Shown: positions 1-64,000 of the stretch, piece by piece
Numbering within the stretch: position 1 is the first letter of the stretch
How the letters are laid out: the number at the start of each line of letters is the position of its first letter
Origin: Paracoccaceae bacterium
Lineage (GTDB): Bacteria; Pseudomonadota; Alphaproteobacteria; Rhodobacterales; Rhodobacteraceae
Direction: 5' to 3'
Length of the DNA: 64,000 bases
NCBI GenBank assembly: GCA_021775315.1
Contig: JAJFIC010000032.1
Coordinates: 1 to 64,000, forward strand
Notes under the pieces: generated by a model
What the model saw: the letters and a program-made list of their open reading frames with translations, nothing else
The model's database searches: none
What the model was told of the DNA's origin: nothing
Program-made: the position numbers and the translations under genes

Positions 1-420
1 GACCTCAACCAGCCCAATCGCTGGCATCACCCCACGGGCTTTGGCACGCTTGGTTACGGATTGCCCGCGGCCATTGGTGGCAAGATCGGGCTGGGCGACG
101 CGCCTGTGGTGGCGATTGCCGGGGATTACGGGTTTCACTACACCATGCAGGAACTGGGCGTTGCGGTGGAACTGGGTTTAAGCCTGCCGATTATCCTGTG
201 GGACAATGGCAAGCTGAAAGAGATCGAGGATTCGATGTCGCGCGCCCAGATCGCCCCGAACGCGGTGGTGGCCCGCAACCCCGATTTCTGCAAACTGGCC
301 GAAGCTTTTGGTGCAAAATCAACCCGCCCATCGGATTTGGCCCAATTACAAACCGACCTGATCGCCGCACTGGCCGCTGACTGGCCGACATTGATCCACG
401 TCACACCTGAAATCCTTTAA
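1..420 (+). CDS. TPP-dependent enzyme, C-terminal part (cut by window start)
   Basis: The frame is open from base 1 and ends with TAA at 418-420, so only the last 139 residues are present. They match the C-terminal pyrophosphate-binding domain of the acetolactate synthase/benzoylformate decarboxylase family: HPTGFGTLGYGLPAAIG is the usual entry to this domain, followed by VVAIAGDYGF, which sits where the family carries GDGxF of the Mg/TPP motif. A Tyr replaces the Gly of GDG, which occurs in some decarboxylase-like members. No asparagine of the classical GDG-x(24-27)-N motif can be placed with certainty, although DNGKLKEIED lies at about the right distance. Substrate cannot be decided from this fragment. 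The next gene is convergent. Confidence 0.8.
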   Translation, partial: DLNQPNRWHHPTGFGTLGYGLPAAIGGKIGLGDAPVVAIAGDYGFHYTMQELGVAVELGLSLPIILWDNGKLKEIEDSMSRAQIAPNAVVARNPDFCKLAEAFGAKSTRPSDLAQLQTDLIAALAADWPTLIHVTPEIL

Positions 421-601
421 GCCACCCGCTTTGCCTTCTTCTTTTTCCAAATATCCTCGCGCGAAGCGCATATTCGCTTTGGTGATTTGCTGACAGCCAA
501 AGTGCAAGGGGGGCTGTCTGCCCCCCGCGCCAATCGGGTGCTGTGACTTGTGCGCAGCACTTCCCCCCGAGAGTATTTTCGGAACAATGATAGCTGCGGG
601 A
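421..601. repeat. REP-like intergenic repeats between convergent genes
   Basis: The gap between the TPP enzyme and the convergent secreted protein holds two outward-facing copies of a short motif. On the minus strand about 436-462 reads CGAGGATATTTGGAAAAAGA. On the plus strand about 563-590 reads CCGAGAGTATTTTCGGAACA. Between them are G/C-rich hairpin stretches such as GGGGGGCTG...CCCCCC around 507-527. The plus-strand motif recurs at 31243-31276 next to another convergent pair. Repeats of this kind are common in intergenic DNA of Rhodobacterales; calling them REP-like is an inference from the repetition and position. Confidence 0.5.
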
Positions 602-2494
602 TTATTCCCAGCAGGACACTTTCACGGTAAAATCACCCGCCATAAAGGCCAGATCAACGCTGTGCACCGCATCAAAGGCGGTGGATTTGCCAAAGGTCAG
701 GTTCTGTTGCTCTAACAAAGCCATGATTTCCGAAGATTTCAGCGCGAAATTCACATATTCCGGCAACCCGGTTTTTTGCGGCGATTTCATCAAACGCATG
801 CCGATAACGGCACCCCGGTCATCCAGTACCGGGCCGCCGGTATCGCCTTGTTCTAAAAACGCCGAAATGCGGATTTCTGACGGTTTGCCAAGCATGCCGT
901 CAGTGTCCGTCAAAGTGCCATAATTCAGCGTCGCGATTTCCATCACTTCCGGAAAAGAAAAGCCAGCGATGGTGATTTCGCTGCCAAGCTCAGGCGGTTC
1001 TGCAGAAAACAGCGCATAAGATTGCGGTGTAAAGCTGGTAACGGGACGCAGCACAGCCAGCCCCAGATCCTCGTTCTGACTGGTCAGGGCAAGCTCAACG
1101 CCCGTCGCGCCCAGTGTGACCCTTTTACAGCCTTCGATATTGGCCGTATGGGTCAAAACCACACCACTGGCATTAATGAAAAACCCGCTGGCAGAGCGGT
1201 CAGGTTCAGGTGTTTCAAGGCCGCTGGTCAGGTCCATCGGCTGATCGTCGTCTTGTCCGTAGCCCAGGGTTTCGTCCAGCACATATTCCTTAAGCGGGGT
1301 AAAGGAATTGTACATCGCGGTCGCCAAAGGTTGCATTTCCGTGTCTCGCTCGGGTGGCCAGACAAGTGTAAAGCCTTTGACGGTTTTGCGATCGGTCCGC
1401 ACGTAAGAATAGGACACCACGTCGTCATTGCGGCCAGACAAAACGAACCAGTCGCGCTTGCGCACGCGGTAGCCTTCTGCCGGGATGAAATCAAAGGTTT
1501 CCATGATGTCATAAAGGCTGGCCAGCATGGCGCGTCCACCTTCCTGACTTATCAGCATCATCCGCACGCCGCTGTCACTTTTGGCTTTGTAATGCACGAA
1601 CGGGGGTTCAAACCGTTCAAACTTGACCAGTTTTGACGGATAGTCAATTTGCACACCGGCATCGAGATCACGCAACTCGCCAAGGCCAAGAACGCCAATG
1701 ATGTCGTCATAGCGTTTTTGCAAAAGTGCCAACTGGCCTTCGGTCAGAAACCCGGTATCTTCATATCCCTCGCGTTCCTGAAAATCCTTGATCGCTTTTC
1801 TGGTGCCGCGTCCGTAAGAGCCGTCAATGGCGCTTTCGTAGTCGCCGGTCCAGACCATGTAGGTCTGGTATTCCTTTTTTTGATCGCGCGTCCATGTCCG
1901 TTCCAGTTTCTTGGTGGCGTTCAGATCCTCATCCGGGATCGGCCCGACCGGGGTTTCCTCAACAACCGGAGTCGTGGTGGCAACAGTTGTGACCTCTGCG
2001 GTCGTGTCGTTGGTGGCGGGTTCTTCGACCACGACAGCAGGTTCTTCCACAACAGCAACGGGTTCCTCCACCACAACGGGATCGGAAACTGCGGCGGTCT
2101 CTGTGCCGGTATTGGCGGCCAGTGGCCAAAGTTGCGCCCGGAAGGTCGCGCCATCCGACAGGAAACTGTCATTCGGAATCAGATTGCCCGCTTTGAGGCG
2201 GGCCAGTTCATCTGCGGCTTCAACCTGGCTCATCGGGCCGATTGCCAATGCGTACCAGCCGGATGTGGTCTGAAAGGCGTGGGTGTCGGCAAAGCTGCGG
2301 GCAAAAAACTGCGCCCGCTCTTTGGTTTCGCGAATGTTATCTTTAGATTCGATCTGAATCCAGAACCTGCCCTCGGTTTGCGCTGCGACAGGGGCAGCCA
2401 GCACAGTCAGGCTTAATGCAACCAACGCAGATACGGAAAAAAGAAACTTCGCCAAAAACTTAAGAACATTTTGATTTATTGTCACGCTGGGCAC
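602..2494 (-). CDS. Secreted SPOR-like / peptidoglycan-binding / trypsin-fold protein, probable pseudoprotease
   Basis: 630 residues. There is an N-terminal signal peptide (hydrophobic to about residue 38, ending VAAQ). Residues 40-120 resemble a SPOR-type domain. A low-complexity Val/Glu/Pro/Thr linker spans about 130-190. A peptidoglycan-binding_1-like repeat follows at about 205-265 (DYESAIDGSYGRGTRKAIKDFQ). The C-terminal third has the layout of a trypsin-like (DegP/S1) domain: GVVLTHTANIEGC, NEDLGLAVLR with Asp476, and QGDTGGPV. The serine of GDSGGP is Thr552, and the His position of LTNAHVV aligns with Ala451 (the only nearby His is H449, two residues early). It therefore probably binds rather than cuts. 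It should act in the periplasm at the cell wall. It stands alone, convergent to the TPP enzyme and divergent from glyQ. Confidence 0.8.
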   Translation of the reverse strand: MPSVTINQNVLKFLAKFLFSVSALVALSLTVLAAPVAAQTEGRFWIQIESKDNIRETKERAQFFARSFADTHAFQTTSGWYALAIGPMSQVEAADELARLKAGNLIPNDSFLSDGATFRAQLWPLAANTGTETAAVSDPVVVEEPVAVVEEPAVVVEEPATNDTTAEVTTVATTTPVVEETPVGPIPDEDLNATKKLERTWTRDQKKEYQTYMVWTGDYESAIDGSYGRGTRKAIKDFQEREGYEDTGFLTEGQLALLQKRYDDIIGVLGLGELRDLDAGVQIDYPSKLVKFERFEPPFVHYKAKSDSGVRMMLISQEGGRAMLASLYDIMETFDFIPAEGYRVRKRDWFVLSGRNDDVVSYSYVRTDRKTVKGFTLVWPPERDTEMQPLATAMYNSFTPLKEYVLDETLGYGQDDDQPMDLTSGLETPEPDRSASGFFINASGVVLTHTANIEGCKRVTLGATGVELALTSQNEDLGLAVLRPVTSFTPQSYALFSAEPPELGSEITIAGFSFPEVMEIATLNYGTLTDTDGMLGKPSEIRISAFLEQGDTGGPVLDDRGAVIGMRLMKSPQKTGLPEYVNFALKSSEIMALLEQQNLTFGKSTAFDAVHSVDLAFMAGDFTVKVSCWE

Positions 2495-2659
2495 CTTAAT
2501 AGACTCATCTGTTTACATTGTTGCGCAAGATTACCAAATCCTACGCCAATTGCACCCCTTACATTTGCTGAGGGCAATTGACCCTTACCGCCCTGTTGCC
2601 TATTGAGAACGCGCAATCAGGACAGACGTGCCGTAAGGCAGGCATCGAAGGACAAGATC

Positions 2660-3586
2660 ATGGCCAACGCCACCAAACCGACATGTTTTCAGGAGGTGAT
2701 CCTGAACCTGCAATCTTATTGGGCCTCCAAAGGCTGTGCGGTGTTGCAACCTTATGATATGGAGGTCGGGGCCGGTACCTTTCATCCGGCGACAACGCTA
2801 CGCTCGCTTGGCTCTAAACCCTGGGCTGCGGCCTATGTGCAACCGTCGCGCCGTCCGACCGATGGGCGATACGGCGAAAACCCAAACCGGTTGCAGCATT
2901 ATTATCAGTTTCAGGTGCTGATCAAACCCAGCCCACCGGATTTACAGGCGCTTTACCTCGGCTCGTTGGCGGCGATTGGCATTGACATGGATCTGCATGA
3001 CATTCGCTTTGTCGAAGACGATTGGGAAAGCCCGACATTGGGCGCGTGGGGTCTGGGCTGGGAGGTTTGGTGCGACGGCATGGAAGTCAGCCAGTTCACC
3101 TATTTCCAACAGGTCGGCGGTCATGATTGCCATCCGGTTTCCGGCGAATTGACTTATGGGCTGGAACGGCTGGCGATGTATGTGCTGGGCGTGGATCACG
3201 TCATGGACATGCCCTTTAACGCACCGGATGCCCCAATCGCGATGTCTTATGGTGATGTTTTTCGTCAGGCCGAGGAAGAATACTCACGCTATAACTTCGA
3301 TATCGCCAACACTGACGCGCTGCTGTCGCATTTTGTCGATGCCGAAGCCGAATGTCAGGCCATTTTGGACCATCCCCGGCTTGATCCGAAAACCGGCAAA
3401 ACCATTGTCATGGCGCAACCGGCCTATGACCAGTGCATCAAGGCCAGCCATCTGTTTAACCTGCTTGATGCGCGCGGCGTTATTTCGGTCACCGAACGGC
3501 AGGCCTATATCGGCCGGGTGCGCACGCTGGCAAAACTGTGTGCTGACGCATTTGTCGCGACCGAAGCTGCCGGAGGTGCGGCATGA
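2660..3586 (+). CDS. glyQ: Glycyl-tRNA synthetase alpha subunit
   Basis: 308 residues. It is the catalytic subunit of the alpha2beta2 bacterial GlyRS, which charges tRNA-Gly. The sequence is typical from the first helix onward ([43 protein letters not shown]), with the [22 protein letters not shown] stretch and the [12 protein letters not shown] motif of class II synthetases. The start at ATG 2660 is chosen over an upstream in-frame start because GAAGGA lies just before it and homologues begin a few residues before this conserved block. The stop overlaps the next start by four bases (ATGA), indicating translational coupling within a glyQ-anchored protein-glyS operon. Confidence 0.97.
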
Positions 3587-4461
3587 GCGGGCGTCTGCTG
3601 GTTAGTCTTTTGCTGGGCGTGACCGTCATATTCGGCGGCGTGTTGTGGTATTTCCAGAACTACGCCTTTTATGAACAGGTAACACTGGTTGAGCCGATCA
3701 CGCCGCAGGTGGAAATGCCCCAACCGACCAGCGTGGTTGAGCCAGCAGGACAGGACGAGGGCGCAAGCATAGCCACCTCGACCACCAGCAATGACGCGCC
3801 AAAACCGGCAGTACCGGGTACGCTCGGCGATGTTGCCTCCGCCGCAGAACCAGAAGTTGACACCGAAACGCTGGCAAAACCCGGCACCGGTGGTCAATCC
3901 CCCGCGACTAATGCACCCGCAGAGGCGCCCGCCGTGGTGATCCCGGCGGCCAAAGTTGACGGCACAACCCCGATTGATCCGGACGCCGCCAACGCCGCTG
4001 AATTGCCCGAAGCGCAGGACAACATCAAAACTGCAGCGCTTTCAAGCGCGACCACCATTCGCATGACGCGCGTTTGGGACAATCTGCCCGAGGTGCTGTC
4101 GGTTGAAAATTTCCAAGGCATTGACGCCAATACCAGCCCGCTGAAATTCAAAGGCTGCTTTTCGGTCAGCCATTCGATCCCGATGATGACGGAAACCTAT
4201 GTGGTTTACGACAACCCGACGCCTCTTAAGGCCCCGATTTGGTTTCACTGCTATCGCCACAAACGCCTGTCGCAAGACATTGAATCAGGCGAGGCCGTGG
4301 CCTTTCTTGGCGAAGCGAACATCACCTACGGCATCGACCGCGTGATCGCCGTTTATGGCGACGGACGGGCCTATGTCTGGCACCAGATCAACCATTGTGG
4401 CAGGGCGGCCTTTGCCGGCGAAGACCTGCCAACGGGCTGCCCGCCCAAAGCTGAAAGATAA
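3583..4461 (+). CDS. Membrane-anchored protein between glyQ and glyS (DUF6446-like)
   Basis: 292 residues. A single N-terminal membrane segment (about residues 5-25, [20 protein letters not shown]) with a short cytoplasmic tip suggests a periplasm-facing anchored protein. A Pro/Ala/Thr-rich linker occupies roughly 35-155. The C-terminal domain (about 160-290) contains [41 protein letters not shown] and a final PTGCPP; its cysteines could form disulfides. The gene overlaps glyQ by four bases and ends two bases before glyS, so it is co-translated with both synthetase subunits. An uncharacterised protein in this slot is a Rhodobacterales trait and I believe it belongs to the DUF6446 family (from memory). 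The role is unknown, and why an envelope protein is embedded in a synthetase operon is unexplained. Confidence 0.8.
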
Positions 4462-4463
4462 TT

Positions 4464-6593
4464 ATGCCCGATTTGCTGCTTGAACTGTTTTCCGAGGAAA
4501 TCCCGGCCCGCATGCAGGCGCGCGCCTGTGCGGACCTCAAAAAACTGGTGACCGAAGGTCTGGTTGCCGCCGGGATCACCTATCAGGACGCCGCCGCTTT
4601 TGCCACGCCACGCCGTCTGTGCCTTAGCGTGTCGGGTGTGCTTGCACTGGCACCGGATCAACGCGAAGAACGCAAAGGGCCGCGCGTTGACGCGCCCGAA
4701 CAGGCGATTGCCGGGTTTCTACGCGGCGCTGGTGTGGCGCGTGAGGATTTGCAGGTTCGTGATGACAAAAAAGGTCAAGTTTACGTCGCCATCATCGAAA
4801 AACCGGGCCGTGCAGCCGCCGAAGTGGTGGCCGAGGTGGTCGAGGCAACCTTGCGCAATTTCCCCTGGCCGAAATCCATGCGCTGGGGCACCGGCAGCCT
4901 GCGTTGGGTGCGCCCGCTGCATTCGATCCTGTGTCTTTTGCATGACGAGGTCGGGGCGCATGTCGTCCCCGTTACGCTCGACGACATTCCATGCGGCGAC
5001 ACGACCGAAGGTCACAGGTTCATGGGAACCGGCCGGTTCAGCGTCACCTCGTTTGAGGATTACACCGCAAAGCTGAAGCGTGAAAAGGTCATCCTGAACG
5101 CTGACGAGCGCGCCGATCATATCTGGATCGAGGCGCATAATATGGCGTTCGCGCAAGGTCTGGAAGTGGTCGAAGACAAGGGCCTGCTGGCCGAGGTCGC
5201 TGGTCTGGTCGAATGGCCCGTGGTGCTGATGGGCGATATTGCTGACGATTTTATGGGCCTGCCGCCCGAGGTTTTGCAGACCAGCATGCGGGAACACCAG
5301 AAATTCTTTTCCGTGCGTAATCCCAAAACCGGGCGCATCGAAAAATTCGTGACTGTGGCCAATCGCGAAACCGTTGATAACGGTGCGGCCATTCTGGCGG
5401 GCAACCAAAAGGTGCTGTTTGCGCGGCTGTCAGACGCCAAGTTCTTTTGGGAAAACGATTTGCGCACGATCGGCTCAATCGGCATGACCGGTATGGCCAA
5501 GTCGCTGGAAAACGTGACGTTCCACAACAAGCTTGGCAGTCAGGCCGAGCGCGTTGAACGTATCGCAGCATTGGCAACAGAAATTGCGCCTTTGGTCGGC
5601 GCGAAACCCGAATTGGCGGCTGAGGCTGCGCGCATCGCCAAGGCCGATCTGGCGTCCGAGATGGTCTATGAATTCCCGGAATTGCAAGGCATCATGGGCC
5701 GGTATTACGCCAAGGCGGCGGGCCATGATGACGGCGTGCCGGAAGCCTGCGAAGAACATTATTCACCCCTTGGCCCGACCGACGATGTGCCAACCGCCCC
5801 GATCTCGGTCGCTGTGGCCTTGGCCGACAAGATCGACACGTTGACCGGGTTCTGGGCGATTGATGAGAAACCAACAGGGAGCAAAGATCCGTTTGCGTTA
5901 AGGCGGGCGGCGCTGGGGGTTATTCGGTTGGTTTTGGATAATGAGGTTCGGGTTGAACTGATTCAGAATCTTAATCTTGGAATATTGGTCAATCGCGAAG
6001 CCATAGCGGACCAAAATTCTAAAGGTCAGGGAATGACAGCGGTTGATACTGACCCCAAATGGGCTGTCGAGGACCTCCTTTCCTTCTTCCACGACCGCCT
6101 AAAGGTCCACCTGCGCGACCAGGGCATCCGCCACGATATCATCGACGCTTGCCTCGCTATGCCGGGCAACGACGACCTCGTCCTGTTGGTCAACCGCGCC
6201 ACGGCCCTGTCGGATTTCCTGAAAACCGACGATGGTGAAAACCTGTTGCAGGGGTTCAAGCGCGCCAACAACATTCTGGCGGCTGAGGAAAAGAAAGACG
6301 GCGTATCTTATGAGGGAACGCCTGAGCTTCGCTTTGCCGAAGGCCCCAGCGAAAAGGCCCTGTTTGCCGCGCTAGACACCGCCGAAAACCTGATTGGTCC
6401 CGCGATCAAGGCCGAAGATTTCGCCGCCGCCATGTCCGCAATGGCCGACCTGCGCACCCCGATTGATGGATTTTTCACCGATGTGCAGGTGAATACCGAC
6501 GCCCAGATCACGCGGCGCAACCGTTTGTGCCTGCTCAACCGTATCCGCGACGTGATGGATCGTGTCGCCAAGTTCAGCCTGATCGAAGGCTGA
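4464..6593 (+). CDS. glyS: Glycyl-tRNA synthetase beta subunit
   Basis: 709 residues, normal length for GlyS, the tRNA-binding partner of GlyQ. The opening MPDLLLELFSEEIPARMQ is diagnostic. Other recognisable blocks are TPRRLCL, PKSMRWG..LRWVRPLH, LPPEVLQTSMREHQKFFSV, the ANRET and GNQKVLFARLSDAKFFWENDL stretches, the ADLASEMVYEFPELQGIMGRYYA block and the C-terminal anticodon-binding DALR-like region with NRLCLLNRIRDVMDRVA. The start ATG lies two bases after the stop of the anchored protein. Third gene of the operon; a PPDK-like gene follows on the same strand after about 120 bases. Confidence 0.97.
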   Translation: MPDLLLELFSEEIPARMQARACADLKKLVTEGLVAAGITYQDAAAFATPRRLCLSVSGVLALAPDQREERKGPRVDAPEQAIAGFLRGAGVAREDLQVRDDKKGQVYVAIIEKPGRAAAEVVAEVVEATLRNFPWPKSMRWGTGSLRWVRPLHSILCLLHDEVGAHVVPVTLDDIPCGDTTEGHRFMGTGRFSVTSFEDYTAKLKREKVILNADERADHIWIEAHNMAFAQGLEVVEDKGLLAEVAGLVEWPVVLMGDIADDFMGLPPEVLQTSMREHQKFFSVRNPKTGRIEKFVTVANRETVDNGAAILAGNQKVLFARLSDAKFFWENDLRTIGSIGMTGMAKSLENVTFHNKLGSQAERVERIAALATEIAPLVGAKPELAAEAARIAKADLASEMVYEFPELQGIMGRYYAKAAGHDDGVPEACEEHYSPLGPTDDVPTAPISVAVALADKIDTLTGFWAIDEKPTGSKDPFALRRAALGVIRLVLDNEVRVELIQNLNLGILVNREAIADQNSKGQGMTAVDTDPKWAVEDLLSFFHDRLKVHLRDQGIRHDIIDACLAMPGNDDLVLLVNRATALSDFLKTDDGENLLQGFKRANNILAAEEKKDGVSYEGTPELRFAEGPSEKALFAALDTAENLIGPAIKAEDFAAAMSAMADLRTPIDGFFTDVQVNTDAQITRRNRLCLLNRIRDVMDRVAKFSLIEG

Positions 6594-6714
6594 TCCGCAG
6601 GCCTGACTTGGCACCAAAGCGGCGCAACAGCGCCCGGTTATATGCCGCAGCGCAGCAAAATGACTTGCCAGCGCGAGGTTTCCCTCTATTCTGACGCCAA
6701 ATCAAGAGGGACAA

Positions 6715-9285
6715 ATGCCTAAGCACGCGCAAATTCAAAGGCTTGGCAAAGATGCCGAGGTTCCAGCCGCCCTTTACGGCGCGCGCGCCTCGCGACTGGC
6801 AAAGCTGCGTGCGCTGGGTTTGCCCGTGCCGCTTGCCTATGCGGTTTCTGTGCCAACGGTGCAGGGCATTGCGGCGGGCCACATCCCGGATTTGGCGCAA
6901 TTACTGGCGCATTTTGGCGAGCGCGGCATCCTTTCGGTACGCTCAAGCCCGGTTGAACGCGAATGGGGCGGGCCTGAAACCCTGCTGAATATCGGTCTGA
7001 ATGACAACATCCACGCCAATCTGCGCCACCGTCTGGGTGATGAAGCGGCCAACGCGCTTTATTGTCGGTTTGTTCAGGATTATTCGATACATGTTGCCCG
7101 ACTGGATGGTGAGGCATTTGACGGCTTAAGCGACGAAGCCTGTGGTCGCGCGGAGTCCCTACAGGCCGCCTTGGCGATCTACGAAAGCGAAATGGACGAG
7201 CGGTTTCCGCAAGATCCGGTGGTTCAGCTTGGCCATGTTCTGCGCTCAATGGCGCGGGCTTGGGAAGGCACGACCGCCCGGATATTGCGACAGGCGCGCG
7301 GTGCGCCGTCTGATGCTGGCCTTGGCCTGATCGTGCAGCGCATGGCCATCGGGCTTGGCGCGGGCGAAAGTGGCGCGGGCCTTGTGCAATTCGTCAAGCC
7401 TTCGACGGGTGAAACCGCCGTTCGGGGTCGATATTTGCCAAAGGGTCAGGGGCGCGACGCGATGCTGGCTGGCCGCGTGGCGTCTTATATCACGTCTGAC
7501 AAACGCGGCGTATCGCTTGAGGATGTCAATCCCGGTGCGTTGGCTGATCTGCGCAAATACGGCGAAATTGCCCGCATGGGCTGCCATGATGCTTTGCGGT
7601 TTGAGTTCACCATCGAAAGCGGCAAGGTTTGGTTGCTGGACGCGGCCCCTGCGGCGCGCTCGCCTCGGGCAGCGGTGCAAATCGCGGTTGATCTGGCGGG
7701 TGACGGTGCGATCAGTCGGAAATCCGCGCTGCTCAGGGTCGAGCCGCGCAATCTGCAACAATTGCTGCATCCACAGATTGATCCCGAAGCCCCGGCTGAC
7801 GTGTTTGCCAAAGGGCTGGCCGCCAGCCCCGGTGCCGCTTCTGGCAGGATCGTGTTTTCTGCCACCGCCGCGCAAGCAAGTGCTGCACGTGAAGAGCCGT
7901 CCATCTTAGTACGTCACGAAACGACGCCCGAAGATATCCGGGGCATGCATTCTGCCAATGGGGTGCTGACAGAACGCGGTGGCATGACCAGCCACGCCGC
8001 CGTGATTGCGCGCGGTCTGGGCCTGCCATGCGTGGTAGGTGCGTCTGGTATTCGCTTGAATTTCCGCAATAAAACCCTAACCACCGCCGACGGGAAGGTA
8101 TTTTCAGAAGGCGACGTGATCACTGTCGACGGCACCAATGGTGTGGCCATGATCGGCGAGGTCGGCATGGTGCGCCCTGATCTTGACGGCGCATTCGCGA
8201 CGTTGATGGATTGGGCACATGAGTTTTGTGACATCGACATTCGTGCAAACGCGGACACCCCCAGCGACGCGCGCATGGCGCGGGTGTTTGGCGCGACGGG
8301 CATCGGCCTGTGCCGGACGGAACACATGTTCTTTCAGGAAGACCGCCTGACGGTAATGCGCGAAATGATCTTTGCGGATGAAGTCGCGGACCGGCGCGCC
8401 GCCCTTGATCGCCTGTTGCCGATGCAACGCAGCGATTTCACCGAGTTGTTTGAGATTATGCAAGGCATGCCCGTCTGCATCCGCCTGTTTGACCCGCCGC
8501 TGCACGAGTTTTTGCCGCATTCCCGCGAGGCCATGCAGGAATTGGCCGAAGCGATGGATTTGCCGGTCAGTCAGGTGATCGCGCGGGCCGAAGATCTGGC
8601 CGAGTTCAACCCCATGCTTGGTATGCGCGGCGTGCGTTTGGGCATCGTAATGCCCGAGATTTACGAAATGCAGGCGCGCGCGATTTTTGAGGCCACCGTC
8701 AAGGGCAGCCAAAGCGGCGAACCTGTGGTGCCTGAAATTATGATCCCGCTGGTGTCCGCCTCGCGCGAGGTGGAACTGGTCAAGGCGCGCCTTGATGCGG
8801 TTGCCAGCGAAGTGCAGATCGAAACCGGGGTGAAATTTACTTACCGGCTAGGGGCGATGGTCGAAACGCCGCGCGCGGCTTTGCGGGCAGGCGAACTTGC
8901 CGCCAATTCGGCCTTTTTAAGTTTTGGCACCAATGATTTGACGCAGATGACCTATGGCCTCAGCCGCGATGACGCCGGACGGTTCATGTCGGCCTATGTC
9001 AACCTTGAGGTTTTCCCCGAAGATCCGTTCCACACCTTGGATGTGGATGGGGTTGGCGAACTGCTGTTGCTGGCGTCTGAAAGGGGTCGTGCGGCCAATC
9101 CGGATGTGGTTCTTTCTGTCTGTGGCGAACACGGCGGCGACCCTGCCTCGATCGGGTTTTGCCGTGACGCAGGGTTTGATTATGTGTCCTGCTCGCCGTT
9201 CCGGGTGCCGATCGCCTATCTGGCGGCGGCCCAGTCTGCGGTCGAGGGAACCAACAAAAAGACCGAAGATTTAGTGGTTACCTGA
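6715..9285 (+). CDS. Pyruvate phosphate dikinase-like PEP-utilising enzyme
   Basis: 856 residues in the PPDK domain order: N-terminal ATP-grasp, swivelling phosphohistidine domain, C-terminal PEP/pyruvate TIM barrel. The phosphohistidine motif GGMTSHAAVIARGLG is intact (His427). The barrel keeps GIGLCRTEHMFF, NPMLGMRGVRLG, FGTNDLTQMTYGLSRDD and the catalytic-cysteine loop CGEHGGDP (Cys803). The ATP-grasp domain is weaker: the Lys of GGKGANL aligns with Arg24, and the QTR following the FTI-GKLWML strand is replaced around D309 by DAAPA. Genuine PPDK converts pyruvate, ATP and Pi to PEP. This protein may have altered or lost ATP dependence, which is an inference from those residues. The start ATG is preceded by GAGGGAC. 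It follows glyS, an arrangement I recall from other Rhodobacterales. Confidence 0.85.
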   Translation: MPKHAQIQRLGKDAEVPAALYGARASRLAKLRALGLPVPLAYAVSVPTVQGIAAGHIPDLAQLLAHFGERGILSVRSSPVEREWGGPETLLNIGLNDNIHANLRHRLGDEAANALYCRFVQDYSIHVARLDGEAFDGLSDEACGRAESLQAALAIYESEMDERFPQDPVVQLGHVLRSMARAWEGTTARILRQARGAPSDAGLGLIVQRMAIGLGAGESGAGLVQFVKPSTGETAVRGRYLPKGQGRDAMLAGRVASYITSDKRGVSLEDVNPGALADLRKYGEIARMGCHDALRFEFTIESGKVWLLDAAPAARSPRAAVQIAVDLAGDGAISRKSALLRVEPRNLQQLLHPQIDPEAPADVFAKGLAASPGAASGRIVFSATAAQASAAREEPSILVRHETTPEDIRGMHSANGVLTERGGMTSHAAVIARGLGLPCVVGASGIRLNFRNKTLTTADGKVFSEGDVITVDGTNGVAMIGEVGMVRPDLDGAFATLMDWAHEFCDIDIRANADTPSDARMARVFGATGIGLCRTEHMFFQEDRLTVMREMIFADEVADRRAALDRLLPMQRSDFTELFEIMQGMPVCIRLFDPPLHEFLPHSREAMQELAEAMDLPVSQVIARAEDLAEFNPMLGMRGVRLGIVMPEIYEMQARAIFEATVKGSQSGEPVVPEIMIPLVSASREVELVKARLDAVASEVQIETGVKFTYRLGAMVETPRAALRAGELAANSAFLSFGTNDLTQMTYGLSRDDAGRFMSAYVNLEVFPEDPFHTLDVDGVGELLLLASERGRAANPDVVLSVCGEHGGDPASIGFCRDAGFDYVSCSPFRVPIAYLAAAQSAVEGTNKKTEDLVVT

Positions 9286-9300
9286 GCTTGAGCCACTAAA
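9270..9300 (+). other. Stem-loop spanning the end of the PPDK-like gene
   Basis: TTTAGTGG (9270-9277) and CCACTAAA (9293-9300) form a perfect 8-bp stem enclosing the stop codon. No long U-tract follows, so this may be an mRNA-stabilising 3' hairpin rather than an intrinsic terminator. Confidence 0.35.
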
Positions 9301-9496
9301 TACCTGTAAAAACAGTGTTATTTCGATTGGTGACGACTCAGGTTTACGCCCGGATTGTCGCCAATTTCGAAACGGATTGTTGCCGTTTCGACACAAAATT
9401 CCACTGGACAATCGCCCCAGCCTATCTATTCCGGCATGGAATCTGTATTTCGGTCTTTCAACGGGACTGAATAATTGTAATCTTGAGGTGGGGCCG

Positions 9497-10216
9497 ATGC
9501 TATTTGCACGACGTCTGACAACAGTTTGTATGGTCTTTTTGGGCGCAACTTTTTCGGCATCTGCCGAGGGAAGTCTGAGCAGTTCCAACCCCCTAGGTGA
9601 CGATGTTAATGTACAGATCGTGACCATGCTTGGGCAGGAAATCTCGGCCCTCAGGCGCGCACCAACTGAACGGTTAAGTGAACTGGCAAGCATTGCCCCC
9701 AAAAAGGTCAAACGCGGCTGGTTTTTCGGGCGACGCAAGAAAGACCCGGTAGAAGATTTTTCACATACCAAGGCCTCACTGGCGCGAATGCCGACGGCCC
9801 ATGGCGGTGCAGATTGGCAATGCCTGTCCGAGGCGTTGTATTTCGAGGCGCGCGGCGAAAGCGTCAAAGGCCAGTTTGCCGTGGCCGAGGTGATTTTGAA
9901 CCGGGTTGATACGCGCAGTTTTCCGAGCTCGGTCTGCGGTGTCATCGGGCAAGGCAGCGGCAATGGCAAATATGCCTGCCAGTTTTCGTATAAATGCGAC
10001 GGAAAGTCGGAGAAGATTTCAGAGCGCGCTGCTTATAAACAGATGACAAAGATCGCCCGCATCATGCTGGACGGCGAGCCGCGCATTCTGACGAAAGGTG
10101 CGACCTACTATCATTCGACCGCCGTCAACCCAAGCTGGTCGCGTAAATTTACCCAAACCGCGCGTATTGGTGTCCACAAGTTTTACCGCGATGGCCGTCA
10201 GGTAAGCTCGAACTAA
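9497..10216 (+). CDS. Secreted cell wall hydrolase, SleB-type (hydrolase_2)
   Basis: 239 residues from ATG 9497, chosen because GAGGTGGGG precedes it and it begins a clean signal peptide (MLFARRLTTVCMVFLGATFSASA). A basic linker (KKVKRGWFFGRRKK) leads to a SleB/CwlJ-type domain at about 110-235: CLSEALYFEARGE holds the presumed catalytic Glu, followed by AVAEVILNRVDTRSFPSSVCGVI, the CQFSYKCDG pair of cysteines and GATYYHSTAVNPSW. Such enzymes cleave peptidoglycan and occur widely as non-sporulation wall-remodelling enzymes in alphaproteobacteria. Monocistronic; convergent to the CAP-domain gene just downstream. Confidence 0.88.
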   Translation: MLFARRLTTVCMVFLGATFSASAEGSLSSSNPLGDDVNVQIVTMLGQEISALRRAPTERLSELASIAPKKVKRGWFFGRRKKDPVEDFSHTKASLARMPTAHGGADWQCLSEALYFEARGESVKGQFAVAEVILNRVDTRSFPSSVCGVIGQGSGNGKYACQFSYKCDGKSEKISERAAYKQMTKIARIMLDGEPRILTKGATYYHSTAVNPSWSRKFTQTARIGVHKFYRDGRQVSSN

Positions 10217-10247
10217 GGGATCGCGTCATAACGCTATCCCAAATAGT
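10217..10247. terminator. Possible bidirectional terminator
   Basis: GGGATCGCGT (10217-10226) can pair with ACGCTATCCC (10231-10240) with one mismatch, followed by AAATAGTTTT. It lies between two convergent genes and overlaps the end of the CAP-domain gene. The U-run is poor. Confidence 0.4.
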
Positions 10248-10842
10248 TTTGCGTGATATAAAACCGTCCGCAATTTGGCGCGCTCGCGTCAAATCCGACC
10301 CCGCCGCCTGACATTTTCATGCGCCTGTTCAGTAGATTCTTCTTGTGGCCGGACGAGCGCATCCACCCGGCGACCACTGTTCGTGCAAGGCTTGCATAGG
10401 TGTGGGCCGGAATGGCGGCGCCGGATTGGGTGGCAAATATGCAGGCCGCGGCGTTTCGCACTTGGAAATTGCCGACGGGAAACTGATAGCGATCAAAGGC
10501 CGCGACATTTTCTGCGGCGGTTTTGAACTTGATGCCAGTGGCGCGCATACGGGGTTTGAACCCTTGATGGCTAAGCTTTTTTGCCCGCGCCATCCGGGCT
10601 GAATGTTTCGCCGCCGATTTTGACACTTGTGCGGTTTCCGTCAGAACGCCGCGCCCTTGTTTGCACCGCACATAACTGGCCTCCATCGACAACGCCTCAG
10701 CAAACAGGGATTGATTGATGGCTTTGGTCGGAATGGTTTTCAGATGGGCCGCTTTATATTTCGGCTTGCTGCAAGCCGCATTGGCAAACGTTGTGCTTAC
10801 AGCGAACAAACCAAGGGCCAGAATAACGGTAAGGGCGCGCAT
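10234..10842 (-). CDS. Secreted CAP-domain (SCP/PR1-like) protein
   Basis: 202 residues from the ATG at 10842, supported by AGGAG upstream and a signal peptide (MRALTVILALGLFAVSTTFANA). The mature part has the CAP fold signatures: SAAKHSARMARAKKLSHQG, AAENVAA, ARTVVAGWMRSSGHKKNLLN and CGRFYITQNYLG at the end. The His of LSHQG, the Glu of AENVA and the His of SGHKKNLLN fit the CAP cavity residues. Bacterial CAP proteins are exported and often tied to the envelope, but their biochemical role is mostly unknown. Two late cysteines and two early ones suggest disulfides. It ends against the convergent SleB-type gene. Confidence 0.87.
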   Translation of the reverse strand: MRALTVILALGLFAVSTTFANAACSKPKYKAAHLKTIPTKAINQSLFAEALSMEASYVRCKQGRGVLTETAQVSKSAAKHSARMARAKKLSHQGFKPRMRATGIKFKTAAENVAAFDRYQFPVGNFQVRNAAACIFATQSGAAIPAHTYASLARTVVAGWMRSSGHKKNLLNRRMKMSGGGVGFDASAPNCGRFYITQNYLG

Positions 10843-11003
10843 TTTAGGGGCTCCTGTTGCGGTCAACCTTCGCATTCTAACGCGCGAGCCGCCCCATATG
10901 TCGAGCAGTTTTTCGCCTTTCGGGGTGGATGCGTCGGAAATCATTCTTGTTTGCAACGGCGCCGCTCTATAATAACACGCGGTGCAAACCCGGGGGAACA
11001 GGC

Positions 11004-11951
11004 ATGAGTGACGAAACCAGTTTGGCGTTTGACGCGCCACAGGCGCGGTCTTTGGCCACAAGTGCGGGCGATCCGCTGGACCGGATTTCCGTCAGGGATT
11101 ACACCCGCGAGGTGGAAATCGGGGCTTTTCAGGCTGAACGCGGCGTTACCCAGCGCATTCGGTTTAATGTGGTGCTGGAAGTGTCCCGCCATGCAGCCGC
11201 AGAAACCGACGATGTCGATCAGGTATTGTCATATGACAGCATCACCGAAGCCATCGAAAGTTTGTTGTCAACAGAGCGGGTCAACCTGCTGGAAACATTG
11301 GCCGAACGGGTGGCTGAACGGGTCTTGCAAAACCGCAAGGCGGTGCGGGTATTCGTGCGGATCGAAAAGCTTGATCGCATTCCCGGCACACTTGGGGTCG
11401 AGATCGCGCGCAGCCGCGTTGAGGGCGAAAATATCATGCGCCCGGTGGCCGATGCCAAGCCACAGGTGGATGACGTGGTGCATCCGCTGGTGGTTTTCCT
11501 GCCAAACGCGGTGCTGCATTCTGATCGTTTGCGCGGCTGGCTTGATGCAATTGCGGTGCATTCGCCGCCTGCCATCATTTGCCTTGAGGCGACGTTGGAA
11601 AAATCCCCCAAAGCGCATGTGGCCGCCGCCGCCCGGCGGATTGAACTGTTGTCGATTGAACAGAACGCATGGGTTCTGGCCGGGCGTGACAAGCGTTGCG
11701 TGGTTGTTGACAGCCGGACCGAGCTTGATTGGGCGATGAAACACGGCCAATTGTCGGTTTGGGCGCCCTCGCGGATCGTTTTGGATGCTGTGAATGGCCC
11801 GTCAGATCAGGCGCCGCTGTCGCTGGCCCGATGGTTTGCCGCCGAATTTTCCGCCCAGTCGCTGGTGGTTCTTGAGGCGTTTGCGGGCGCTGGTTCTGAT
11901 GCTGGCCCCGATGATGGGCAACGCATTGTCACTGTTCCCTCGGACCTTTGA
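11004..11951 (+). CDS. folB: Dihydroneopterin aldolase with C-terminal extension
   Basis: 315 residues from ATG 11004. Residues about 25-140 are a FolB domain (DRISVRDYTREVEIGAFQAERGVTQRIRFNVVLE, YDSITEAI, NLLETLAERVAERVL, VRIEKLDRIPGTLGVEI), which cleaves dihydroneopterin to 6-hydroxymethyl-dihydropterin and glycolaldehyde in folate synthesis. A single FolB domain is about 120 residues; the remaining ~165 residues (from about VHPLVVFLPNAV) form an extra domain I do not recognise, with no aldolase repeat visible. The stop overlaps the TTG start of folP by four bases, so the two folate genes are translationally coupled, with glmM behind them. Confidence 0.88.
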   Translation: MSDETSLAFDAPQARSLATSAGDPLDRISVRDYTREVEIGAFQAERGVTQRIRFNVVLEVSRHAAAETDDVDQVLSYDSITEAIESLLSTERVNLLETLAERVAERVLQNRKAVRVFVRIEKLDRIPGTLGVEIARSRVEGENIMRPVADAKPQVDDVVHPLVVFLPNAVLHSDRLRGWLDAIAVHSPPAIICLEATLEKSPKAHVAAAARRIELLSIEQNAWVLAGRDKRCVVVDSRTELDWAMKHGQLSVWAPSRIVLDAVNGPSDQAPLSLARWFAAEFSAQSLVVLEAFAGAGSDAGPDDGQRIVTVPSDL

Positions 11952-12976
11952 CTTTGGGCCAACGGATTTATTACCGCCCGATTGCGCAAAGTGATGCCGC
12001 ACGCTCGCGTGACGCGATGCCGCTGGTCGGTGGTCTTGGCTGGTTCAGCCACGCCGAACGGCTGGAACGTGGGCGTCCCGGTGAATTGGTTCCGCTATCT
12101 GAAATTCCGGGCGATGTATTGCAGTGTCTGACAGGTTTGCGCCCACCGATCTGTGGGTTGTCGTTTGACCAGCCGCGCCTGATGGGGGTTCTGAACGTCA
12201 CCCCTGACAGCTTTTCCGACGGTGGCCGGTTTGATGGCTTTGCGGCAGGCATGGCCCAAGCGCAGGCTTTGGTCGCGGAGGGCGCTGACATTCTGGATAT
12301 CGGCGGGGAATCGACCCGCCCCGGTGCTGATGTAGTCGACATTGCAGACGAGATCGCGCGCACGGCTCCGGTGATAGAGGCTTTGCGAGGCGACGGCGTG
12401 AAAACGCCAATTTCCATCGACACCCGCAAGGCCGATGTCGCCCAAGCGGCCCTTGCTGCCGGGGCGGGTTTGGTAAATGACGTTTCCGCCCTGCAATATG
12501 ATGCCGCCATGGCGGACCTGATCCGCGCGGGCGATGAGCCGATCTGTCTGATGCATGCCAGCGGTGACCCGAAAACCATGCAGCAAAATCCGGTATATGA
12601 CGACGTTCTGTTTGATGTGTATGACTATCTGGCCGACCGCGTTGCACAGTGTGAAGCTGCGGGTATTTCCCGCCATCGGATCATGGTTGACCCCGGAATT
12701 GGCTTTGGCAAAACGCAGGCGCATAATCTGGCGTTGATCCGGGGGCTGTCGCTGTTTCATGGTCTGGGCTGTACGGTTCTGCTGGGCGTTTCGCGCAAAC
12801 GTTTCATTGGCGTGATTGGAAATGAGCCGGAAGCCGATAAACGCGCGCCGGGGTCGATTGCTTTGGGATTAGAGGCCCTGCGTCAAGGGGTTCAGATGTT
12901 GCGCGTCCATGATATAAGGCAAACAGCACAAGCGGTTGCCCTATGGCGGGCTTTGCGCCAGTCTGATCAGAAATAA
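11948..12976 (+). CDS. folP: Dihydropteroate synthase
   Basis: 342 residues. DHPS joins p-aminobenzoate to hydroxymethyl-dihydropterin pyrophosphate. Motifs: [64 protein letters not shown] and [11 protein letters not shown]. The first ~75 residues (YYRPIAQSD..., [14 protein letters not shown]) precede the TIM barrel and are longer than in E. coli; I recall similar leaders in Rhodobacterales. The start is taken as TTG 11948, in a four-base overlap with the folB stop, because no ATG precedes the YYRPI block; ATG 12017 is the alternative. glmM begins ten bases after the stop. Confidence 0.94.
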
Positions 12977-12986
12977 AGGCAAACAG

Positions 12987-14327
12987 ATGACCAGAAACTT
13001 TTTTGGCACCGATGGTGTGCGTGGCCGCGCCAATTCCTATCCGATGACGGCTGAGGTCGCGATGCGCCTAGGTTCAGCTGTTGGTCGGTATTTCCGCCGC
13101 GATAAACAGGAACACCGGGTGGTGATCGGCAAAGATACGCGCCGCTCGGGCTATATGCTGGAAAACGCGTTGACGGCTGGTTTAACCTCCACTGGCATGG
13201 ATGTTTTCCTGCTCGGTCCGGTTCCGACACCTGCGGTCGGTCTGTTGACCCATTCGATGCGCGCCGATCTGGGTGTGATGATTTCGGCCTCGCATAATCC
13301 GCATTACGACAATGGCATCAAGTTTTTTGGCCCCGATGGCTATAAACTGTCAGACGAGGCAGAGATCGAGATTGAGCGCATATTGCGCGGCGATATCGCC
13401 CTGTGCCAGCCGGAAAACATTGGCCGCGCCCAGCGGATCGAAGGCGGCATCTGGCGTTATGTCGAATATGCCAAAACCACCTTTCCGTTTCGTGGCCGGC
13501 TTGATGGCCTGAAAGTGGTGATAGATTGCGCCAACGGTGCGGCCTATAAGGCGGCCCCGGATGTTTTGTGGGAATTGGGGGCCGAGGTGATCCCGGTTGG
13601 CGTTTCGCCCAATGGCTTCAACATCAATGATGGTTGTGGGTCAACAAACACGGCCTTGGCGGCGCAAACGGTGTTGGAACACAAAGCAGATGTCGGGATT
13701 TGTCTGGACGGCGATGCTGACCGGGTGATGATCCTTGATGAAAACGGCAAAGTCGCCGATGGCGATCAGATCATGGGCCTGATCGCCGCGCGGTGGGCCC
13801 GCGAGGGGCGGCTGGTTGGCGGCACGCTGGTTACAACCGTAATGTCCAATCTTGGGCTGGAAAAGTTTCTGGCCAGCAGGAACATCAAAATGCGCCGCAC
13901 CAATGTAGGCGATCGTTATGTGGTCGAGGCGATGCGCGCCGGGGGCTTTAATCTGGGGGGCGAGCAATCCGGCCATATCGTGATGACTGATTTCGCCACG
14001 ACAGGCGATGGTCTGATTGCCGGGCTGCAATTTCTGGCAGCGATGGTGGAAACCGGTGATAAGGCCAGCGCGCTGACGCAAGTGTTTGAAACCTATCCGC
14101 AAATGCTGGAAAATATCCGGTATGAGCTTGGGCAGGAACCGCTGGAAGATGACGGCGTCAAAGCTGCCATTGGTCGGGCTGAGGTGATGCTGAAGGGCAA
14201 TGGCCGCCTTTTGATCCGCAAATCGGGTACGGAACCACTGGTGCGAGTTATGGGTGAAAGCGAAGACAACGATGTGCTGCAAAAGGCGGTTAAGCATGTT
14301 GTTGCCGCGATCAAAAAGGTCACTTGA
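12987..14327 (+). CDS. glmM: Phosphoglucosamine mutase
   Basis: 446 residues, normal for GlmM, which converts glucosamine-6-phosphate to glucosamine-1-phosphate for UDP-GlcNAc and hence peptidoglycan and LPS. The start at ATG 12987 gives [13 protein letters not shown], the family's standard beginning. The phosphoserine loop [15 protein letters not shown] places the active Ser at residue 102. The metal-binding loop [11 protein letters not shown] and the phosphate-binding [12 protein letters not shown] near the C-terminus are intact. It is the third gene of folB-folP-glmM, an order common in proteobacteria. Confidence 0.97.
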
Positions 14328-14383
14328 CCGGTCAGTCCGGCGGGCGCATCCTGAACCTGTTTTTATTGGTTGAGGAGGTTGTT

Positions 14384-14887
14384 ATGTTTTCAATTCGTCG
14401 AACATTTGCCCTAATTCTGGCGTTGGGGATAGCGGCACCAGTTTACGCCGCTGACATGAGCGTCAAACTGCTGGCCCCCTGGGACGGCAAGAAAGTCCCC
14501 AAAGGACAAGAATGTGTCCTTGATGGCGGCAACGGGCGCACACCGCCAATGCAGGTTTCCAACCTGCCCAGTGGTACGGTGTGGGTGCTGGTGCAGTACA
14601 ACGACAAATCCTATCCACCGTTGTCTAATAATGGCGGGCATGGGTCTATCGGTTACAACATCAAAGGCAGTTCGGCCAAGTTGCCGGCGGTTCCGGGCAT
14701 GACCAAGAATTTGCCCACTGGTATTTCGGTCGTGGCCAAGGCGCGCAGCACCGGCAGTTATGCCTCGCCCGGGTATTTGCCACCTTGTTCTGGCGGGCGT
14801 GGCAATCGGTACACTGCAGACGTCAAAGCGATGACCGCGACTGGCAAGGTTTTAGCCAAAGTCAAAGTTGAATTGGGCCGCTATTGA
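14384..14887 (+). CDS. Secreted PEBP-like protein
   Basis: 167 residues from ATG 14384, which has a strong GAGGAGG and starts a signal peptide (MFSIRRTFALILALGIAAPVYAA). The mature part resembles the phosphatidylethanolamine-binding fold. GGNGRTPPMQVSNLPSGTVWVLVQYND matches the family's N-P-PLSW..P.GT....V.D pattern. GHGSIGYNIKG stands in the place of HWVVYNIP. GYLPPCSGGRGNRYTADVKAM matches the Y-GP-PP-G-HRY segment. The ligand-site His and Asp of classical PEBPs are not obvious, so the ligand is unknown. It sits 56 bases after glmM on the same strand but with its own RBS. Family call is mine by pattern, moderate certainty. Confidence 0.65.
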   Translation: MFSIRRTFALILALGIAAPVYAADMSVKLLAPWDGKKVPKGQECVLDGGNGRTPPMQVSNLPSGTVWVLVQYNDKSYPPLSNNGGHGSIGYNIKGSSAKLPAVPGMTKNLPTGISVVAKARSTGSYASPGYLPPCSGGRGNRYTADVKAMTATGKVLAKVKVELGRY

Positions 14888-15021
14888 TGGCAACTGCCAG
14901 CATCCATTTGATGGGTGCTGGTGCTAAATCCGCCATTTTTTGATTCAATTGCGCGGCTCTATCTATTTGTTTTGGCGCGCAATATATTCTGAAAACCGGT
15001 TCCCACCTTTCAGATTGTGCT

Positions 15022-15585
15022 CTAGAACTTCACAATAGACGGCTTGATCAGGATCATCAGTTCGCGATTGCCAGTGGCCAGCTTTTTTGACCGGAACAGG
15101 TTGCCGATCAGGGGGATGTCTGAAAGGTCCGGAATGGTTTCGTCTGACTCTACGTGATGTTCAGAAAGGTTGTCGCCCAGTAAGAACGAGCGGTCCAGAT
15201 TGGCCAGGTGGAGGCGATCAAACGTGTTGGTTAGTTTGACGCGCGGTATCACCACGACTTGCTTATTCTTCAACCTGACATCGCCCACCCGTTTGCTGCC
15301 CTTGAAGACATGCGACAGGGGCGGGTTGTTCAGCCCCTCAATATAGCCACGGTCTTCGTTAACTTGCGGAAACATGCGCAAAAGCGAAATCTGATACTGC
15401 ACCCGACCAGATATCACAAACACCAGATTGGTTGGGTGCACGGTGGTGTCTTCCAGTTTCAGACGGATGCGGCCCATAGCGGCAAGGCTGAAGCCGTCAT
15501 TGGCGCGGGCGGCGAGGGGGCTGAGTATGAACGGGCTGGCCAATGCACTGGTCAGCAATCCTTGGGTGAATTTGCGCCGGATCAT
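15022..15585 (-). CDS. Small exported protein with secretin-like C-terminal signature
   Basis: 187 residues with an AAGGAG RBS. The N-terminus (MIRRKFTQGLLTSALASPFILSPLAARA) has a twin arginine and hydrophobic core resembling a Tat signal. The C-terminal 80 residues look like the last strands of a GspD/PilQ-type secretin: VVVIPRVKLTNTF..LANLDRSFLLGDNLSE, then IPDLSDIPLIGNLFRSKK and ELMILIKPSIV, matching the family pattern of P-LG-P-LG-LF followed by ELLI-ITP-IV. Real secretins exceed 400 residues and carry N0/N1 domains; here those domains and most of the barrel are absent. No type II secretion or pilus genes are adjacent. Either an ancestral remnant or a mini-protein re-using the fold. Confidence 0.7.
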   Translation of the reverse strand: MIRRKFTQGLLTSALASPFILSPLAARANDGFSLAAMGRIRLKLEDTTVHPTNLVFVISGRVQYQISLLRMFPQVNEDRGYIEGLNNPPLSHVFKGSKRVGDVRLKNKQVVVIPRVKLTNTFDRLHLANLDRSFLLGDNLSEHHVESDETIPDLSDIPLIGNLFRSKKLATGNRELMILIKPSIVKF

Positions 15586-15662
15586 GGTAATGCTCCTTTG
15601 TTGTTCATCGCCAGCTTACCATTAAACTGCCAAAAACCGCAAAGGTTTGATGAAGGCGCGGT

Positions 15663-16571
15663 CTAACTGGCGGCGCGGTTGCGTTGGCTGACGGCAAGCC
15701 CGGCAAGGATCATGCCAAGAGCGACAACAAATTGCGGCGCCAGAACCTCGGACAGAAACAAAACACCCATAAGGGCGGCCCAGACCGGAACCTGAAAGTT
15801 CACCAGCACCAGAAAACTGGGACCAGCAGAATTGATGATTTTCACCATGATGACCGTGGCCAGCGCCGTCGGCAGCAGGCCGAGATATATCAGGCTGAGG
15901 GTCGCGGCCATTGGTGCCGCCTGCGGTATCCCTTCAAGCCAAAAAGCAAACGGCGCGATAACAAGCGTGGCCAGAACCAGCGTTGCCGCAGAAAAGGATA
16001 ATCGCGGCGTTGGTGGGCACAAGCGCGTGACGACATTACCGCTGGCATAACAGGCGGTTGCCGCAAGACAAGCAAGGCGGGCAAGGGTTTCGGTTTCCTT
16101 GCCGGATGACAGAAACGCGCCGGGACCAATCAGGATCACAACACCGCAAAACCCCAGCAGAAAGCCCGATACCTTGGCGCGGTTCATACCTTCACCCGGC
16201 ACCAACAGATGCGCCAATGGCAAAACGAAAAGCGGCACCACGGCCATGGTGATCCCGGCAAATCCGGCAGTGACGTATTGCTGCCCCCAAGACAGCAGGG
16301 CGAACGGCAACACGTTGACAAACATTGCCGTGCCAAAGGCATGCAACCAGATGCGCCGCCCGACCTTGCCGCGGTGATCCGGCAGGCCAACGCCAAAGGC
16401 ATAAGCCACGCCCAGCAACACAACGGCGGCTATGGTGATGCGCGCAGCGGCCACACTCAGCGGGCCGTAGCCGATCAAGGCAACGGAAACGACTGGAAAG
16501 GATCCGCCCCAGATAACGCCAAGAAGGATCAGAAGCCCCCAATTAAGCGAGCCGGGTTTTTGGGGTGCCAT
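15663..16571 (-). CDS. EamA/DMT-family permease
   Basis: 302 residues with about ten membrane segments in two EamA repeats (about 10-140 and 155-295). The first repeat contains LLILLGVIWGGSFPVVSVAL and PLSVAAARITIAAVVLL, the second LVLVNFQVPVWAALMGVLFLSEVLAPQFVVALGMILAGL. The family exports amino acids or other small metabolites across the inner membrane; the substrate is not predictable from sequence. Starts with ATG 16571. Monocistronic, divergent from the DUF1127-like gene across about 190 bases. Confidence 0.9.
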   Translation of the reverse strand: MAPQKPGSLNWGLLILLGVIWGGSFPVVSVALIGYGPLSVAAARITIAAVVLLGVAYAFGVGLPDHRGKVGRRIWLHAFGTAMFVNVLPFALLSWGQQYVTAGFAGITMAVVPLFVLPLAHLLVPGEGMNRAKVSGFLLGFCGVVILIGPGAFLSSGKETETLARLACLAATACYASGNVVTRLCPPTPRLSFSAATLVLATLVIAPFAFWLEGIPQAAPMAATLSLIYLGLLPTALATVIMVKIINSAGPSFLVLVNFQVPVWAALMGVLFLSEVLAPQFVVALGMILAGLAVSQRNRAAS

Positions 16572-16759
16572 GTTTATCAGTCCAAGTTTCGGCGCAGGCT
16601 ACAGCGGATAAATCCCGGACGCACGGGCAAAATTTTAGACAGCCTTTCCAAAATAGCAAAGGTGCTATGCAAAATTGTGGGGTTGCTGCGGCGCGTTTTT
16701 CGCGTCAATACTGCGGTGCAGCAATTATGCTGCGATGCAGAATAACGGTAGTGACTGAC

Positions 16760-16999
16760 ATGTCAAATCTTGCGCCCACATTAACGCTCGGCCTGATCCC
16801 CTTTGGTCAGAAGCTGCGTAATCTGATCGCGGGCGAGCTTGCCGCGCTGCGCATCGGCATGGCCCACCGTGAACTTTATCGCCGCGAATATTGCGCCCTG
16901 CAATCGCTGAGCGATGCAGAATTGGCAAATCAGGCGCTGTCACGCTCGGAAATTCAGGGCACGGCGCACAGGCGCGCGATGGCGATGGCTGTATCCTGA
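16760..16999 (+). CDS. Small DUF1127-like protein
   Basis: 79 residues from ATG 16760 (GTG 16751 is in frame and possible). Its centre YRREYCALQSLSDAELANQALSRSEIQGTAHRRAM fits the DUF1127 pattern R-----L--LsD--LaDiGLsR-eI. These proteins of 40-80 residues are arginine-rich; in Rhodobacter and Agrobacterium some (CcaF/CcsF-like) bind RNA or influence sRNA stability and phosphate or stress responses. A predicted terminator follows. The family call is mine by pattern. Confidence 0.6.
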   Translation: MSNLAPTLTLGLIPFGQKLRNLIAGELAALRIGMAHRELYRREYCALQSLSDAELANQALSRSEIQGTAHRRAMAMAVS

Positions 17000-17059
17000 A
17001 CCTGTTGACGAATTGAAATTCGGCGCGCTTCTCCTCCCTGAAGCGACGTTGAAAAATAA

Positions 17060-17092
17060 GGCGATCCGGTCCTCCCCCGGGTCGCCTTTTTA
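17060..17092 (+). terminator. Intrinsic terminator after the DUF1127-like gene
   Basis: GGCGATCCGG (17060-17069) pairs with CCGGGTCGCC (17077-17086), with one G-U wobble, followed by TTTTTATTT. A textbook rho-independent terminator, 60 bases after the small gene's stop. Confidence 0.85.
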
Positions 17093-17160
17093 TTTGGATA
17101 TTGAGGCTTGCATGATTGGCCCTGGCCTGCTTTCCTCGCTCGGCTCAACAGGGGGATCAG

Positions 17161-18138
17161 ATGTTTCAGGCACCAACGATAAAACAGATCAAGGCGGCCG
17201 CGTCAGACCTGAAAGGTCGCGCTGTGCGCACGCCGACACTGCGCCTGTCAGATGGCCGCCTGAAACCGGTGCTGCCTGAAGGGGCCGAGGTTTCGATCAA
17301 GCTGGAATTATTCCAAAACGCCGGTTCCTTCAAATCACGTGGCGTGTTGCTGGGGTTTGATCGGATGACACCCGCCGAACGCAAAAGCGGTGTTGTGGCG
17401 GCCAGCGCTGGCAATCACGCGCTGGCGGTTTCCTGGGCGGCCAATCTGGAAGGGGTGGCGGCGCATATCTGTATGCCAAGCTATGCCGATCCGATGCGGA
17501 TCGAGGGTTGCAAGGCGCTGGGTGCGAAGATCAGCCTGTTTGATGATGTTGCGGGCCTGTTTGACGGCATGGAAGAAATCGCGCGAAATGAGGGCCGGAA
17601 AATCCTGCATCCCTATGAAGCAGAACACATGACCCTTGGCGCGGCCACCTGTGGTGCCGAATTCGTCGCGGATTGCCCGGATATGGACATCGTGGCCATC
17701 CCGGTTGGTGGCGGCGGGTTTATCAGTGGAATGAGCCGCGCCATCAAACAACTGTCACCCAATACCAAGATCTACGGGGTCGAGCCGTTCGGCGCCGACA
17801 GCATGTTTCGCAGTTTTGCAGCGGGCGGCCCGGTCAAGCTTGATAAGGTCGACACCATTGCCGACAGTCTGGCCGCACCCATGACACTGCCGATTTCCTG
17901 CGCAATCACGCGGGCAAATACCGAGGCCATTGTCCGTGTTACGGATGACGAGATTATTGCGGCGATGGGGCTGATTTATGACGGCCTGAAAATCGCGGCG
18001 GAACCTGCCTGTGCGGCGACACTGGCCGCGATTCTTGGGCCGCTGCGCGACGAGGTTGCGGGCAAAAAGGTCGGCATTGTCGCTTGCGGGTCTAACATTT
18101 CATTAAAACGCTTCAGCGAATTGCTGGCGCGGGGCTGA
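17161..18138 (+). CDS. Threonine/serine dehydratase-like PLP enzyme
   Basis: 325 residues from ATG 17161 (GGGGGA upstream). It is a fold-type II PLP enzyme of the IlvA/TdcB/serine racemase group. The PLP lysine lies in NAGSFKSRGVLLG (Lys about 63), followed by VVAASAGNHALAVSWAA, the phosphate-binding glycine loop PVGGGGFISGM and the C-terminal VACGSNISL. It lacks the C-terminal ACT-like regulatory domain of biosynthetic IlvA, so it resembles catabolic threonine dehydratase: threonine to 2-oxobutyrate plus ammonia. ilvC lies convergent beyond a shared terminator, which is consistent with a branched-chain amino acid link but does not prove it. Confidence 0.88.
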   Translation: MFQAPTIKQIKAAASDLKGRAVRTPTLRLSDGRLKPVLPEGAEVSIKLELFQNAGSFKSRGVLLGFDRMTPAERKSGVVAASAGNHALAVSWAANLEGVAAHICMPSYADPMRIEGCKALGAKISLFDDVAGLFDGMEEIARNEGRKILHPYEAEHMTLGAATCGAEFVADCPDMDIVAIPVGGGGFISGMSRAIKQLSPNTKIYGVEPFGADSMFRSFAAGGPVKLDKVDTIADSLAAPMTLPISCAITRANTEAIVRVTDDEIIAAMGLIYDGLKIAAEPACAATLAAILGPLRDEVAGKKVGIVACGSNISLKRFSELLARG

Positions 18139-18155
18139 TAGACTGGTTGCCACAA

Positions 18156-18184
18156 AAAAGGCCCCACAAAAGGGGGGCCTTTTC
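18156..18184. terminator. Bidirectional terminator between dehydratase and ilvC
   Basis: AAAAGGCCCC (18156-18165) pairs perfectly with GGGGCCTTTT (18174-18183). A-tract and U-tract flank both sides, so it should stop transcription from both convergent genes. Confidence 0.85.
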
Positions 18185-18202
18185 AATTTCAGTGATGCGT
18201 GA

Positions 18203-19363
<1,161 letters not shown>

Positions 19364-19825
19364 ATGTTTGACATTGATGACACTGATCGCAGGCTGTTGC
19401 GCCAGTTGCAGGCCAGCGAGACCGTGAATGTTGCCGATTTGGCCGAGCGGGCCGGAATGACGGCGGGCACGGTTTCGCGGCGGCTGGAACGGCTGGAGCG
19501 CACGGGCGTGATCAAAGGTTACAGTGCCGAGGTGAACTGGCAGGCGTTGGGTTACGCGGTTGAGGTGTCGCTGCGCGTGACGCTCGACAAGACCCAAACC
19601 AATGCCTTTGATGCGTTCATTGCCGCGGCACGGGACATTCCTGAAATCGATGAAATTCAGACTTTTCTGGGACGTGTCGATGTGCGCCTGAACGTGCTGG
19701 CGCGTGATATGGCGCATTATCAGGAAATATATCGGTCGCGCATTCTGACCCTGCCGCATATCAACGATATTGAGGCCCTGATGCTGGTGGCAAATGTCAA
19801 AAACTCTGAAAGCCTGCCGTTGTGA
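19364..19825 (+). CDS. Lrp/AsnC-family regulator 1
   Basis: 153 residues from ATG 19364 (an upstream GTG is less likely). An N-terminal winged helix-turn-helix (residues about 4-50: DDTDRRLLRQLQASETVNVADLAERAGMTAGTVSRRLERLERTGVIKGY) is followed by a RAM/AsnC_trans_reg ligand domain (about 65-145, with FLGRVDVRLNVLARDMAHYQEI and LPHINDIEALM). These regulators sense amino acids as octamers. It diverges from ilvC and overlaps a second, dissimilar Lrp-type gene by four bases. Confidence 0.92.
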   Translation: MFDIDDTDRRLLRQLQASETVNVADLAERAGMTAGTVSRRLERLERTGVIKGYSAEVNWQALGYAVEVSLRVTLDKTQTNAFDAFIAAARDIPEIDEIQTFLGRVDVRLNVLARDMAHYQEIYRSRILTLPHINDIEALMLVANVKNSESLPL

Positions 19826-20283
19826 TCGATCTTGACGCCATTGATCGCGGGCTGTTGCGCGAAATGATGCGCGATGCGCGGCAAAGCGCAGGTGTGCTGG
19901 GGCGTCGTCTTGGCCTGTCGCAACCTGCCACTTGGCGCCGTATCAAACGGTTGGAAGGAGCGGGGGTTCTGAAAGCCCGCAAAGTCCGCCTGAACAACGA
20001 GGCACTTGGCTTTGGTGTGACTGTCTTTCTGGGCGTGAAACTGGCCACCAAGGGTCGGGTATCACTGGATGATTTTGAGCGCGCGGTTTGTGCCATCCCT
20101 GAGGTGCAGCTGGTTCAGCATGTGTTGGGCCTTTATGATTACCGCCTGCGCGTGGTGGCGCGTGATCTGCCGGATTTTGAACGTGTGCTCAGGCGTCGGA
20201 TTATGACCTTGCCCGGGATTGGTGATGTCGAGGCCAATGTTTTGCTGAGCGAAGAGCGCAGGCCGGGGCCGCTGGGTGTGTAA
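19822..20283 (+). CDS. Lrp/AsnC-family regulator 2
   Basis: 153 residues starting with GTG 19822 inside the stop of regulator 1 (GTGA overlap), so both are co-translated. HTH: LDAIDRGLLREMMRDARQSAGVLGRRLGLSQPATWRRIKRLEGAGVLKARKV. RAM domain with GVKLATKG, HVLGLYDYRLRVVARDLPDFERVLRRRIMTLPGIGDVEANVLL. The two proteins are clearly paralogous but diverged, so they may form hetero-oligomers or sense different ligands. The aminotransferase gene follows 84 bases downstream on the same strand and could be a target. Confidence 0.92.
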   Translation: MIDLDAIDRGLLREMMRDARQSAGVLGRRLGLSQPATWRRIKRLEGAGVLKARKVRLNNEALGFGVTVFLGVKLATKGRVSLDDFERAVCAIPEVQLVQHVLGLYDYRLRVVARDLPDFERVLRRRIMTLPGIGDVEANVLLSEERRPGPLGV

Positions 20284-20367
20284 CTGCGGCCAATCGGTGA
20301 ATTGCACCTTGCCAAAGCGCGACTTATTGGGGTTGTCTGTCACAAAGAGATTCTGAAAGGACACGAT

Positions 20368-21495
20368 ATGCCCGCCCTTCTGCCCGACGTTGACCCTGAT
20401 GGATTGTTGGAATTCTCGGTGGTGTTTACCGACCGTTCTTTGAACCATATGTCGCAAAGTTTTCAAGGGGTTATGCGCGACATCTCAACCATGTTGAAAG
20501 AGGTGTATTGCGCCGATTCAGTGGCCATTGTCCCCGGTGGCGGCACTTACGCGATGGAGGCCGTGGCGCGTCAGTTGGCGACCGGGCAAAAGGCGATGGT
20601 CATTCGTAACGGTTGGTTTTCCTTTCGTTGGAGCCAGATTTTTGAGGCTGGGTCGATCACAGCGGAAGAAACGGTTCTGAAAGCCCGCCAGACCGGCAAT
20701 GAAAGTCAGGCACCGTTTGCCCCCGCGCCGATTGACGAGGTCGTCAGCCGGATCAAGGAAGAGGCCCCGGCGGTGGTGTTTGCGCCGCATGTTGAAACCT
20801 CATCCGGGATGATTTTGCCGGATGACTATCTGGCCGCGATTGCAGCGGCCGTACATTCGGTCGGCGGTTTGTTTGTGCTTGATTGCATTGCCTCGGGTTG
20901 CGCGTGGGTCGATATGCGCGCCCTTGGGGTGGATGTTCTGATCTCGGCCCCGCAAAAGGGCTGGAGCGCGTCACCCTCCGCTGGATTGGTGATGATGAAC
21001 GCTGCCGCACAGGCGCGGGTTGAGCAGAACAATTCTACCAGTTTTGCGATTGATCTGAAGAAATGGCTGACGATCATGCAGGCCTATGAAAACGGCGGGC
21101 ATGCCTATCACGCCACGATGCCAACGGATGCGCTAAAGAAATTCCACGCCATTATGCTTGAAACCAAGGAATATGGGTTTGACAAGTTGTGTGACGCGCA
21201 ATGGGAGCTTGGCAACAAAGTGCGTGCCATGCTGGCGGCGCGCGGCGTGAAATCGGTTGCCGCCGAAGGGTTCGGCGCGCCCGGTGTGGTCGTCAGCTAC
21301 ACCAATGATCCGGGCGTTCAGAACGGCAGCAAATTCGCTGCCCAAGGCATGCAGATCGCGGCAGGTGTGCCGTTGCAATGCGATGAACCGGCGGATTATT
21401 CGACATTCCGTTTGGGGCTGTTCGGGCTTGATAAGCTTAAGGATGTTGACGCCACAGTAGCCCGGCTTGAAGCGGCGCTTGATCAGGTTCTTTAG
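20368..21495 (+). CDS. Class V aminotransferase (serine/alanine-glyoxylate type)
   Basis: 375 residues from ATG 20368 (GAAAGGAC upstream). PLP fold-type I, class V: VPGGGTYAMEAVARQL at the cofactor phosphate site, ETSSGMILP, DCIASGCAWVDMRALGVDVLISAPQKGWS with the PLP Lys in APQKGWS, and the C-terminal FRLGLFGLDKL. The family includes serine-glyoxylate, alanine-glyoxylate and 2-aminoethylphosphonate transaminases. No phosphonate genes are near, so an amino-acid/glyoxylate reaction is more likely. Its stop overlaps by four bases the stop of the convergent UbiH-type gene. Probably in one transcriptional unit with the two Lrp regulators. Confidence 0.88.
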   Translation: MPALLPDVDPDGLLEFSVVFTDRSLNHMSQSFQGVMRDISTMLKEVYCADSVAIVPGGGTYAMEAVARQLATGQKAMVIRNGWFSFRWSQIFEAGSITAEETVLKARQTGNESQAPFAPAPIDEVVSRIKEEAPAVVFAPHVETSSGMILPDDYLAAIAAAVHSVGGLFVLDCIASGCAWVDMRALGVDVLISAPQKGWSASPSAGLVMMNAAAQARVEQNNSTSFAIDLKKWLTIMQAYENGGHAYHATMPTDALKKFHAIMLETKEYGFDKLCDAQWELGNKVRAMLAARGVKSVAAEGFGAPGVVVSYTNDPGVQNGSKFAAQGMQIAAGVPLQCDEPADYSTFRLGLFGLDKLKDVDATVARLEAALDQVL

Positions 21496-22691
21496 GTCGC
21501 GCCCAACCCGGCCCGCATCAGAACCTTGCGGATCGGGTCGACGCCATGCAGGGTTTTCAATCCGACCCGGCGCAAATCGCGCAAGCTTGGGTTTTCAGCC
21601 ATGGAACTGCGGTTCAGCAAGTCAATGCCGCTGACCCGGGCGCGGATTTCCAGCCAGCGTGCGCTTTGATACTTGGCCAGCATCGGAGCCGAGCCAATAT
21701 CGGCAGGTGCCGCAATGGCCAGATCAAGCAAGGTGATCATGTCAGCAAGGCTCATGTTCAGGCCTTGCGCACCGATTGGTGGCACGACGTGGGCCGCCTC
21801 TGCAATCAGGGCTGTGCGCTGCGCCGTCAGACGATCCGCGATCTGGCTGATGATGGGCCAGTCAGTACGCCGTCCTTGCAAGGTTAGGGGGCCGAACAGA
21901 TGGGCCGAACGTTCAAAAATCTCGGCCTCAAACGTAGCAACTGGTATTTTTTGCAGTTCATTGATCCGCGCGGCCTTGTCCATCCAGACAATGGCTGAGC
22001 AAGGTTGACCGTTCAGATCGGGCAGCGGTACCAGCGTAAACGGCCCGCCAGTGCGGTGGATTTCGGTTGAAACATTTTGGTGCGGCACCGGATGTGTGAC
22101 AGAAAACGCCAGCGCCTTTTGGCCGTAGCGCCATGTTTTAACGTCAATATTGCATTGTTGTCGGATGTTGGAATTGCGACCGTCCGCTGCGATCAGCAGT
22201 TTGGCACTGATGTGCTGCCCGTCTGACAACGTCACCCGCGCCTCGGTTGTGCGCGTGGTAAGATGGGTCGTGGCGGTGCCGGGCAGAAACGTCACGTTTG
22301 GCAAATCGTCAATGCGCGCCAGCATTTCACGGCGCAGCAGCCAGTTGGGCAGGTTCCAGCCAAACGGGCCATCAGATATGTCTGCGGCGTCAAAATCAGC
22401 AATGTCACGTGCGTCGTAGCTGTCGCCACCAGCGTCGACAATGCGCATGATCTGAAGGGCGGCGGCATGCGGCTCCAGCCGATCCCAAAGGCCCGCGCGC
22501 ACCAGCAATCGTTGCGAAGGCTGCAAAAATGCGGTGGTTCTGAGGTCGGAACCGGCAGCGGATCGTTCAGTGATCGGGGCGGTCGGATCAACACATAGCA
22601 CGGAAAAACCCGCCGCACCGAAAGCGCAGGCCGCTGTCAGGCCAGCGACGCCACCGCCGGAAATCAGGATATCTGTTTTGGTTATCGTCAT
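21492..22691 (-). CDS. UbiH/UbiF/COQ6-family FAD hydroxylase
   Basis: 399 residues. Flavoprotein monooxygenase: the N-terminal dinucleotide loop ILISGGGVAGLTAACAFGAAGFSVLCVD, the DLRTTAFLQPSQRLL segment typical of ubiquinone hydroxylases, DG at about 170 (LLIAADGRNSNIR), and AEAAHVVPPIGAQGLNMSLADM, which corresponds to the GDAAH-xxP-GGQGLN motif with Gly-Asp changed to Ala-Glu. It probably hydroxylates the ubiquinone ring at C5, C6 or C1; the exact position cannot be assigned. The HAD nucleotidase gene lies upstream on the same strand after 38 bases, so they may be co-transcribed. Confidence 0.87.
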   Translation of the reverse strand: MTITKTDILISGGGVAGLTAACAFGAAGFSVLCVDPTAPITERSAAGSDLRTTAFLQPSQRLLVRAGLWDRLEPHAAALQIMRIVDAGGDSYDARDIADFDAADISDGPFGWNLPNWLLRREMLARIDDLPNVTFLPGTATTHLTTRTTEARVTLSDGQHISAKLLIAADGRNSNIRQQCNIDVKTWRYGQKALAFSVTHPVPHQNVSTEIHRTGGPFTLVPLPDLNGQPCSAIVWMDKAARINELQKIPVATFEAEIFERSAHLFGPLTLQGRRTDWPIISQIADRLTAQRTALIAEAAHVVPPIGAQGLNMSLADMITLLDLAIAAPADIGSAPMLAKYQSARWLEIRARVSGIDLLNRSSMAENPSLRDLRRVGLKTLHGVDPIRKVLMRAGLGAT

Positions 22692-22729
22692 GCGCGCAAC
22701 TTACGCCGCTGTTGCAGGATCAGAAAGCC

Positions 22730-23416
22730 TTACTGATTGATCTGCGACAGAAAGTGCGCCAAATCTTCGGTTTGGTGGTGGATGTGATCGCTGTTGTGAC
22801 CGTGTTTCTGGCCCGGATTTGGGCCCGGTTTAGGATTATGCTCGGGGCCGACAAGCACGCATTGCATACCCAAATCATGCGGGGCCTTAAGATTTCGGTG
22901 ATCGTCCTCAAACATGGCACCAACTGCGGGATCAATGCCATCAAGCGCAAAAACCACGTCAAAGGCAGCGCGTTCGGGTTTCGGCAGGAAACCTGCATGC
23001 TCAACCCCATAAACAGCGTCGAAAATCCCAGAAAGCCCACGTGCGTTCGTCACCCGTTCGGCGTGGACCCGTGGGCCATTGGTGTAAATCACCTTGCGGC
23101 CCGGCAGATCGGCGATTTGTGCCCTTAGATCCGGGTCATGTTCCAAATGGCCAAGGTCAATGTCATGCACGACATCGAGATAGGGACCGGGATCAATATC
23201 ATGTTCGCGCATCAACCCCGCCAACGTCGTGCCGTAAGTTTGCCAGTAGTGATCGCGCAAATGGTCGGCGGTGCCGTGATCGACATCAAGTGCGTCCATC
23301 ACAAACCGGGTCATCAGCACCTCGATCTGATCAAACAGCTTGGCCGAGGGCGGATAAAGCGTGTTGTCCAAATCAAAGACCCAGGTCGTCACATGAGAAA
23401 AGGTGCTTTTTAACAT
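22730..23416 (-). CDS. HAD-type pyrimidine 5'-nucleotidase
   Basis: 228 residues from ATG 23416 (a TTG two codons earlier is possible). HAD motif I is WVFDLDNTLYPPS, with the two catalytic Asp. Motif II is VIYTNGPRVHAERV, motif III has KPERAAFD, and motif IV is AMFEDDHRNLKAPHDLGM. The DNTLYP signature and length fit the SDT1/YjjG-like pyrimidine 5'-nucleotidases that dephosphorylate UMP/CMP or damaged nucleotides. The tail is His-rich (KHGHNSDHIHHQTEDLAHF). It probably precedes the UbiH-type gene in one unit and is divergent from the FadR-type regulator. Confidence 0.87.
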   Translation of the reverse strand: MLKSTFSHVTTWVFDLDNTLYPPSAKLFDQIEVLMTRFVMDALDVDHGTADHLRDHYWQTYGTTLAGLMREHDIDPGPYLDVVHDIDLGHLEHDPDLRAQIADLPGRKVIYTNGPRVHAERVTNARGLSGIFDAVYGVEHAGFLPKPERAAFDVVFALDGIDPAVGAMFEDDHRNLKAPHDLGMQCVLVGPEHNPKPGPNPGQKHGHNSDHIHHQTEDLAHFLSQINQ

Positions 23417-23504
23417 ACCCAAAACCTAAGGCGCACGTGCCGCAGTTGCAATCGGTCATCGACCTCTTGATCGGTGGCGGCAAACAGGCGTAGCCTGTAG
23501 ACCA

Positions 23505-23513
23505 TTGTATACG
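23505..23513 (+). promoter_or_regulatory. TTGTATAC operator-like site upstream of the GntR gene
   Basis: TTGTATACG lies 13 bases before the regulator's ATG. GntR/FCD regulators often bind TTGT-A-ACAA-type palindromes, and the core GTATAC is self-complementary, so autoregulation is plausible. Only one site, not tested. Confidence 0.3.
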
Positions 23514-23525
23514 CGAGGGAGCGAC

Positions 23526-24182
23526 ATGGCTGGCAGCAAAGAAGCGCAAAAAGACGCTTACGACCTGATATTGGATGCGATCGACACAGGGCAGTACGGC
23601 CCCGGTGATCGTCTGGTTGAAAGTGAACTGGCGGTGCGGTTCGGCGTGTCGCGCACCCCGATTCGCGAAGCTTTGCAGCGGCTGGAAACCCAATCCATGC
23701 TGACCCGTACCGGGCGCAGCCTGATCGTGGCGTCGCTTGACCATAACCAACTGGCGGAACTTTATGTGGTGCGCGCCGAACTGGAAGGGCTGGCGGCGTT
23801 TCTGGCGGCGCAACATGCCTCACCCGAGGAGGTGCGCGTTCTGTTTGACATGGTCGACAGCGATATCGCGTTGGTCGATGATCCGGGCAAGCTTAGCCGG
23901 GCCAACCGGCGGTTTCACAAGCAATTGCATCTGGCCAGTCATAACCGGTATTTAATCGCTCAGCTTGATCTGGTGCACCGCTCGATGGCGTTGTTGGCGA
24001 CGACCTCGTTGGCGGCAGACGGGCGTGGGGCGATGGCGCTTGAAGAACACCGCGCGATTGTGCAGGCGATTGCTGATGGTGACGGCCCGGCAGCGGCGGT
24101 TGCGTTAAAACAGCATTTGTCCTTTGCCTTTGAAACCCGCCTGAAAATCGACGCGGGCGAGGTTGAAACGCTCGACCCGTAG
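23526..24182 (+). CDS. GntR-family regulator, FadR/FCD subfamily
   Basis: 218 residues from ATG 23526. The winged HTH at about 10-70 contains GQYGPGDRLVESELAVRFGVSRTPIREALQRLETQSML, the classic GntR recognition region. The FCD ligand domain at about 80-205 contains VVRAELEGLAAFLAAQ, RANRRFHKQLHLASHNRYL and EEHRAIVQAIADGDG, providing the Asn/His residues that usually coordinate a metal plus a carboxylate ligand. The target genes and ligand are unknown. It is divergent from the HAD nucleotidase gene. Confidence 0.9.
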   Translation: MAGSKEAQKDAYDLILDAIDTGQYGPGDRLVESELAVRFGVSRTPIREALQRLETQSMLTRTGRSLIVASLDHNQLAELYVVRAELEGLAAFLAAQHASPEEVRVLFDMVDSDIALVDDPGKLSRANRRFHKQLHLASHNRYLIAQLDLVHRSMALLATTSLAADGRGAMALEEHRAIVQAIADGDGPAAAVALKQHLSFAFETRLKIDAGEVETLDP

Positions 24183-24267
24183 GTTCTCGCCAGCTTGATC
24201 CCGATCAGCGAATTGGCCCAATCTTCATGGTTTCATGCGAAATTGCGTGCGCTGACTCACGGGCGCT

Positions 24268-26169
24268 TTAGGTTTCGGTCTCGCTGATGCCATGGTGGGT
24301 TTTGTCCCAGTAGAACGGCGCGAACAGCAATTCATACAACGCCTTATAAGCCGCAATCGTGCCAAGCGGCCAATAGGCGACCATCGTTGGCACCCACGGA
24401 ATCAGGAAACGGTGGCCTTTGCCAGACGTGGCCACAATGCCAAGCACACCGAGCACAATTTCAGAGCCGACGAAAGTGGCGCCAAGCACCTGCCATGCCA
24501 TATCGGGCAGCAGGCTTGCGAATGCCGGGGTGAAACCAAAGGCGATTAACCAGAATGACCAGATCGCCGGGGCCAGCAGAAAGCTTGATATTGTGCCCAG
24601 CAATAGGACGTTGAAAGTCAGAAAACCCTTTGGTCCCAACTCGCGATAAAGCGCGCGCGGGCTGCGCATATGGGTGATCCAGGTCATCGCATAGCCCTTT
24701 AACCAACGAGAGCGTTGTTTGATCCAGGGAAAAGTATGGCAGTTTGCCTCTTCATGGGTTGTCGTTGGTTCAAACGCGCAACGATAGCCAAATCGCGCCA
24801 GTCGCATGCCCAAATCAGCGTCCTCGGTCACGTTATGGGCGTCCCACGCGCCAAGCTTTTCTAACGCTTCGCGGCGGAAAAATACGCTGGTGCCGCCCAA
24901 TGGAACGGGCAGGCGCATACGCTCAACTCCTTGTAAAACCAAGCGAAACCAGATCGCGTATTCAATGGTAAAGCACCGCGCCAGCCAATTTTGTTTGGGG
25001 TTATAGTAGTCAAGATAAGACTGGATACAGGCCACCTCGGGCCCGGTGCTGTGAAAATGCCGAACGATCCGCAGGATTTGATCGGATTCCGGTGCATCCT
25101 CAGCGTCATAAATGCCGATGATGTCACCACGACAGAAATCGAGCGCGAAATTCATTGCCCGTGGTTTGGTTTTCAATCGCGATTTTGGTACCTCGATCGC
25201 GCGCATCCACGGTGGCAGTTGTGTCATGCGAACCGCCTGATGGGTTTTTTCGTCGCCTTCTTCCAGCACCAGACAGATTTCCAGCAGTTCTTTGGGGTAG
25301 TCCGTACGCGCCAGTCTTGCGATCAGCTTGGGCAAAATCTCGGCCTCTTTGTAAAGCGGCACCAGCACGGACACCTTGGGTAATTTGGAGATCGACGCGA
25401 TTTTTGAGGGCTTTGGCGTGCCGTTTCTGAACGCCGCCAGCCAGACCTGCATTTGCTGGCCCAAAGCGGTCAGGCGCAGGGTCGTCATAGCCAGCAGGTT
25501 CAGCATAACCCAGCAAAACAACAGCCACATAGACGGGACCGGCAGCAGATATCCAACAAGCATCAGGGATGCCAAAACTGCCAGAATGATCGGTCGACCC
25601 AACGGGCGTGCCCATGTTCGACAGCTATAGCGCGGCGGGCATTTACTGTCGGCCTTGGCGGAAAGATCGCTGGACCAGATTTGGGCGATATGACGCTGAA
25701 TGGATGGGGCCGAGGCGATGGCAAGCTCGATCTGGCCTTGATGCTCGGCCCGCAGCAATTGGCAGATCTGATCAAATTGCGATGGGTTGGCGCAGGCCAC
25801 CACCAATTTGTCACGTTCCAGAAACCACGGCAGGAAGCCATGTTTCAGGCAGGTTTCCGGCGATAGCCCGGTCAACAAATCGGCCTTTGGTCTGTGGGTG
25901 TCAAGATCGGCAATCGGTGCCTGAAACTGTTCAGACAACGCCGTCAGCAGGTTTCGTTCTGACACCATGCCGTGGGCTACCAGAATATGGCCCAGCTGCA
26001 CGTCTTCATGACGTTGCAGGGCCAAGGCGCGGTTCAGATCCTGATCGTTCAGATGGCTGATCCGTTGCAGAATTTGCCCCAAAAGCGGCGCACGCTGCGG
26101 GTGTGCGAACGGCGCGCCGGGCGCAACCGGCAGGCTGGTTTCCACGATTTTCAGGGCGGGGACGGGCAT
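24268..26169 (-). CDS. MshEN-GT2 membrane glycosyltransferase
   Basis: 633 residues. Residues about 25-150 match the N-terminal MshEN domain of GspE/PilB ATPases (LGQILQRISHLNDQDLNRALALQRHEDVQLGHILVAHGMVSERNLLTALSEQFQAPIADL), which in some proteins binds cyclic di-GMP. Two membrane segments at about 195-240 lead to a cellulose-synthase-like GT2 domain: VSVLVPLYKEAEILPKLI, the DAEDAPE metal site, NVTEDADLGMRL, and QRSRW (a QxxRW motif) close to WLKGYAMTW. Three or four further membrane segments follow. It should polymerise or transfer a sugar from a nucleotide sugar and export it, possibly under c-di-GMP control. XagB-like proteins have the same domain order. It stands alone. Confidence 0.88.
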   Translation of the reverse strand: MPVPALKIVETSLPVAPGAPFAHPQRAPLLGQILQRISHLNDQDLNRALALQRHEDVQLGHILVAHGMVSERNLLTALSEQFQAPIADLDTHRPKADLLTGLSPETCLKHGFLPWFLERDKLVVACANPSQFDQICQLLRAEHQGQIELAIASAPSIQRHIAQIWSSDLSAKADSKCPPRYSCRTWARPLGRPIILAVLASLMLVGYLLPVPSMWLLFCWVMLNLLAMTTLRLTALGQQMQVWLAAFRNGTPKPSKIASISKLPKVSVLVPLYKEAEILPKLIARLARTDYPKELLEICLVLEEGDEKTHQAVRMTQLPPWMRAIEVPKSRLKTKPRAMNFALDFCRGDIIGIYDAEDAPESDQILRIVRHFHSTGPEVACIQSYLDYYNPKQNWLARCFTIEYAIWFRLVLQGVERMRLPVPLGGTSVFFRREALEKLGAWDAHNVTEDADLGMRLARFGYRCAFEPTTTHEEANCHTFPWIKQRSRWLKGYAMTWITHMRSPRALYRELGPKGFLTFNVLLLGTISSFLLAPAIWSFWLIAFGFTPAFASLLPDMAWQVLGATFVGSEIVLGVLGIVATSGKGHRFLIPWVPTMVAYWPLGTIAAYKALYELLFAPFYWDKTHHGISETET

Positions 26170-26245
26170 TTGTTAACGGCACCACTGTTTCTGCCTCCCC
26201 AGAAATGGCGGGGCAGGGTTAACAGGGGGTTAATGGGCGATTAAC

Positions 26246-27409
26246 TCAGGCGGGTTGTTCCATCAAAGCCACAAACCGTTCAAACAGATAATAGGAATCC
26301 TGCGGTCCCGGACTTGCCTCGGGATGTTGTTGCACCGAAAATACCGGGCGATCCAGCATCCGAATGCCACAGTTTGAACCATCAAACAGCGAAACATGCG
26401 TCTCGGCGACACCGTCAGGCAAAGACTGGCCATCCACCGCAAAGCCGTGGTTCATTGACGTGATTTCGACCTTGCCGGTGTCAATTTCCTTGACCGGATG
26501 GTTGGCGCCATGGTGGCCGTGGTTCATCTTGAGGGTCTTGCCCCCCAAGGCCAGCGCCAACATTTGATGGCCCAGACAAATGCCGAAAACTGGCAAATTG
26601 GTCCGGTCCAGAATTTCGCGGATCATCGGCACGGCGTATTCGCCCGTGGCGGCGGGATCACCCGGACCGTTGGACAAAAACACACCTTCAGGATTGTGGG
26701 CCAAAACCTCGTCCGCCGTGGCATTTGCTGGCAGTACGGTCACATCACAACCTGCCGAAGCCAGACAGCGCAGGATATTGCGTTTCGCGCCGTAATCCAG
26801 CGCGACGACCTTGTGACCCGGCTTTTCGCGAGCCTTGAAACCTTCGGGCCAGGCCCACCGCATTTCATTCCATTTATAAGACTGCGCGCAGGTCACTTCG
26901 GCGGCAAGATCAAGACCCTCAAGCCCCGGAAATGCCCGCGCTTGGCTGAGCATATCAGGCAGATCAAAATTCCCGTTCGGGTCATAGGCAATCGCAACAT
27001 GCGGCGCACCTTGTTGGCGGATCGCGCGGGTCAGGCGACGGGTATCAACGCCACCGATGCCGATCCGGCCATGGCGCGACAACCAGTCAGACAATGTTTC
27101 GGTATTGCGCCAGTTAGACGGCTCGGTCGGGTCCCATTTGACCACCATACCGCGCGCGCCGGGGGTTGCGGCCTCATCATCTTCGTCGTTGGTGCCGGTA
27201 TTGCCGATATGCGGGAAAGTAAACGTCACCACCTGACCCGCATAGCTGGGGTCGGTCATTATTTCCTGATAGCCGGTCATCGCCGTGTTGAAACACAGTT
27301 CCGCCTGCGCGGTTCCGGCTGCGCCAAATCCGCGGCCATAAAACGTCGTTCCATCCGCCAAAACGATGCAACCGGTTGGTTTAACGGGTGAATTTGAAAG
27401 ATCGGACAT
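26246..27409 (-). CDS. carA: Carbamoyl-phosphate synthase small (glutaminase) subunit
   Basis: 387 residues from ATG 27409 (GTG four codons earlier also possible; neither has a strong RBS). It supplies ammonia from glutamine to CarB for arginine and pyrimidine synthesis. The N-terminal CPSase domain has LADGTTFYGRGFG, FNTAMTGYQEIMTDPSYAGQ and SNWRNTETL. The class I glutaminase domain has VFGICLGHQMLALALGG with the nucleophile Cys, and QQHPEASPGPQDS with the His/Glu. The large subunit is not in the window. It is divergent from the yqeY-type gene. Confidence 0.96.
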   Translation of the reverse strand: MSDLSNSPVKPTGCIVLADGTTFYGRGFGAAGTAQAELCFNTAMTGYQEIMTDPSYAGQVVTFTFPHIGNTGTNDEDDEAATPGARGMVVKWDPTEPSNWRNTETLSDWLSRHGRIGIGGVDTRRLTRAIRQQGAPHVAIAYDPNGNFDLPDMLSQARAFPGLEGLDLAAEVTCAQSYKWNEMRWAWPEGFKAREKPGHKVVALDYGAKRNILRCLASAGCDVTVLPANATADEVLAHNPEGVFLSNGPGDPAATGEYAVPMIREILDRTNLPVFGICLGHQMLALALGGKTLKMNHGHHGANHPVKEIDTGKVEITSMNHGFAVDGQSLPDGVAETHVSLFDGSNCGIRMLDRPVFSVQQHPEASPGPQDSYYLFERFVALMEQPA

Positions 27410-27618
27410 GATGGGTATCACCAGTTTAGGGGCTGCTGAATTTGCCGGACACTAGTGTTTGCATGGGCTGGGGTCAAGGGAAAACAAAATATGTAAAAGT
27501 GCATGAAAACAACAGCTTGTCAGGTGTCGCCAAGGTTGTCAGGCAGGCGGAACCAAGGTAGTGTGACGCTTGGATAATGAGATCTGTTGCTGGTTATGTG
27601 CCGGGAAAGGTGTTCAGA

Positions 27619-28071
27619 ATGCGGGTTCGTATTAGTGAAAACTTAAAGGACGCGATGCGCGCGAAAGATGCGCCGCGATTGTCCACTTTGCGGCTGATTT
27701 CAGCGGCAATCAAAGACAAAGACATCGCCGCGCGTGGCGAAGGTCACGAAGGCGGCGTGTCGGATGACGATATTCTGGCGATCATGGCAAAGATGATAAA
27801 ACAACGCCAGGAAAGCGCGACCACTTACGAGCAGGCGGCGCGGTTGGAGCTTGCCGAAAAAGAGCGTGCGGAGATAGTAGTTATCGAAGAATTCCTGCCC
27901 CGGCAGTTGAACGAGGATGAGATTGAGGCGGCGGTTAAATCGGTGGTTGCCTCAGTGGGCGCCTCTTCGATCCGGGACATGGGGCGTGTGATGGCGGCGC
28001 TCAAGGGCAAGTATGCCGGGCAAATGGACTTCGGCAAAGCCGGGGCCGTTGTAAAAGGTGCGCTGGGGTAA
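27619..28071 (+). CDS. GatB/YqeY domain protein
   Basis: 150 residues from ATG 27619 (GGAAAGG upstream). It is a stand-alone YqeY domain: MRVRISENLKDAMRAKDAPRLSTLRLISAAIKDKDI, MIKQRQES, and IEEFLPRQLNEDEIEAAV through MGRVMAALKGKYAGQMDFGKAGAVVK. The same helical domain forms the tRNA-binding tail of GatB amidotransferases. Free YqeY proteins are presumed tRNA-linked but have no proven reaction. It commonly lies divergent from carA in alphaproteobacteria, as here. Confidence 0.92.
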   Translation: MRVRISENLKDAMRAKDAPRLSTLRLISAAIKDKDIAARGEGHEGGVSDDDILAIMAKMIKQRQESATTYEQAARLELAEKERAEIVVIEEFLPRQLNEDEIEAAVKSVVASVGASSIRDMGRVMAALKGKYAGQMDFGKAGAVVKGALG

Positions 28072-28085
28072 ACCCCATTCAGGTC

Positions 28086-28202
28086 TTGCGGGATCACCCG
28101 ACGACGCATCGTCAGGTCTATATCAAATTCTTTTTGTTGTGCCTCATTTTGCTGGCCTATTACGCATCGCTGACCGGGCTTGGAATTGATCCCTCTCTTT
28201 AG
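28086..28202 (+). CDS. Possible tiny single-span membrane protein
   Basis: A frame of 38 codons starting at TTG 28086, beginning 14 bases after the yqeY stop, reads MRDHPTTHRQ then the hydrophobic VYIKFFLLCLILLAYYAS and ends GLGIDPSL. The basic-then-hydrophobic layout is that of a one-segment inner-membrane protein. There is no ATG and no clear RBS, and the frame is open upstream into yqeY. It could be chance or a degraded gene. Confidence 0.25.
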   Translation: MRDHPTTHRQVYIKFFLLCLILLAYYASLTGLGIDPSL

Positions 28203-28334
28203 CCTCGATCAAGCCTTATTCAAAATTCACAGGTGATCTTGCACGTCCTAACACCCGCCGCCATGCCGTGTGTTGTGACGCAGGCGTTGGTGGCAAACCC
28301 GGATTAAGCGCGCCAAAGGCAGCTTCCTGAAACG

Positions 28335-28364
28335 CAAAAAGGCCCCGGATTGCGCCGGGGCCTT
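28335..28364. terminator. Bidirectional terminator downstream of coxA
   Basis: AAAAAGGCCCCGG pairs with CCGGGGCCTTTT, separated by ATTGCG. The A-rich and U-rich flanks serve both directions, so it should stop coxA from the right and yqeY from the left. The rest of the 28072-28389 gap holds only the possible tiny gene. Confidence 0.88.
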
Positions 28365-28389
28365 TTGTTTTGTTTCCCGTCACTTGGGA

Positions 28390-30072
28390 TCAGTGATGTG
28401 GTTTGTCCCACATGTCCTGTGTCGGCAGAGTTTCAAACGTATGCTCTGGCGGTGGGCAGGGCAGGGTCCATTCCAGCGTATCTGCATATTCGCCCCAATA
28501 GGAATTCTCGGTCACTTTCTTACCCCACTTCAGCGTGTAGAAAATCACCCCGATGAAGAAAATGAACGACGCGAATGTCAAAAAAGCACCCCAGCTTGAA
28601 ATCTTGTTCCAATAGGCAAAGGCCTCGGGATAGTCGATATAGCGACGTGGCATGCCTTGGCGACCAAGGAAATGCTGTGGGAAGAAGGTGATATTGGCCC
28701 CGACGAACATCAGCACAAAGTGCAGCTTGCCTGCCCATTCCGGGTATTGCCGACCTGACATTTTGCCGATCCAGTAATAGACCCCGGCAAAGATACAGAA
28801 CAGCGCACCCAAGCTCATCACATAGTGAAAATGCGCAACCACGTAATAGGTGTCGTGATAGGCCCGGTCGATGCCAGCCTGTGACAGAACGATACCAGTT
28901 ACACCGCCAACGGTGAACAGGAACAGAAAGCCAAAGGCGAACAGCATCGGTGTTTTCAGTTCAATTGAGCCGCCCCACATGGTGGCGATCCAGCTGAAAA
29001 TCTTGATGCCTGTCGGTACCGCGATGACCATCGTTGCCAGCATGAAATAGCTTTGCTGGGTCAGCGACATGCCAACCGTGTACATGTGGTGCGCCCAGAC
29101 GATAAAGCCAAGCGCGCCAATGGCCACCATTGCATAGACCATCGGCAGGTAGCCAAAGATCGGTTTCTTTGAGAAAGTCGAGATCACATGGCTGACAATG
29201 CCAAAGCCCGGCACGATGATCATGTAAACCTCGGGGTGACCAAAGAACCACAGCAAGTGCTGATAAAGGATCGGATCACCACCTCCGGCCGCGTCAAAGA
29301 ACGTGGTGCCAAAGTTTCGGTCGGTCAGCAGCATGGTGATTGCACCCGCCAGAACCGGCAGACTGAACAGGATCAGCAAGGCGGTGACGAAGATCGACCA
29401 GGCAAACAGCGGCGTTTTATGCAGGGTCATGCCCGGTGCGCGCATGTTCAGGAAGGTGGTGATCATGTTGATCGCACCCAGGATCGAACTGGCGCCTGAA
29501 AGGTGGACCGCGAAGATCGCGAAATCCATCGACATGCCGCCCTCAGTGGTCGACAGCGGCGCGTAAAGCACCCAGCCAACGCCTGAACCAAGCTGGTCAT
29601 TGCCACCCGGTGTCACCAGCGAAACAACGCCCAGCGAGGCACCCGCAACATACATCCAGTAGCTGAGGTTGTTCATCCGTGGGAACGCCATGTCAGGCGC
29701 GCCGATCATCAGCGGCATAAAGTAGTTGCCGAAACCGCCAAACAGCGCCGGAATAACCACAAAGAACATCATCAGGACACCGTGATAGGTGATCATAACG
29801 TTCCACAGATGACCATTTGGCGTACAATCTGCTGTCGTATCGGCGATAAAGCGTGCGCCCTCAAGGCACATGTACTGAACGCCGGGATCCATTAGCTCGA
29901 GGCGCATATACACGGTCATGATGACCGAGATCAGCCCGATCGCGCCTGCGGTGAAAATGTATAGAATGCCGATGTCTTTGTGGTTCGTCGACATGAACCA
30001 GCGGGTAAAGAACCCTTTCGGCGCGTGGCCGTGATCGTGATCGCCATGGGCGTGAGCGGCTGCGTCTGCCAT
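28390..30072 (-). CDS. ctaD: Cytochrome c oxidase subunit I (aa3-type)
   Basis: 560 residues, twelve membrane segments. It is the haem-copper catalytic subunit of the terminal oxidase in the inner membrane. The N-terminus has a His-rich [15 protein letters not shown], then [15 protein letters not shown]. Ligands are visible: [10 protein letters not shown] (low-spin haem His), [11 protein letters not shown] (Cu-B His and the cross-linked Tyr), WAHHMYTVG (two Cu-B His), and [13 protein letters not shown] (two haem His). The GHPEVY Glu of the K/D-channel region is present. AGGAGA precedes the ATG. Subunits II and III are not in the window, as usual for the separate ctaD locus of Rhodobacterales. 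Divergent from the DUF2189 gene. Confidence 0.97.
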
Positions 30073-30359
30073 ATTATTGTTCTCCTGACACGTCTTCCCT
30101 TCCGTGCGAATCTTCTTGCGGATCCACAGGATTTATCCCTTGTCTGGTAAACGAGGCGGCAGCGGTCCTCAACCGTTTCATATGCCGCAGGTATCAAAAA
30201 TTGGCCTATTTTGTCATTTTTTCGCACCAAGAGCTAAATATTGGCGGGCAAGCGGGGCAAGACATGTGGGGGTTGATTTGTCCAAAGCGCTCGCACAAGG
30301 TGTGCTTACTGCCGAATAAGAGGGTGAAATATCCGGCAAACTGGAACTCGGAGGGACCT
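30073..30359. promoter_or_regulatory. Divergent promoter region ctaD / DUF2189 gene
   Basis: A 287-base gap with start codons facing outward at both ends; it must contain promoters for both. An AT-rich stretch at about 30185-30245 (ATCAAAAATTGGCCTATTTTG) is the likeliest promoter zone. No FNR or RegA site of exact consensus was recognised. Confidence 0.4.
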
Positions 30360-31139
30360 ATGTCTGATGTTGAAGTCGCCCATTCTGGCACACCGGTGGT
30401 GCGCCGGATTGGATTCGCTGATTTACGTTATGCCTTTGCGCAAGGTTTGCGCGATTTCGCGCGCGCGCCGATGTTTGGTCTGGTGATAGCCGGGATTTTC
30501 GTCTTAGGCGGGATCATCATTTACCTGCAACTGACCGTTTGGGGCTCAAGCTGGATGATTTTACCTCTGGCGGTTGGTTTTCCTTTGCTCGGCCCGTTCG
30601 TCGTGGTCGGCCTTTATGAGGTTTCTCATCAGCTTGAAGATGGCAATCGCCCGGACTGGAACGGTGTTATCGGGCGGATATTCCGCCAAAAAGACCGGCA
30701 AATCCCGTCGATTGCGTTCATTGTGACGTTTTTCTTTGGCATCTGGTTTTATCTGGCGCATCTGGTGTTCGCGCTGTTTTTTGGTCTGTCTGCGATGACG
30801 AATATATCGTCATCCTATGACGTGTTGTGGTCGCAGCAGGGGGTGACCATGCTGGCGGTTGGGTCTGTCGTTGGTGGCGCGCTGTCTTTTGTGCTTTTTT
30901 CCATCAGTGTTGTCAGTTTTCCGCTGTTGGTGGATCGCGAGATTGATTTTGTCACCGGGATGATCACGAGCTTTTCGGCCGTTTTGCAGAATTTCTGGGT
31001 GATGATAATTTGGGCCGGGTTCATTGGGGTGTTGACCGTGCTGGCCATGTTGCCGATGTTTTTGGGGCTGCTGGTTGTTTTGCCAGTATTGGGTCACGCC
31101 ACGTGGCATTTGTATCGTCGGGTGCTGGAGCCTGTTTGA
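30360..31139 (+). CDS. DUF2189 integral membrane protein
   Basis: 259 residues from ATG 30360 (GGAGGGACCT upstream). About six membrane segments. Signature stretches are RIGFADLRYAFAQGLRDFARAPMFGL, VGFPLLGPFVVVGLYEVSHQLEDGNRPDW and the C-terminal LPVLGHATWHLYRRVLEP, which match the DUF2189 family. No function is established; the family is frequent beside terminal oxidase genes in alphaproteobacteria, and here it diverges from ctaD. It ends convergent to lipB across a repeat-bearing gap. Confidence 0.85.
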   Translation: MSDVEVAHSGTPVVRRIGFADLRYAFAQGLRDFARAPMFGLVIAGIFVLGGIIIYLQLTVWGSSWMILPLAVGFPLLGPFVVVGLYEVSHQLEDGNRPDWNGVIGRIFRQKDRQIPSIAFIVTFFFGIWFYLAHLVFALFFGLSAMTNISSSYDVLWSQQGVTMLAVGSVVGGALSFVLFSISVVSFPLLVDREIDFVTGMITSFSAVLQNFWVMIIWAGFIGVLTVLAMLPMFLGLLVVLPVLGHATWHLYRRVLEPV

Positions 31140-31281
31140 GGGCGGTTTTCCCCAGAAGATCGAAAAGCCGCCGTGGTGGCCGACGACGCCTGAACGGCGC
31201 GTCGGCAGGGGGCGATGCCCCCGGTGAAATTCCCAAGGGGAAATTGCCCCTCCCCCGGAGTATTTTTGCAACGATGAATGA
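31140..31281. repeat. REP-like repeat and hairpins between convergent genes
   Basis: The gap contains GGGGGCGATGCCCCC (about 31208-31222) and TTCCCAAGGGGAA hairpins, then CCCCCGGAGTATTTTTGCAA (31252-31271). The last motif is a second copy of the element at 563-590. Both sit between convergent genes. Confidence 0.5.
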
Positions 31282-31935
31282 TCAGGTCGGCAGAGCGAAA
31301 ACTGTGTCAAAGTGCTTTTTCAAGGCAACATCGACATCCGCCAATGTGACCGGCAAGCCAAACGCCACCAGACTTGTGACGCCGTGATCGGTGATCCCAC
31401 ACGGGATGATGCCGTCAAAATGGCTGAGATCCGGTTCGACGTTGATTGAAATACCGTGAAATGCCACCCATTTCCGGATGCGCACGCCAATGGCTGCGAT
31501 TTTGTCTTCATGCGCGGCGCCCGGTGTCTCGGCGGGTTGATCGGGGCGGGTGACCCAGACCCCGACGCGGTCATCGCGGATTTCACCTTTTACGTTGAAT
31601 TCAGCCAATGTGGCGATGATCCAGTCTTCGAGCTTGCGGATATAGGCACGAATATCACGCCCACGTTTGTTGAGATCAAGCATGACATAAGCCACGCGCT
31701 GGCCAGGACCGTGATAGGTGTAATGGCCACCTCTGCGGGTCTCAAACACCTCAAAGCGATTCGGGTCGACCAGATCTGCGGGTCGGGCCGAGGTGCCCGC
31801 CGTATAGAGGGGGGGGTGTTCTAACAGCCAGACAGCTTCGGGTGCGTCACCTTTGATGATGGCGTCAACCCGCGTTTCCATCCAAGCAACGGCGTCCTGA
31901 TAGGGCACCGGGGTGTCTGTGATGATCCAATCCAA
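31282..31935 (-). CDS. lipB: Octanoyl-[acyl-carrier-protein] transferase
   Basis: 217 residues. LipB moves octanoate from ACP to lipoyl domains, the first step of lipoate synthesis. Motifs: [60 protein letters not shown] with the catalytic Lys, and [17 protein letters not shown] with the catalytic Cys179. The first codon is TTG 31935; no in-frame ATG exists between it and the upstream stop, and homologues begin with DWI. Monocistronic, upstream of tRNA-Leu but in the opposite direction. Confidence 0.94.
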
Positions 31936-32076
31936 TTCAATGTCTTTCAGCCAGTTGAAGCGTTCAGATCATATAGACACCAAGCGTGTGATCTGCAAAT
32001 CCGCATGCTTGGTGCGTTTCGCCCTTCACAAGGCTGGAATCAGCGGCTATAGAGCGGCGCACCAAGTCACAGATAT

Positions 32077-32163
32077 GCGGTCGTGGCGGAATTGGTAGAC
32101 GCGCAGCGTTGAGGTCGCTGTGGGGTAAAACCCGTGGAGGTTCGATTCCTCTCGACCGCACCA
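32077..32163 (+). tRNA. tRNA-Leu (GAG)
   Basis: 87 bases with encoded CCA. The acceptor GCGGTCG (32077-32083) pairs with CGACCGC (32153-32159) followed by A and CCA. The anticodon arm CAGCG-TTGAGGT-CGCTG gives anticodon GAG, which reads CUC/CUU. A long class II variable arm (TGGGGTAAAACCCG region) and the GGTTCGATTCC T-arm are clear. The glycan gene block starts immediately downstream. Confidence 0.96.
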
Positions 32164-32230
32164 GACTTGTGAAATCACAAGCACTTGCAGGCAATTTCAG
32201 ATCGTTTTTCGATCGGGTTTGTTCTGTGCG

Positions 32231-32974
32231 TCAGTTTCTAAGCGCCAGAAAATTGGTTGTGCTGAAAACTTCTTCGCGCTCGCGGTATTTGGGTATCCGC
32301 ATTTCGCCCCATGGCGCGATTCTGTACAGCGTGAATCCATTATCCGTGAAGAAATGCCAGAAATCGCGGAAAAAAGTTTTGGTGTCGATATTGCATCCGC
32401 CAAATTCAAACTGCACGATTTTGGTGGCTTTCAGCGCGTCACCGCAGCCCCTGAGCGCGGCCAATTCGTGGCCTTCTATGTCTAGCTTCAAAATATCAAT
32501 GTCGCGCCCGCCCATTTCAGATTTCCAGAAATCCTGAAACACGATGGTTTTGATGTCTTCGGTTGCCTCAAAATCCAGACCGATATGATCAAGGTCACGT
32601 TTGGTCAGACTGCTGAGGCCCGACCCGGGGACGTCGGAATGTAAAACCGCGTCGCCCTGAAAATCGGAAACCGCAAATGGCACGATGCGGATGTTTTCAC
32701 GCCCAGCAAAACGGCTTTGCAGTTTGGCGATGTTGGTTTGGGACGGCTCAAACGTGAAAATGTCGGCCTTGGGAAAGCATGTGTTCAGTTCGGCAGTGTA
32801 ATTGCCGATATTGCCGCCAATATCGACACAGGTTTTGATGCCGGCCTTTCCCAGCAGCTTTTGAATGCTACGGATTTCGGCCTTTACCGAGGTCGAGCCA
32901 TAGCCTTTGCCCTGCAGTACGGACATTGTTTGTTCTAACCCGCGCAGCAATTCAAAAACTATTCGTGGTGCCAT
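32231..32974 (-). CDS. FkbM-family methyltransferase 1
   Basis: 247 residues. SAM-dependent methyltransferase fold: motif I VDIGGNIGNYT, then FTFEPSQTN at the end of strand 2, VSDFQGDAVLHSD, and the FkbM hallmark LKLDIEGHELAALRG. The family O-methylates sugars, often on cell-surface glycans or natural products. C-terminal residues NGFTLYRIAPWGEMRIPKY are usual for bacterial glycan-linked FkbM members. It points towards tRNA-Leu, away from the other glycan genes. Confidence 0.87.
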   Translation of the reverse strand: MAPRIVFELLRGLEQTMSVLQGKGYGSTSVKAEIRSIQKLLGKAGIKTCVDIGGNIGNYTAELNTCFPKADIFTFEPSQTNIAKLQSRFAGRENIRIVPFAVSDFQGDAVLHSDVPGSGLSSLTKRDLDHIGLDFEATEDIKTIVFQDFWKSEMGGRDIDILKLDIEGHELAALRGCGDALKATKIVQFEFGGCNIDTKTFFRDFWHFFTDNGFTLYRIAPWGEMRIPKYREREEVFSTTNFLALRN

Positions 32975-33204
32975 TGTCCAGAAATCCCGCGCTGCGCCGT
33001 TTGTTGGCCGTCTCGCCTTTTGATAGCTGAATTTCCAAATGTATCAAGGCGTCAATCTTTTTGCCGCGCCGCACCCCAAAGTCTTGCGCCCGATTGCGAG
33101 CTGTTTTGTCTTGCAATGGAAATCCAAAACCATGTAATCACTAGCGGATTCCGCTAAGGGCCATGCCTGACGGCGACTGTGGGAAATTTTTTTGGCGGTG
33201 CTAA

Positions 33205-33942
33205 ATGCTGAGGGCTTTGAAAAACATTCAACGGATGCGGCGGTTCGGTCTGGTGACCAAGCCCGCGAAAGAGGGTGTACACAGCGTTATTATCGACGGC
33301 AAGCCGACCGAGTTGGGGCATTCCGGTTTCAGAACCGCCTGGATCACCGAGGTGATCGGCACCCCTAAAGTGATCATTGAACTGGGCGCATTTGATGGTG
33401 GCGATGTGTATCGGTTTCAGCAGGAATTTCCGGATTGTCAGGTTTTGGCGGTCGAGGCTGATCCCGACAGGGTTGAGATTGTACGCAACAATCTGCGCGG
33501 TACGAACGCCCAGATCGTGCATGCAGCTGTGTGCGAAACTGAAGGCCCGATCGATTGGTACAGCGCCACCGTTGATGGCGAGGCGAACGCCCAAGGTTCA
33601 ATTTTTCAGCACACCGAACGCTATAAGAAAAACTTTGATTTCGTCAATCAAACCACGGCCCCCGGGCAGGTTTCTGGCCGACGCCTAGACAAATTGTGTT
33701 CAGAGCACGGGATCGAAGAAATTGATCTTTTGCATATGGATATTGAGGGCGCTGAAAACGCTGCTATGCGGGGCATGGGCGCGTTGCGACCAAAAATGAT
33801 CTACCTTGAGGTCCGCAAAGACTTGTTTGAAAACGGCGCCAGCGTGGCTGATACCGAGCAATTGTTGCATGATCTGGGGTATGTTCTGGCAATTGATATG
33901 CGGGTCGACAGGTTGTATTTGCACAATTCCGTGGCGAATTAA
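33205..33942 (+). CDS. FkbM-family methyltransferase 2
   Basis: 245 residues from ATG 33205. Motif I is IIELGAFDGGDVYRF, the acidic end of strand 2 is LAVEADPDRVEIV, and the hallmark is LLHMDIEGAENAAMRGMG. It is distinct in sequence from the FkbM protein to its left, so this is not a recent duplication. Short spacing (18 bases) to the convergent third methyltransferase. Sugar substrate unknown. Confidence 0.86.
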   Translation: MLRALKNIQRMRRFGLVTKPAKEGVHSVIIDGKPTELGHSGFRTAWITEVIGTPKVIIELGAFDGGDVYRFQQEFPDCQVLAVEADPDRVEIVRNNLRGTNAQIVHAAVCETEGPIDWYSATVDGEANAQGSIFQHTERYKKNFDFVNQTTAPGQVSGRRLDKLCSEHGIEEIDLLHMDIEGAENAAMRGMGALRPKMIYLEVRKDLFENGASVADTEQLLHDLGYVLAIDMRVDRLYLHNSVAN

Positions 33943-33960
33943 TCCCGCTCTTTTAGTTGG

Positions 33961-34734
33961 TTAACGCCAGCATTCAGGCAATATGATGTCCTTCTTCTTT
34001 TTCACATTCGCGACATCCAGCTTGTGTGGGAAATCCAGTTTCTGGGTGCTGATTTCGGCGCGATCTGTGCGATAGAACGTGAATTCGATAACTTTTGGCA
34101 CCTCAAAACCGTGATATTTGTAAACCGGGCAGCAATTGTTGGGGTGAATGTGGGCCACAGTAAAATGCCGGTTTAATTTCTTAAAGCATTGATTGATAAA
34201 CGGAAAAACCCTGTCGGTGTAAAGCATATGCATGGTGTGAAACTCTATCACGATCATCCGGAACCGCTTTAGGATATCGTCAGGTGTGTCCAGAAGTACC
34301 TCGTATTCCGCGCCTTCGATATCCATCTGCAATAACAGGTCATTTTGCGATGGGGCTTTGTCATTTACCCAATCTTCCAGCCGGATGAATATATCATCAT
34401 TCCGATCCCCCAGAAATTTCTTATCAAAGGTGAACATGTCGTTTTCGACCGGGGTACTGTCGACGGAATAATCGGCCAGAAAAGATTTGATGCCCCGATC
34501 GGCCATCGCCTCTTCAAAAGTGGCATTGTCCGCGACACCGGGTGAAAAACACGCCTCGATCCCGTCAAAATCGTCCGGCAGCAAATAGCCGCCATCATCC
34601 ACGCCGCCGACGCGAATAAGGTCTTTGCCGACGTGAACTGGTGAAATCATGTCAAAGAATTTCGCCAACTCGTCTGGTTTGGTGACGCTTTCAAACGCCA
34701 CACCCAGATTGAAAAAAGTATCACGGACAGACAT
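33961..34734 (-). CDS. FkbM-like methyltransferase 3
   Basis: 257 residues from ATG 34734 (CAGGTGC upstream); a GTG at 34767 behind AGAGGGG is an alternative start. The SAM-binding half is less regular: RVGGVDDGGYLLPDDFDGIEACFSPGVADNATFEEAMADRG replaces the usual glycine motif. LLLQMDIEGAEYEVLLDTP is the clear FkbM signature, and VIEFHTMHML follows. The VGGxxDGGY type of FkbM protein is found in surface-polysaccharide loci. The C-terminus is lysine-rich (VKKKKDIILPECWR). Divergent from the GT10-like gene across 194 bases. Confidence 0.78.
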   Translation of the reverse strand: MSVRDTFFNLGVAFESVTKPDELAKFFDMISPVHVGKDLIRVGGVDDGGYLLPDDFDGIEACFSPGVADNATFEEAMADRGIKSFLADYSVDSTPVENDMFTFDKKFLGDRNDDIFIRLEDWVNDKAPSQNDLLLQMDIEGAEYEVLLDTPDDILKRFRMIVIEFHTMHMLYTDRVFPFINQCFKKLNRHFTVAHIHPNNCCPVYKYHGFEVPKVIEFTFYRTDRAEISTQKLDFPHKLDVANVKKKKDIILPECWR

Positions 34735-34928
34735 GTTTGCACCTGGTTCAGTTTTGGTGTTGCTCACCTTCCCCTCTGATACAGGTGGCGTTCCAGCGTG
34801 TGAACCAAATAATCACAGAAATCAAAGCGAGGCAGCGAAAGTTGCGTTTGTGGAATTTCTGCACTGGATTTGTGCCAGTTGGGCGCATAAATTCCCCCCG
34901 AAGCGACCTCAACGAAAGGCTGGGTAAA

Positions 34929-35825
34929 ATGGAGGCTGAATTAGAGCCTGACACCGCGCAGAACCGCGACCCGGTGATTGCTTTTGTCCCGCCGGGCCTC
35001 AAGCTGAAGGGGCGGGTTTTGAAAGATATCCCTCTGGATGAGCTTGATTGGCCAGCGGGTCGCCCTGAAAACCTGCATGCCACAACGGTGGCCGAGCTTG
35101 GACCGCAGGATCACATTTTGACTGTCCCGCATTTTTGGGTATACAGCAAAAAGGCCGAAATCAGCCCGGTCAACCTGACCTTGATGGTTGTTGAGCCGCG
35201 CGCCTATCACTGGCAGCATATTTGGCTGGCGAAACGGTTTCACCGTCGGTTTTATCGTGTGCTTGGATGCGATGAATCCCTGTTGGTGACAGTGCCAAAT
35301 GGCGATTATCTGATTGCGCCGCACACTTTCGTGCCAAAATGGGCCACGACGGATTGCACAAAAACCCGCATGTTGTCGCTGATCGTTTCAAAAAAGAAAT
35401 CCTTGGTCGGGCACAAATTGCGCCATCGAGTGGTGCGAAAACTGCGCGCCCTTGGCGCTGATGTCGATGTCATGGGTGGCGGGTATCGCCCGTTTGATGA
35501 GAAATCGGATGGGCTGGCATCTTATCGCTATTCCATGGTGATCGAAAATTCCCGGCAATTTGGCTATTTCACGGAAAAACTGATTGATGCCTTGCTGATG
35601 AAAACCGTGCCGATCTATTGGGGTGCGCCGGATGTCAGCGTGTTTTTTGACACGCGCGGTATGATCGTCTGTCAGACCGAGGCGGACATATACGCAGCGC
35701 TTCAAACCATGTCAGAACAGGACTACGCGGATCGCCTGCCATTTTTGGAGGCGAATTTGCAGATTGCCCGCAAATACACCGATTACCGCAACGACGCGGT
35801 GAAAGTCATTCGTGACAGTCTTTAG
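34929..35825 (+). CDS. GT10-like (fucosyltransferase-type) glycosyltransferase
   Basis: 298 residues from ATG 34929 (AAAGG upstream); the frame is open further upstream but that part lacks family features. The C-terminal half contains the GT10 donor-site signature: YRYSMVIENSRQFGYFTEKLIDALLMKTVPIYWGAPDVSVFF, matching the alpha-1,3-fucosyltransferase pattern Y-F-L-FENS-...-Y-TEK-...-AL-...-G-VPI--G. The N-terminal half is poorly conserved. It probably transfers fucose or another GDP-sugar to a surface glycan. No GDP-fucose synthesis genes are in the window. Confidence 0.8.
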   Translation: MEAELEPDTAQNRDPVIAFVPPGLKLKGRVLKDIPLDELDWPAGRPENLHATTVAELGPQDHILTVPHFWVYSKKAEISPVNLTLMVVEPRAYHWQHIWLAKRFHRRFYRVLGCDESLLVTVPNGDYLIAPHTFVPKWATTDCTKTRMLSLIVSKKKSLVGHKLRHRVVRKLRALGADVDVMGGGYRPFDEKSDGLASYRYSMVIENSRQFGYFTEKLIDALLMKTVPIYWGAPDVSVFFDTRGMIVCQTEADIYAALQTMSEQDYADRLPFLEANLQIARKYTDYRNDAVKVIRDSL

Positions 35826-35936
35826 GTGCACCTGACCTCAGTGTTTCGACCTTTCGTAAGGACAGGGCAGGGGTTGCACAAACCGCGTGCTGACCTGTAA
35901 AGCTGGCCACAGATCACAGCCGGGTTGACCAAATAG

Positions 35937-36896
35937 ATGCCGATAGAAACCATCACTGGTTATCAATTCAAGCCTGCCGATTTGCGGGTCAGCGAGCGCA
36001 TTCCCGGCATCAGCGCATTTTTGCGAACCCGAAACGGGGCTGATTTCGTTGAAGCGACGATCCGCAGTCATATCGAGTTTTACGATGAAATCGTGGCGGT
36101 CTATAACCAGTGCGAAGATGTAACAGGCGAGGTTTTGGCCCGTCTGGCGCAGGAATTTCACCCGAAATTGCGGGTGTTTCACTACACCGACCGGGTTCAG
36201 CCGCTTGGCAGCGATGGCCATGCAAACACGCCGGGCGATCATCCTCAAAGCATGGTGAATTACTCTAACTTTGCCCTTTCCCAGACCCGCTATCAGATCG
36301 TTGTAAAGCTGGACGATGATCATCTGGCGATCCCGTCTGGCGTTAAAACCATGTGCGATGCGTGGCGCGACGGGCGGGCCGACCCCGGTGCGTTGCATTG
36401 CTTTTCCGGATTGAACATTGCGCGCGGTGATGATGGACAATTGGCGATTGCCGGGTTTGATCCGGTTTCGGGTGGTGGCGACATTGGATATTTTCGCGCC
36501 GCCGAGGACATTCATTTCTACCACGATCGCCGGTTTGAGAAATTTGGCCGCGGGGGTCTGAAACGGGTTTTTGCCGGGTATTTCTATTGGCATCTGAAGT
36601 TTCTGAAGGCGGGTGGTGGTTTCAAGAATTATGAATTGGCAGAAAACCCGCAAAGCCGATTCGCCCGCAAGCAAGAGAAATTCAATGCCAGCGATCTGCT
36701 TAGTCTGCCAGAGGCGTGCAAGCAGTTAAAGCCCGGCACGCGCGAACGTCTGTCGGCGCGACTGATGGATAAACTGGCGCTTAAGGTTGATCGGGATCAG
36801 GCGGCATTGGCGACATTTCCGGATGTTGATCTGGCCACCGCGCTTGATCGTTTGTCACCCGGTTGGCGCGATGTTCCCGGTCTGGGGGATAATTAA
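35937..36896 (+). CDS. GT2-like glycosyltransferase
   Basis: 319 residues from ATG 35937. The N-terminal half has a GT-A layout: IPGISAFLRTRNGADFVEATIRSHIEFYDEIVAVYNQCEDVT, and the metal-binding acidic motif VVKLDDDHLAIP. The middle has GGGDIGYFRAAEDIHFYHDRRFEKF. The C-terminal third is helical and unassigned. The family is close to GT2; sugar and acceptor unknown. It ends one base before the GT25 gene, so it heads a three-gene operon of GT2-like, GT25 and phosphatase genes. Confidence 0.78.
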   Translation: MPIETITGYQFKPADLRVSERIPGISAFLRTRNGADFVEATIRSHIEFYDEIVAVYNQCEDVTGEVLARLAQEFHPKLRVFHYTDRVQPLGSDGHANTPGDHPQSMVNYSNFALSQTRYQIVVKLDDDHLAIPSGVKTMCDAWRDGRADPGALHCFSGLNIARGDDGQLAIAGFDPVSGGGDIGYFRAAEDIHFYHDRRFEKFGRGGLKRVFAGYFYWHLKFLKAGGGFKNYELAENPQSRFARKQEKFNASDLLSLPEACKQLKPGTRERLSARLMDKLALKVDRDQAALATFPDVDLATALDRLSPGWRDVPGLGDN

Positions 36897-36897
36897 C

Positions 36898-37644
36898 ATG
36901 TGGCCGGTCTACTTGCTGAACATGAAAGACGACAGCGTACGATTGGGCAAATGCCGCACCGCACTGGATGCGCAAGGCATCACGTTTGAACGCTTTGAGG
37001 CGGTGAATGGCCGGGCGCTTAATCAACAACAGGTGACCGATGTTTATAATCAGGGCGTCAACGAAACGCGGTTTCGTCACCGTCTGGTTCCCAGCGAAAT
37101 CGGCGTCTATCTAAGCTCGCGCGCCCTTTGGCAAAAGATCGCAGATGGTTCGGATGAAGGCGCTATTATTCTGGAGGATGATTTCGCGGCCTCAGCCAAT
37201 CTTGCAAAAGTGCTAGCCGCCCTCAGCCAAAATTCCGGTGACTGGGATCTGGCCAAATTATACACGCGGCGCCCGAACAAAAAGATGCTGTCGCGCGCGC
37301 CATTGTGTGGCGGGCATGAAATAGCGATGCCGTTTCAGATACCAAACGCCATGCTTGGCTATGCAATCCGCAAGCAGGCCGCCGCGCAACTTGTGGCTAA
37401 TAACGCCCGGTTCTTTCGCCCGGTTGACGAAGATTTGCGGCATTTCTGGGAACACGGCCTGAAAATCGCGCTGGTCTTGCCGCCGCCTTTGGCGCAAGGC
37501 GAGGAAAGCCAGATTGGCCAGACAATTGAGGCCGCGCGCAAGGCGAAAAAGGAAGGCTCGCAATTGTTGCAGGGCTGGAAAAATCTTATCTATCGCATTA
37601 ACTATCTGACAAAGCTGTATTATTACAGGACTGTCAAAAGATGA
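36898..37644 (+). CDS. GT25 glycosyltransferase (LPS-type)
   Basis: 248 residues from ATG 36898, one base after the preceding stop. GT25 features: MWPVYLLNMKDDSVRLGKCRTALDAQGITFERFEAVNGR at the start, PSEIGVYLSSRALWQKIADG, the DxD-like IILEDDFAA, and PNAMLGYAIRKQAAAQLV. Enzymes of this family (Lex1/LpsA/LgtB type) usually add galactose or glucose to lipooligosaccharide. The stop overlaps the phosphatase start by four bases, so the two products are coupled. Confidence 0.88.
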   Translation: MWPVYLLNMKDDSVRLGKCRTALDAQGITFERFEAVNGRALNQQQVTDVYNQGVNETRFRHRLVPSEIGVYLSSRALWQKIADGSDEGAIILEDDFAASANLAKVLAALSQNSGDWDLAKLYTRRPNKKMLSRAPLCGGHEIAMPFQIPNAMLGYAIRKQAAAQLVANNARFFRPVDEDLRHFWEHGLKIALVLPPPLAQGEESQIGQTIEAARKAKKEGSQLLQGWKNLIYRINYLTKLYYYRTVKR

Positions 37645-38330
37645 AGCAAAGCTGGTTCAGGCGGCTAAAGCAGCGCGAACATGCGTGGCGCGATGCGATC
37701 GGGCAGGATATTTCCACACCTGAGGCGCGTAAACGAGCACTTTTCCACTTTAACTGGGTTGACCATGCGGTGTTGCGTGTCTGGTGGAAAAATTTTCATG
37801 AGGTTGCGCCAGACGTTTATCGGGCAAACCAACCCTCGCCAGCGCGTTTGGCGGAATTCAAGGCGATGGGGATCAAAACCATCCTGAACCTGCGCGGAAC
37901 CTCGCCTCATTCACAGTATCTGTTTGAACGCGAGGCTTGCACAGCCCTTGGCCTGACCTTGGTTGACCATCGGCTTTACGCGTCCGATTTGGGCAGCCGT
38001 AAAGAGATTCTTGATCTGATTGAAATCATGGGCTCGCTGGAAAAGCCATTTGTGATGCACTGCAAATCCGGTTCCGATCGCACCGGGTTCGCTGCGGTTC
38101 TGTATTTGCACTTGTTTTGCGACATGCCCGTGCGGCAGGCGATGGGGCAATTGCACTGGCGGCACCTGCACTTGCGCCGGTCTAAAAACGGGATTTTGGA
38201 TCTGTTTTATGAGGCTTATCTAGAGGCCACGCAAACCCATGACATATCGTTGATTGACTGGATCAGACAGGAATACGATCAGGCGGCGCTGCAAAAACGG
38301 TTTCAAAGGATGCGCGGCAAATCGGTCTGA
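37641..38330 (+). CDS. Dual-specificity-type tyrosine phosphatase
   Basis: 229 residues. A Cys-based phosphatase with the CX5R loop VMHCKSGSDRTGFAAVLYL (Cys141, Arg147). The order of N-terminal VYRANQPSPARLAEFKAMGIKTILNLRG and SLEKPFVMHCK resembles the DSP/Siw14-like group, which can act on phosphotyrosine, phosphoinositides or inositol pyrophosphates. The start lies inside the GT25 stop (ATGA). In glycan loci such phosphatases often counter a tyrosine kinase that controls chain length, but no kinase or Wzx/Wzy gene is visible here, so the target is unknown. Confidence 0.83.
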   Translation: MKQSWFRRLKQREHAWRDAIGQDISTPEARKRALFHFNWVDHAVLRVWWKNFHEVAPDVYRANQPSPARLAEFKAMGIKTILNLRGTSPHSQYLFEREACTALGLTLVDHRLYASDLGSRKEILDLIEIMGSLEKPFVMHCKSGSDRTGFAAVLYLHLFCDMPVRQAMGQLHWRHLHLRRSKNGILDLFYEAYLEATQTHDISLIDWIRQEYDQAALQKRFQRMRGKSV

Positions 38331-38578
38331 CCCATGGGCGCATGGCATAAGCCAGGGTCACGCGGTATTCCACGGCATACCTCATGGGGGTCGGTTTTGG
38401 GCAAGTTCTTGCCGTTTCCAACCTCTATTTGATATTCTTTCTGCGGGATGTTTCGGCGGAATTGAGGTGCTGCAAATCTACGCAGCACTTGTTGCAAAAT
38501 GCCTATGAATGTGTTTGGGTTAGCGTCAGGCCGCGTTTACAGACGGCAAAAAAAATTGACGATCAGGGAGAATCGGAT
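38331..38578 (+). promoter_or_regulatory. Leader region of the polyamine transporter operon
   Basis: A 248-base gap between the phosphatase stop and the TTG of the ABC ATPase. It contains a perfect 7-bp hairpin (GTGCTGC 38467-38473 with GCAGCAC 38482-38488) and the RBS AGGGAG at 38565-38570. The promoter of the transporter operon is expected here; the hairpin might be regulatory. Confidence 0.35.
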
Positions 38579-39670
38579 TTGTCCACCGTATCGAAAGAAG
38601 ACGGTTTCGTCGTCTTTGACCATGTGCAGAAAAGTTATGATGGTGAACAACTGGTCGTAAAAGACCTGAATCTATACATCGCAAAAGGTGAGTTTCTGAC
38701 AATGCTTGGGCCTTCGGGTTCGGGCAAGACGACCTGCCTGATGATGTTGGCGGGTTTTGAAACCGCGACCCATGGTGACATTCTGTTGGGTGGCAAACCC
38801 ATCAACAACATTCCGCCGCATAAACGTGGCATCGGCATGGTGTTTCAGAATTACGCCCTGTTCCCGCATATGACGGTTGGCGAAAACCTGTCTTTCCCGC
38901 TGGAAGTGCGCAAGCAAGGCAAGTCCGAGCGTGAAGAGAACGTAAAACGCGCGCTTGATATGGTGCAGATGGGCGATTTCATCAATCGCCGTCCGGCGCA
39001 ATTGTCAGGTGGTCAACAACAGCGGATCGCACTGGCGCGCAGTCTGGTGTTTGAACCGGATCTGGTGCTGATGGATGAACCGCTCGGCGCGCTCGACAAA
39101 CAATTGCGCGAGCATATGCAATACGAGATCAAACACCTGCACGAACGTCTGGGCGTGACCGTGGTCTACGTGACCCATGACCAATCCGAAGCGCTGACCA
39201 TGTCAGACCGGGTTGCGGTGTTTGACGATGGTATCATTCAACAACTGGCACCGCCGGATGATCTGTACGAGCGGCCGGAAAATGCCTTTGTGGCGCAGTT
39301 CATTGGCGAAAATAACACATTGAAGGCGACCGTCACCGGGATCAAGGACGGCATCGCGTCGGTTGATTACGGCCGTGGAACCAAAGGTGAGGCGTTGGCG
39401 GTTAATTGCGGCGACGTCGGATCAACCACAACCCTGTCGATCCGCCCTGAGCGGGTTGAGATCGGTAAGAAAAGTGGCCCGAACGCGGTAGATGCCAATG
39501 TGCTGGAGCTGATTTATCTTGGCGATCACATTCGGTGCCGTATGGAGGTTCTGGGTGACGATCAATTCGTGGTAAAAGTACCGAATTCGCATGGTCACAA
39601 GCATTTGGTTGTCGGCGAGACCACAAAGGTCAGCTGGAGCAGTGAAGATTGCCGGGCGTTAGACGCCTGA
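38579..39670 (+). CDS. potA: Polyamine-type ABC transporter ATPase
   Basis: 363 residues from TTG 38579 (AGGGAG eight bases upstream; no suitable ATG). Walker A is GPSGSGKTT, the signature motif LSGGQQQRIALARSL, Walker B DLVLMDEPLGALD and the H-loop VYVTHDQSEA. The C-terminal TOBE-like domain starts at about 255 (FIGENNTLKATVTG...TTTLSIRPERVEIG). It matches PotA-type ATPases of spermidine/putrescine importers, cytoplasmic face. First gene of an A-D-B-C operon; the substrate-binding gene follows after 75 bases containing an inverted repeat. Confidence 0.92.
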   Translation: MSTVSKEDGFVVFDHVQKSYDGEQLVVKDLNLYIAKGEFLTMLGPSGSGKTTCLMMLAGFETATHGDILLGGKPINNIPPHKRGIGMVFQNYALFPHMTVGENLSFPLEVRKQGKSEREENVKRALDMVQMGDFINRRPAQLSGGQQQRIALARSLVFEPDLVLMDEPLGALDKQLREHMQYEIKHLHERLGVTVVYVTHDQSEALTMSDRVAVFDDGIIQQLAPPDDLYERPENAFVAQFIGENNTLKATVTGIKDGIASVDYGRGTKGEALAVNCGDVGSTTTLSIRPERVEIGKKSGPNAVDANVLELIYLGDHIRCRMEVLGDDQFVVKVPNSHGHKHLVVGETTKVSWSSEDCRALDA

Positions 39671-39679
39671 GCGAACAGT

Positions 39680-39706
39680 CTGTCAACGAGGCCCGATAGT
39701 TGACAG
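39680..39706. promoter_or_regulatory. Inverted repeat between the ATPase and binding-protein genes
   Basis: CTGTCAAC (39680-39687) and GTTGACAG (39699-39706) are perfect inverted copies separated by 11 bases. It could be an operator for an internal promoter or an mRNA-processing hairpin; there is no U-tract. Confidence 0.45.
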
Positions 39707-39745
39707 AATTAGGGAGAAAACGGGTAATTCAACAAGGAGAATACT

Positions 39746-40825
39746 ATGATACTTAAGACTCTTTTAACTGGCGTTGCTGCCGCAGCCCTTTTGGCTGGCG
39801 CGGCTTCTGCTGGTTCCATCACGGTTGTGTCCTGGGGTGGTGCTTACACCAAATCTCAGGTCGAAGCCTATCACAAGCCCTGGATCGCCAAGACCGGCAA
39901 TCAGGTTGTATCCGAAGATTACAACGGCGGTATGGCCGAAGTTAAATCGCAAGTCGAAGCTGGCAACGTAACCTGGGATCTGGTCGACGTTGAAATGGCT
40001 GACGCGGTACGTGGTTGTGACGAAGGTCTGCTGGAAGAAATCGATTCGTCGATTCTGCCTGCTGGCGCTGACGGAACACCTGCGATGCAAGACTTCATCG
40101 ACGGTACGGTCACCGATTGCGCTGTGGCAACCATCGTCTGGTCGACCATTTTCGCTTATGATAATTCGGTTCTGGCCAATGGCCCGACCACGATCGGCGA
40201 TTTCTTTGATCTTGCCAAATTCCCAGGCAAGCGCGGCATGCGTAAAAACCCTAAGGCCAATCTGGAAATGGCGTTGGCGGCTGACGGCGTTGCTGCGGCT
40301 GACATTTACACCGTTCTGGGCACACCAGAAGGCGTAGATCGTGCATTTGCCAAACTCGACACACTCAAAGGCAGTGTTGTTTGGTGGGAAGCAGGCGCAC
40401 AGCCACCACAATTGCTGGCTGACGGCGAAGTGGTTATGACCACAGCCTATAACGGTCGTATCTTCAATGCGGTGGCCGCAGAAGACAAGCCGTTTACCAT
40501 CGTCTGGGACGCACAGAACTTTGACCTCGACCTCTGGGTGATCCCAAAAGGTGCTCCGAACAAAGACCTGGCGCTGGATTTCGTTGCGTTTTCAACAGCG
40601 ACTGAGCAGTTGGCAGCACAGGCTTCCTACATCTCTTACGGTCCTGTTCGTAAAAGCTCCGCACCGCTTGTCGGCAGCTTTCACAACAAACCCGATCTGG
40701 AAATGGGTCCACAAATGCCAACCGCTCCTGAAAACTTCGCAACCGCGATTCAGAGCGATTTCGTATTCTGGGCTGACAATCAGGACGAGTTGAACGAGCG
40801 TTTCAACGCTTGGCTGGCAAAATAA
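39746..40825 (+). CDS. potD: Polyamine-type ABC transporter periplasmic binding protein
   Basis: 359 residues with AAGGAG upstream and a signal peptide (MILKTLLTGVAAAALLAGAASA). The mature protein has the PotD/PotF-type type II periplasmic binding fold: ITVVSWGGAYTKSQVEAYHKPW, VTWDLVDVEMADAVRGCDEGLLEEID, WSTIFAYDN, WWEAGAQPPQLLADGEVVMTTAYNGR, and LDLWVIPKGAPNKDLALDFVAF. Asp/Glu and Trp residues that hold polyamine amines are present in places consistent with the family. Exact ligand (putrescine, spermidine or a related cation) cannot be fixed. Followed by a stem-loop that may protect its mRNA. Confidence 0.9.
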   Translation: MILKTLLTGVAAAALLAGAASAGSITVVSWGGAYTKSQVEAYHKPWIAKTGNQVVSEDYNGGMAEVKSQVEAGNVTWDLVDVEMADAVRGCDEGLLEEIDSSILPAGADGTPAMQDFIDGTVTDCAVATIVWSTIFAYDNSVLANGPTTIGDFFDLAKFPGKRGMRKNPKANLEMALAADGVAAADIYTVLGTPEGVDRAFAKLDTLKGSVVWWEAGAQPPQLLADGEVVMTTAYNGRIFNAVAAEDKPFTIVWDAQNFDLDLWVIPKGAPNKDLALDFVAFSTATEQLAAQASYISYGPVRKSSAPLVGSFHNKPDLEMGPQMPTAPENFATAIQSDFVFWADNQDELNERFNAWLAK

Positions 40826-40840
40826 TCTGACACGACAATC

Positions 40841-40873
40841 CGGGGGGGCGTTTTTGCGCCCTCCCGATCTTTT
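40841..40873 (+). terminator. Stem-loop after the binding-protein gene (attenuator-like)
   Basis: CGGGGGGGCG (40841-40850), a TTTTT loop and GCGCCCTCCCG (40856-40866) form a strong hairpin followed by ATCTTTTTA. It lies inside the operon, before the permease genes. Such hairpins raise binding-protein mRNA relative to downstream permeases by partial termination or by 3' protection. Confidence 0.65.
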
Positions 40874-40895
40874 TACCTGAATATGTGGACGCATC

Positions 40896-42146
40896 ATGAC
40901 CGACACCACCGGACCGCTGGTCGCCGCAGATGGCACGCCGCTGAAACGCAAGCTGGCACAGGCCATGTTCCGCAGTCGCGCCCGCGCTTTTGGCCTGGTT
41001 TTCCCGCTGGTCGCCTTTGTGATCGCGGCCTTTATTATTCCGATCGTGGCCCTGCTATGGCAAAGTGTGCACGATCCCCGCTTTGCCAATCTGATGCCGC
41101 TTACGACCATTGAACTGGCAAAATGGGATGCCGTTTCCCCCCCGACCGAGGCGATGGCCGCCGCAGTCGTTGCGGACATGATCGTCGCCAAGAAAAACAA
41201 AACCATTGGGCGCGTTGCCACCCGCGTTAACCGCGAGGTCTCTGGCGCGCGGTCGCTTTTTACCAAATCCGGCCGGTCTGCCGCGACGTTGGAGGCGCCC
41301 TTTATGGAGGCCCTGATCGCCAAGGATAAGAAATGGGAAAATATCAAGATCTGGGAAGGCATGAAAATCGCCTCGAAGGTCTATAATCCCGGTTATCTGG
41401 CTTCAGCCCTGGACATGCGCTATACTGCCGACGGCTCAATCGTGCGTCAGGAAGAAGACCGGCGCATTCACATCATGTTGTTCGCCCGAACAATGGAAAT
41501 CAGCCTGATCGTGACGATTGCCTGTTTCGTGCTGGGCTATCCGATTGCCTATCTGCTGTCGACGCTGACAACCCGCACATCGAACCTGTTGCTGATATTG
41601 GTTCTGTTGCCATTCTGGACCTCGCTTTTGGTGCGCACAACCGCTTGGATTGCCATGTTGCAGGCCCAAGGTGTGATGAATGACTTGTTCGTGGTGTTTG
41701 GGATTGCCACCGACACAGACAGGTTTAGCCTGATTTACAACAAAACCGGTACGCTGATTGCGATGACGCATATCTTGCTGCCCTTCATGATCCTGCCGCT
41801 TTATTCGGTAATGAAAACGATCCCGGTTTCTTATGTGCGGGCCGCGAAATCTATGGGTGCCACCAATTGGACCGCTTTTTGGCGGGTCTATTTCCCGCAA
41901 TCAGTGCCGGGGATTGGTGCGGGCGCTTTGTTGGTTTTCATCCTTGCGATCGGGTATTACATCACGCCGGCCCTTGTGGGCGGCCAAGATGGCCAGATGA
42001 TTTCCAACATCATCGACTTTCACATGCGAAAATCGCTTAACTGGAACCTTGCGGCGGCCCTTGGCCTGGTCTTGCTGGTCTTTGTGATGTTCCTGTTCTG
42101 GTTATACGACCGATTGGTCGGCATTGATAATATGAAGCTGGGATAG
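40896..42146 (+). CDS. potB: Polyamine-type ABC permease 1 with long extracytoplasmic insertion
   Basis: 416 residues, whereas classic PotB is about 285. The first membrane segment (about 35-55, FGLVFPLVAFVIAAFIIPIVALLW) is followed by roughly 135 mostly polar residues (FANLMPLTTIELAKWDAV through RQEEDRRIHIMLF) before the second segment (LIVTIACFVLGYPIAYLLSTL). The rest is standard, with the EAA loop around YVRAAKSMGATNWTAFWRVYFPQSVPGIG. The inserted portion should face the periplasm and could contact the binding protein. Similar enlarged permeases are, to my knowledge, present in other alphaproteobacteria. The next gene starts four bases after the stop. Confidence 0.88.
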   Translation: MTDTTGPLVAADGTPLKRKLAQAMFRSRARAFGLVFPLVAFVIAAFIIPIVALLWQSVHDPRFANLMPLTTIELAKWDAVSPPTEAMAAAVVADMIVAKKNKTIGRVATRVNREVSGARSLFTKSGRSAATLEAPFMEALIAKDKKWENIKIWEGMKIASKVYNPGYLASALDMRYTADGSIVRQEEDRRIHIMLFARTMEISLIVTIACFVLGYPIAYLLSTLTTRTSNLLLILVLLPFWTSLLVRTTAWIAMLQAQGVMNDLFVVFGIATDTDRFSLIYNKTGTLIAMTHILLPFMILPLYSVMKTIPVSYVRAAKSMGATNWTAFWRVYFPQSVPGIGAGALLVFILAIGYYITPALVGGQDGQMISNIIDFHMRKSLNWNLAAALGLVLLVFVMFLFWLYDRLVGIDNMKLG

Positions 42147-42150
42147 AGCC

Positions 42151-43395
42151 ATGACACCTAAAGCGTACCGCTATATTCCGCCACAGCCCGACCTTTGGTT
42201 CACCATCGGCATTCCTGCGGGAATGGGGGCCTTGATCGGTCTGATGACCGCGCAGGGCGATTTCGGGCTGATGCGTTATTACTTTCTGATTGGTGCTGTG
42301 ATCTTTGGTCTGACTGCCTTTGTGGTCCGCCAATATGTCACCAGCCGCCGGGCAGCGGGCTGGATCGTGGCCGCGCTGTTTTTGGTGTTGGGAACGTCGG
42401 TGTTTTCGCTTGGTTACGGTTTGCTGATGGCCATCGTTGGCTATGTCACCGGGCGTCAGACCCTGTGGCTGCATACAGGTGATTACCGCCTGAACCAACC
42501 GCCATATGCCACCCCGCGCGAGGTTTTGTGGTTTTACACGTTCCGCATCATTTGCGGCATGATCTTTGTCTTTCTGATTACGCCGATCATCGTTCTGATC
42601 CCGCTGTCGTTCAACCAAGAGCCCTATTTCAGCTTTACGCCCGGCATGCTTGGCCTGGATTCAGAGGCTTACAGCCTGCGCTGGTACTGGGACATCCTGA
42701 AAAACGGCATGGCCGCACCTGAGGCCACGGTTGGCTGGTGGTCTGACATGTGGAACAACGCGCAATGGGTGCGCTCGATCAAGAACTCGTTCTGGATTGG
42801 CATTTGGGCGACGTTGCTGGCGACCGGGCTTGGTACGCTGGCCGCCATCGGCCTCAGCCGATCTGAAATGCCTTGGCGGCGTTCGATCATGGCTTTGCTG
42901 ATTTCGCCGATGATCGTGCCTTTGGTGATCACCGCGTCTGGCCTGTTTTACTTTTTCTCAGGCGTTGGTCTGGCGAAAACCTATACCGGTTTGATTTTGG
43001 CCCATGCCGTGCTTGGCACACCGTTTGTCATCATCACGGTGACTGCAACACTGGTCGGTTTTGATCAAAGTCTGACGCGGGCCTCGGCCAATATGGGTGC
43101 CGGGCCGATCACCACGTTTTTCAAAGTGCAGATGCCGTTGATTTTGCCCGGCGTGATTTCGGGCGGCCTGTTTGCCTTTATCACCTCATTTGACGAAGTG
43201 GTCGTGGTGCTGCAATTGGCCGATGTCAAACAGCGTACCATTCCGCGCCAGATGTTTAGCGGTATTCGCGAGCAGATCAGCCCGACCATTCTGGCTGTGG
43301 CGACGATCCTTGTGATCATCTCGATCCTGCTACTGACACTGGTCGAGGCTTTGCGCCGTCGCTCGGAACGTATGCGTGGCGTCAGCCCGCACTAG
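42151..43395 (+). CDS. potC: Polyamine-type ABC permease 2 with N-terminal membrane extension
   Basis: 414 residues, against about 265 for PotC. The first ~130 residues hold three or four extra hydrophobic segments (WFTIGIPAGMGALIGLM, YYFLIGAVIFGLTAFVV, GWIVAALFLVLGTSVFSLGYGLLMAIVGYV). The conserved permease part then begins at about VLWFYTFRIICGMIFVFLITPIIVLIPLSF. The EAA loop is LTRASANMGAGPITTFFKVQMPLILPGVISG. Co-translated with the first permease. The extra segments may form a lateral helper domain; function unknown. Confidence 0.88.
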   Translation: MTPKAYRYIPPQPDLWFTIGIPAGMGALIGLMTAQGDFGLMRYYFLIGAVIFGLTAFVVRQYVTSRRAAGWIVAALFLVLGTSVFSLGYGLLMAIVGYVTGRQTLWLHTGDYRLNQPPYATPREVLWFYTFRIICGMIFVFLITPIIVLIPLSFNQEPYFSFTPGMLGLDSEAYSLRWYWDILKNGMAAPEATVGWWSDMWNNAQWVRSIKNSFWIGIWATLLATGLGTLAAIGLSRSEMPWRRSIMALLISPMIVPLVITASGLFYFFSGVGLAKTYTGLILAHAVLGTPFVIITVTATLVGFDQSLTRASANMGAGPITTFFKVQMPLILPGVISGGLFAFITSFDEVVVVLQLADVKQRTIPRQMFSGIREQISPTILAVATILVIISILLLTLVEALRRRSERMRGVSPH

Positions 43396-43414
43396 CGCGG
43401 GCTTCGCACATCCC

Positions 43415-44350
43415 TCAGACCCCGAGGATTATCAGCCAGAATGTGACTGACAGCACGGAAAACAGCGTCCCCGCCAGAACGGCGGTGGCGGCAACCCTTT
43501 TGGCGCTGTCATACATATTGGCGAAAATATACGAATTCACACCCGGTGCCATCGCTGCGGTCAGAACCGCACCGCGGACCATGCCTTGGGATAGATCAAA
43601 CACCTGCGTTGACATAAACAAAGCAATCGCGGGATGCACAAATAACGACAACACACAAACCAGTATCACCTCGCGGATCGAACCCTCAGGACGATAGCGG
43701 GTCAGAACGCCGCCAAGCGCGAACAGGGCTGTGGGCAAGGCGGCACGGATCACCAGCGAGAACCCGTCTGAGATCGGGCCGGGCAGGGTGATGCCGCTGA
43801 GATTGACAATAAATCCAAGGCCAATCGCCATCATCAGGGCATTGCGAAACATCGCGCGCCCAACGGAAATCGCGGTTCTGGTGACGCCCGCGCCGGAACT
43901 GCGTACAATCTCCATCGTCGTGATGCCCAGAAAATAGCAAAACGGCGCGTGGATGGCGACAATGGCGTAATTGGGGGCAAGGGACGCGGCGCCATAGGCG
44001 CGCTCCATAATTGCCAGACCCAACAGCACGGAATTGGCAAACAGGGCCGAAAAGCCGATGGAGACGCTGTCGTCCCAAGGGCGGCCAAACAGAAGGCGCG
44101 CGCCAATCATGCCAAGCGCAAAGCTGATTAGTGAGCCAGTGTAATAGGATGTCAAAAGCCGGGGATCGAACCCTTGTGACAGATCGAGCGTTGAAATAGC
44201 GCGAAACAGCAATAGCGGAATGGCGAAATTCTGGCTGAATTTCATCAAACCGTCGATCGCCTCGGCAGACAAAAAGTTCCGCCGGGCGGCGATATATCCA
44301 AAGGAAATAACCAGAAAAACCGGCAGGATGACTTCTAATAGCGTGTACAT
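43415..44350 (-). CDS. AEC-family transporter
   Basis: 311 residues with about ten membrane segments in two inverted halves. MYTLLEVILPVFLVISFGYIAARR, FAIPLLLFRAI, the FANSVLLGLAIMERAYG stretch of the first half and the MAPGVNSYIFANMY crossover near the C-terminus match the auxin-efflux-carrier/malonate (MdcF) family. These carry organic anions such as malate or malonate. Convergent with the polyamine permease gene; substrate unknown. Confidence 0.9.
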   Translation of the reverse strand: MYTLLEVILPVFLVISFGYIAARRNFLSAEAIDGLMKFSQNFAIPLLLFRAISTLDLSQGFDPRLLTSYYTGSLISFALGMIGARLLFGRPWDDSVSIGFSALFANSVLLGLAIMERAYGAASLAPNYAIVAIHAPFCYFLGITTMEIVRSSGAGVTRTAISVGRAMFRNALMMAIGLGFIVNLSGITLPGPISDGFSLVIRAALPTALFALGGVLTRYRPEGSIREVILVCVLSLFVHPAIALFMSTQVFDLSQGMVRGAVLTAAMAPGVNSYIFANMYDSAKRVAATAVLAGTLFSVLSVTFWLIILGV

Positions 44351-44447
44351 GATGTTCGCGGCTTTGTTCTGGTCAGATCAGCGCCGGCGGGTGTCGGCCC
44401 GTCGAATAAGACCTTGTACGGGCAGGGTTTGCAAGGCGTGCGGAAGA

Positions 44448-44948
44448 TCACGGATTGGGTGTGATCGGCGCGCCAGTTGCATCAAACGCCGTCGTAAAGG
44501 TAAACGCCGCAGGCGTCGGGCCGTGATCATGCAGCGCCTCAAGCTTGGCAGACCCTTCGGTCCAGTTTGGTAGACGGTCGCTGTGTATCCACCACATCAC
44601 CAACCCCGGCCAATCGCCTTGTTGAAACCACTTCCGCCCTTGCTTCAACGCCCTGAGATGTAATCCGGAATAGGTCGCCTTTTGCGCGCTGTTGATATCA
44701 CGCCACAGCGATAGGGTTGATGGTGCCCAATCATCAATCGGTGGTGGATGGCTGGGCCGGAAACGCGGATAGGTCTGAAATCCCCAGCTTTTCGGGTTTT
44801 CGTCGTCATCATAACCTGAGCGCGCGACAAAACCGGGTGCGGCTTCAATGGCGCGCAAAACCGCGTCGTTGATTGCGTGAAAGCCATCGTTCTGCGCGGC
44901 TTCCGCCGGGCGGATGAACTGGCCAAAGGTGTAAAGCGCCAGATGCAA
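44448..44948 (-). CDS. DUF3291 domain protein
   Basis: 166 residues starting with TTG 44948, three bases after the stop of the MBL gene, so it is likely the last gene of the dac-tmk-holB operon. LHLALYTFGQFIRPAEAAQNDGFHAINDAVLRAIEAAPGFVARSGYDDDE at the start and WWIHSDRLPNWTEGSAKLEALHDHGPTPAAFTFTTAFD at the end fit the DUF3291 pattern, a dimeric alpha-beta-barrel-like family related to antibiotic monooxygenases. No enzyme activity is known; it may bind haem or a small organic ligand. Confidence 0.78.
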   Translation of the reverse strand: MHLALYTFGQFIRPAEAAQNDGFHAINDAVLRAIEAAPGFVARSGYDDDENPKSWGFQTYPRFRPSHPPPIDDWAPSTLSLWRDINSAQKATYSGLHLRALKQGRKWFQQGDWPGLVMWWIHSDRLPNWTEGSAKLEALHDHGPTPAAFTFTTAFDATGAPITPNP

Positions 44949-44951
44949 AAC

Positions 44952-45749
44952 CTAAGCCGCCAGTTCGATCACCATGCCATCAAAGGCAGCGGTGATGTGA
45001 TCCGGGGTTTCATCGCACAGGGTTTGGTAGTCAAGATCCACGTGCATATTCGTCAAAACCGCCCGCTTTGGCGCGGCCTTGTCGATCCATTCAAGGCTTC
45101 GCGCCAGATGTGCATGGGTCGGATGCGGATCGCGCCTTAGCGCATCAAGCACCCAAACCTCCAGGTCTTGCACCGCGCGCCAGCTTTCGTCGTACATTTG
45201 TGAAACATCCGGCAGATAGGCCAGCTTGCCAATGCGAAGCCCCAAACTGTCGATCGAGCCGTGCTTTACCCGAAACGGCGTCAGCGCAATATCGCCGCCT
45301 AGGCCGCTGATCGTGGTCGTGCCGTCCAGCGTGTTCAGATCAAGGATCGCAGGATAGGACGAGCCTTCGGGCTGCACGAACGCATAGCCAAACCGCGAAA
45401 TCAGGGCATCCTGCGTCGCGCCATCAGCCCAAACCGGCAAGCGGCGGCGCATGTTGTAAACCACCATCCTGAGGTCATCAATGCCGTGCACATGATCAGC
45501 GTGTTGGTGGGTGTAAACCACCCCGTCAAGCGTGCCGATCCCGGCATCCAGCAGTTGATTGCGCAGATCAGGCGAGGTGTCGATCAGCACGCGCGTGGTG
45601 CCTGCATCGGTGATCCGTTCAACCAGCATAGAACACCGACGACGGTTGTTCTTTGGGTTTTTCGGATCACACGCCCCCCAATCGCCGCCCAGTCGGGGCA
45701 CGCCACCGGATGAACCACAGCCAAGAATGGTAAAACGCATTATGGCCAT
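44952..45749 (-). CDS. MBL-fold metallohydrolase (PhnP-like)
   Basis: 265 residues from ATG 45749, which overlaps the tatD stop by one base (TGATG). Metallo-beta-lactamase fold: FTILGCGSSGGVPRLGGDWGACDPKNPKNNRRRCSML, the metal motif VVYTHQHADHVHGIDDLR (HxHxDH), RVKHGSIDSLGLRIG, and a late His in LTNMHVDLDY. The C-x-SSG-VP start and zinc-site Cys residues match the PhnP/RNase-Z-like phosphodiesterase group. In Rhodobacterales this gene routinely follows tatD; its substrate is probably a cyclic phosphodiester. Confidence 0.9.
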   Translation of the reverse strand: MAIMRFTILGCGSSGGVPRLGGDWGACDPKNPKNNRRRCSMLVERITDAGTTRVLIDTSPDLRNQLLDAGIGTLDGVVYTHQHADHVHGIDDLRMVVYNMRRRLPVWADGATQDALISRFGYAFVQPEGSSYPAILDLNTLDGTTTISGLGGDIALTPFRVKHGSIDSLGLRIGKLAYLPDVSQMYDESWRAVQDLEVWVLDALRRDPHPTHAHLARSLEWIDKAAPKRAVLTNMHVDLDYQTLCDETPDHITAAFDGMVIELAA

Positions 45750-46552
45750 CACGCGGTCCTCCAAGCGGCGGCTTTGGTGAACAGGCGGTCAAAATTGGCC
45801 CAGCACTGGGTGGCAAAATCGGCATAGCTCAGACCGTAGATTTCCGCAGCAACCTCAGCCGTCAAGGCAGTATAAGCCGGTTCATTTCGTCGACCCCGAT
45901 GGGGTTGCGGTGCCAGATAAGGCGCGTCGGTTTCGACAAGGATGCGATCGACCGGCGCGCTTGCGAATATTGCCCGCAAGTCGCCTGATTTCTTGAACGT
46001 GGCGATGCCGGACATCGACAAATAAAACCCAAGCTCTAATGCCGCTTCGGCCAAGGCCGCGCTGGAAGAAAAGCAATGCATGACACAGCCAAAAGGTCCG
46101 GCTGCATGTTCGCGTGTTAAAATTGCTGCCATGTCATCGTCGGCGTCGCGGGCATGGATGATCAACGGCAATCCGGTTTGACGGGCGGCCTCAATATGAA
46201 TTTCAAGGCTTTGTTTTTGTACGTCTTTTGACTCTGCCGTGTAGTGATAATCCAAACCAGTTTCACCGATCCCGACCATTTTCGGATGCGACGCGATGCT
46301 TAGCAATTCCTCAAGATCGGCCATCGGCTGACTTGCGGCTGACATCGGATGGGTGCCCGCCGCGTAAAACACCGGATCAAACTGTTCGGCGATGGCGCGC
46401 ACCTCGGGTTCCGCCACTAGTTTGGTGCAAATCGTGACCATGCGGCTGACACCGGCGTCCAGCGCGCGGGCCACCACTTGCGGCAATTCATCGGCAAAAT
46501 CCGGGAAATCCAAATGGCAGTGGCTGTCGGTAATCTGGGGCAGTTCGGGCAT
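45749..46552 (-). CDS. tatD: TatD-family metal-dependent hydrolase
   Basis: 267 residues from ATG 46552 (AAGGA upstream; homologues start just before ITDSHCHLDF). ATG at 46603 or 46576 would add up to 17 residues. TIM-barrel metal site: DSHCHLDFPD, GIGETGLDYHY, IIHARDADDD, VMHCFSS and ETDAPYLAPQPHRGRRNEP. TatD proteins are 3'-5' exonucleases/D-aminoacyl-tRNA-type hydrolases, still debated. It lies between holB (18 bases or more upstream) and the MBL gene (one-base overlap). Confidence 0.93.
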   Translation of the reverse strand: MPELPQITDSHCHLDFPDFADELPQVVARALDAGVSRMVTICTKLVAEPEVRAIAEQFDPVFYAAGTHPMSAASQPMADLEELLSIASHPKMVGIGETGLDYHYTAESKDVQKQSLEIHIEAARQTGLPLIIHARDADDDMAAILTREHAAGPFGCVMHCFSSSAALAEAALELGFYLSMSGIATFKKSGDLRAIFASAPVDRILVETDAPYLAPQPHRGRRNEPAYTALTAEVAAEIYGLSYADFATQCWANFDRLFTKAAAWRTA

Positions 46553-46620
46553 TCGGCGGCTATCCTTGTCGGCCATGGGCCGCGTCGTTTTCGTCGGTGT
46601 CATTTGCGCAGTAGGCAGCC

Positions 46621-47760
46621 TTAAGCGGCCTTAATCGGTCCCGCAATCTGATCAATTTTCAGCAACATATCAAGGATCACGCTGGCAGGGTCAAGGTTAA
46701 CTGCACGCGCATGTTGCGACCGTGCACTGAGGGTTTGTGCCAGATCAGCCCAAGCGCGACCGGCAACCGGGTTCGGGGACAGGCGCAAAAGTTGGCCAGC
46801 CTCGGCTGGGGCGGCTTCGGGCATGGGGGGCGCGGCTGATCCCGTCACTGACAGACGGTAAAGCAGAATGTCGATCAGGCGCAGCATCAGGTCAAAGCGC
46901 GGTTCGTTGGCCTTGCCGGTGCAGCTTTCCGCCAGCAGGGTGGCCGCCGGACGATCCATGCGCGGCATATGTGCGCTTAGCGCTAAAAGGTTTTCATAAA
47001 GCTTTAATCCATCATCAGATATCAGGCGAATAGCCTCGCCGACGGAGCCACTGGCAAGCGTTGCCAGATGCCCCGCATCTGCCCCGGCGTCAAACCCGGC
47101 GGCCCCCAAGGCTTGCCCAAGGTCTGCGGCACCCAGTTCAGCACATTTCAGCACGCGGCAACGCGAGCGGATCGTCGGTAGCAGGCGCATCGGCCGGTGC
47201 GAGATCAGCAGAATGGTCGCCTTTTTTGGCGGCTCTTCCAGTATTTTCAACAGCGCGTTGGCGGCGTTTGGGTTCATTTCATCGACCGCGTCAATGACCA
47301 CAACACGCCGCCCGCCATCGCTGGCCGACAGGTTGAAAAAGCTTTTCAGTTTTCGAACTTCATCAACGGTGATGTCTTTTTTCAGCCGCTCGGCCTTGGG
47401 GTCCCACGGGCGACGGCACAGATAAAGACGCGGTTCTGATAAGGCGGCCAGTCGGTGGCTGATCGGGTGATCCGCCGGGATATCAAGGCTGGTGGATGGG
47501 GCGCTGATATCGCCCAACAGCCCGGCGTTGTTGTCGTCAGGGTCAGGTTGGCTCAGCAGGAAACGCGCGATTTTCCAGGCCAGCGTCGCTTTGCCAACAC
47601 CGCGTGGGCCGGTAATCAACCAGCCATGATGCAACCGCACGGAATTATAGGCCGCAAGAAACGCCTGTTCAGCGACGGATTGACCGACCAGTTTTGTGGT
47701 TAGTCGCGGATGCGGTGCCCCGTCCAAGGCATCGGGTTCGGGGATGTCGAGAACGCTCAT
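46621..47760 (-). CDS. holB: DNA polymerase III subunit delta'
   Basis: 379 residues. Clamp-loader subunit with AAA+ fold: Walker A GPRGVGKATLAWK, RVVVIDAVDEMNPNAANALLKILEEPPKKATILLISHRPMRLLPTIRSRC with sensor 1 and the SRC motif. The four-Cys zinc module seen in E. coli HolB after Walker A is missing; the region carries an acidic stretch (DPDDNNAGLLGD) instead. The C-terminal collar domain ends near IKAA. The start overlaps the tmk stop by four bases, so the pair is coupled. Confidence 0.95.
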   Translation of the reverse strand: MSVLDIPEPDALDGAPHPRLTTKLVGQSVAEQAFLAAYNSVRLHHGWLITGPRGVGKATLAWKIARFLLSQPDPDDNNAGLLGDISAPSTSLDIPADHPISHRLAALSEPRLYLCRRPWDPKAERLKKDITVDEVRKLKSFFNLSASDGGRRVVVIDAVDEMNPNAANALLKILEEPPKKATILLISHRPMRLLPTIRSRCRVLKCAELGAADLGQALGAAGFDAGADAGHLATLASGSVGEAIRLISDDGLKLYENLLALSAHMPRMDRPAATLLAESCTGKANEPRFDLMLRLIDILLYRLSVTGSAAPPMPEAAPAEAGQLLRLSPNPVAGRAWADLAQTLSARSQHARAVNLDPASVILDMLLKIDQIAGPIKAA

Positions 47761-48386
47761 TTATGCACGCGGCTTGCCCGGTGCGCTATGTCGGCCGCAA
47801 CCAGTTCAATCGGGCGATCACCATCAATCAGCACACAGCGATCCTTTTGCTCGGTGGCAAGTGCGCGAAACCCGGCCCGTAAATTCTGCTGAAAGGCCAG
47901 CCCGAATTCTTCAAACCTGTCCTCGCCGGAGTTGCGGGCCAAACCGCGCCTCAAAGCGTGCTCGGGGTCCATGTCGATGATAAATGTCAGATCCGGTTCC
48001 CGCCCAATCATCAGGCTGTGCAATTGGTCGACCATCGGGCGTAGATCGGCCCGTGCCACACCCTGATAGACCCGGGTGCTGTCGGCAAAACGGTCGCTGA
48101 TGACGGTTTTGCCAGCGGCAAGCGACGGCAGAATTGTCTTTTCCAAATGGTCGCGCCGTGCCGCGGTAAACAACAAAATCTCGGTTTCGGGTGACCAACG
48201 CGCTGGATCGCCTTCGACCAACAAGGCGCGGATTTCTTCGGCTCCGGGGGAGCCGCCGGGCTCGCGTGTTAAAACCGTCGCAAGACCTTGTTTGTCCAAA
48301 ACCTCGGCCAAAAGACGCGCTTGTGTTGACTTTCCCGACCCGTCAATGCCTTCAAAGGTTATGAAAAAGCCGTCTTTCCACGTCAA
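47757..48386 (-). CDS. tmk: Thymidylate kinase
   Basis: 209 residues; phosphorylates dTMP to dTDP. P-loop FEGIDGSGKSTQARLL, VLTREPGGSPGAEEIR, the LID/DR motif SDRFADSTRVYQGVARAD, and DMDPEHALRR. The start codon is TTG 48386 within the dac stop (TTGA overlap), so its translation depends on the upstream gene. Fits the usual dac-tmk-holB order. Confidence 0.95.
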   Translation of the reverse strand: MTWKDGFFITFEGIDGSGKSTQARLLAEVLDKQGLATVLTREPGGSPGAEEIRALLVEGDPARWSPETEILLFTAARRDHLEKTILPSLAAGKTVISDRFADSTRVYQGVARADLRPMVDQLHSLMIGREPDLTFIIDMDPEHALRRGLARNSGEDRFEEFGLAFQQNLRAGFRALATEQKDRCVLIDGDRPIELVAADIAHRASRVHK

Positions 48387-49531
48387 TTGACAACATCCAG
48401 AATGCTTTTGGTCAGGATCGCGGCGGACAGGCGCAGGCGCGATAAAAACCCGCTTTTCTCGACCGAAGCCGAAGCCAGAACCGGCACTTCAACCACGTTA
48501 AGATCAGGAATGGTGATTTTCAGCACCCCAAGCTGCTGGCCCTTTTCAACCGGCGCCTGAATAGGTTCGGTCAGCGTCAATTCTGCCTTCAGAACCGCGC
48601 CGATCGAGGCTGGCACCAGCAGAGTCAGGTCAGACGCGACCTCAAGCCCTACCGTTCGTTCTTGCCCAAGCCAAATGTCGGCGGTTCCGACCTTTTCACC
48701 GGTTTCAAGAATTTTTTTTTCAACGAATTGGCGAAACGCCCAATTGACCAGCTTTTCAGCTTCGCGGGCGCGGTCTGCTTCGCTTTCAAGGCCCGTGATC
48801 ATCACAACCACCCGCCGCCCGTTTTTCACAGCTGAGCCAACGACACCATAACCGGCCTCGGCGGTGTGCCCGGTTTTCAGGCCATCCGCGCCAATACCCA
48901 GCTTTAACAAAGGGTTGCGGTTGTTGTGATTGGCGGGTGACCGGTTATCAAAGGCAAATTCGGTTTCGGCGAAATAGCCATAATATTGCGGGAACACGCG
49001 GATCAGGCGGGTCGCCAAAAACACCAGATCGCGCGAACTCATCCGTTGGTTTGGATGCGGCCAGCCGTTGGAATTGGCAAAAGTCGACTGCGTCATGCCC
49101 AATTGTTGCGCGCGGGCCGTCATTGCGCGGGCAAATTCAGGTTCCGAACCGGCCAGCGCCTCGGCCAGTACCGCGCAGGCGTCATTGCCGGATAAAACGA
49201 TCACGCCGCGGATCAGATCCTCGACCTTAACCCGGTCGCGGGTGTTCAGAAACATGGTCGAGCCGCCATAGGACATCGCGTGTTCCGATACCGGCAGCTC
49301 TTCGTCAAGGGTCAGACGGCCATCTTCCAGCGCTTCAAACACCATGTTCAGGGTCATCAGCTTGGACATTGACGCCGGTGGCAGCGACTGGTCGGCGTTC
49401 TTTTCCAACAACACGGTGCCCGTGCGGTAATCCACCACCATCGCGGCGCGGGCCTTGGTTTCCAGCCCGTAGGCTGGAGAGATCAGGTTGGCCAGTAACA
49501 AACCAATGGACAGGATCAGGTGGAGTTTCAA
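48383..49531 (-). CDS. D-alanyl-D-alanine carboxypeptidase (PBP5/6-type)
   Basis: 382 residues, TTG start behind AAGGGGAC. Signal peptide to about residue 22 (LILSIGLLLANLISPAYG). Serine peptidase S11 motifs: PPASMSKLMTLN (Ser54, Lys57), SGNDACAVLAEALAG (SxN) and LKTGHTAEAGYGVVG (KTG). A beta-rich PBP5_C-like domain follows at about 275-350. It ends in a short amphipathic tail (LSRLRLSAAILTKSILDVVN), as in membrane-attached PBP5. It trims the terminal D-Ala of peptidoglycan stem peptides and sits between the SPOR lipoprotein and tmk. Confidence 0.95.
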   Translation of the reverse strand: MKLHLILSIGLLLANLISPAYGLETKARAAMVVDYRTGTVLLEKNADQSLPPASMSKLMTLNMVFEALEDGRLTLDEELPVSEHAMSYGGSTMFLNTRDRVKVEDLIRGVIVLSGNDACAVLAEALAGSEPEFARAMTARAQQLGMTQSTFANSNGWPHPNQRMSSRDLVFLATRLIRVFPQYYGYFAETEFAFDNRSPANHNNRNPLLKLGIGADGLKTGHTAEAGYGVVGSAVKNGRRVVVMITGLESEADRAREAEKLVNWAFRQFVEKKILETGEKVGTADIWLGQERTVGLEVASDLTLLVPASIGAVLKAELTLTEPIQAPVEKGQQLGVLKITIPDLNVVEVPVLASASVEKSGFLSRLRLSAAILTKSILDVVN

Positions 49532-49545
49532 AATAGTCCCCTTGT

Positions 49546-50424
49546 CTATCTGCTGACGAAATAAGCGTCGTCAAAGCCAAGTTTTTTGGCGGTTTTCAAC
49601 AGGCTGGCGCGTTCGCTTTTGCTTGATGCCGGGCCGATCAGTACACGCCAGAATTTTTTACCCTTGGTTTCCTGCGCTTTCACAATCGGCACGACGCCTT
49701 GGGTGCGCAGGCTGGTCGCGGTGTTCTGGGCGTTGGTTTCAACGCTGAAAATACCGATTTGGATATAGGGTTTCGCCAAGGCAGAAACGGCTCTGGGCGT
49801 GGCGGTTGCCGGGGCAGGGGTGGTTTTTACCGGGTCTGCCTTTGCCGGGTCCGCCTTCTTTTCATCCGCCGCAGAAATCGCCGCTGATGCAATCGCACCA
49901 AGCGAAGTCTCGTCGATCTTTTTGGCCTCAGCGGTCTCAACCGGTTTGGCAACCTCGTCAGGCACGGCTTCACGGCGCAGGGCGGTGATGTTCAGGGTCG
50001 TCGGCTTGCCTGCCAGAATGCCAAGGGCGGCAGCGGCATCCGATGACAATTGAATTTTCGGCCCCGGATTGTCACGCTCGCGCTTAAACAGCGCGCCGAT
50101 AACGAATTTCTTGTTTTCCTCGTTGCGGATAATCACCCGCTCAGGCTCGATATCGCCGGGATAAGCCACCCAAACACCACCGAGCGACGGCCGCCCGTCC
50201 CAGAGCGCACCTTCGGTGACCTGAAACACATCTGGCGCTTCGACATCGCGTTCCACCAGACGCACGGATCCGTCACCAACGACTGGTGTCGCCTCGGCCT
50301 CAGTTTTTTTCGCGCCAAGCGAAAACTTGGGCATTTCAAAGCCCTCGCAGCCGACAAGAACAAGTGACAATGCCACCAAAATAATGCTGCTGCGGACGCT
50401 TGTTGCCCTTTTGGCCAATGCCAT
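49546..50424 (-). CDS. SPOR-domain lipoprotein
   Basis: 292 residues. The signal sequence ends in a lipobox (LVLVGC, Cys about 26), so the mature protein should be lipid-anchored. A middle domain (about 45-140, VFQVTEGALWDGRPSLGGVWVAYPGDIEPERVIIRNEENKKFVIGALFKRERDNPGPKIQLSSDAAAALGIL) is conserved in Rhodobacterales. An Ala/Lys/Pro linker follows. The C-terminal SPOR domain (about 215-290, YIQIGIFSVETNAQNTATSLRTQGVVPIVKAQE...WRVLIGPASSKSE) binds denuded glycan strands at division sites. Heads the dac-tmk-holB-tatD operon. RlpA-like division functions are possible, but the RlpA double-psi barrel is not evident. Confidence 0.88.
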   Translation of the reverse strand: MALAKRATSVRSSIILVALSLVLVGCEGFEMPKFSLGAKKTEAEATPVVGDGSVRLVERDVEAPDVFQVTEGALWDGRPSLGGVWVAYPGDIEPERVIIRNEENKKFVIGALFKRERDNPGPKIQLSSDAAAALGILAGKPTTLNITALRREAVPDEVAKPVETAEAKKIDETSLGAIASAAISAADEKKADPAKADPVKTTPAPATATPRAVSALAKPYIQIGIFSVETNAQNTATSLRTQGVVPIVKAQETKGKKFWRVLIGPASSKSERASLLKTAKKLGFDDAYFVSR

Positions 50425-50725
50425 ATTTGCCCCCTGTGGCTTCCCTTGGGATCACATCAATTGCGCCCGATCGGGAATGACTGCTCTGTCGTTTGTCGGT
50501 CGTTTTGGTTTTTGTTGTTCGACCTGACTGCGCGTCAGTCTAGCCTTTCCGATACCCGTTGGGAAGTGGCGCGAAGCGTGAATATTCACACCATTGGCGA
50601 GAATTGGCTTAGCCGGGCATTTGCCGGGAACGGTTCGGGTTTTGATCGGTTCAAAGGTCGTGCAATTCCGAGGTTTCAGAATCAGAACAAGCCCGCTAAA
50701 GCTGCGCCCTGACTGCAATTCCGAC
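50425..50725. other. Intergenic region before tRNA-Ser
   Basis: About 300 bases between the divergent SPOR lipoprotein start and tRNA-Ser. No convincing gene. It must carry promoters for both sides. A short inverted repeat CTGAC-TGCGC-GTCAG lies at about 50526-50540. Confidence 0.4.
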
Positions 50726-50815
50726 GGAGGAGTGGCAGAGTGGTCGAATGCACTGTTCTTGAAAACCAGCGTAGGTGCAAATCTTCCGTGGGTTCGAATC
50801 CCACCTCCTCCGCCA
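50726..50815 (+). tRNA. tRNA-Ser (UGA)
   Basis: 90 bases including encoded CCA. Acceptor GGAGGAG (50726-50732) pairs with CTCCTCC (50805-50811), then G and CCA. The anticodon loop TTCTTGAAAA gives UGA, which reads UCA-type codons. The long variable arm (GTAGGTGCAAATCTTCCGT) and GGTTCGAATCCC T-arm are clear. Mobile DNA begins just downstream. Confidence 0.96.
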
Positions 50816-51496
50816 CCACAGTTATCTAAGTATTTGATTAATATTGGTTAAATTAGAAATTATGTGAATAAGCCCATATTTTTACCCATACAACGCAATG
50901 CAACCCCTTAAGTTAGGGACATCCGAGAAGAGCCACGTCAGCGACTGCACCAACACTAACATCCTATCCCGGAAGCTAGCACCCCACCCCCCGGGGTATG
51001 CCGCTGCCAGCCGCTGATTTCTGTATCGGACCCCTCGCCAATTTTTTTGAATTTTTCCAGCTCGTTTCCAGCTCCTTTCTTTCGGTAGGAATGGGCCGAT
51101 CCGTTCTATCTTTTCGATGATGAGCCAAATGAAGTTTGACTTGGGCAATTCTCCTTCCACCTATGATACACAATAAGTGACTGATGAAATCTCCATTCAG
51201 CTCCAATGGCAGGGATACAGCGGCCATCCTCTCGTTCGCCGCAACTGCACTGCTTTTTAAGTCCTCGACGGACCACTGTTCATGAATGGCGTATTCTGCT
51301 GAAAAACTCCAATTTCCGGCCTGATCAGTGAAGTTATTCGCTGTGCAGGTCGATCAGTTATTTATAGTGAGGGGGGCGGCAAAATTCAGCATATGCCGCT
51401 GCTCGGCCACCCGGGCACGCCTGGTAAGCAATCTCATCTGACTTCTACATATTATGCGTTTTCCAATAAATTGCGATGTTCGGATTTCGGAGTTTT
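50816..51496. other. Gene-poor, decayed mobile-element zone behind tRNA-Ser
   Basis: About 680 bases that contain no credible intact gene. Minus-strand frames between about 50880 and 51330 give protein-like stretches (for example IIEKIERIGPFLPKERS, faintly like the start of IS5-type transposases) but are short, shifted and without RBS. One end of an inverted-repeat element lies at about 51298-51319. Best described as remnants of insertions. Confidence 0.4.
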
Positions 51497-51500
51497 TCAA
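51298..51500. mobile_element. ~200-bp element with imperfect terminal inverted repeats
   Basis: The left end (51298-51319) begins GCTGAAAAACTCC and the right end, read on the minus strand from 51500, begins GTTGAAAAACTCC. About 17 of 22 positions agree, including a run of 11 (TGAAAAACTCC). The right end falls exactly where the istB reading frame loses homology. It looks like a non-autonomous (MITE-like) element or the two ends of an internally deleted IS that inserted into the IS21-type element. No transposase is encoded. Confidence 0.5.
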
Positions 51501-51625
51501 CGCAATCGATGATCGACCCCTTCCGTTGAACATTGTCTGGCGACTTTGTCGTATTCCCGCAGGAAGGTTGGCAGGCGCAGCGCCTTTAGATGATGGGCCA
51601 GCAACAATTGGGGCGTATCAGTCAT
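51497..51625 (-). pseudogene. istB: istB, N-terminal stub only
   Basis: From ATG 51625 the frame reads MTDTPQLLLAHHLKALRLPT, then FLREYDKVARQCSTEGVDH, which is the N-terminus of IstB, the AAA+ helper ATPase of IS21 elements (normally about 250 residues). Homology stops after about 38 residues and a stop follows at 51497-51499. No Walker A or B region exists in the window. The ATG overlaps the shifted istA stop by one base (TGATG), the usual IS21 arrangement. Confidence 0.85.
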
Positions 51626-53161
51626 CACCGATCTCCTGACAATAGCGCCATGTAATCGCCTGGGGATGTGACCGCGACATGGGCCTTGGGCAGGTATGGA
51701 TAAACCGTCATATCCAGACGTGGAGGCCGGCGTTCAATCCGGCACAAAACCAGATGCTTCACCGCGTCCACTGCCCGACAGTTGATTGCGCAGCAATCAA
51801 TGAGAGGAGAAGCCAATGGTGCCGCGTTCAAGGGCGCTCTGCACTCCGGCCTCCACGTCCGCGATCCGGAATGTTTCGAGCAGTCGCAGAACCTGAACGA
51901 ACTCGCGCTTGCCCTTTTTACCCATGCGGGCCTCCATAAGTCGACGCAGGACGATGAAGGCTTCCGGCAGGGTCCAGTCAGGCAGCGGTGCGGCCTGATC
52001 AAGCGCGTTGGTCTTCCGTTCGATCAGCGCCAGATAATGAAGTGGATCAAAGACGTAATTCTCCTTCTCCCAGGATCGGACATGGCGGGCAATGACTTCA
52101 GTCCCGCAGGCAATCACAACCTCATGCACATAGCCCCGCACCAGAACCTCCTGATGACCGTAGGCAGTCGGAACCGAATAATCGTTGCTGCGGTAACGCA
52201 CGAGAGACAGCGAACTCACACGAACAGATTGCTTGTCGCAGGCGTCATAAGGAACAGCTGGCAAGGGTTGGAGCCGCTCCGCATCAGCCTCAAACCGCTC
52301 GCCAATGGTGCCTTTCTGACCGCGCAGCTTGTCTTTCATCCGCCTGCGGCATTGTTCAGCCAGATGGGCGTTGAGATCATCAAAGCTGGCAAACCGGGGC
52401 TTGGGCACCATGAAGTTGCGGCGTGTGTATCCCACCATCCCTTCGACCTTGCCCTTATCATTCCCTTTGCCGGGGCGGCCAAAGCGATCCTCAAACAGAT
52501 AATGAGATACCAGTTCGGAGAACACACGGGTTCGTTTGCGCTTTCCATCCCCCAGAATGCGGGCCACGGCAATCCGCGTGTTATCGTAGAGGATCGACAC
52601 AGGCACACCACCGAAGAAGGCGAACGCCGCAACATGCGCATCACAAAACGCTTCAGTTGTCTCGGCCGGATACGCCTTCAAAAAACACGCATCTGAATGC
52701 GGTAGGTCCATTACCAGAAAGTGGATCTTGCGCTCAACACCCCCGATGACGGCAAGCGCCTCACCAAAATCTGCCTGAGCATGACCCGGAGGATGCGACA
52801 GGGGCACAAACATCTCCCGCTGACGCTGCCTGGCCGCGAAGATGTAATCCTTCACGATCGTGATGCCGCCCGTAAAATGATCCTCATCACGCAACCGTTC
52901 AAAAATGCGCTTTGACGTATGCCGCTGCTTCTTTGGAACCAGCTTATCTGCTTCAAGAATCTGATCGATAATCCCGGTAAAGCCATCCAGCTTCGGACGT
53001 CTGATCTCCTTGTCGCGCCGATAACCTGGCGGGATCGAAAACATCAGCATCTTCTCAACAGTGCGCCGGTTGATCCCGAAAATACGCGCCGCTTCTCGAC
53101 GGCTCATGCCGTCAACAAGAACAGCGTGACGAACGCGCCCATACAAATCCACGTGTTTCAA
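51625..53161 (-). pseudogene. istA: IS21-type transposase istA, frameshifted near the C-terminus
   Basis: The main frame (TTG 53161 to TGA 51797) gives 454 residues. An N-terminal HTH (SRREAARIFGINRRTVEKML) is followed by a DDE rve core: HAQADFGEAL (first Asp), VSILYDNTRIAV (second Asp) and GKVEGMVGYTRRNF (Glu), then the Mu-type SLVRYRSNDYSVPTAYG domain. The frame ends GTIGFSSH, but the expected continuation DAVKHLVLCRIERRPPRLDMTVYPYLP is present 40 bases further in another frame and runs to the stop at 51625. The 40-base interruption (51769-51808) contains the palindrome TTGATTGCGCAGCAATCAA. The catalytic part is complete, but with istB cut the element cannot be autonomous. Confidence 0.85.
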
Positions 53162-53222
53162 TCCCGCCCTCCGCCAAAACGAAGAGCCTATCAGGATGGG
53201 CTAATCAGCCCACCTGCGACAA

Positions 53223-53837
53223 GACAATCTCGCCGCTCACGTGGTGCAGTATTCCACCGGCGTTCTCATTGGGTCCAGCGAAGATGTGGCCCATGAGGTT
53301 CAAGAGAAAACCGCGTCTCTTGGCATTTGTCTGCTCAATAAAAAGCTGATCAAACTGAAATACGAAGTGTTCTATCGAGAGTATTTTGGGTTCTTTTGTG
53401 GGCCGTCGCATCCCTTGTTCGGAAAACGACGCCTGCGCCTGCGTGATCTACGCGAATATTCAGCGGTTAGTTTCGGGACGGACAGTTTGCAGGACTCTTT
53501 GCGTCCGGTCGCGCAGTTTCGCCTGAAGCATCGTCTCGACCATAACATTATCGGCCACTCAACCCACCTGGAAGAGGTTCGCAGAATGATAATCTGTGGT
53601 CTTGGCATTGGCCCGTTGCCCATCCACGCGGTCGCGCGCGATGTCCGTGACGGCATTCTTTGGCGCCTGCCGCCGTACAAAAAAACACCACTGGTCGACA
53701 TCCATCTGGTGACCAACCCCACCAAACGTCAGAGCCGGGCAGAGATCAAGTTTGTAGCGGCGTTAAAAGGTGAACTGGCCAAAATTCCATTCTCAGACCG
53801 AATTTATTCTGAACTGGTGGATGCGCCAGCTTCCTGA
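53223..53837 (+). pseudogene. LysR-type regulator, effector domain only, truncated by the IS
   Basis: The open frame begins in the IS end (after a stop at 53202-53204) and runs for about 205 codons to 53837. It is the C-terminal ligand-binding domain of a LysR-type regulator: LGICLLNKKLIKLKYEVFYREYFGFFCGPSHPLFGKRRLRLRDLREYSAVSFGTDSL, then RMIICGLGIGPLPIHAV and DGILWRLPPYKKTPLVDIHLVTNPTKRQS. The DNA-binding winged HTH and linker helix (about 90 residues plus part of the effector domain) are missing; the IS sits where they should be. If expressed it could not bind DNA. Confidence 0.8.
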
Positions 53838-53935
53838 GTGATCTGTCGTTGAAGTTTCAAAATACGGCGGCGGAATTGGGTGGACGCGATTAAGGGGCTG
53901 AGCAACGACAACAAAGCCAATCCCGGTGGCAGGAA

Positions 53936-55204
53936 TTACACAACCCGTCGGCAGCTGATGCCCAGACCCTCTAGAAAGCCCATGAACGCATCCATGTTTT
54001 CCAGGGTCGATTGGTCGACATACAGGTTCAGGCTTATGCCGTTTCGATAGGGCACGAAAACGCAGGTATTTGCGCCGGGGATATACGAGCCGCAGTAAAT
54101 TGACCTACCGAATACTTTGCCCAAAACGCCACCCGCCACGTGTGGTGGCAGCAATGACAGCACAAAGTCATAGGGGACATAGTTAAAAAAACGCGGGCCA
54201 TATAAGAACGGAAATACAGAATGCAGTTTGCGATGGACACCCAGAATGGAATTGTAAAACGCCTGGCTGTAAATTTCCTTTGTGTCTTCGCGACTTAGCA
54301 CGTCTTCAACGATCTGAACCTGGGTCGCGTAATCTGTTGCGGAACGGATCTGTTCCACTTGCATGCGCAGATTAAGGGCTGGATCTTCCAAGGTGGTTTT
54401 CGTGTCGGGAAGCGTTGTGTAGCTGATGAGTTGCTTTTTTTTGGTGGTCCGGTTGGGCAGAGTATCGGCCAATCGAAGCCCGAAAAGCGGCAGGGAAAAT
54501 AGAATACTGCGTTGCCGAACGCCGTGCATCAGGGCCAATTTCTTCACGCTTTTTCGATCCAGCTCGATCACCACGCAACTGCTATTTCGCGTGTCTTTCC
54601 GGCTAAAAAAGGAGGCCGCAAGAAGGACAGGTGCCAAGATAATCCCAGCAATTGTGATGGCGCTTTTCCCCAGTATTCCCAGCTTTGCAGAAGCCTGATC
54701 TGCATTATGCACGCTCTGGCGCAGCCGCATAACGCGCGCGCTTTCCGATCCCTCCATCAAAGCATGCGACGAGCTAAACACACAAAGCGATTTGGGCTCA
54801 CCGACTTTGGGATTAACAAGCGTATAGCAACAGGCCCGGAAATTTGGCAGGTCAGGATCAGAATAAACCGCCTGATTTTCAGAGATGAACGCGGCGAGGG
54901 ATTTATCCAGATCGTCCGTCAGTGCGTAGGTGCAAATCGACTTTGGATCGATGTCAACCACCACGTGTCGACCGCCCTTGCCGTCTGCTTTGCAATGCAA
55001 TTGCGGTGCGAGTTTCATAAAAAAACCCGCAATGTCATGCAGATCTTTTTCGCTTAACGCGACATCGCTTTCAGCCGCCAGATAGACCGTATTTCTGGCC
55101 TTGTTCAAATACCATTGCAGGTCGCTAAAAGGGAATTGTTTCGCCACCCCAAGACCAACCTTTGCCGGGTCGGGCAGTGCTTTTTCCCAATCGATCTTAA
55201 GCAC
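53936..55204 (-). CDS. WS/DGAT-like acyltransferase (condensation-fold)
   Basis: 422 residues, GTG start behind GAGGAAT. The fold pattern is that of CoA-dependent acyltransferases/wax ester synthases. An N-terminal half begins FPFSDLQWYLNKARNTVYLAAES. The active-site segment is SSSHALMEGSES (residues 144-155), where the canonical HHxxxDG is S146-H147-A-L-M-E151-G152. The second, catalytic His and the Gly remain. A membrane-like segment (about 174-199) follows. The C-terminal half ends CGSYIPGANTCVFVPYRNGISLNLYVDQSTLENMDAFMGFLEGLGI, the usual end of WS/DGAT-type domains. It could make an ester or amide lipid. It lies 127 bases downstream of an RND/MMPL-type exporter on the same strand, reminiscent of PapA-MmpL pairs in mycobacteria. 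Confidence 0.65.
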   Translation of the reverse strand: MLKIDWEKALPDPAKVGLGVAKQFPFSDLQWYLNKARNTVYLAAESDVALSEKDLHDIAGFFMKLAPQLHCKADGKGGRHVVVDIDPKSICTYALTDDLDKSLAAFISENQAVYSDPDLPNFRACCYTLVNPKVGEPKSLCVFSSSHALMEGSESARVMRLRQSVHNADQASAKLGILGKSAITIAGIILAPVLLAASFFSRKDTRNSSCVVIELDRKSVKKLALMHGVRQRSILFSLPLFGLRLADTLPNRTTKKKQLISYTTLPDTKTTLEDPALNLRMQVEQIRSATDYATQVQIVEDVLSREDTKEIYSQAFYNSILGVHRKLHSVFPFLYGPRFFNYVPYDFVLSLLPPHVAGGVLGKVFGRSIYCGSYIPGANTCVFVPYRNGISLNLYVDQSTLENMDAFMGFLEGLGISCRRVV

Positions 55205-55331
55205 GGCAATTCCTCGGTTAAGTCACCATTGTAACCCCATGGCCTGCGGGCTTGGTTACATAGCACAGATGGTCCAAAGCTCAATCTGTTTTCTGGTCGT
55301 CAGAAGGGTTTTGCGATCACAAAGTTTCAAC

Positions 55332-57470
55332 TCATCTTGTTCGCACGCCGACTGCGCCCCAGCAAAGAAGGCTGGGAAAGAGGAATAGATCGGCAACCAC
55401 GGCCAATGCAATGGCGGCGGCTGTCAACTGGCCGAAAATTGACACGCTTGGCAGCAGACTGAACGCGGTCACTAACATGCCTGCTATGAGCACAAAACTG
55501 GTTGTCAGAATGGGTGCCGTTGTGGCGCGCAACGCCACCTCTATCGCGTTGCGATCAATCGCGGCATCCGGTTTTCGGGCCAGTCGAATGCGGTTCATCA
55601 GGTGGATCGAGTCATCAACGGCAATGCCAAATGCAATCGTAAAAGCGATGGCGCTGATCATGGTCAAGAGGTGATCCATCGCGACCAGCCAAGCCTCAAC
55701 CACAAGAATAGGAATGAGGTTCGGAACAAGGGACAAAACGGCAACCCGGACGGACCTTAACAGCCAAGCCGCCAAGACCGTTACCAAGGCCACGGCGACA
55801 TAAAACGCAATGCGCAGTTGGTGCACAATAATTGGCAGCTCAACACTCGCCATCAGTGAATAACCGGCAATCTTGGCGTCATGGATGCCAGCATTTTCCA
55901 GATTGTCGTAGGCTTGTTGGGTAGAGATCAGAATGTCAGCCGAACTCCTGTTCAGCTGCCCGATCAAAGGCAGTGCAAAGGCACGACCGTCTTTGCTTTC
56001 GAACCGGTTGAGATTTGCACTTTCGCCCTCGCGATCAGTAAGCGTCGGGGCAAGACCTGCGCCAATTCCAAACAATGTGTTTCCGGCGCGCTCAAGCATT
56101 TTGAGGTCATCCTCAGAAATCCCTTTCTCGTTTTCAGCAGATTTCAGGATCACATAGCTAATGTCGCTGCCGGGAAGAACGGCGTTCAGTTCTGCAAGCG
56201 TTGCCTGAAAACCTCCGGTTTGGGGTATGTGATCCATCGGGCGATAGCCGATCACGGTTTGGGTTTGAACGCCCACTAATACCGCCAGAGCGATGATCGC
56301 CGTTAGCGCAACACTACGGGACCGGTTCAGAAGTCCCACGGCTATGCCCGTCAAAAATCGGAAGCCAAACGGGCGTGCCTGCGTCAATTGTTTGTCTTTG
56401 TAGATAAGCAGAATGGCCGGCGGCAGGGTTATGAACACCGACAGCGTCGTCAATGCCATTGCGATAGGTCCGATAATCGCCACGTTGTTAAGCGTGGGCG
56501 AGCCGACAAATAACAGGCAAGAAAACGCAAGCGCTGTCGTTAGGGCTGCGAGTATCACAGCTGGCATGGTTTCACGCAAACCGCGGGTGATCGCAACTTT
56601 GATGTCGCTTTCGTTTGCGTGGTTCACAACGGAATAAAACACATGCACGCTGTCTGCGACCCCAAGAACCAAGATCAGGGTCGGCACGATCGCCATGAAT
56701 GGGTTGAAGGGCAGACCCAGAATGGCCATGGCACCGATGGTCCATCCAAGGCCAACCAGACTTGGTATCGAACATAAAACAGCAGCGCGCCAGGATCGAA
56801 ACAGCGTCATTGCGATGAATATGCAGAAAATTACGGCCAATGGCGTGATAAATATCTGATCAGAAACAAGCGCGTCGCTGATTTCCCGATGCAGTGCGGC
56901 AAGGCCGACCGGGTGGATAGCTAAGGCCGGGCTGGCTGCTGTTATTTCTTGCTGCAAATTGGCCAAGCGTAAATCGGCGGGCACCGACAAGTCCGGGATA
57001 ACGGTCAGCAAAGCCGCGTTTCTGTCTTGCGAAAGCAGAAATGGCGCAAGCGGCGACGCCTTAAGAAGCCCATCAAGCCTGTCGGTCGGCGAAAGCACCG
57101 CAATGTCGCTGCGCGAAAGATAGCTTCGGCTTTTTCTGTCTGGATCCGGAAGGTTAAAGACACTGACAACGGCCTTCACGCCATCGGTCAGTTGAAATCC
57201 AAGAACCAGGTCTTCAAGCGCTGCAAATGTTTCGGGGTCGCCGAAATCATCGGCCTGGACCAGAAAAATCTCGTCCTTGGATGGGGCGTCAAAGCGTTCT
57301 TCAAGCTCCTCGTGGGCCAGAAATGCATCCGACACACCCTTCATCGCCCGTGCGACGTCACCTTCTACGGTCAGATTTGTAACGGCCAGCGTGGCGGCAA
57401 CGACCGTTGCAATCCCAATTGCCAGTGCCGCAAGGGCGGGTCGCGACAAAAGAGCTTTCAGCACGCTCAC
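55332..57470 (-). CDS. RND/MMPL-superfamily exporter
   Basis: 712 residues from GTG 57470, chosen because AAGGAAAC precedes it; GTG 57503 would add 11. Two repeats of membrane bundles: one segment at the N-terminus, a large periplasmic loop, then five segments (VFCIFIAMTLF..., LPFNPFMAIVPTLILVLGVADSVHVFYSVV with the RND Asp motif). The second half mirrors this (LVPNLIPILVVEAWLVAMD, AFTIAFGIAVDDSIHLMNRI). This is the MMPL/HpnN/SecDF-like branch that moves lipids or hydrophobic compounds using proton force. No membrane-fusion protein or outer-membrane channel gene is adjacent. The acyltransferase gene follows, suggesting it exports that enzyme's product. Confidence 0.85.
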   Translation of the reverse strand: MSVLKALLSRPALAALAIGIATVVAATLAVTNLTVEGDVARAMKGVSDAFLAHEELEERFDAPSKDEIFLVQADDFGDPETFAALEDLVLGFQLTDGVKAVVSVFNLPDPDRKSRSYLSRSDIAVLSPTDRLDGLLKASPLAPFLLSQDRNAALLTVIPDLSVPADLRLANLQQEITAASPALAIHPVGLAALHREISDALVSDQIFITPLAVIFCIFIAMTLFRSWRAAVLCSIPSLVGLGWTIGAMAILGLPFNPFMAIVPTLILVLGVADSVHVFYSVVNHANESDIKVAITRGLRETMPAVILAALTTALAFSCLLFVGSPTLNNVAIIGPIAMALTTLSVFITLPPAILLIYKDKQLTQARPFGFRFLTGIAVGLLNRSRSVALTAIIALAVLVGVQTQTVIGYRPMDHIPQTGGFQATLAELNAVLPGSDISYVILKSAENEKGISEDDLKMLERAGNTLFGIGAGLAPTLTDREGESANLNRFESKDGRAFALPLIGQLNRSSADILISTQQAYDNLENAGIHDAKIAGYSLMASVELPIIVHQLRIAFYVAVALVTVLAAWLLRSVRVAVLSLVPNLIPILVVEAWLVAMDHLLTMISAIAFTIAFGIAVDDSIHLMNRIRLARKPDAAIDRNAIEVALRATTAPILTTSFVLIAGMLVTAFSLLPSVSIFGQLTAAAIALAVVADLFLFPSLLCWGAVGVRTR

Positions 57471-57503
57471 AATCTGTTTCCTTAATGAATGATATGAAGC
57501 CAC

Positions 57504-57910
57504 AAGGGTTTCAGAAGTGACATTCTGGCTTGTCGCACAGTGACACAGGCATAGCGATTTGCAAGTTATCCTAATATAGGTAGTTTTGTGGCTGGCACCG
57601 CGCTTGGTATCGAACTTTGGGTGGATAGCCTAGGGAACCTCTGAACAACGTCCCCCTTCGGCATTTCGCAGAAATGTCAGTCCCCGACCGCCCCATGGCG
57701 GGGGCTTTGCAACGTTGCATTCTATTGAAAAGGCACGCGTATCTGCAATTGTGGTTGCAGACAATCCGCCTTCACTTCGCCCCCACCCGGTCGGGGGATG
57801 ACATTTCTACGAAAAGCCTGCTTAATCAGAACTTCCCTAGATTGTTTGTGAAAGCAGAGAGCGTTAGGGACATTGGGTTGGTTTTGGGCGTGAAAACAGG
57901 AGGATTTTCT
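57504..57910. other. Intergenic region, possible IS end
   Basis: About 400 bases without a credible gene. It contains AGGGAACCTCTGAACAACG (57631-57649), which resembles insertion-sequence termini, and GC-rich hairpin sequence (CCCCGACCGCCCCATGGCGGGGG, 57676-57698). The frame open through this stretch joins the small secreted protein's frame but lacks an RBS. The promoter for the divergent exporter gene should lie near 57510-57600. Confidence 0.35.
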
Positions 57911-58189
57911 GTGCTTGGAAATTTGCGAAAATTGATCGTAGGACTGGTCTTTCTGCTGTCGACTGAAACCGCGGCAGCGGGTGTTATGGATAAAGAGCTG
58001 TCAGAAAACATTATGGCAGAAGGTGAAGTTGTCTCTGAATACACCACGGACGGGAACAAATTTAGGGTTCTGATGCGGTTCAAGCGCAGGATCTATATTT
58101 GCGAGGCAACTTGGTGGCGAGGTACAGACGCCACCGAAGCAAAAACCGAATTGTTTTGCTGGGACGACAGTTGGGTCGATAAACAGTAA
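57911..58189 (+). CDS. Small secreted protein, unknown family
   Basis: 92 residues starting at GTG 57911, selected because AGGAGG lies directly upstream and the new N-terminus is a signal peptide (LGNLRKLIVGLVFLLSTETAAAG). The mature 70 residues contain EGEVVSEYTTDGNKFRVLMRFKRRIYICEATWWRG and KTELFCWDDSW, with two cysteines that may form one disulfide. No family recognised. It lies alone between the exporter gene and a small immunity-like gene. Confidence 0.65.
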   Translation: MLGNLRKLIVGLVFLLSTETAAAGVMDKELSENIMAEGEVVSEYTTDGNKFRVLMRFKRRIYICEATWWRGTDATEAKTELFCWDDSWVDKQ

Positions 58190-58263
58190 TTCACCGCAGC
58201 TATGTCCCAAGCTGCGGCAACCAGAACGCCTTGCGGTAGGGGGGTTGTTTCGCGCACAAAGCG

Positions 58264-58668
58264 TTGACGCTCATAGACCTCTTACCTAACCCTTGCGCGC
58301 CTGCTAAGCCAAAGCAGCAGCTAAGTGTTGGTGATATCTTGCGACGACAAATCCTCGAACTTTTGGTGATCTGCGAGGCCGAGAACGACTTCTGGCCAAA
58401 CTCTAGGCACTTTTATTCTGTTGGCGAACATAGGTTGGCATTTGAAGGCCTTTATTTGTACCTCCTTGAGCGCGACGATATCTGGAAGAAAAACCATGCA
58501 CTTATCAAGTCGATAAAAAAGAGCTGGGGAAATGATCTGGATTTTGAAGAACTCGAAATAAGCGTTCTAGATAACGGTATTTACGATGAGCAGCTTTCAG
58601 TTCTCGAATGGCGAGCTAAGGCAGTTCAATACCTTGAAGAGAAAAGTCGATCAGAACAGGCGCGTTGA
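58264..58668 (+). CDS. Small protein resembling MafI-type immunity proteins
   Basis: 134 residues from TTG 58264 (no ATG nearby, RBS unclear). The all-helical composition and order ILELLVICEAE, YSVGEHRLAFEGLYLYLLERDD, KNHALIKSIKKSWGNDLDFEELEISVL follow the pattern of MafI immunity proteins (GE-glAle-L---L-E---...). Codon usage appears more AT-rich than in neighbouring genes. If correct it would neutralise a polymorphic toxin of contact-dependent systems, but no toxin gene is nearby. Family assignment is a guess from pattern; treat as hypothetical. Confidence 0.45.
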   Translation: MTLIDLLPNPCAPAKPKQQLSVGDILRRQILELLVICEAENDFWPNSRHFYSVGEHRLAFEGLYLYLLERDDIWKKNHALIKSIKKSWGNDLDFEELEISVLDNGIYDEQLSVLEWRAKAVQYLEEKSRSEQAR

Positions 58669-58797
58669 CGGGTTTTTGCTGATCAGCAAACGGAAGCAAA
58701 ACCCGCCCAGCGGACTTCCTTGCCAATCGCAGGAGAGAGACCAAAGTGATCATCTGCGGCGCGGCAACATCCGCTGATTCCAAGGTGGCGGCCACTG

Positions 58798-60450
58798 TCA
58801 TTGCGTCGCGTTTTGGCGCAGTAGAAACCTCTGGATTTTGCCGCTCGGCGTTTTTGGCAACTCCTTGGTAAATTCGACAAGCCGGGGATAGGCGTGGGCC
58901 GAAAGGCGTTTTTTCACGTAAGCTTGCAGGTCTTCGGCCAATGCGTCATTCGCTTCAAAACCTTCAGCCAGAACCACGACAGCTTTGACAACTTCCGTGC
59001 GTTCTTTGTCGGGCACGCCTATCACGGCGGCCTCGGTCACTGATGGGTGTTCGATCAACGCGCTTTCGACATCAAAGGGGCCGATCCGATAGCCCGAGGA
59101 TGTGATGACATCATCGCTGCGCCCAACAAAGGTAACGCAGCCGTTTTCATCCCGCTCAACAGTGTCACCTGTGCGATAAAACCCGCCAGAAATTGATTTG
59201 GTCTGCTGGTTCAAATAGCCTTTGAACCAAAGAAGCGGCGAGTTTTCGATATCAATCGCCAGTTGCCCCGGGATATTCGGGCCGACGATGTTTCCAGCCT
59301 CGTCCAGAATTTCAATCTTAAAACCCGGCATCGCATATCCAGCCGAGCCTGCCCGAACCGGATGTTCCAGCCCGTGGTGATTGTTGACCATCATTCCGGT
59401 TTCGGTTTGGCCATAGTGGTCTTTAATCGGCGCTTTGATGTGTTCATCAAACCAGCGGATGACCTCAGGGTTCAACGGCTCGCCAGCACTGCTGACACAG
59501 CGCAATCTGCCTTTCACTTTGGCGGCTTCTTCCGGCCCGGCAGCAATCATCAGCCGGAACGCCGTCGGCGCGCCTGCGAAATTGGTGACGCCCAAACGGC
59601 GGACAAGGTCGTAGGTGCCATCCACCGAGAACGGGCTTTGCACCAGCGTCGTTGCGTGGCCTAACAGCAAAGGACCAAGAACCGCGTAATAAAGGCCATA
59701 GGCCCAACCGGGGTCCGCTATATTCCAAAACATGTCGTCGGGGCGAAGATTGATGCCTTCGACCATATAGGCGCGAAAAGATGCCAGTGCCGACAAGGGC
59801 ACCGGAACGCCTTTTGCCGGGCCTGTCGTGCCGGAAGTGGCCATCATCAACATCAGATCGTCGCCGTGTCGCATGACCGGTTCAAAATCTGAGGACTGTC
59901 TTTTCAGACCCTTGAGGAAATCAATGTCGCTTCTGTTAACCTTCGCTGCTTGTGTGGTCACGACAGCGACCGGGGGGCAGTTTTCAACCGTGCTGAGTTT
60001 GCTGCGGTTGGCTGTATCCGTGACCACAAATTTTGCCTGGCTCATCCGCACCCGATCCTGGATCGCTTTGGGTCCGAAAGCCGTAAACAAGGGTTGATAA
60101 ACAGCGCCTGCGCGAAGTGTGCCAAGAATGGTCGTAACCAGATCCGGCGTACGTGGAAGAAGACCGGCAACAATGTCCCCCGGCTTGATCCCTTGTTCTG
60201 TCAGAAAGTTGGCGAACTGTGCTGCATCATCACGCAATTGTTCAAAACTGCGGGTCTCATGCTGGACATCCAAATCAATCCAATCCAGCGCCTTCGTGTT
60301 ATTTCCAACATATCTGTCACAGCATTCGACACAGGCGTTGATGCCTTTCGCGAAGTCGCCTGTGAACGCCCCGGCCGCTTTGTCCAGTTGGAAATCGTTC
60401 AAAGCCTGAACATAAGAGGGCTTAAGGGGGGGCGCGATCCGATCTGACAT
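58798..60450 (-). CDS. Acyl-CoA synthetase (AMP-forming)
   Basis: 550 residues from ATG 60450. ANL superfamily: P-loop-like MMATSGTTGPAKGVPVPLSAL, the substrate pocket stretch FAGAPTAFRLM, YGQTETGMMVNNHHG (motif YGxTE), GFYRTGDTVERDENGCVTFVGRSDDVITSSGYRIGPFDVESAL and the catalytic Lys in KTPSGKIQRF. The ATP-driven enzyme forms an acyl-AMP and then the CoA ester. It resembles acetyl/propionyl- and medium-chain-type synthetases, length about 550; the chain specificity is not decided. A PaaI-type thioesterase gene lies divergent. Confidence 0.92.
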   Translation of the reverse strand: MSDRIAPPLKPSYVQALNDFQLDKAAGAFTGDFAKGINACVECCDRYVGNNTKALDWIDLDVQHETRSFEQLRDDAAQFANFLTEQGIKPGDIVAGLLPRTPDLVTTILGTLRAGAVYQPLFTAFGPKAIQDRVRMSQAKFVVTDTANRSKLSTVENCPPVAVVTTQAAKVNRSDIDFLKGLKRQSSDFEPVMRHGDDLMLMMATSGTTGPAKGVPVPLSALASFRAYMVEGINLRPDDMFWNIADPGWAYGLYYAVLGPLLLGHATTLVQSPFSVDGTYDLVRRLGVTNFAGAPTAFRLMIAAGPEEAAKVKGRLRCVSSAGEPLNPEVIRWFDEHIKAPIKDHYGQTETGMMVNNHHGLEHPVRAGSAGYAMPGFKIEILDEAGNIVGPNIPGQLAIDIENSPLLWFKGYLNQQTKSISGGFYRTGDTVERDENGCVTFVGRSDDVITSSGYRIGPFDVESALIEHPSVTEAAVIGVPDKERTEVVKAVVVLAEGFEANDALAEDLQAYVKKRLSAHAYPRLVEFTKELPKTPSGKIQRFLLRQNATQ

Positions 60451-60728
60451 GGCGAACTTTCGGTCTGAAATTGACGGTTGCGCCAGAATGAGACAATAGT
60501 CAGGACTTTGCCACATTTTTTCGTCACATCACGCCTATTGCCGAGACGGCTCCAGCGACGGTTTGGGCGCCAACCGGCTAAAATGAGCATCGCCAAAGTG
60601 GGCGCGCGATACGATCTGTTGGATGTTCCTGACGCGACCCATGTCAGATGGGCTGGCAGGGGCGCTTGCTTGTGGGTATGAAGGCCTGAAGGCCGCCCAC
60701 GCAACTATGATGAACCAAAGGAAATTCT
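60451..60728. promoter_or_regulatory. Divergent promoter region synthetase / thioesterase
   Basis: A 278-base gap with outward-facing starts on both sides. Promoters for both must lie here; no regulator site recognised. AAAGGAAATTCT before ATG 60729 is the thioesterase RBS. Confidence 0.4.
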
Positions 60729-61154
60729 ATGCAGGACATGACCGATTTTGGCAAATCCATACTTGCAACCCAACCTTTCAGCCAGTTCATTGGCGCCGAG
60801 TTGCACCAGCTATCACCCGGTTCCGCTGAATTGCATTTGCCGATCACGGATACACTAAAACAGCAACATGGCTTTGCTCACGGCGGTGTCGTCAGTTATT
60901 TGGCCGACAACGCGCTGACCTTTGCGGGCGGGGCTGGCATGGGCGTGCCGGTTGTCACCTCGGAAATGAAGATCAACTATATCCGTCCGGTTATTGGTGA
61001 AAGATTGATTGCCCGCGCCAAGGTCCTGAGCCTTGGGAAAACACAGGCGGTTGTGCGCTGTGATGTGTTTGTGAAGGACGGTGAGAAGGAAAAACTATGC
61101 GCGGCGGCGCAGGGCACAATTACGGCTTTGCCGGACAAGAAACCTGATATTTGA
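60729..61154 (+). CDS. PaaI-type hotdog thioesterase
   Basis: 141 residues. Hotdog fold with the PaaI active-site loop QQHGFAHGGVVSYLADNALTFAGG: the HGG motif with the catalytic Asp/Asn region. VTSEMKINYIRPVIGERLIARAKVLSLGKTQAVVRCDVFV is the core sheet. The enzyme hydrolyses acyl- or aryl-CoA. Divergent from the acyl-CoA synthetase, so the two may balance the same CoA pool. Confidence 0.9.
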   Translation: MQDMTDFGKSILATQPFSQFIGAELHQLSPGSAELHLPITDTLKQQHGFAHGGVVSYLADNALTFAGGAGMGVPVVTSEMKINYIRPVIGERLIARAKVLSLGKTQAVVRCDVFVKDGEKEKLCAAAQGTITALPDKKPDI

Positions 61155-61254
61155 CGCCCTGTTTTGGCGCGTTGAGGGCGATCAATCAGAAAAGATGGTG
61201 AAGTTTGTACGGTTGAATACCTCCATTCGGTTTTGTCAGTTTTGGCTAAGACGA

Positions 61255-61600
61255 TTTGTATATATCTGCCACAAAACTCATGTCAGAAACCTGTATGGGC
61301 ATCACACTTAGGAGGAGGGGTCGTATTTTCCCTGAATTGTCCGCCGCCGATCCGCGTTTTGATCTCGGGCTTGAGATCTTGGAAAAAGATCATCAGGATC
61401 TGGATCAGGTGCTTGATCGGTTTTCGACTGTGGCAAACCGGATTATCCAGCTTATCCAGATTGATGAAGCGGCGGCAAGGGACGAGGCTCAGCAATTACA
61501 CGATTCCAGTCAGGCGATACAGGCGCTGGTAGCGCGCCATCTAAGCGACGAAGAAGAATTGGCAGTGCCGATTATCATTCGTCATAAATTACGCGGATAA
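61255..61600 (+). pseudogene. Hemerythrin-domain protein, degenerate
   Basis: The second half is a good hemerythrin-type helical bundle in one frame: FPELSAADPRFDLGLEILEKDHQDLDQVLDRF, then HDSSQAIQALVARHLSDEEELAVPIIIRHKLRG, ending 61600. The expected preceding helix, HKTHVRNLYGHHT then EEGSYFP, lies in a different frame. It is interrupted by TAG at 61309-61311 and shifted by one base within TATTTTCCCTGAA (61324-61336). The N-terminal helix upstream is not found. A 114-codon ATG frame covering the tail exists but has no RBS and lacks the first metal-binding histidines. Intact members bind a di-iron centre and sense O2 or NO. Confidence 0.7.
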
Positions 61601-61620
61601 AAAGCTTTAAGGGGACCGGA

Positions 61621-62655
61621 ATGGCAAAAACGATCAGTGACGCATCAGTTGAGGAAGCGCAAGCCAACGCCAGTGAACGCCGTGCAAAAGGTGAATTTGT
61701 GCGCGGTGTCAGCGGTTTTCGCAGCGTGTTGGGCCAAGACGCGGATTTTCCGGCAGAACCGGGGCGCTATCACCTGTTTGTCGCACTCAACTGCCCATGG
61801 TGCCACCGCGTGACCTTGGCGCGCAACGTTCTGGGGCTTCAAGGCAGTATTACGATGGATGTGGCCTTTCCCAACCGAACTGACGAAGGGGATCCTGAGG
61901 GTCCTAACAACTGGGAATTTGCACCGGACCGTCACGCTTCGTTAACCGGTGCACCCTTTGCGGAATGTACTTCTGAAACCGCAACCGGCGAAAACTTTCG
62001 TCTGGTGCGGCAAATCTATCGGGCAGAAGGGTCCGAGGAACGCTCGGTTCCAATCCTCTACGACAAGAAAACCAAGCGCATCGTTTCAAACGAAAGTGCA
62101 GAGATTATTCGGATGCTGAACCGACAGGCGGGGCCGCTTGGCAGCTCGACCACAGACACGGACCGGCCTGATCTTTACCCAATGGACCAAGCGATCCGCG
62201 ATGATATCGACGACCTGAATGACCTGATTTACCGCACCATCAACAACGGCGCGTATAAGGCAGGGTTTTCATCGGATCAGGCGGTATATGCAAACGCGTT
62301 TCAGGCCTATTTTGAAACGCTTGCCGCGCTTGAGACCCGATTGGCCGAAAACGACAGGCCGTTTCTGACCGGCGACAAGTTTACCGAGGCGGACCTGCGC
62401 CTGTTCCCGACGCTCTATCGGCATGATCCCGTCTATTACGTCCGTATGAAGCTGAACGGTGCCCGCATACTGGATTACCCGCATCTTTGGCGCTGGCTCT
62501 GCCGGGTCTACGCCCTTCCCGGCGTGGCAGCCAGTAATTCGCTTGATCATTGCAGGCAGGGCTATTTCGGCAGATCATGGAACAAAGTTGTGCCCTTGGG
62601 GCCAATGCGTCCTCTGCCGTATCCAGAGGCTTACAGACACCCTGAACTGGCGTGA
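61621..62655 (+). CDS. Glutathionyl-hydroquinone reductase (omega-type GST)
   Basis: 344 residues, AAGGGGACC upstream of ATG 61621. The ECM4/YqjG/PcpF family: YHLFVALNCPWCHRVTLARNVLGL carries the CPWC active site (Cys58, nucleophile; Cys61), VPILYDKKTKRIVSNESAEIIRMLN the glutathione site, and MDQAIRDDIDDLNDLIYRTINNGAYKAGFSSDQAVYA the substrate helix region, with NKVVPLGP near the end. It reduces glutathionyl-hydroquinones or S-glutathione adducts. Cytosolic. Twenty bases after the broken hemerythrin gene, probably its own transcript. Confidence 0.94.
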   Translation: MAKTISDASVEEAQANASERRAKGEFVRGVSGFRSVLGQDADFPAEPGRYHLFVALNCPWCHRVTLARNVLGLQGSITMDVAFPNRTDEGDPEGPNNWEFAPDRHASLTGAPFAECTSETATGENFRLVRQIYRAEGSEERSVPILYDKKTKRIVSNESAEIIRMLNRQAGPLGSSTTDTDRPDLYPMDQAIRDDIDDLNDLIYRTINNGAYKAGFSSDQAVYANAFQAYFETLAALETRLAENDRPFLTGDKFTEADLRLFPTLYRHDPVYYVRMKLNGARILDYPHLWRWLCRVYALPGVAASNSLDHCRQGYFGRSWNKVVPLGPMRPLPYPEAYRHPELA

Positions 62656-62869
62656 ACCACCGGGCCATCCCGTTTTGCGATGTTTGTATCGGCTCCGAGT
62701 GGTATTGCGATCACAGCCGTTCTGCCGTGCTTTGACCCGCCTGTCACGCCAATCTGTTGTCCCGTTACCCCGGATTTCAGTTCTGCGTGATTGATGCCTC
62801 TATTCGGATGGACCCGCGCGAAAACTTATTCTAACGTCGCCTCAAGCGTATTGATTTGAGGCTGGGACT
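62656..62869. other. Intergenic region before the GltD-like gene
   Basis: About 210 bases; no gene or repeat identified. A promoter for the downstream gene is expected. Confidence 0.3.
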
Positions 62870-64000
62870 ATGGCTGCATATGATCGAAACGAACCAAGCC
62901 GGACCGGTGCCCGTGATGCAGGGCCACATGACGGACCGGGCGCGGTGCATTATTCTGACGACCCCCGAGACTTTGGTTGGGTCCGCGAAAATGTCCCCTG
63001 CCAGACGGCTTGCCCTGCCGGAACTGATATTCCGGCCTATATCTGGGCGATCATGCAGGACAAGCATGGCCTGTCTTACGAAATCAACCGCGAAGCCAAT
63101 GTTTTACCAGGCGTTCTGGGGCGGATTTGTTCACGCCCTTGCGAAGATCAGTGCAGGCATGGTTGGCCCGGCAATGGCGAGCCGGTCAGCATTTGCCATC
63201 TGAAACGCTCGGCTGCGGATCTGAAGGATCGCGGTCATCGGCTGAACGAAAGCCTGTATTCGCCATCGGGCAAAAAGGTGGCGATCGTCGGCTCTGGTCC
63301 TGCCGGTGTGGCGGCGGCGCATGATCTTTCGCTGATGGGGCATGATGTGACCCTGTTTGAACGCGAAGAACAGGCGGGTGGGATGTTGAATTACGGCATC
63401 CCGGAATTCCGCCTGCCGCGTGATGTGCTGCACGAGGAAATTCACAATGCGCTGCGCCTTGGCGTTGACCTGAAAACCGGCGTGACCATTGGCAACGGAC
63501 CCGGCGAAACACCGCTGGCAGAGTTGCGGCAAGGTTTTGACGCGGTTTTACTGGCGACCGGATGTATGGCGGCGACGGAACTGCCCTTAAGGGATGACGC
63601 CAAGGGCGGGGCGGTCGATCAAATTGAAGGTATCGAATACGGGTTTGATTTCCTGCTGGAGATGCACCGGGGTGCCGCAAAAACTGTCGGCAAGCGGGTG
63701 GCCGTGGTCGGTGCTGGTTTTACCGCCCTTGATTGCGCCCGGGTCGCGCGTCGTTTGGGGGCCGAGGACGTCACCATTCACCTGCGCACGACCGAGGAGT
63801 ATATTCCCGTCACCAAAGACGAAATTCTGGAAGCCAAGCGTGAAAACGTTGCCATGTTGGGCTTGCGCACGCCGGTCGGCCTGCACAGCGACGCCAAGGG
63901 CGAATTCCGCTCAGTGGAGTTTGTGCAAAACCGGCTTGGCGGTTGGCGCGATAACGGGCGTCGCAAGGCGATTGCGATTGAAGGCTCAGAATTTGAAATC
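62870..64000 (+). CDS. GltD-like Fe-S/FAD oxidoreductase, N-terminal part (cut by window end)
   Basis: The frame opens at ATG 62870 (TTGAGG upstream) and stays open for all 377 codons to base 64000. Residues 30-125 form a two-cluster N-terminal ferredoxin-like domain as in glutamate synthase beta: VPCQTACPAGTDIPAYI (Cys44, Cys48), LGRICSRPCEDQCRHG (Cys87, 91, 95) and SICHLKR (Cys109). An FAD loop follows, KVAIVGSGPAGVAAAHDLSLMGHDVTLFER, then AGGMLNYGIPEFRLPRDVLHEEI and a second Rossmann loop RVAVVGAGFTALDCARVARRLGA for NAD(P)H. This family includes GltD, PreT and many electron-donor subunits; no gltB is in view, so the partner is unknown. Confidence 0.9.
   Translation, partial: MAAYDRNEPSRTGARDAGPHDGPGAVHYSDDPRDFGWVRENVPCQTACPAGTDIPAYIWAIMQDKHGLSYEINREANVLPGVLGRICSRPCEDQCRHGWPGNGEPVSICHLKRSAADLKDRGHRLNESLYSPSGKKVAIVGSGPAGVAAAHDLSLMGHDVTLFEREEQAGGMLNYGIPEFRLPRDVLHEEIHNALRLGVDLKTGVTIGNGPGETPLAELRQGFDAVLLATGCMAATELPLRDDAKGGAVDQIEGIEYGFDFLLEMHRGAAKTVGKRVAVVGAGFTALDCARVARRLGAEDVTIHLRTTEEYIPVTKDEILEAKRENVAMLGLRTPVGLHSDAKGEFRSVEFVQNRLGGWRDNGRRKAIAIEGSEFEI

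Follow-up and report, generated by a model that had tools for sequence, protein, structure and literature searches.

PapA enzymes belong to the condensation superfamily. In mycobacteria, an acyltransferase makes a lipid that is moved by an RND pump of the MMPL family; PapA2 and PapA1 go with MmpL8, and PapA3 goes with MmpL10 (PMC6463170). Among Gram-negative RND lipid pumps of the HAE3 type, HpnN is described for hopanoids and AmeD for monoterpenes; AmeD has periplasmic and outer-membrane partners, whereas HpnN is reported to function without such partners (PMC6394551). The sterol pump BstA also has periplasmic and outer-membrane partners (PMC10942540). No account of the acyltransferase–exporter pairing described here was found for alphaproteobacteria in the literature, judged by titles and the openings of abstracts and largely outside subscription journals.

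The window, that is, the whole stretch of 64,000 nucleotides analysed, contains an exporter gene and a gene for a putative acyltransferase (AT). According to the ORF list, both genes are present and co-directional, as the preliminary description had proposed; they are on the minus strand with a spacing of 127 bp. LIP denotes a small secreted two-cysteine protein, the regular partner of such exporters. The features are as follows.

53936..55204, minus strand: AT, a putative divergent WS/DGAT-condensation-like acyltransferase (ORF of 422 aa, GTG start; assigned by remote homology only)
54143..54163, minus strand: V-L-S-L-L-P-P, AT residues 348–354, aligned to the SNVPGP block in the C-terminal half of WS/DGAT
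54605..54661, minus strand: hydrophobic segment, AT residues 182–200 (Kyte–Doolittle mean 2.35)
54749..54769, minus strand: altered active-site motif S-H-A-L-M-E-G, AT residues 146–152, from the family alignment; aligned to HHxxxDG of WS/DGAT
55205..55331, minus strand: exporter–AT intergenic gap of 127 bp, covered by the terminator and LIP searches
55332..57503, minus strand: MMPL/RND exporter, HAE3-like, 723 aa (712 aa with the start at 57470), from PF03176, TIGR00921 and the tree

No terminator-like site was detected on the minus strand of the gap. The LIP gene is absent from the gap and from the whole window, and the position directly downstream of the exporter, which is elsewhere the place of LIP, is occupied by AT. 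As the window is without the regular LIP gene, its exporter may be impaired. The mobile DNA noted on one side is an IS21-family transposase at 51797–53161 (NF033546, 287 bits against a cut-off of 160), and a LysR fragment lies beside it at 53241–53837 (Pfam). On the other side, Pfam identifies an AMP-binding ligase at 58798–60516, 1.3 kb from the exporter start, and a 4HBT thioesterase at 60729–61154, 3.2 kb from the exporter start. These two genes had been proposed as suppliers of activated acyl chains; no test tied either of them to the exporter or AT, and nothing in the nine other genomes of the genus matched the ligase at E <= 1e-150.

The exporter is of the RND/MMPL type as described. PF03176 (MMPL) matches it in two stretches, corresponding to two MMPL repeats, at E 1e-22 and 81 bits against a cut-off of 20.5. 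Its length was given as 712 residues. The ORF opens at 57503 and encodes 723 aa, whereas a start at the valine codon at 57470 gives the 712-aa form; by eye, the latter agrees better with the start of the closest relative, found in G489 (G numbers are our genome handles). The top NCBIfam models are HAE3 (TIGR00921, E 5e-30), ActII, HpnN and then BstA, all below their cut-offs; HpnN (TIGR03480) gives 61.7 bits against 751.85. In these sub-threshold models the pump resembles HpnN, AmeD and BstA, and AmeD and BstA also come with partners in the periplasm and outer membrane. It differs from them in having LIP as its partner, for which the scanned members gave no family match, and in that some relatives of the pump carry acyl-chain enzymes next door.

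The motif S-H-A-L-M-E-G is present in AT as stated, and H147, E151 and G152 are invariant in all six family members, the window included. The form S/T/P-H-x-x-x-E-G is found in each of the six and HHxxxDG in none, the second His and the Gly being retained. Thus, the altered motif is a signature of the AT family. S350, P353 and P354 are invariant in the five full-length members (window included), and the other five rows have the hydrophobic maximum at about the same place as residues 182–200, a segment that may possibly contact the membrane. The six AT genomes are all labelled as one family; one of them corresponds to a Phaeovulum MAG, and Phaeovulum belongs to Rhodobacterales, Paracoccaceae according to NCBI.

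Searches with family models gave no support by sequence to the proposed membership in WS/DGAT, PapA or condensation families. In Pfam and NCBIfam, the window AT shows chance-level matches to unrelated families only (E >= 0.056), and no WS/DGAT or condensation match at E <= 1 in NCBIfam. Four of four members scanned in Pfam are without such a match at E <= 10, the only matches being HTH_1 (E 0.1) and NusG_II (E 0.25). A single-protein search found nothing among PDB sequences, plasmids and genome contigs. A two-row profile recovered further family members and still matched no PDB sequence. Over 398 genomes of the phylum, the profile search had matches in the own genome, in G766 and in G805; AT was not found in the nine other genomes of the genus. 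As up to four first-look candidates were scored per genome in the profile searches, the AT counts are lower bounds. The G805 match (67 residues, E 5e-4, inside an 807-aa frame) was dropped as doubtful.

The six-row AT profile compared with 11 alphaproteobacterial WS/DGATs scored 28.8 over 276 colinear columns. None of 150 column shuffles reached this score (they averaged 16.2, peaked at 28.1 and spanned no more than 102 columns), and the reversed alignment scored 15.4. The probability given by hhalign is low, at 3.8%, and a profile of four AT rows gives 1.8% and a score of 25.8. The profile alignment places H147 at the second His of HHxxxDG and VLSLLPP at the SNVPGP block. The fold of the WS/DGAT-condensation superfamily is two-lobed and CAT-like, and the motif lies where the lobes meet. 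The structure model of AT is poor (pLDDT 42 and pTM 0.34 from two input rows; pLDDT 39 from the single sequence). In the Foldseek search of the PDB with the pLDDT 42 model, ranks 1–15 are all condensation, condensation-like or WS/DGAT structures, and the matches are weak (best E 2.5e-3, none at E <= 0.001, TM-scores near 0.2). The WS/DGAT structure 6chj matches the same poor model at E 4e-3 with a probability of 0.72, and the best VIA-align Z obtained with the AT model is 7.0, under 8. Compared with bacterial WS/DGAT (PF03007/TIGR02946, e.g. PDB 6chj, Marinobacter), AT is alike in the colinear match over both halves, the His on the second His of the motif, the SNVPGP-like block and the weak structural match. 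It differs in giving no HMM match, in its motif and in its length, 396–430 aa against 467–536 aa for the 11 WS/DGATs used. These comparisons make it probable that AT is remotely related to the WS/DGAT and condensation acyltransferases. Family HMMs do not confirm the acyltransferase fold that had been proposed; the support is indirect, and a remote WS/DGAT-like form of the fold is likely.

Of the 20 exporter loci read, 18 have the LIP gene immediately downstream of the pump; ten of these 18 LIP genes are seeds of the LIP model, and two of the 18 loci (G1133 and G480) were found through LIP itself. The 20 loci are the window, 13 more from the exporter survey (the second copy of the own genome included), G009, G007, G630, the second pump of G536, G1133 and G480. 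If the count is confined to loci that searches with the window pump retrieved, and the window and the cut G067 locus are set aside, LIP is directly downstream in 15 of 15. G067 was left out of the 20 loci; its pump is cut by the contig end, and a weak LIP-like match (E 2e-7) lies upstream, not downstream. The survey scored two first-look candidates per genome, so the exporter counts are lower bounds; it missed the LIP-linked exporter of G630, which was recovered by other searches. The LIP-bearing pumps of G000 and G630 are located on branches of the exporter tree other than that of the window pump. LIP matched no Pfam family at E <= 1 (five members scanned), no NCBIfam family (two members) and no PDB sequence at E < 0.1. 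The term lipocalin-like is not claimed for LIP, being a mere impression from a GxWxGxG pattern.

Lipid-making enzymes are encoded at several sister loci. In G502, a PKS with the order KS-AT-DH-ER-KR-ACP-aminotransferase ends at the exporter start. In G766, an oxoamine synthase and a protein matching TIGR02946 (WS/DGAT) at E 5e-7 are present at the exporter locus, and clear homologues are beside the exporter of G1133. In G489, an outer-membrane protein of the OMPP1/FadL/TodX family follows LIP, with a homologue in G456. By comparison with these relatives, the gene content suggests that the exporter and AT are parts of one system that builds and exports a surface lipid.

The link between AT and the exporter system was examined through LIP. 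LIP is present in 6/6 AT genomes against 2/74 background genomes (Fisher 9e-8), a count that rests on few genomes, three of the six having given seeds of the LIP model. The background consists of every fourth handle from G456 to G752, chosen by hand and all labelled as the same family; G536, which falls within this series, was assigned to the AT genomes, and absence of AT from the 74 rests on the AT profile search, presumed to cover them. With the own genome removed, and likewise the second member of one genus, the counts are 4/4 and 2/74 (Fisher 1e-5); with G536 and G630 only, neither of which gave a LIP seed, they are 2/2 and 1/73 (Fisher 1e-3). In five of the six AT genomes, the neighbour of LIP is an exporter that is intact.

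Only in the window does AT adjoin an intact exporter; the two are on different contigs in G021, G766, G630 and G1133. In G536, an AT remnant, two colinear exporter fragments and LIP lie within about 2 kb. The fragments correspond to residues about 246–332 and 651–710 of the G489 pump (phmmer E 8.5e-12 and 2.2e-6; in Pfam sub-threshold only, E 0.039 and 0.0085; low-complexity filtering and composition correction were switched off in tblastn). Exporter sequence was found near AT in two of six AT loci, intact in the window and as remnants in G536, the flanks inspected being about 1.5 kb on each side for G1133. The idea that the two genes are always adjacent was rejected, as the other four AT loci are without exporter sequence in the flanks inspected. 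At most exporter–LIP loci, the flanking sequence read contains no AT homologue, and AT presence is unclustered on the exporter tree (5 changes against a shuffled mean of 5.4). The pairing proposed in the preliminary description is therefore backed by LIP co-occurrence and by the decayed G536 cluster, but not by conserved adjacency in the genome survey. Its analogy with PapA and MmpL holds as a comparison, both pairing an acyltransferase, putative in the present case, with an MMPL-family pump; with one intact and one decayed case in six, it does not amount to membership. The present case differs in the Gram-negative envelope and in LIP as the regular partner of the pump, and the likeness need not mean orthology.

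On balance, we lean slightly towards the reading that, in Rhodobacterales-type alphaproteobacteria, the exporter and AT belong to an undescribed module for the synthesis and export of a lipid. The pump of this module would be of the HAE3-like RND/MMPL kind and would usually be partnered by LIP. AT, most likely situated at the inner face of the inner membrane, would be a remote member of the WS/DGAT-condensation superfamily keeping the catalytic second His (H147), with Glu in place of Asp. It would transfer an acyl chain from acyl-CoA or acyl-ACP to a lipid alcohol or amine. The pump would take up the AT product and pass the lipid outward, presumably to the outer membrane. The window unit may work without its own LIP or may borrow the second LIP of the genome. 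A wider proposal is tentative, and we hold it at somewhat less than even confidence: MMPL and secreted LIP may form an undescribed exporter module of these bacteria that swaps its biosynthetic partner by lineage. In the window and G536 the partner would be a new acyltransferase family with S/T-H-x-x-x-E-G; in G766 and G1133, an oxoamine synthase together with a different WS/DGAT-like acyltransferase; and in G502, a highly reducing PKS that includes an aminotransferase. For surface lipids or aminolipids, such a module would be the Gram-negative equivalent of the Pks-PapA-MmpL logic of mycobacteria, and LIP would act as periplasmic carrier. If true, this gives a genomic handle on the building and placement of unusual surface lipids in some alphaproteobacteria, outside hopanoid and sterol pathways. 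It would also bring to light an acyltransferase family and a secreted partner of MMPL pumps, neither of them annotated so far. The substrate question then becomes directly testable.

AT may instead be an accessory single gene that landed by the exporter in a rearranged stretch and replaced LIP, with a function unrelated to the pump. The four AT loci without exporter sequence in their flanks and the nine other genomes of the genus in which AT was not found fit this explanation, as do the IS21 element and truncated LysR abutting AT and its G+C of 0.509, the lowest of seven coding stretches measured (window, 0.554). Such a chance neighbourhood is nevertheless unlikely, as LIP, the mark of the exporter system, accompanies AT in all six genomes against 2/74, and G536 has fragments of both genes together with LIP.

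The exporter–AT module is also weighed against efflux for detoxification, in which the pump would expel toxic hydrophobic compounds like AmeD of Castellaniella and AT would acylate them before export. The OMPP1/FadL/TodX-family protein after LIP in G489, and by homology in G456, is in line with this. We regard it as improbable in view of the lipid-building PKS and oxoamine synthase in some sister loci; moreover, no AmeABC-type set was seen by eye in the subset of ORFs scanned in the ORF lists. It is quite improbable that AT is no longer an enzyme and, with S-H-x-x-x-E-G, binds acyl chains or regulates the pump. The first His and the Asp of the motif are replaced and no family model recognises the protein, as expected in that case; however, the second His, Glu and Gly are invariant in all six members though the relatives are 19–28% identical to the window AT (computed for three relatives), which suits a working active site.

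The RND/MMPL pump and the putative acyltransferase (AT) are arranged as follows.

55332-57503, minus strand: RND/MMPL pump, ORF of 723 aa, probably 712 aa, with PF03176 in two stretches
53936-55204, minus strand: AT, ORF of 422 aa, 127 bp downstream of the pump

The pump also matches the HAE3 model TIGR00921 and the HpnN model, both below the cut-offs. No minus-strand terminator-like site is present in the 127-bp gap, and promoter-like sites between 53000 and 59000 are no more frequent than chance (three found against 4.4 expected). The AT-pump pairing is real and little-known. The preliminary description regarded it as a candidate lipid synthesis-and-export unit. This claim is partly supported, but the adjacency is rare, and the standing partner of the pump is LIP, a small secreted two-cysteine protein.

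The AT is rare. Of 101 relatives, the own genome among them, two carry it; of 385 genomes in the class, only the own one does. It was also found in 1 of 10 genomes of its own genus and, by a two-row profile search, in five of the 394 family genomes searched (the own genome G000, G021, G536, G630 and G766). Within the genus of G766, two of 13 genomes carry it, G1133 being newly found. In two of the profile searches, that of the 394 genomes among them, no more than four candidates from any one genome were scored, so that their counts are lower bounds. No AT was found on plasmids. In all six members, the window included, His147, Glu151 and Gly152 are invariant, and each member has a hydrophobic stretch after the motif. 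These results indicate that S/T/P-H-x-x-x-E-G is a family signature and not the decay of a single gene, and the altered motif noticed previously is confirmed.

The window AT shows no significant Pfam or NCBIfam match, and no match among PDB sequences; four of four family members lack a significant Pfam match. Family HMMs therefore do not confirm the acyltransferase assignment, but the profile comparison with WS/DGAT enzymes exceeds 150 shuffles. The six-row AT profile was compared with 11 alphaproteobacterial WS/DGATs from L024-L035 (12 loci, one without a motif-bearing sequence). The profiles are aligned in order over 276 columns with a score of 28.8, against maxima of 28.1 and 102 columns in 150 column shuffles. 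The hhalign probability is only 3.8% (1.8% with four rows, score 25.8). In the alignment, the second His of HHxxxDG falls on His147, and V-L-S-L-L-P-P of the AT lies opposite V-I-S-N-V-P-G-P. The AlphaFold model from two rows is poor (pLDDT 42, pTM 0.34). The first 15 Foldseek matches of this model all come from condensation domains, WS/DGAT enzymes or condensation-like proteins, but none reaches E 0.001, and the TM-scores are near 0.2. VIA-align gives a maximum Z of 7.0; many of its 50 rows are BAHD, condensation or WS/DGAT enzymes, interspersed with small ferredoxin-like and other folds. The AT likely belongs to the WS/DGAT-condensation superfamily; it was not placed within WS/DGAT proper.

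Besides the window, the analysis covered 19 pump loci and their flanks; 15 were obtained by window-pump searches, two by the MMPL family model and two through LIP. In 18 of these 20 loci, the gene directly downstream of the pump, in the same orientation, encodes LIP; this holds for 15 of 15 obtained by the window-pump searches. The exceptions are the window, across which no LIP match was found, and the long-branched second pump of G536. In the 10 seeds, LIP has 151-172 aa, and its two cysteines are invariant in all of them; the members scanned match nothing in Pfam, NCBIfam or the PDB. In the pump tree, the window pump is located within the LIP-bearing clade, beside those of G489 (61% identity) and G456 (56%). 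Most simply, therefore, LIP was lost from the window, and the AT now occupies its place.

LIP was found in all six AT genomes, whereas only two of 74 background genomes from the family have it (Fisher test, 9e-8). The value is 1e-5 when the own genome and G1133 are left out, and 1e-3 with only G536 and G630, neither of which supplied a LIP seed. The own genome alone is weak evidence, because it is counted via a second pump-LIP pair beside a motB-like gene. This pair (L075 7399-10178, another contig) is directly upstream of the motB-like and flagellar-like genes; by eye, a motB-like gene also follows the MMPL-LIP pair in G009. Pump-LIP pairs are present in G021, G766, G1133 and G630. The AT and the exporter system co-occur in genomes, though rarely as direct neighbours. 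Two features count against a link between AT and pump: AT presence is not clustered in the pump tree, and the two genes are on different contigs in these four genomes. In G536, a shortened AT, two colinear pump fragments (about residues 246-332 and 651-710 of the G489 pump, with sub-threshold SSD and MMPL matches) and an inverted LIP lie within about 2 kb. We interpret this locus as another instance of AT and pump lying side by side, now decayed. Among the six AT loci and the flanks covered, it is the only one besides the window, and a conserved adjacency is not borne out.

Biosynthetic genes adjoin several sister pumps.

L071 10329-19898 and L052 6925-9551 (G502): highly reducing PKS, ending at the start codon of the MMPL-LIP pair
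L054 8132-10545 (G766) and L069 11297-13605 (G1133): oxoamine synthase and a second acyltransferase-like protein (AT2), divergent from MMPL-LIP

The PKS ending at the pump start has the order KS-AT-DH-ER-KR-ACP-aminotransferase; the aminotransferase is of class III, and the C-terminal part has a Shikimate_DH match. The oxoamine synthase adjoining pump-LIP in G766, like AT2 with a close homologue in G1133, is of the BioF/serine palmitoyltransferase type, scoring below the cut-offs of those models. AT2 carries D-H-A-I-A-D-G; in G766, its match to TIGR02946 has an E of 5e-7 and 28.9 bits, below the cut-off of 310. The AT2 profile (G766-G1133) can be aligned with that of the AT over 81 columns, with a score of 32.4 where 60 shuffles give no more than 22.9; its score against WS/DGAT, 25.8, is just above shuffles (24.3). 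An FadL-family outer-membrane protein follows LIP in G489 and, by homology, in G456. A theme shared by these loci is the building or transport of acyl chains next to an RND pump; in several other pump-LIP loci, no gene of this kind was recognised.

From its probable fold and invariant His, the AT would use acyl-CoA or acyl-ACP to form an ester or an amide. The pump would then lift the product out of the inner membrane, and LIP may carry it across the periplasm. Lifting of lipid from the inner membrane is reported for HpnN (PMC6394551) and proposed for BstA (PMC10942540). In mycobacteria, PapA enzymes make lipids that are moved by MmpL8 and MmpL10, and MmpL pumps are reported to lift the product from the inner membrane (PMC6463170). 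In the window, the upstream ligase and thioesterase could supply acyl chains, as previously suggested, but none of the tests connects them with the unit; at E <= 1e-150, the nine other genomes of the genus contain no match to the ligase.

At 0.509, the G+C content of the AT is the lowest among seven coding stretches for which it was measured; that of the whole window is 0.554. The low value would agree with a recent arrival. The region 51797-53837 contains an IS21-family transposase gene (454 aa), with no recognisable istB in the ORF list, and beyond it a LysR gene without its DNA-binding end; it looks like a rearranged IS edge. Divergent from the pump is a 171-aa ORF (57674-58189) of no Pfam family, the second half of which reads like a signal peptide and a short two-cysteine protein.
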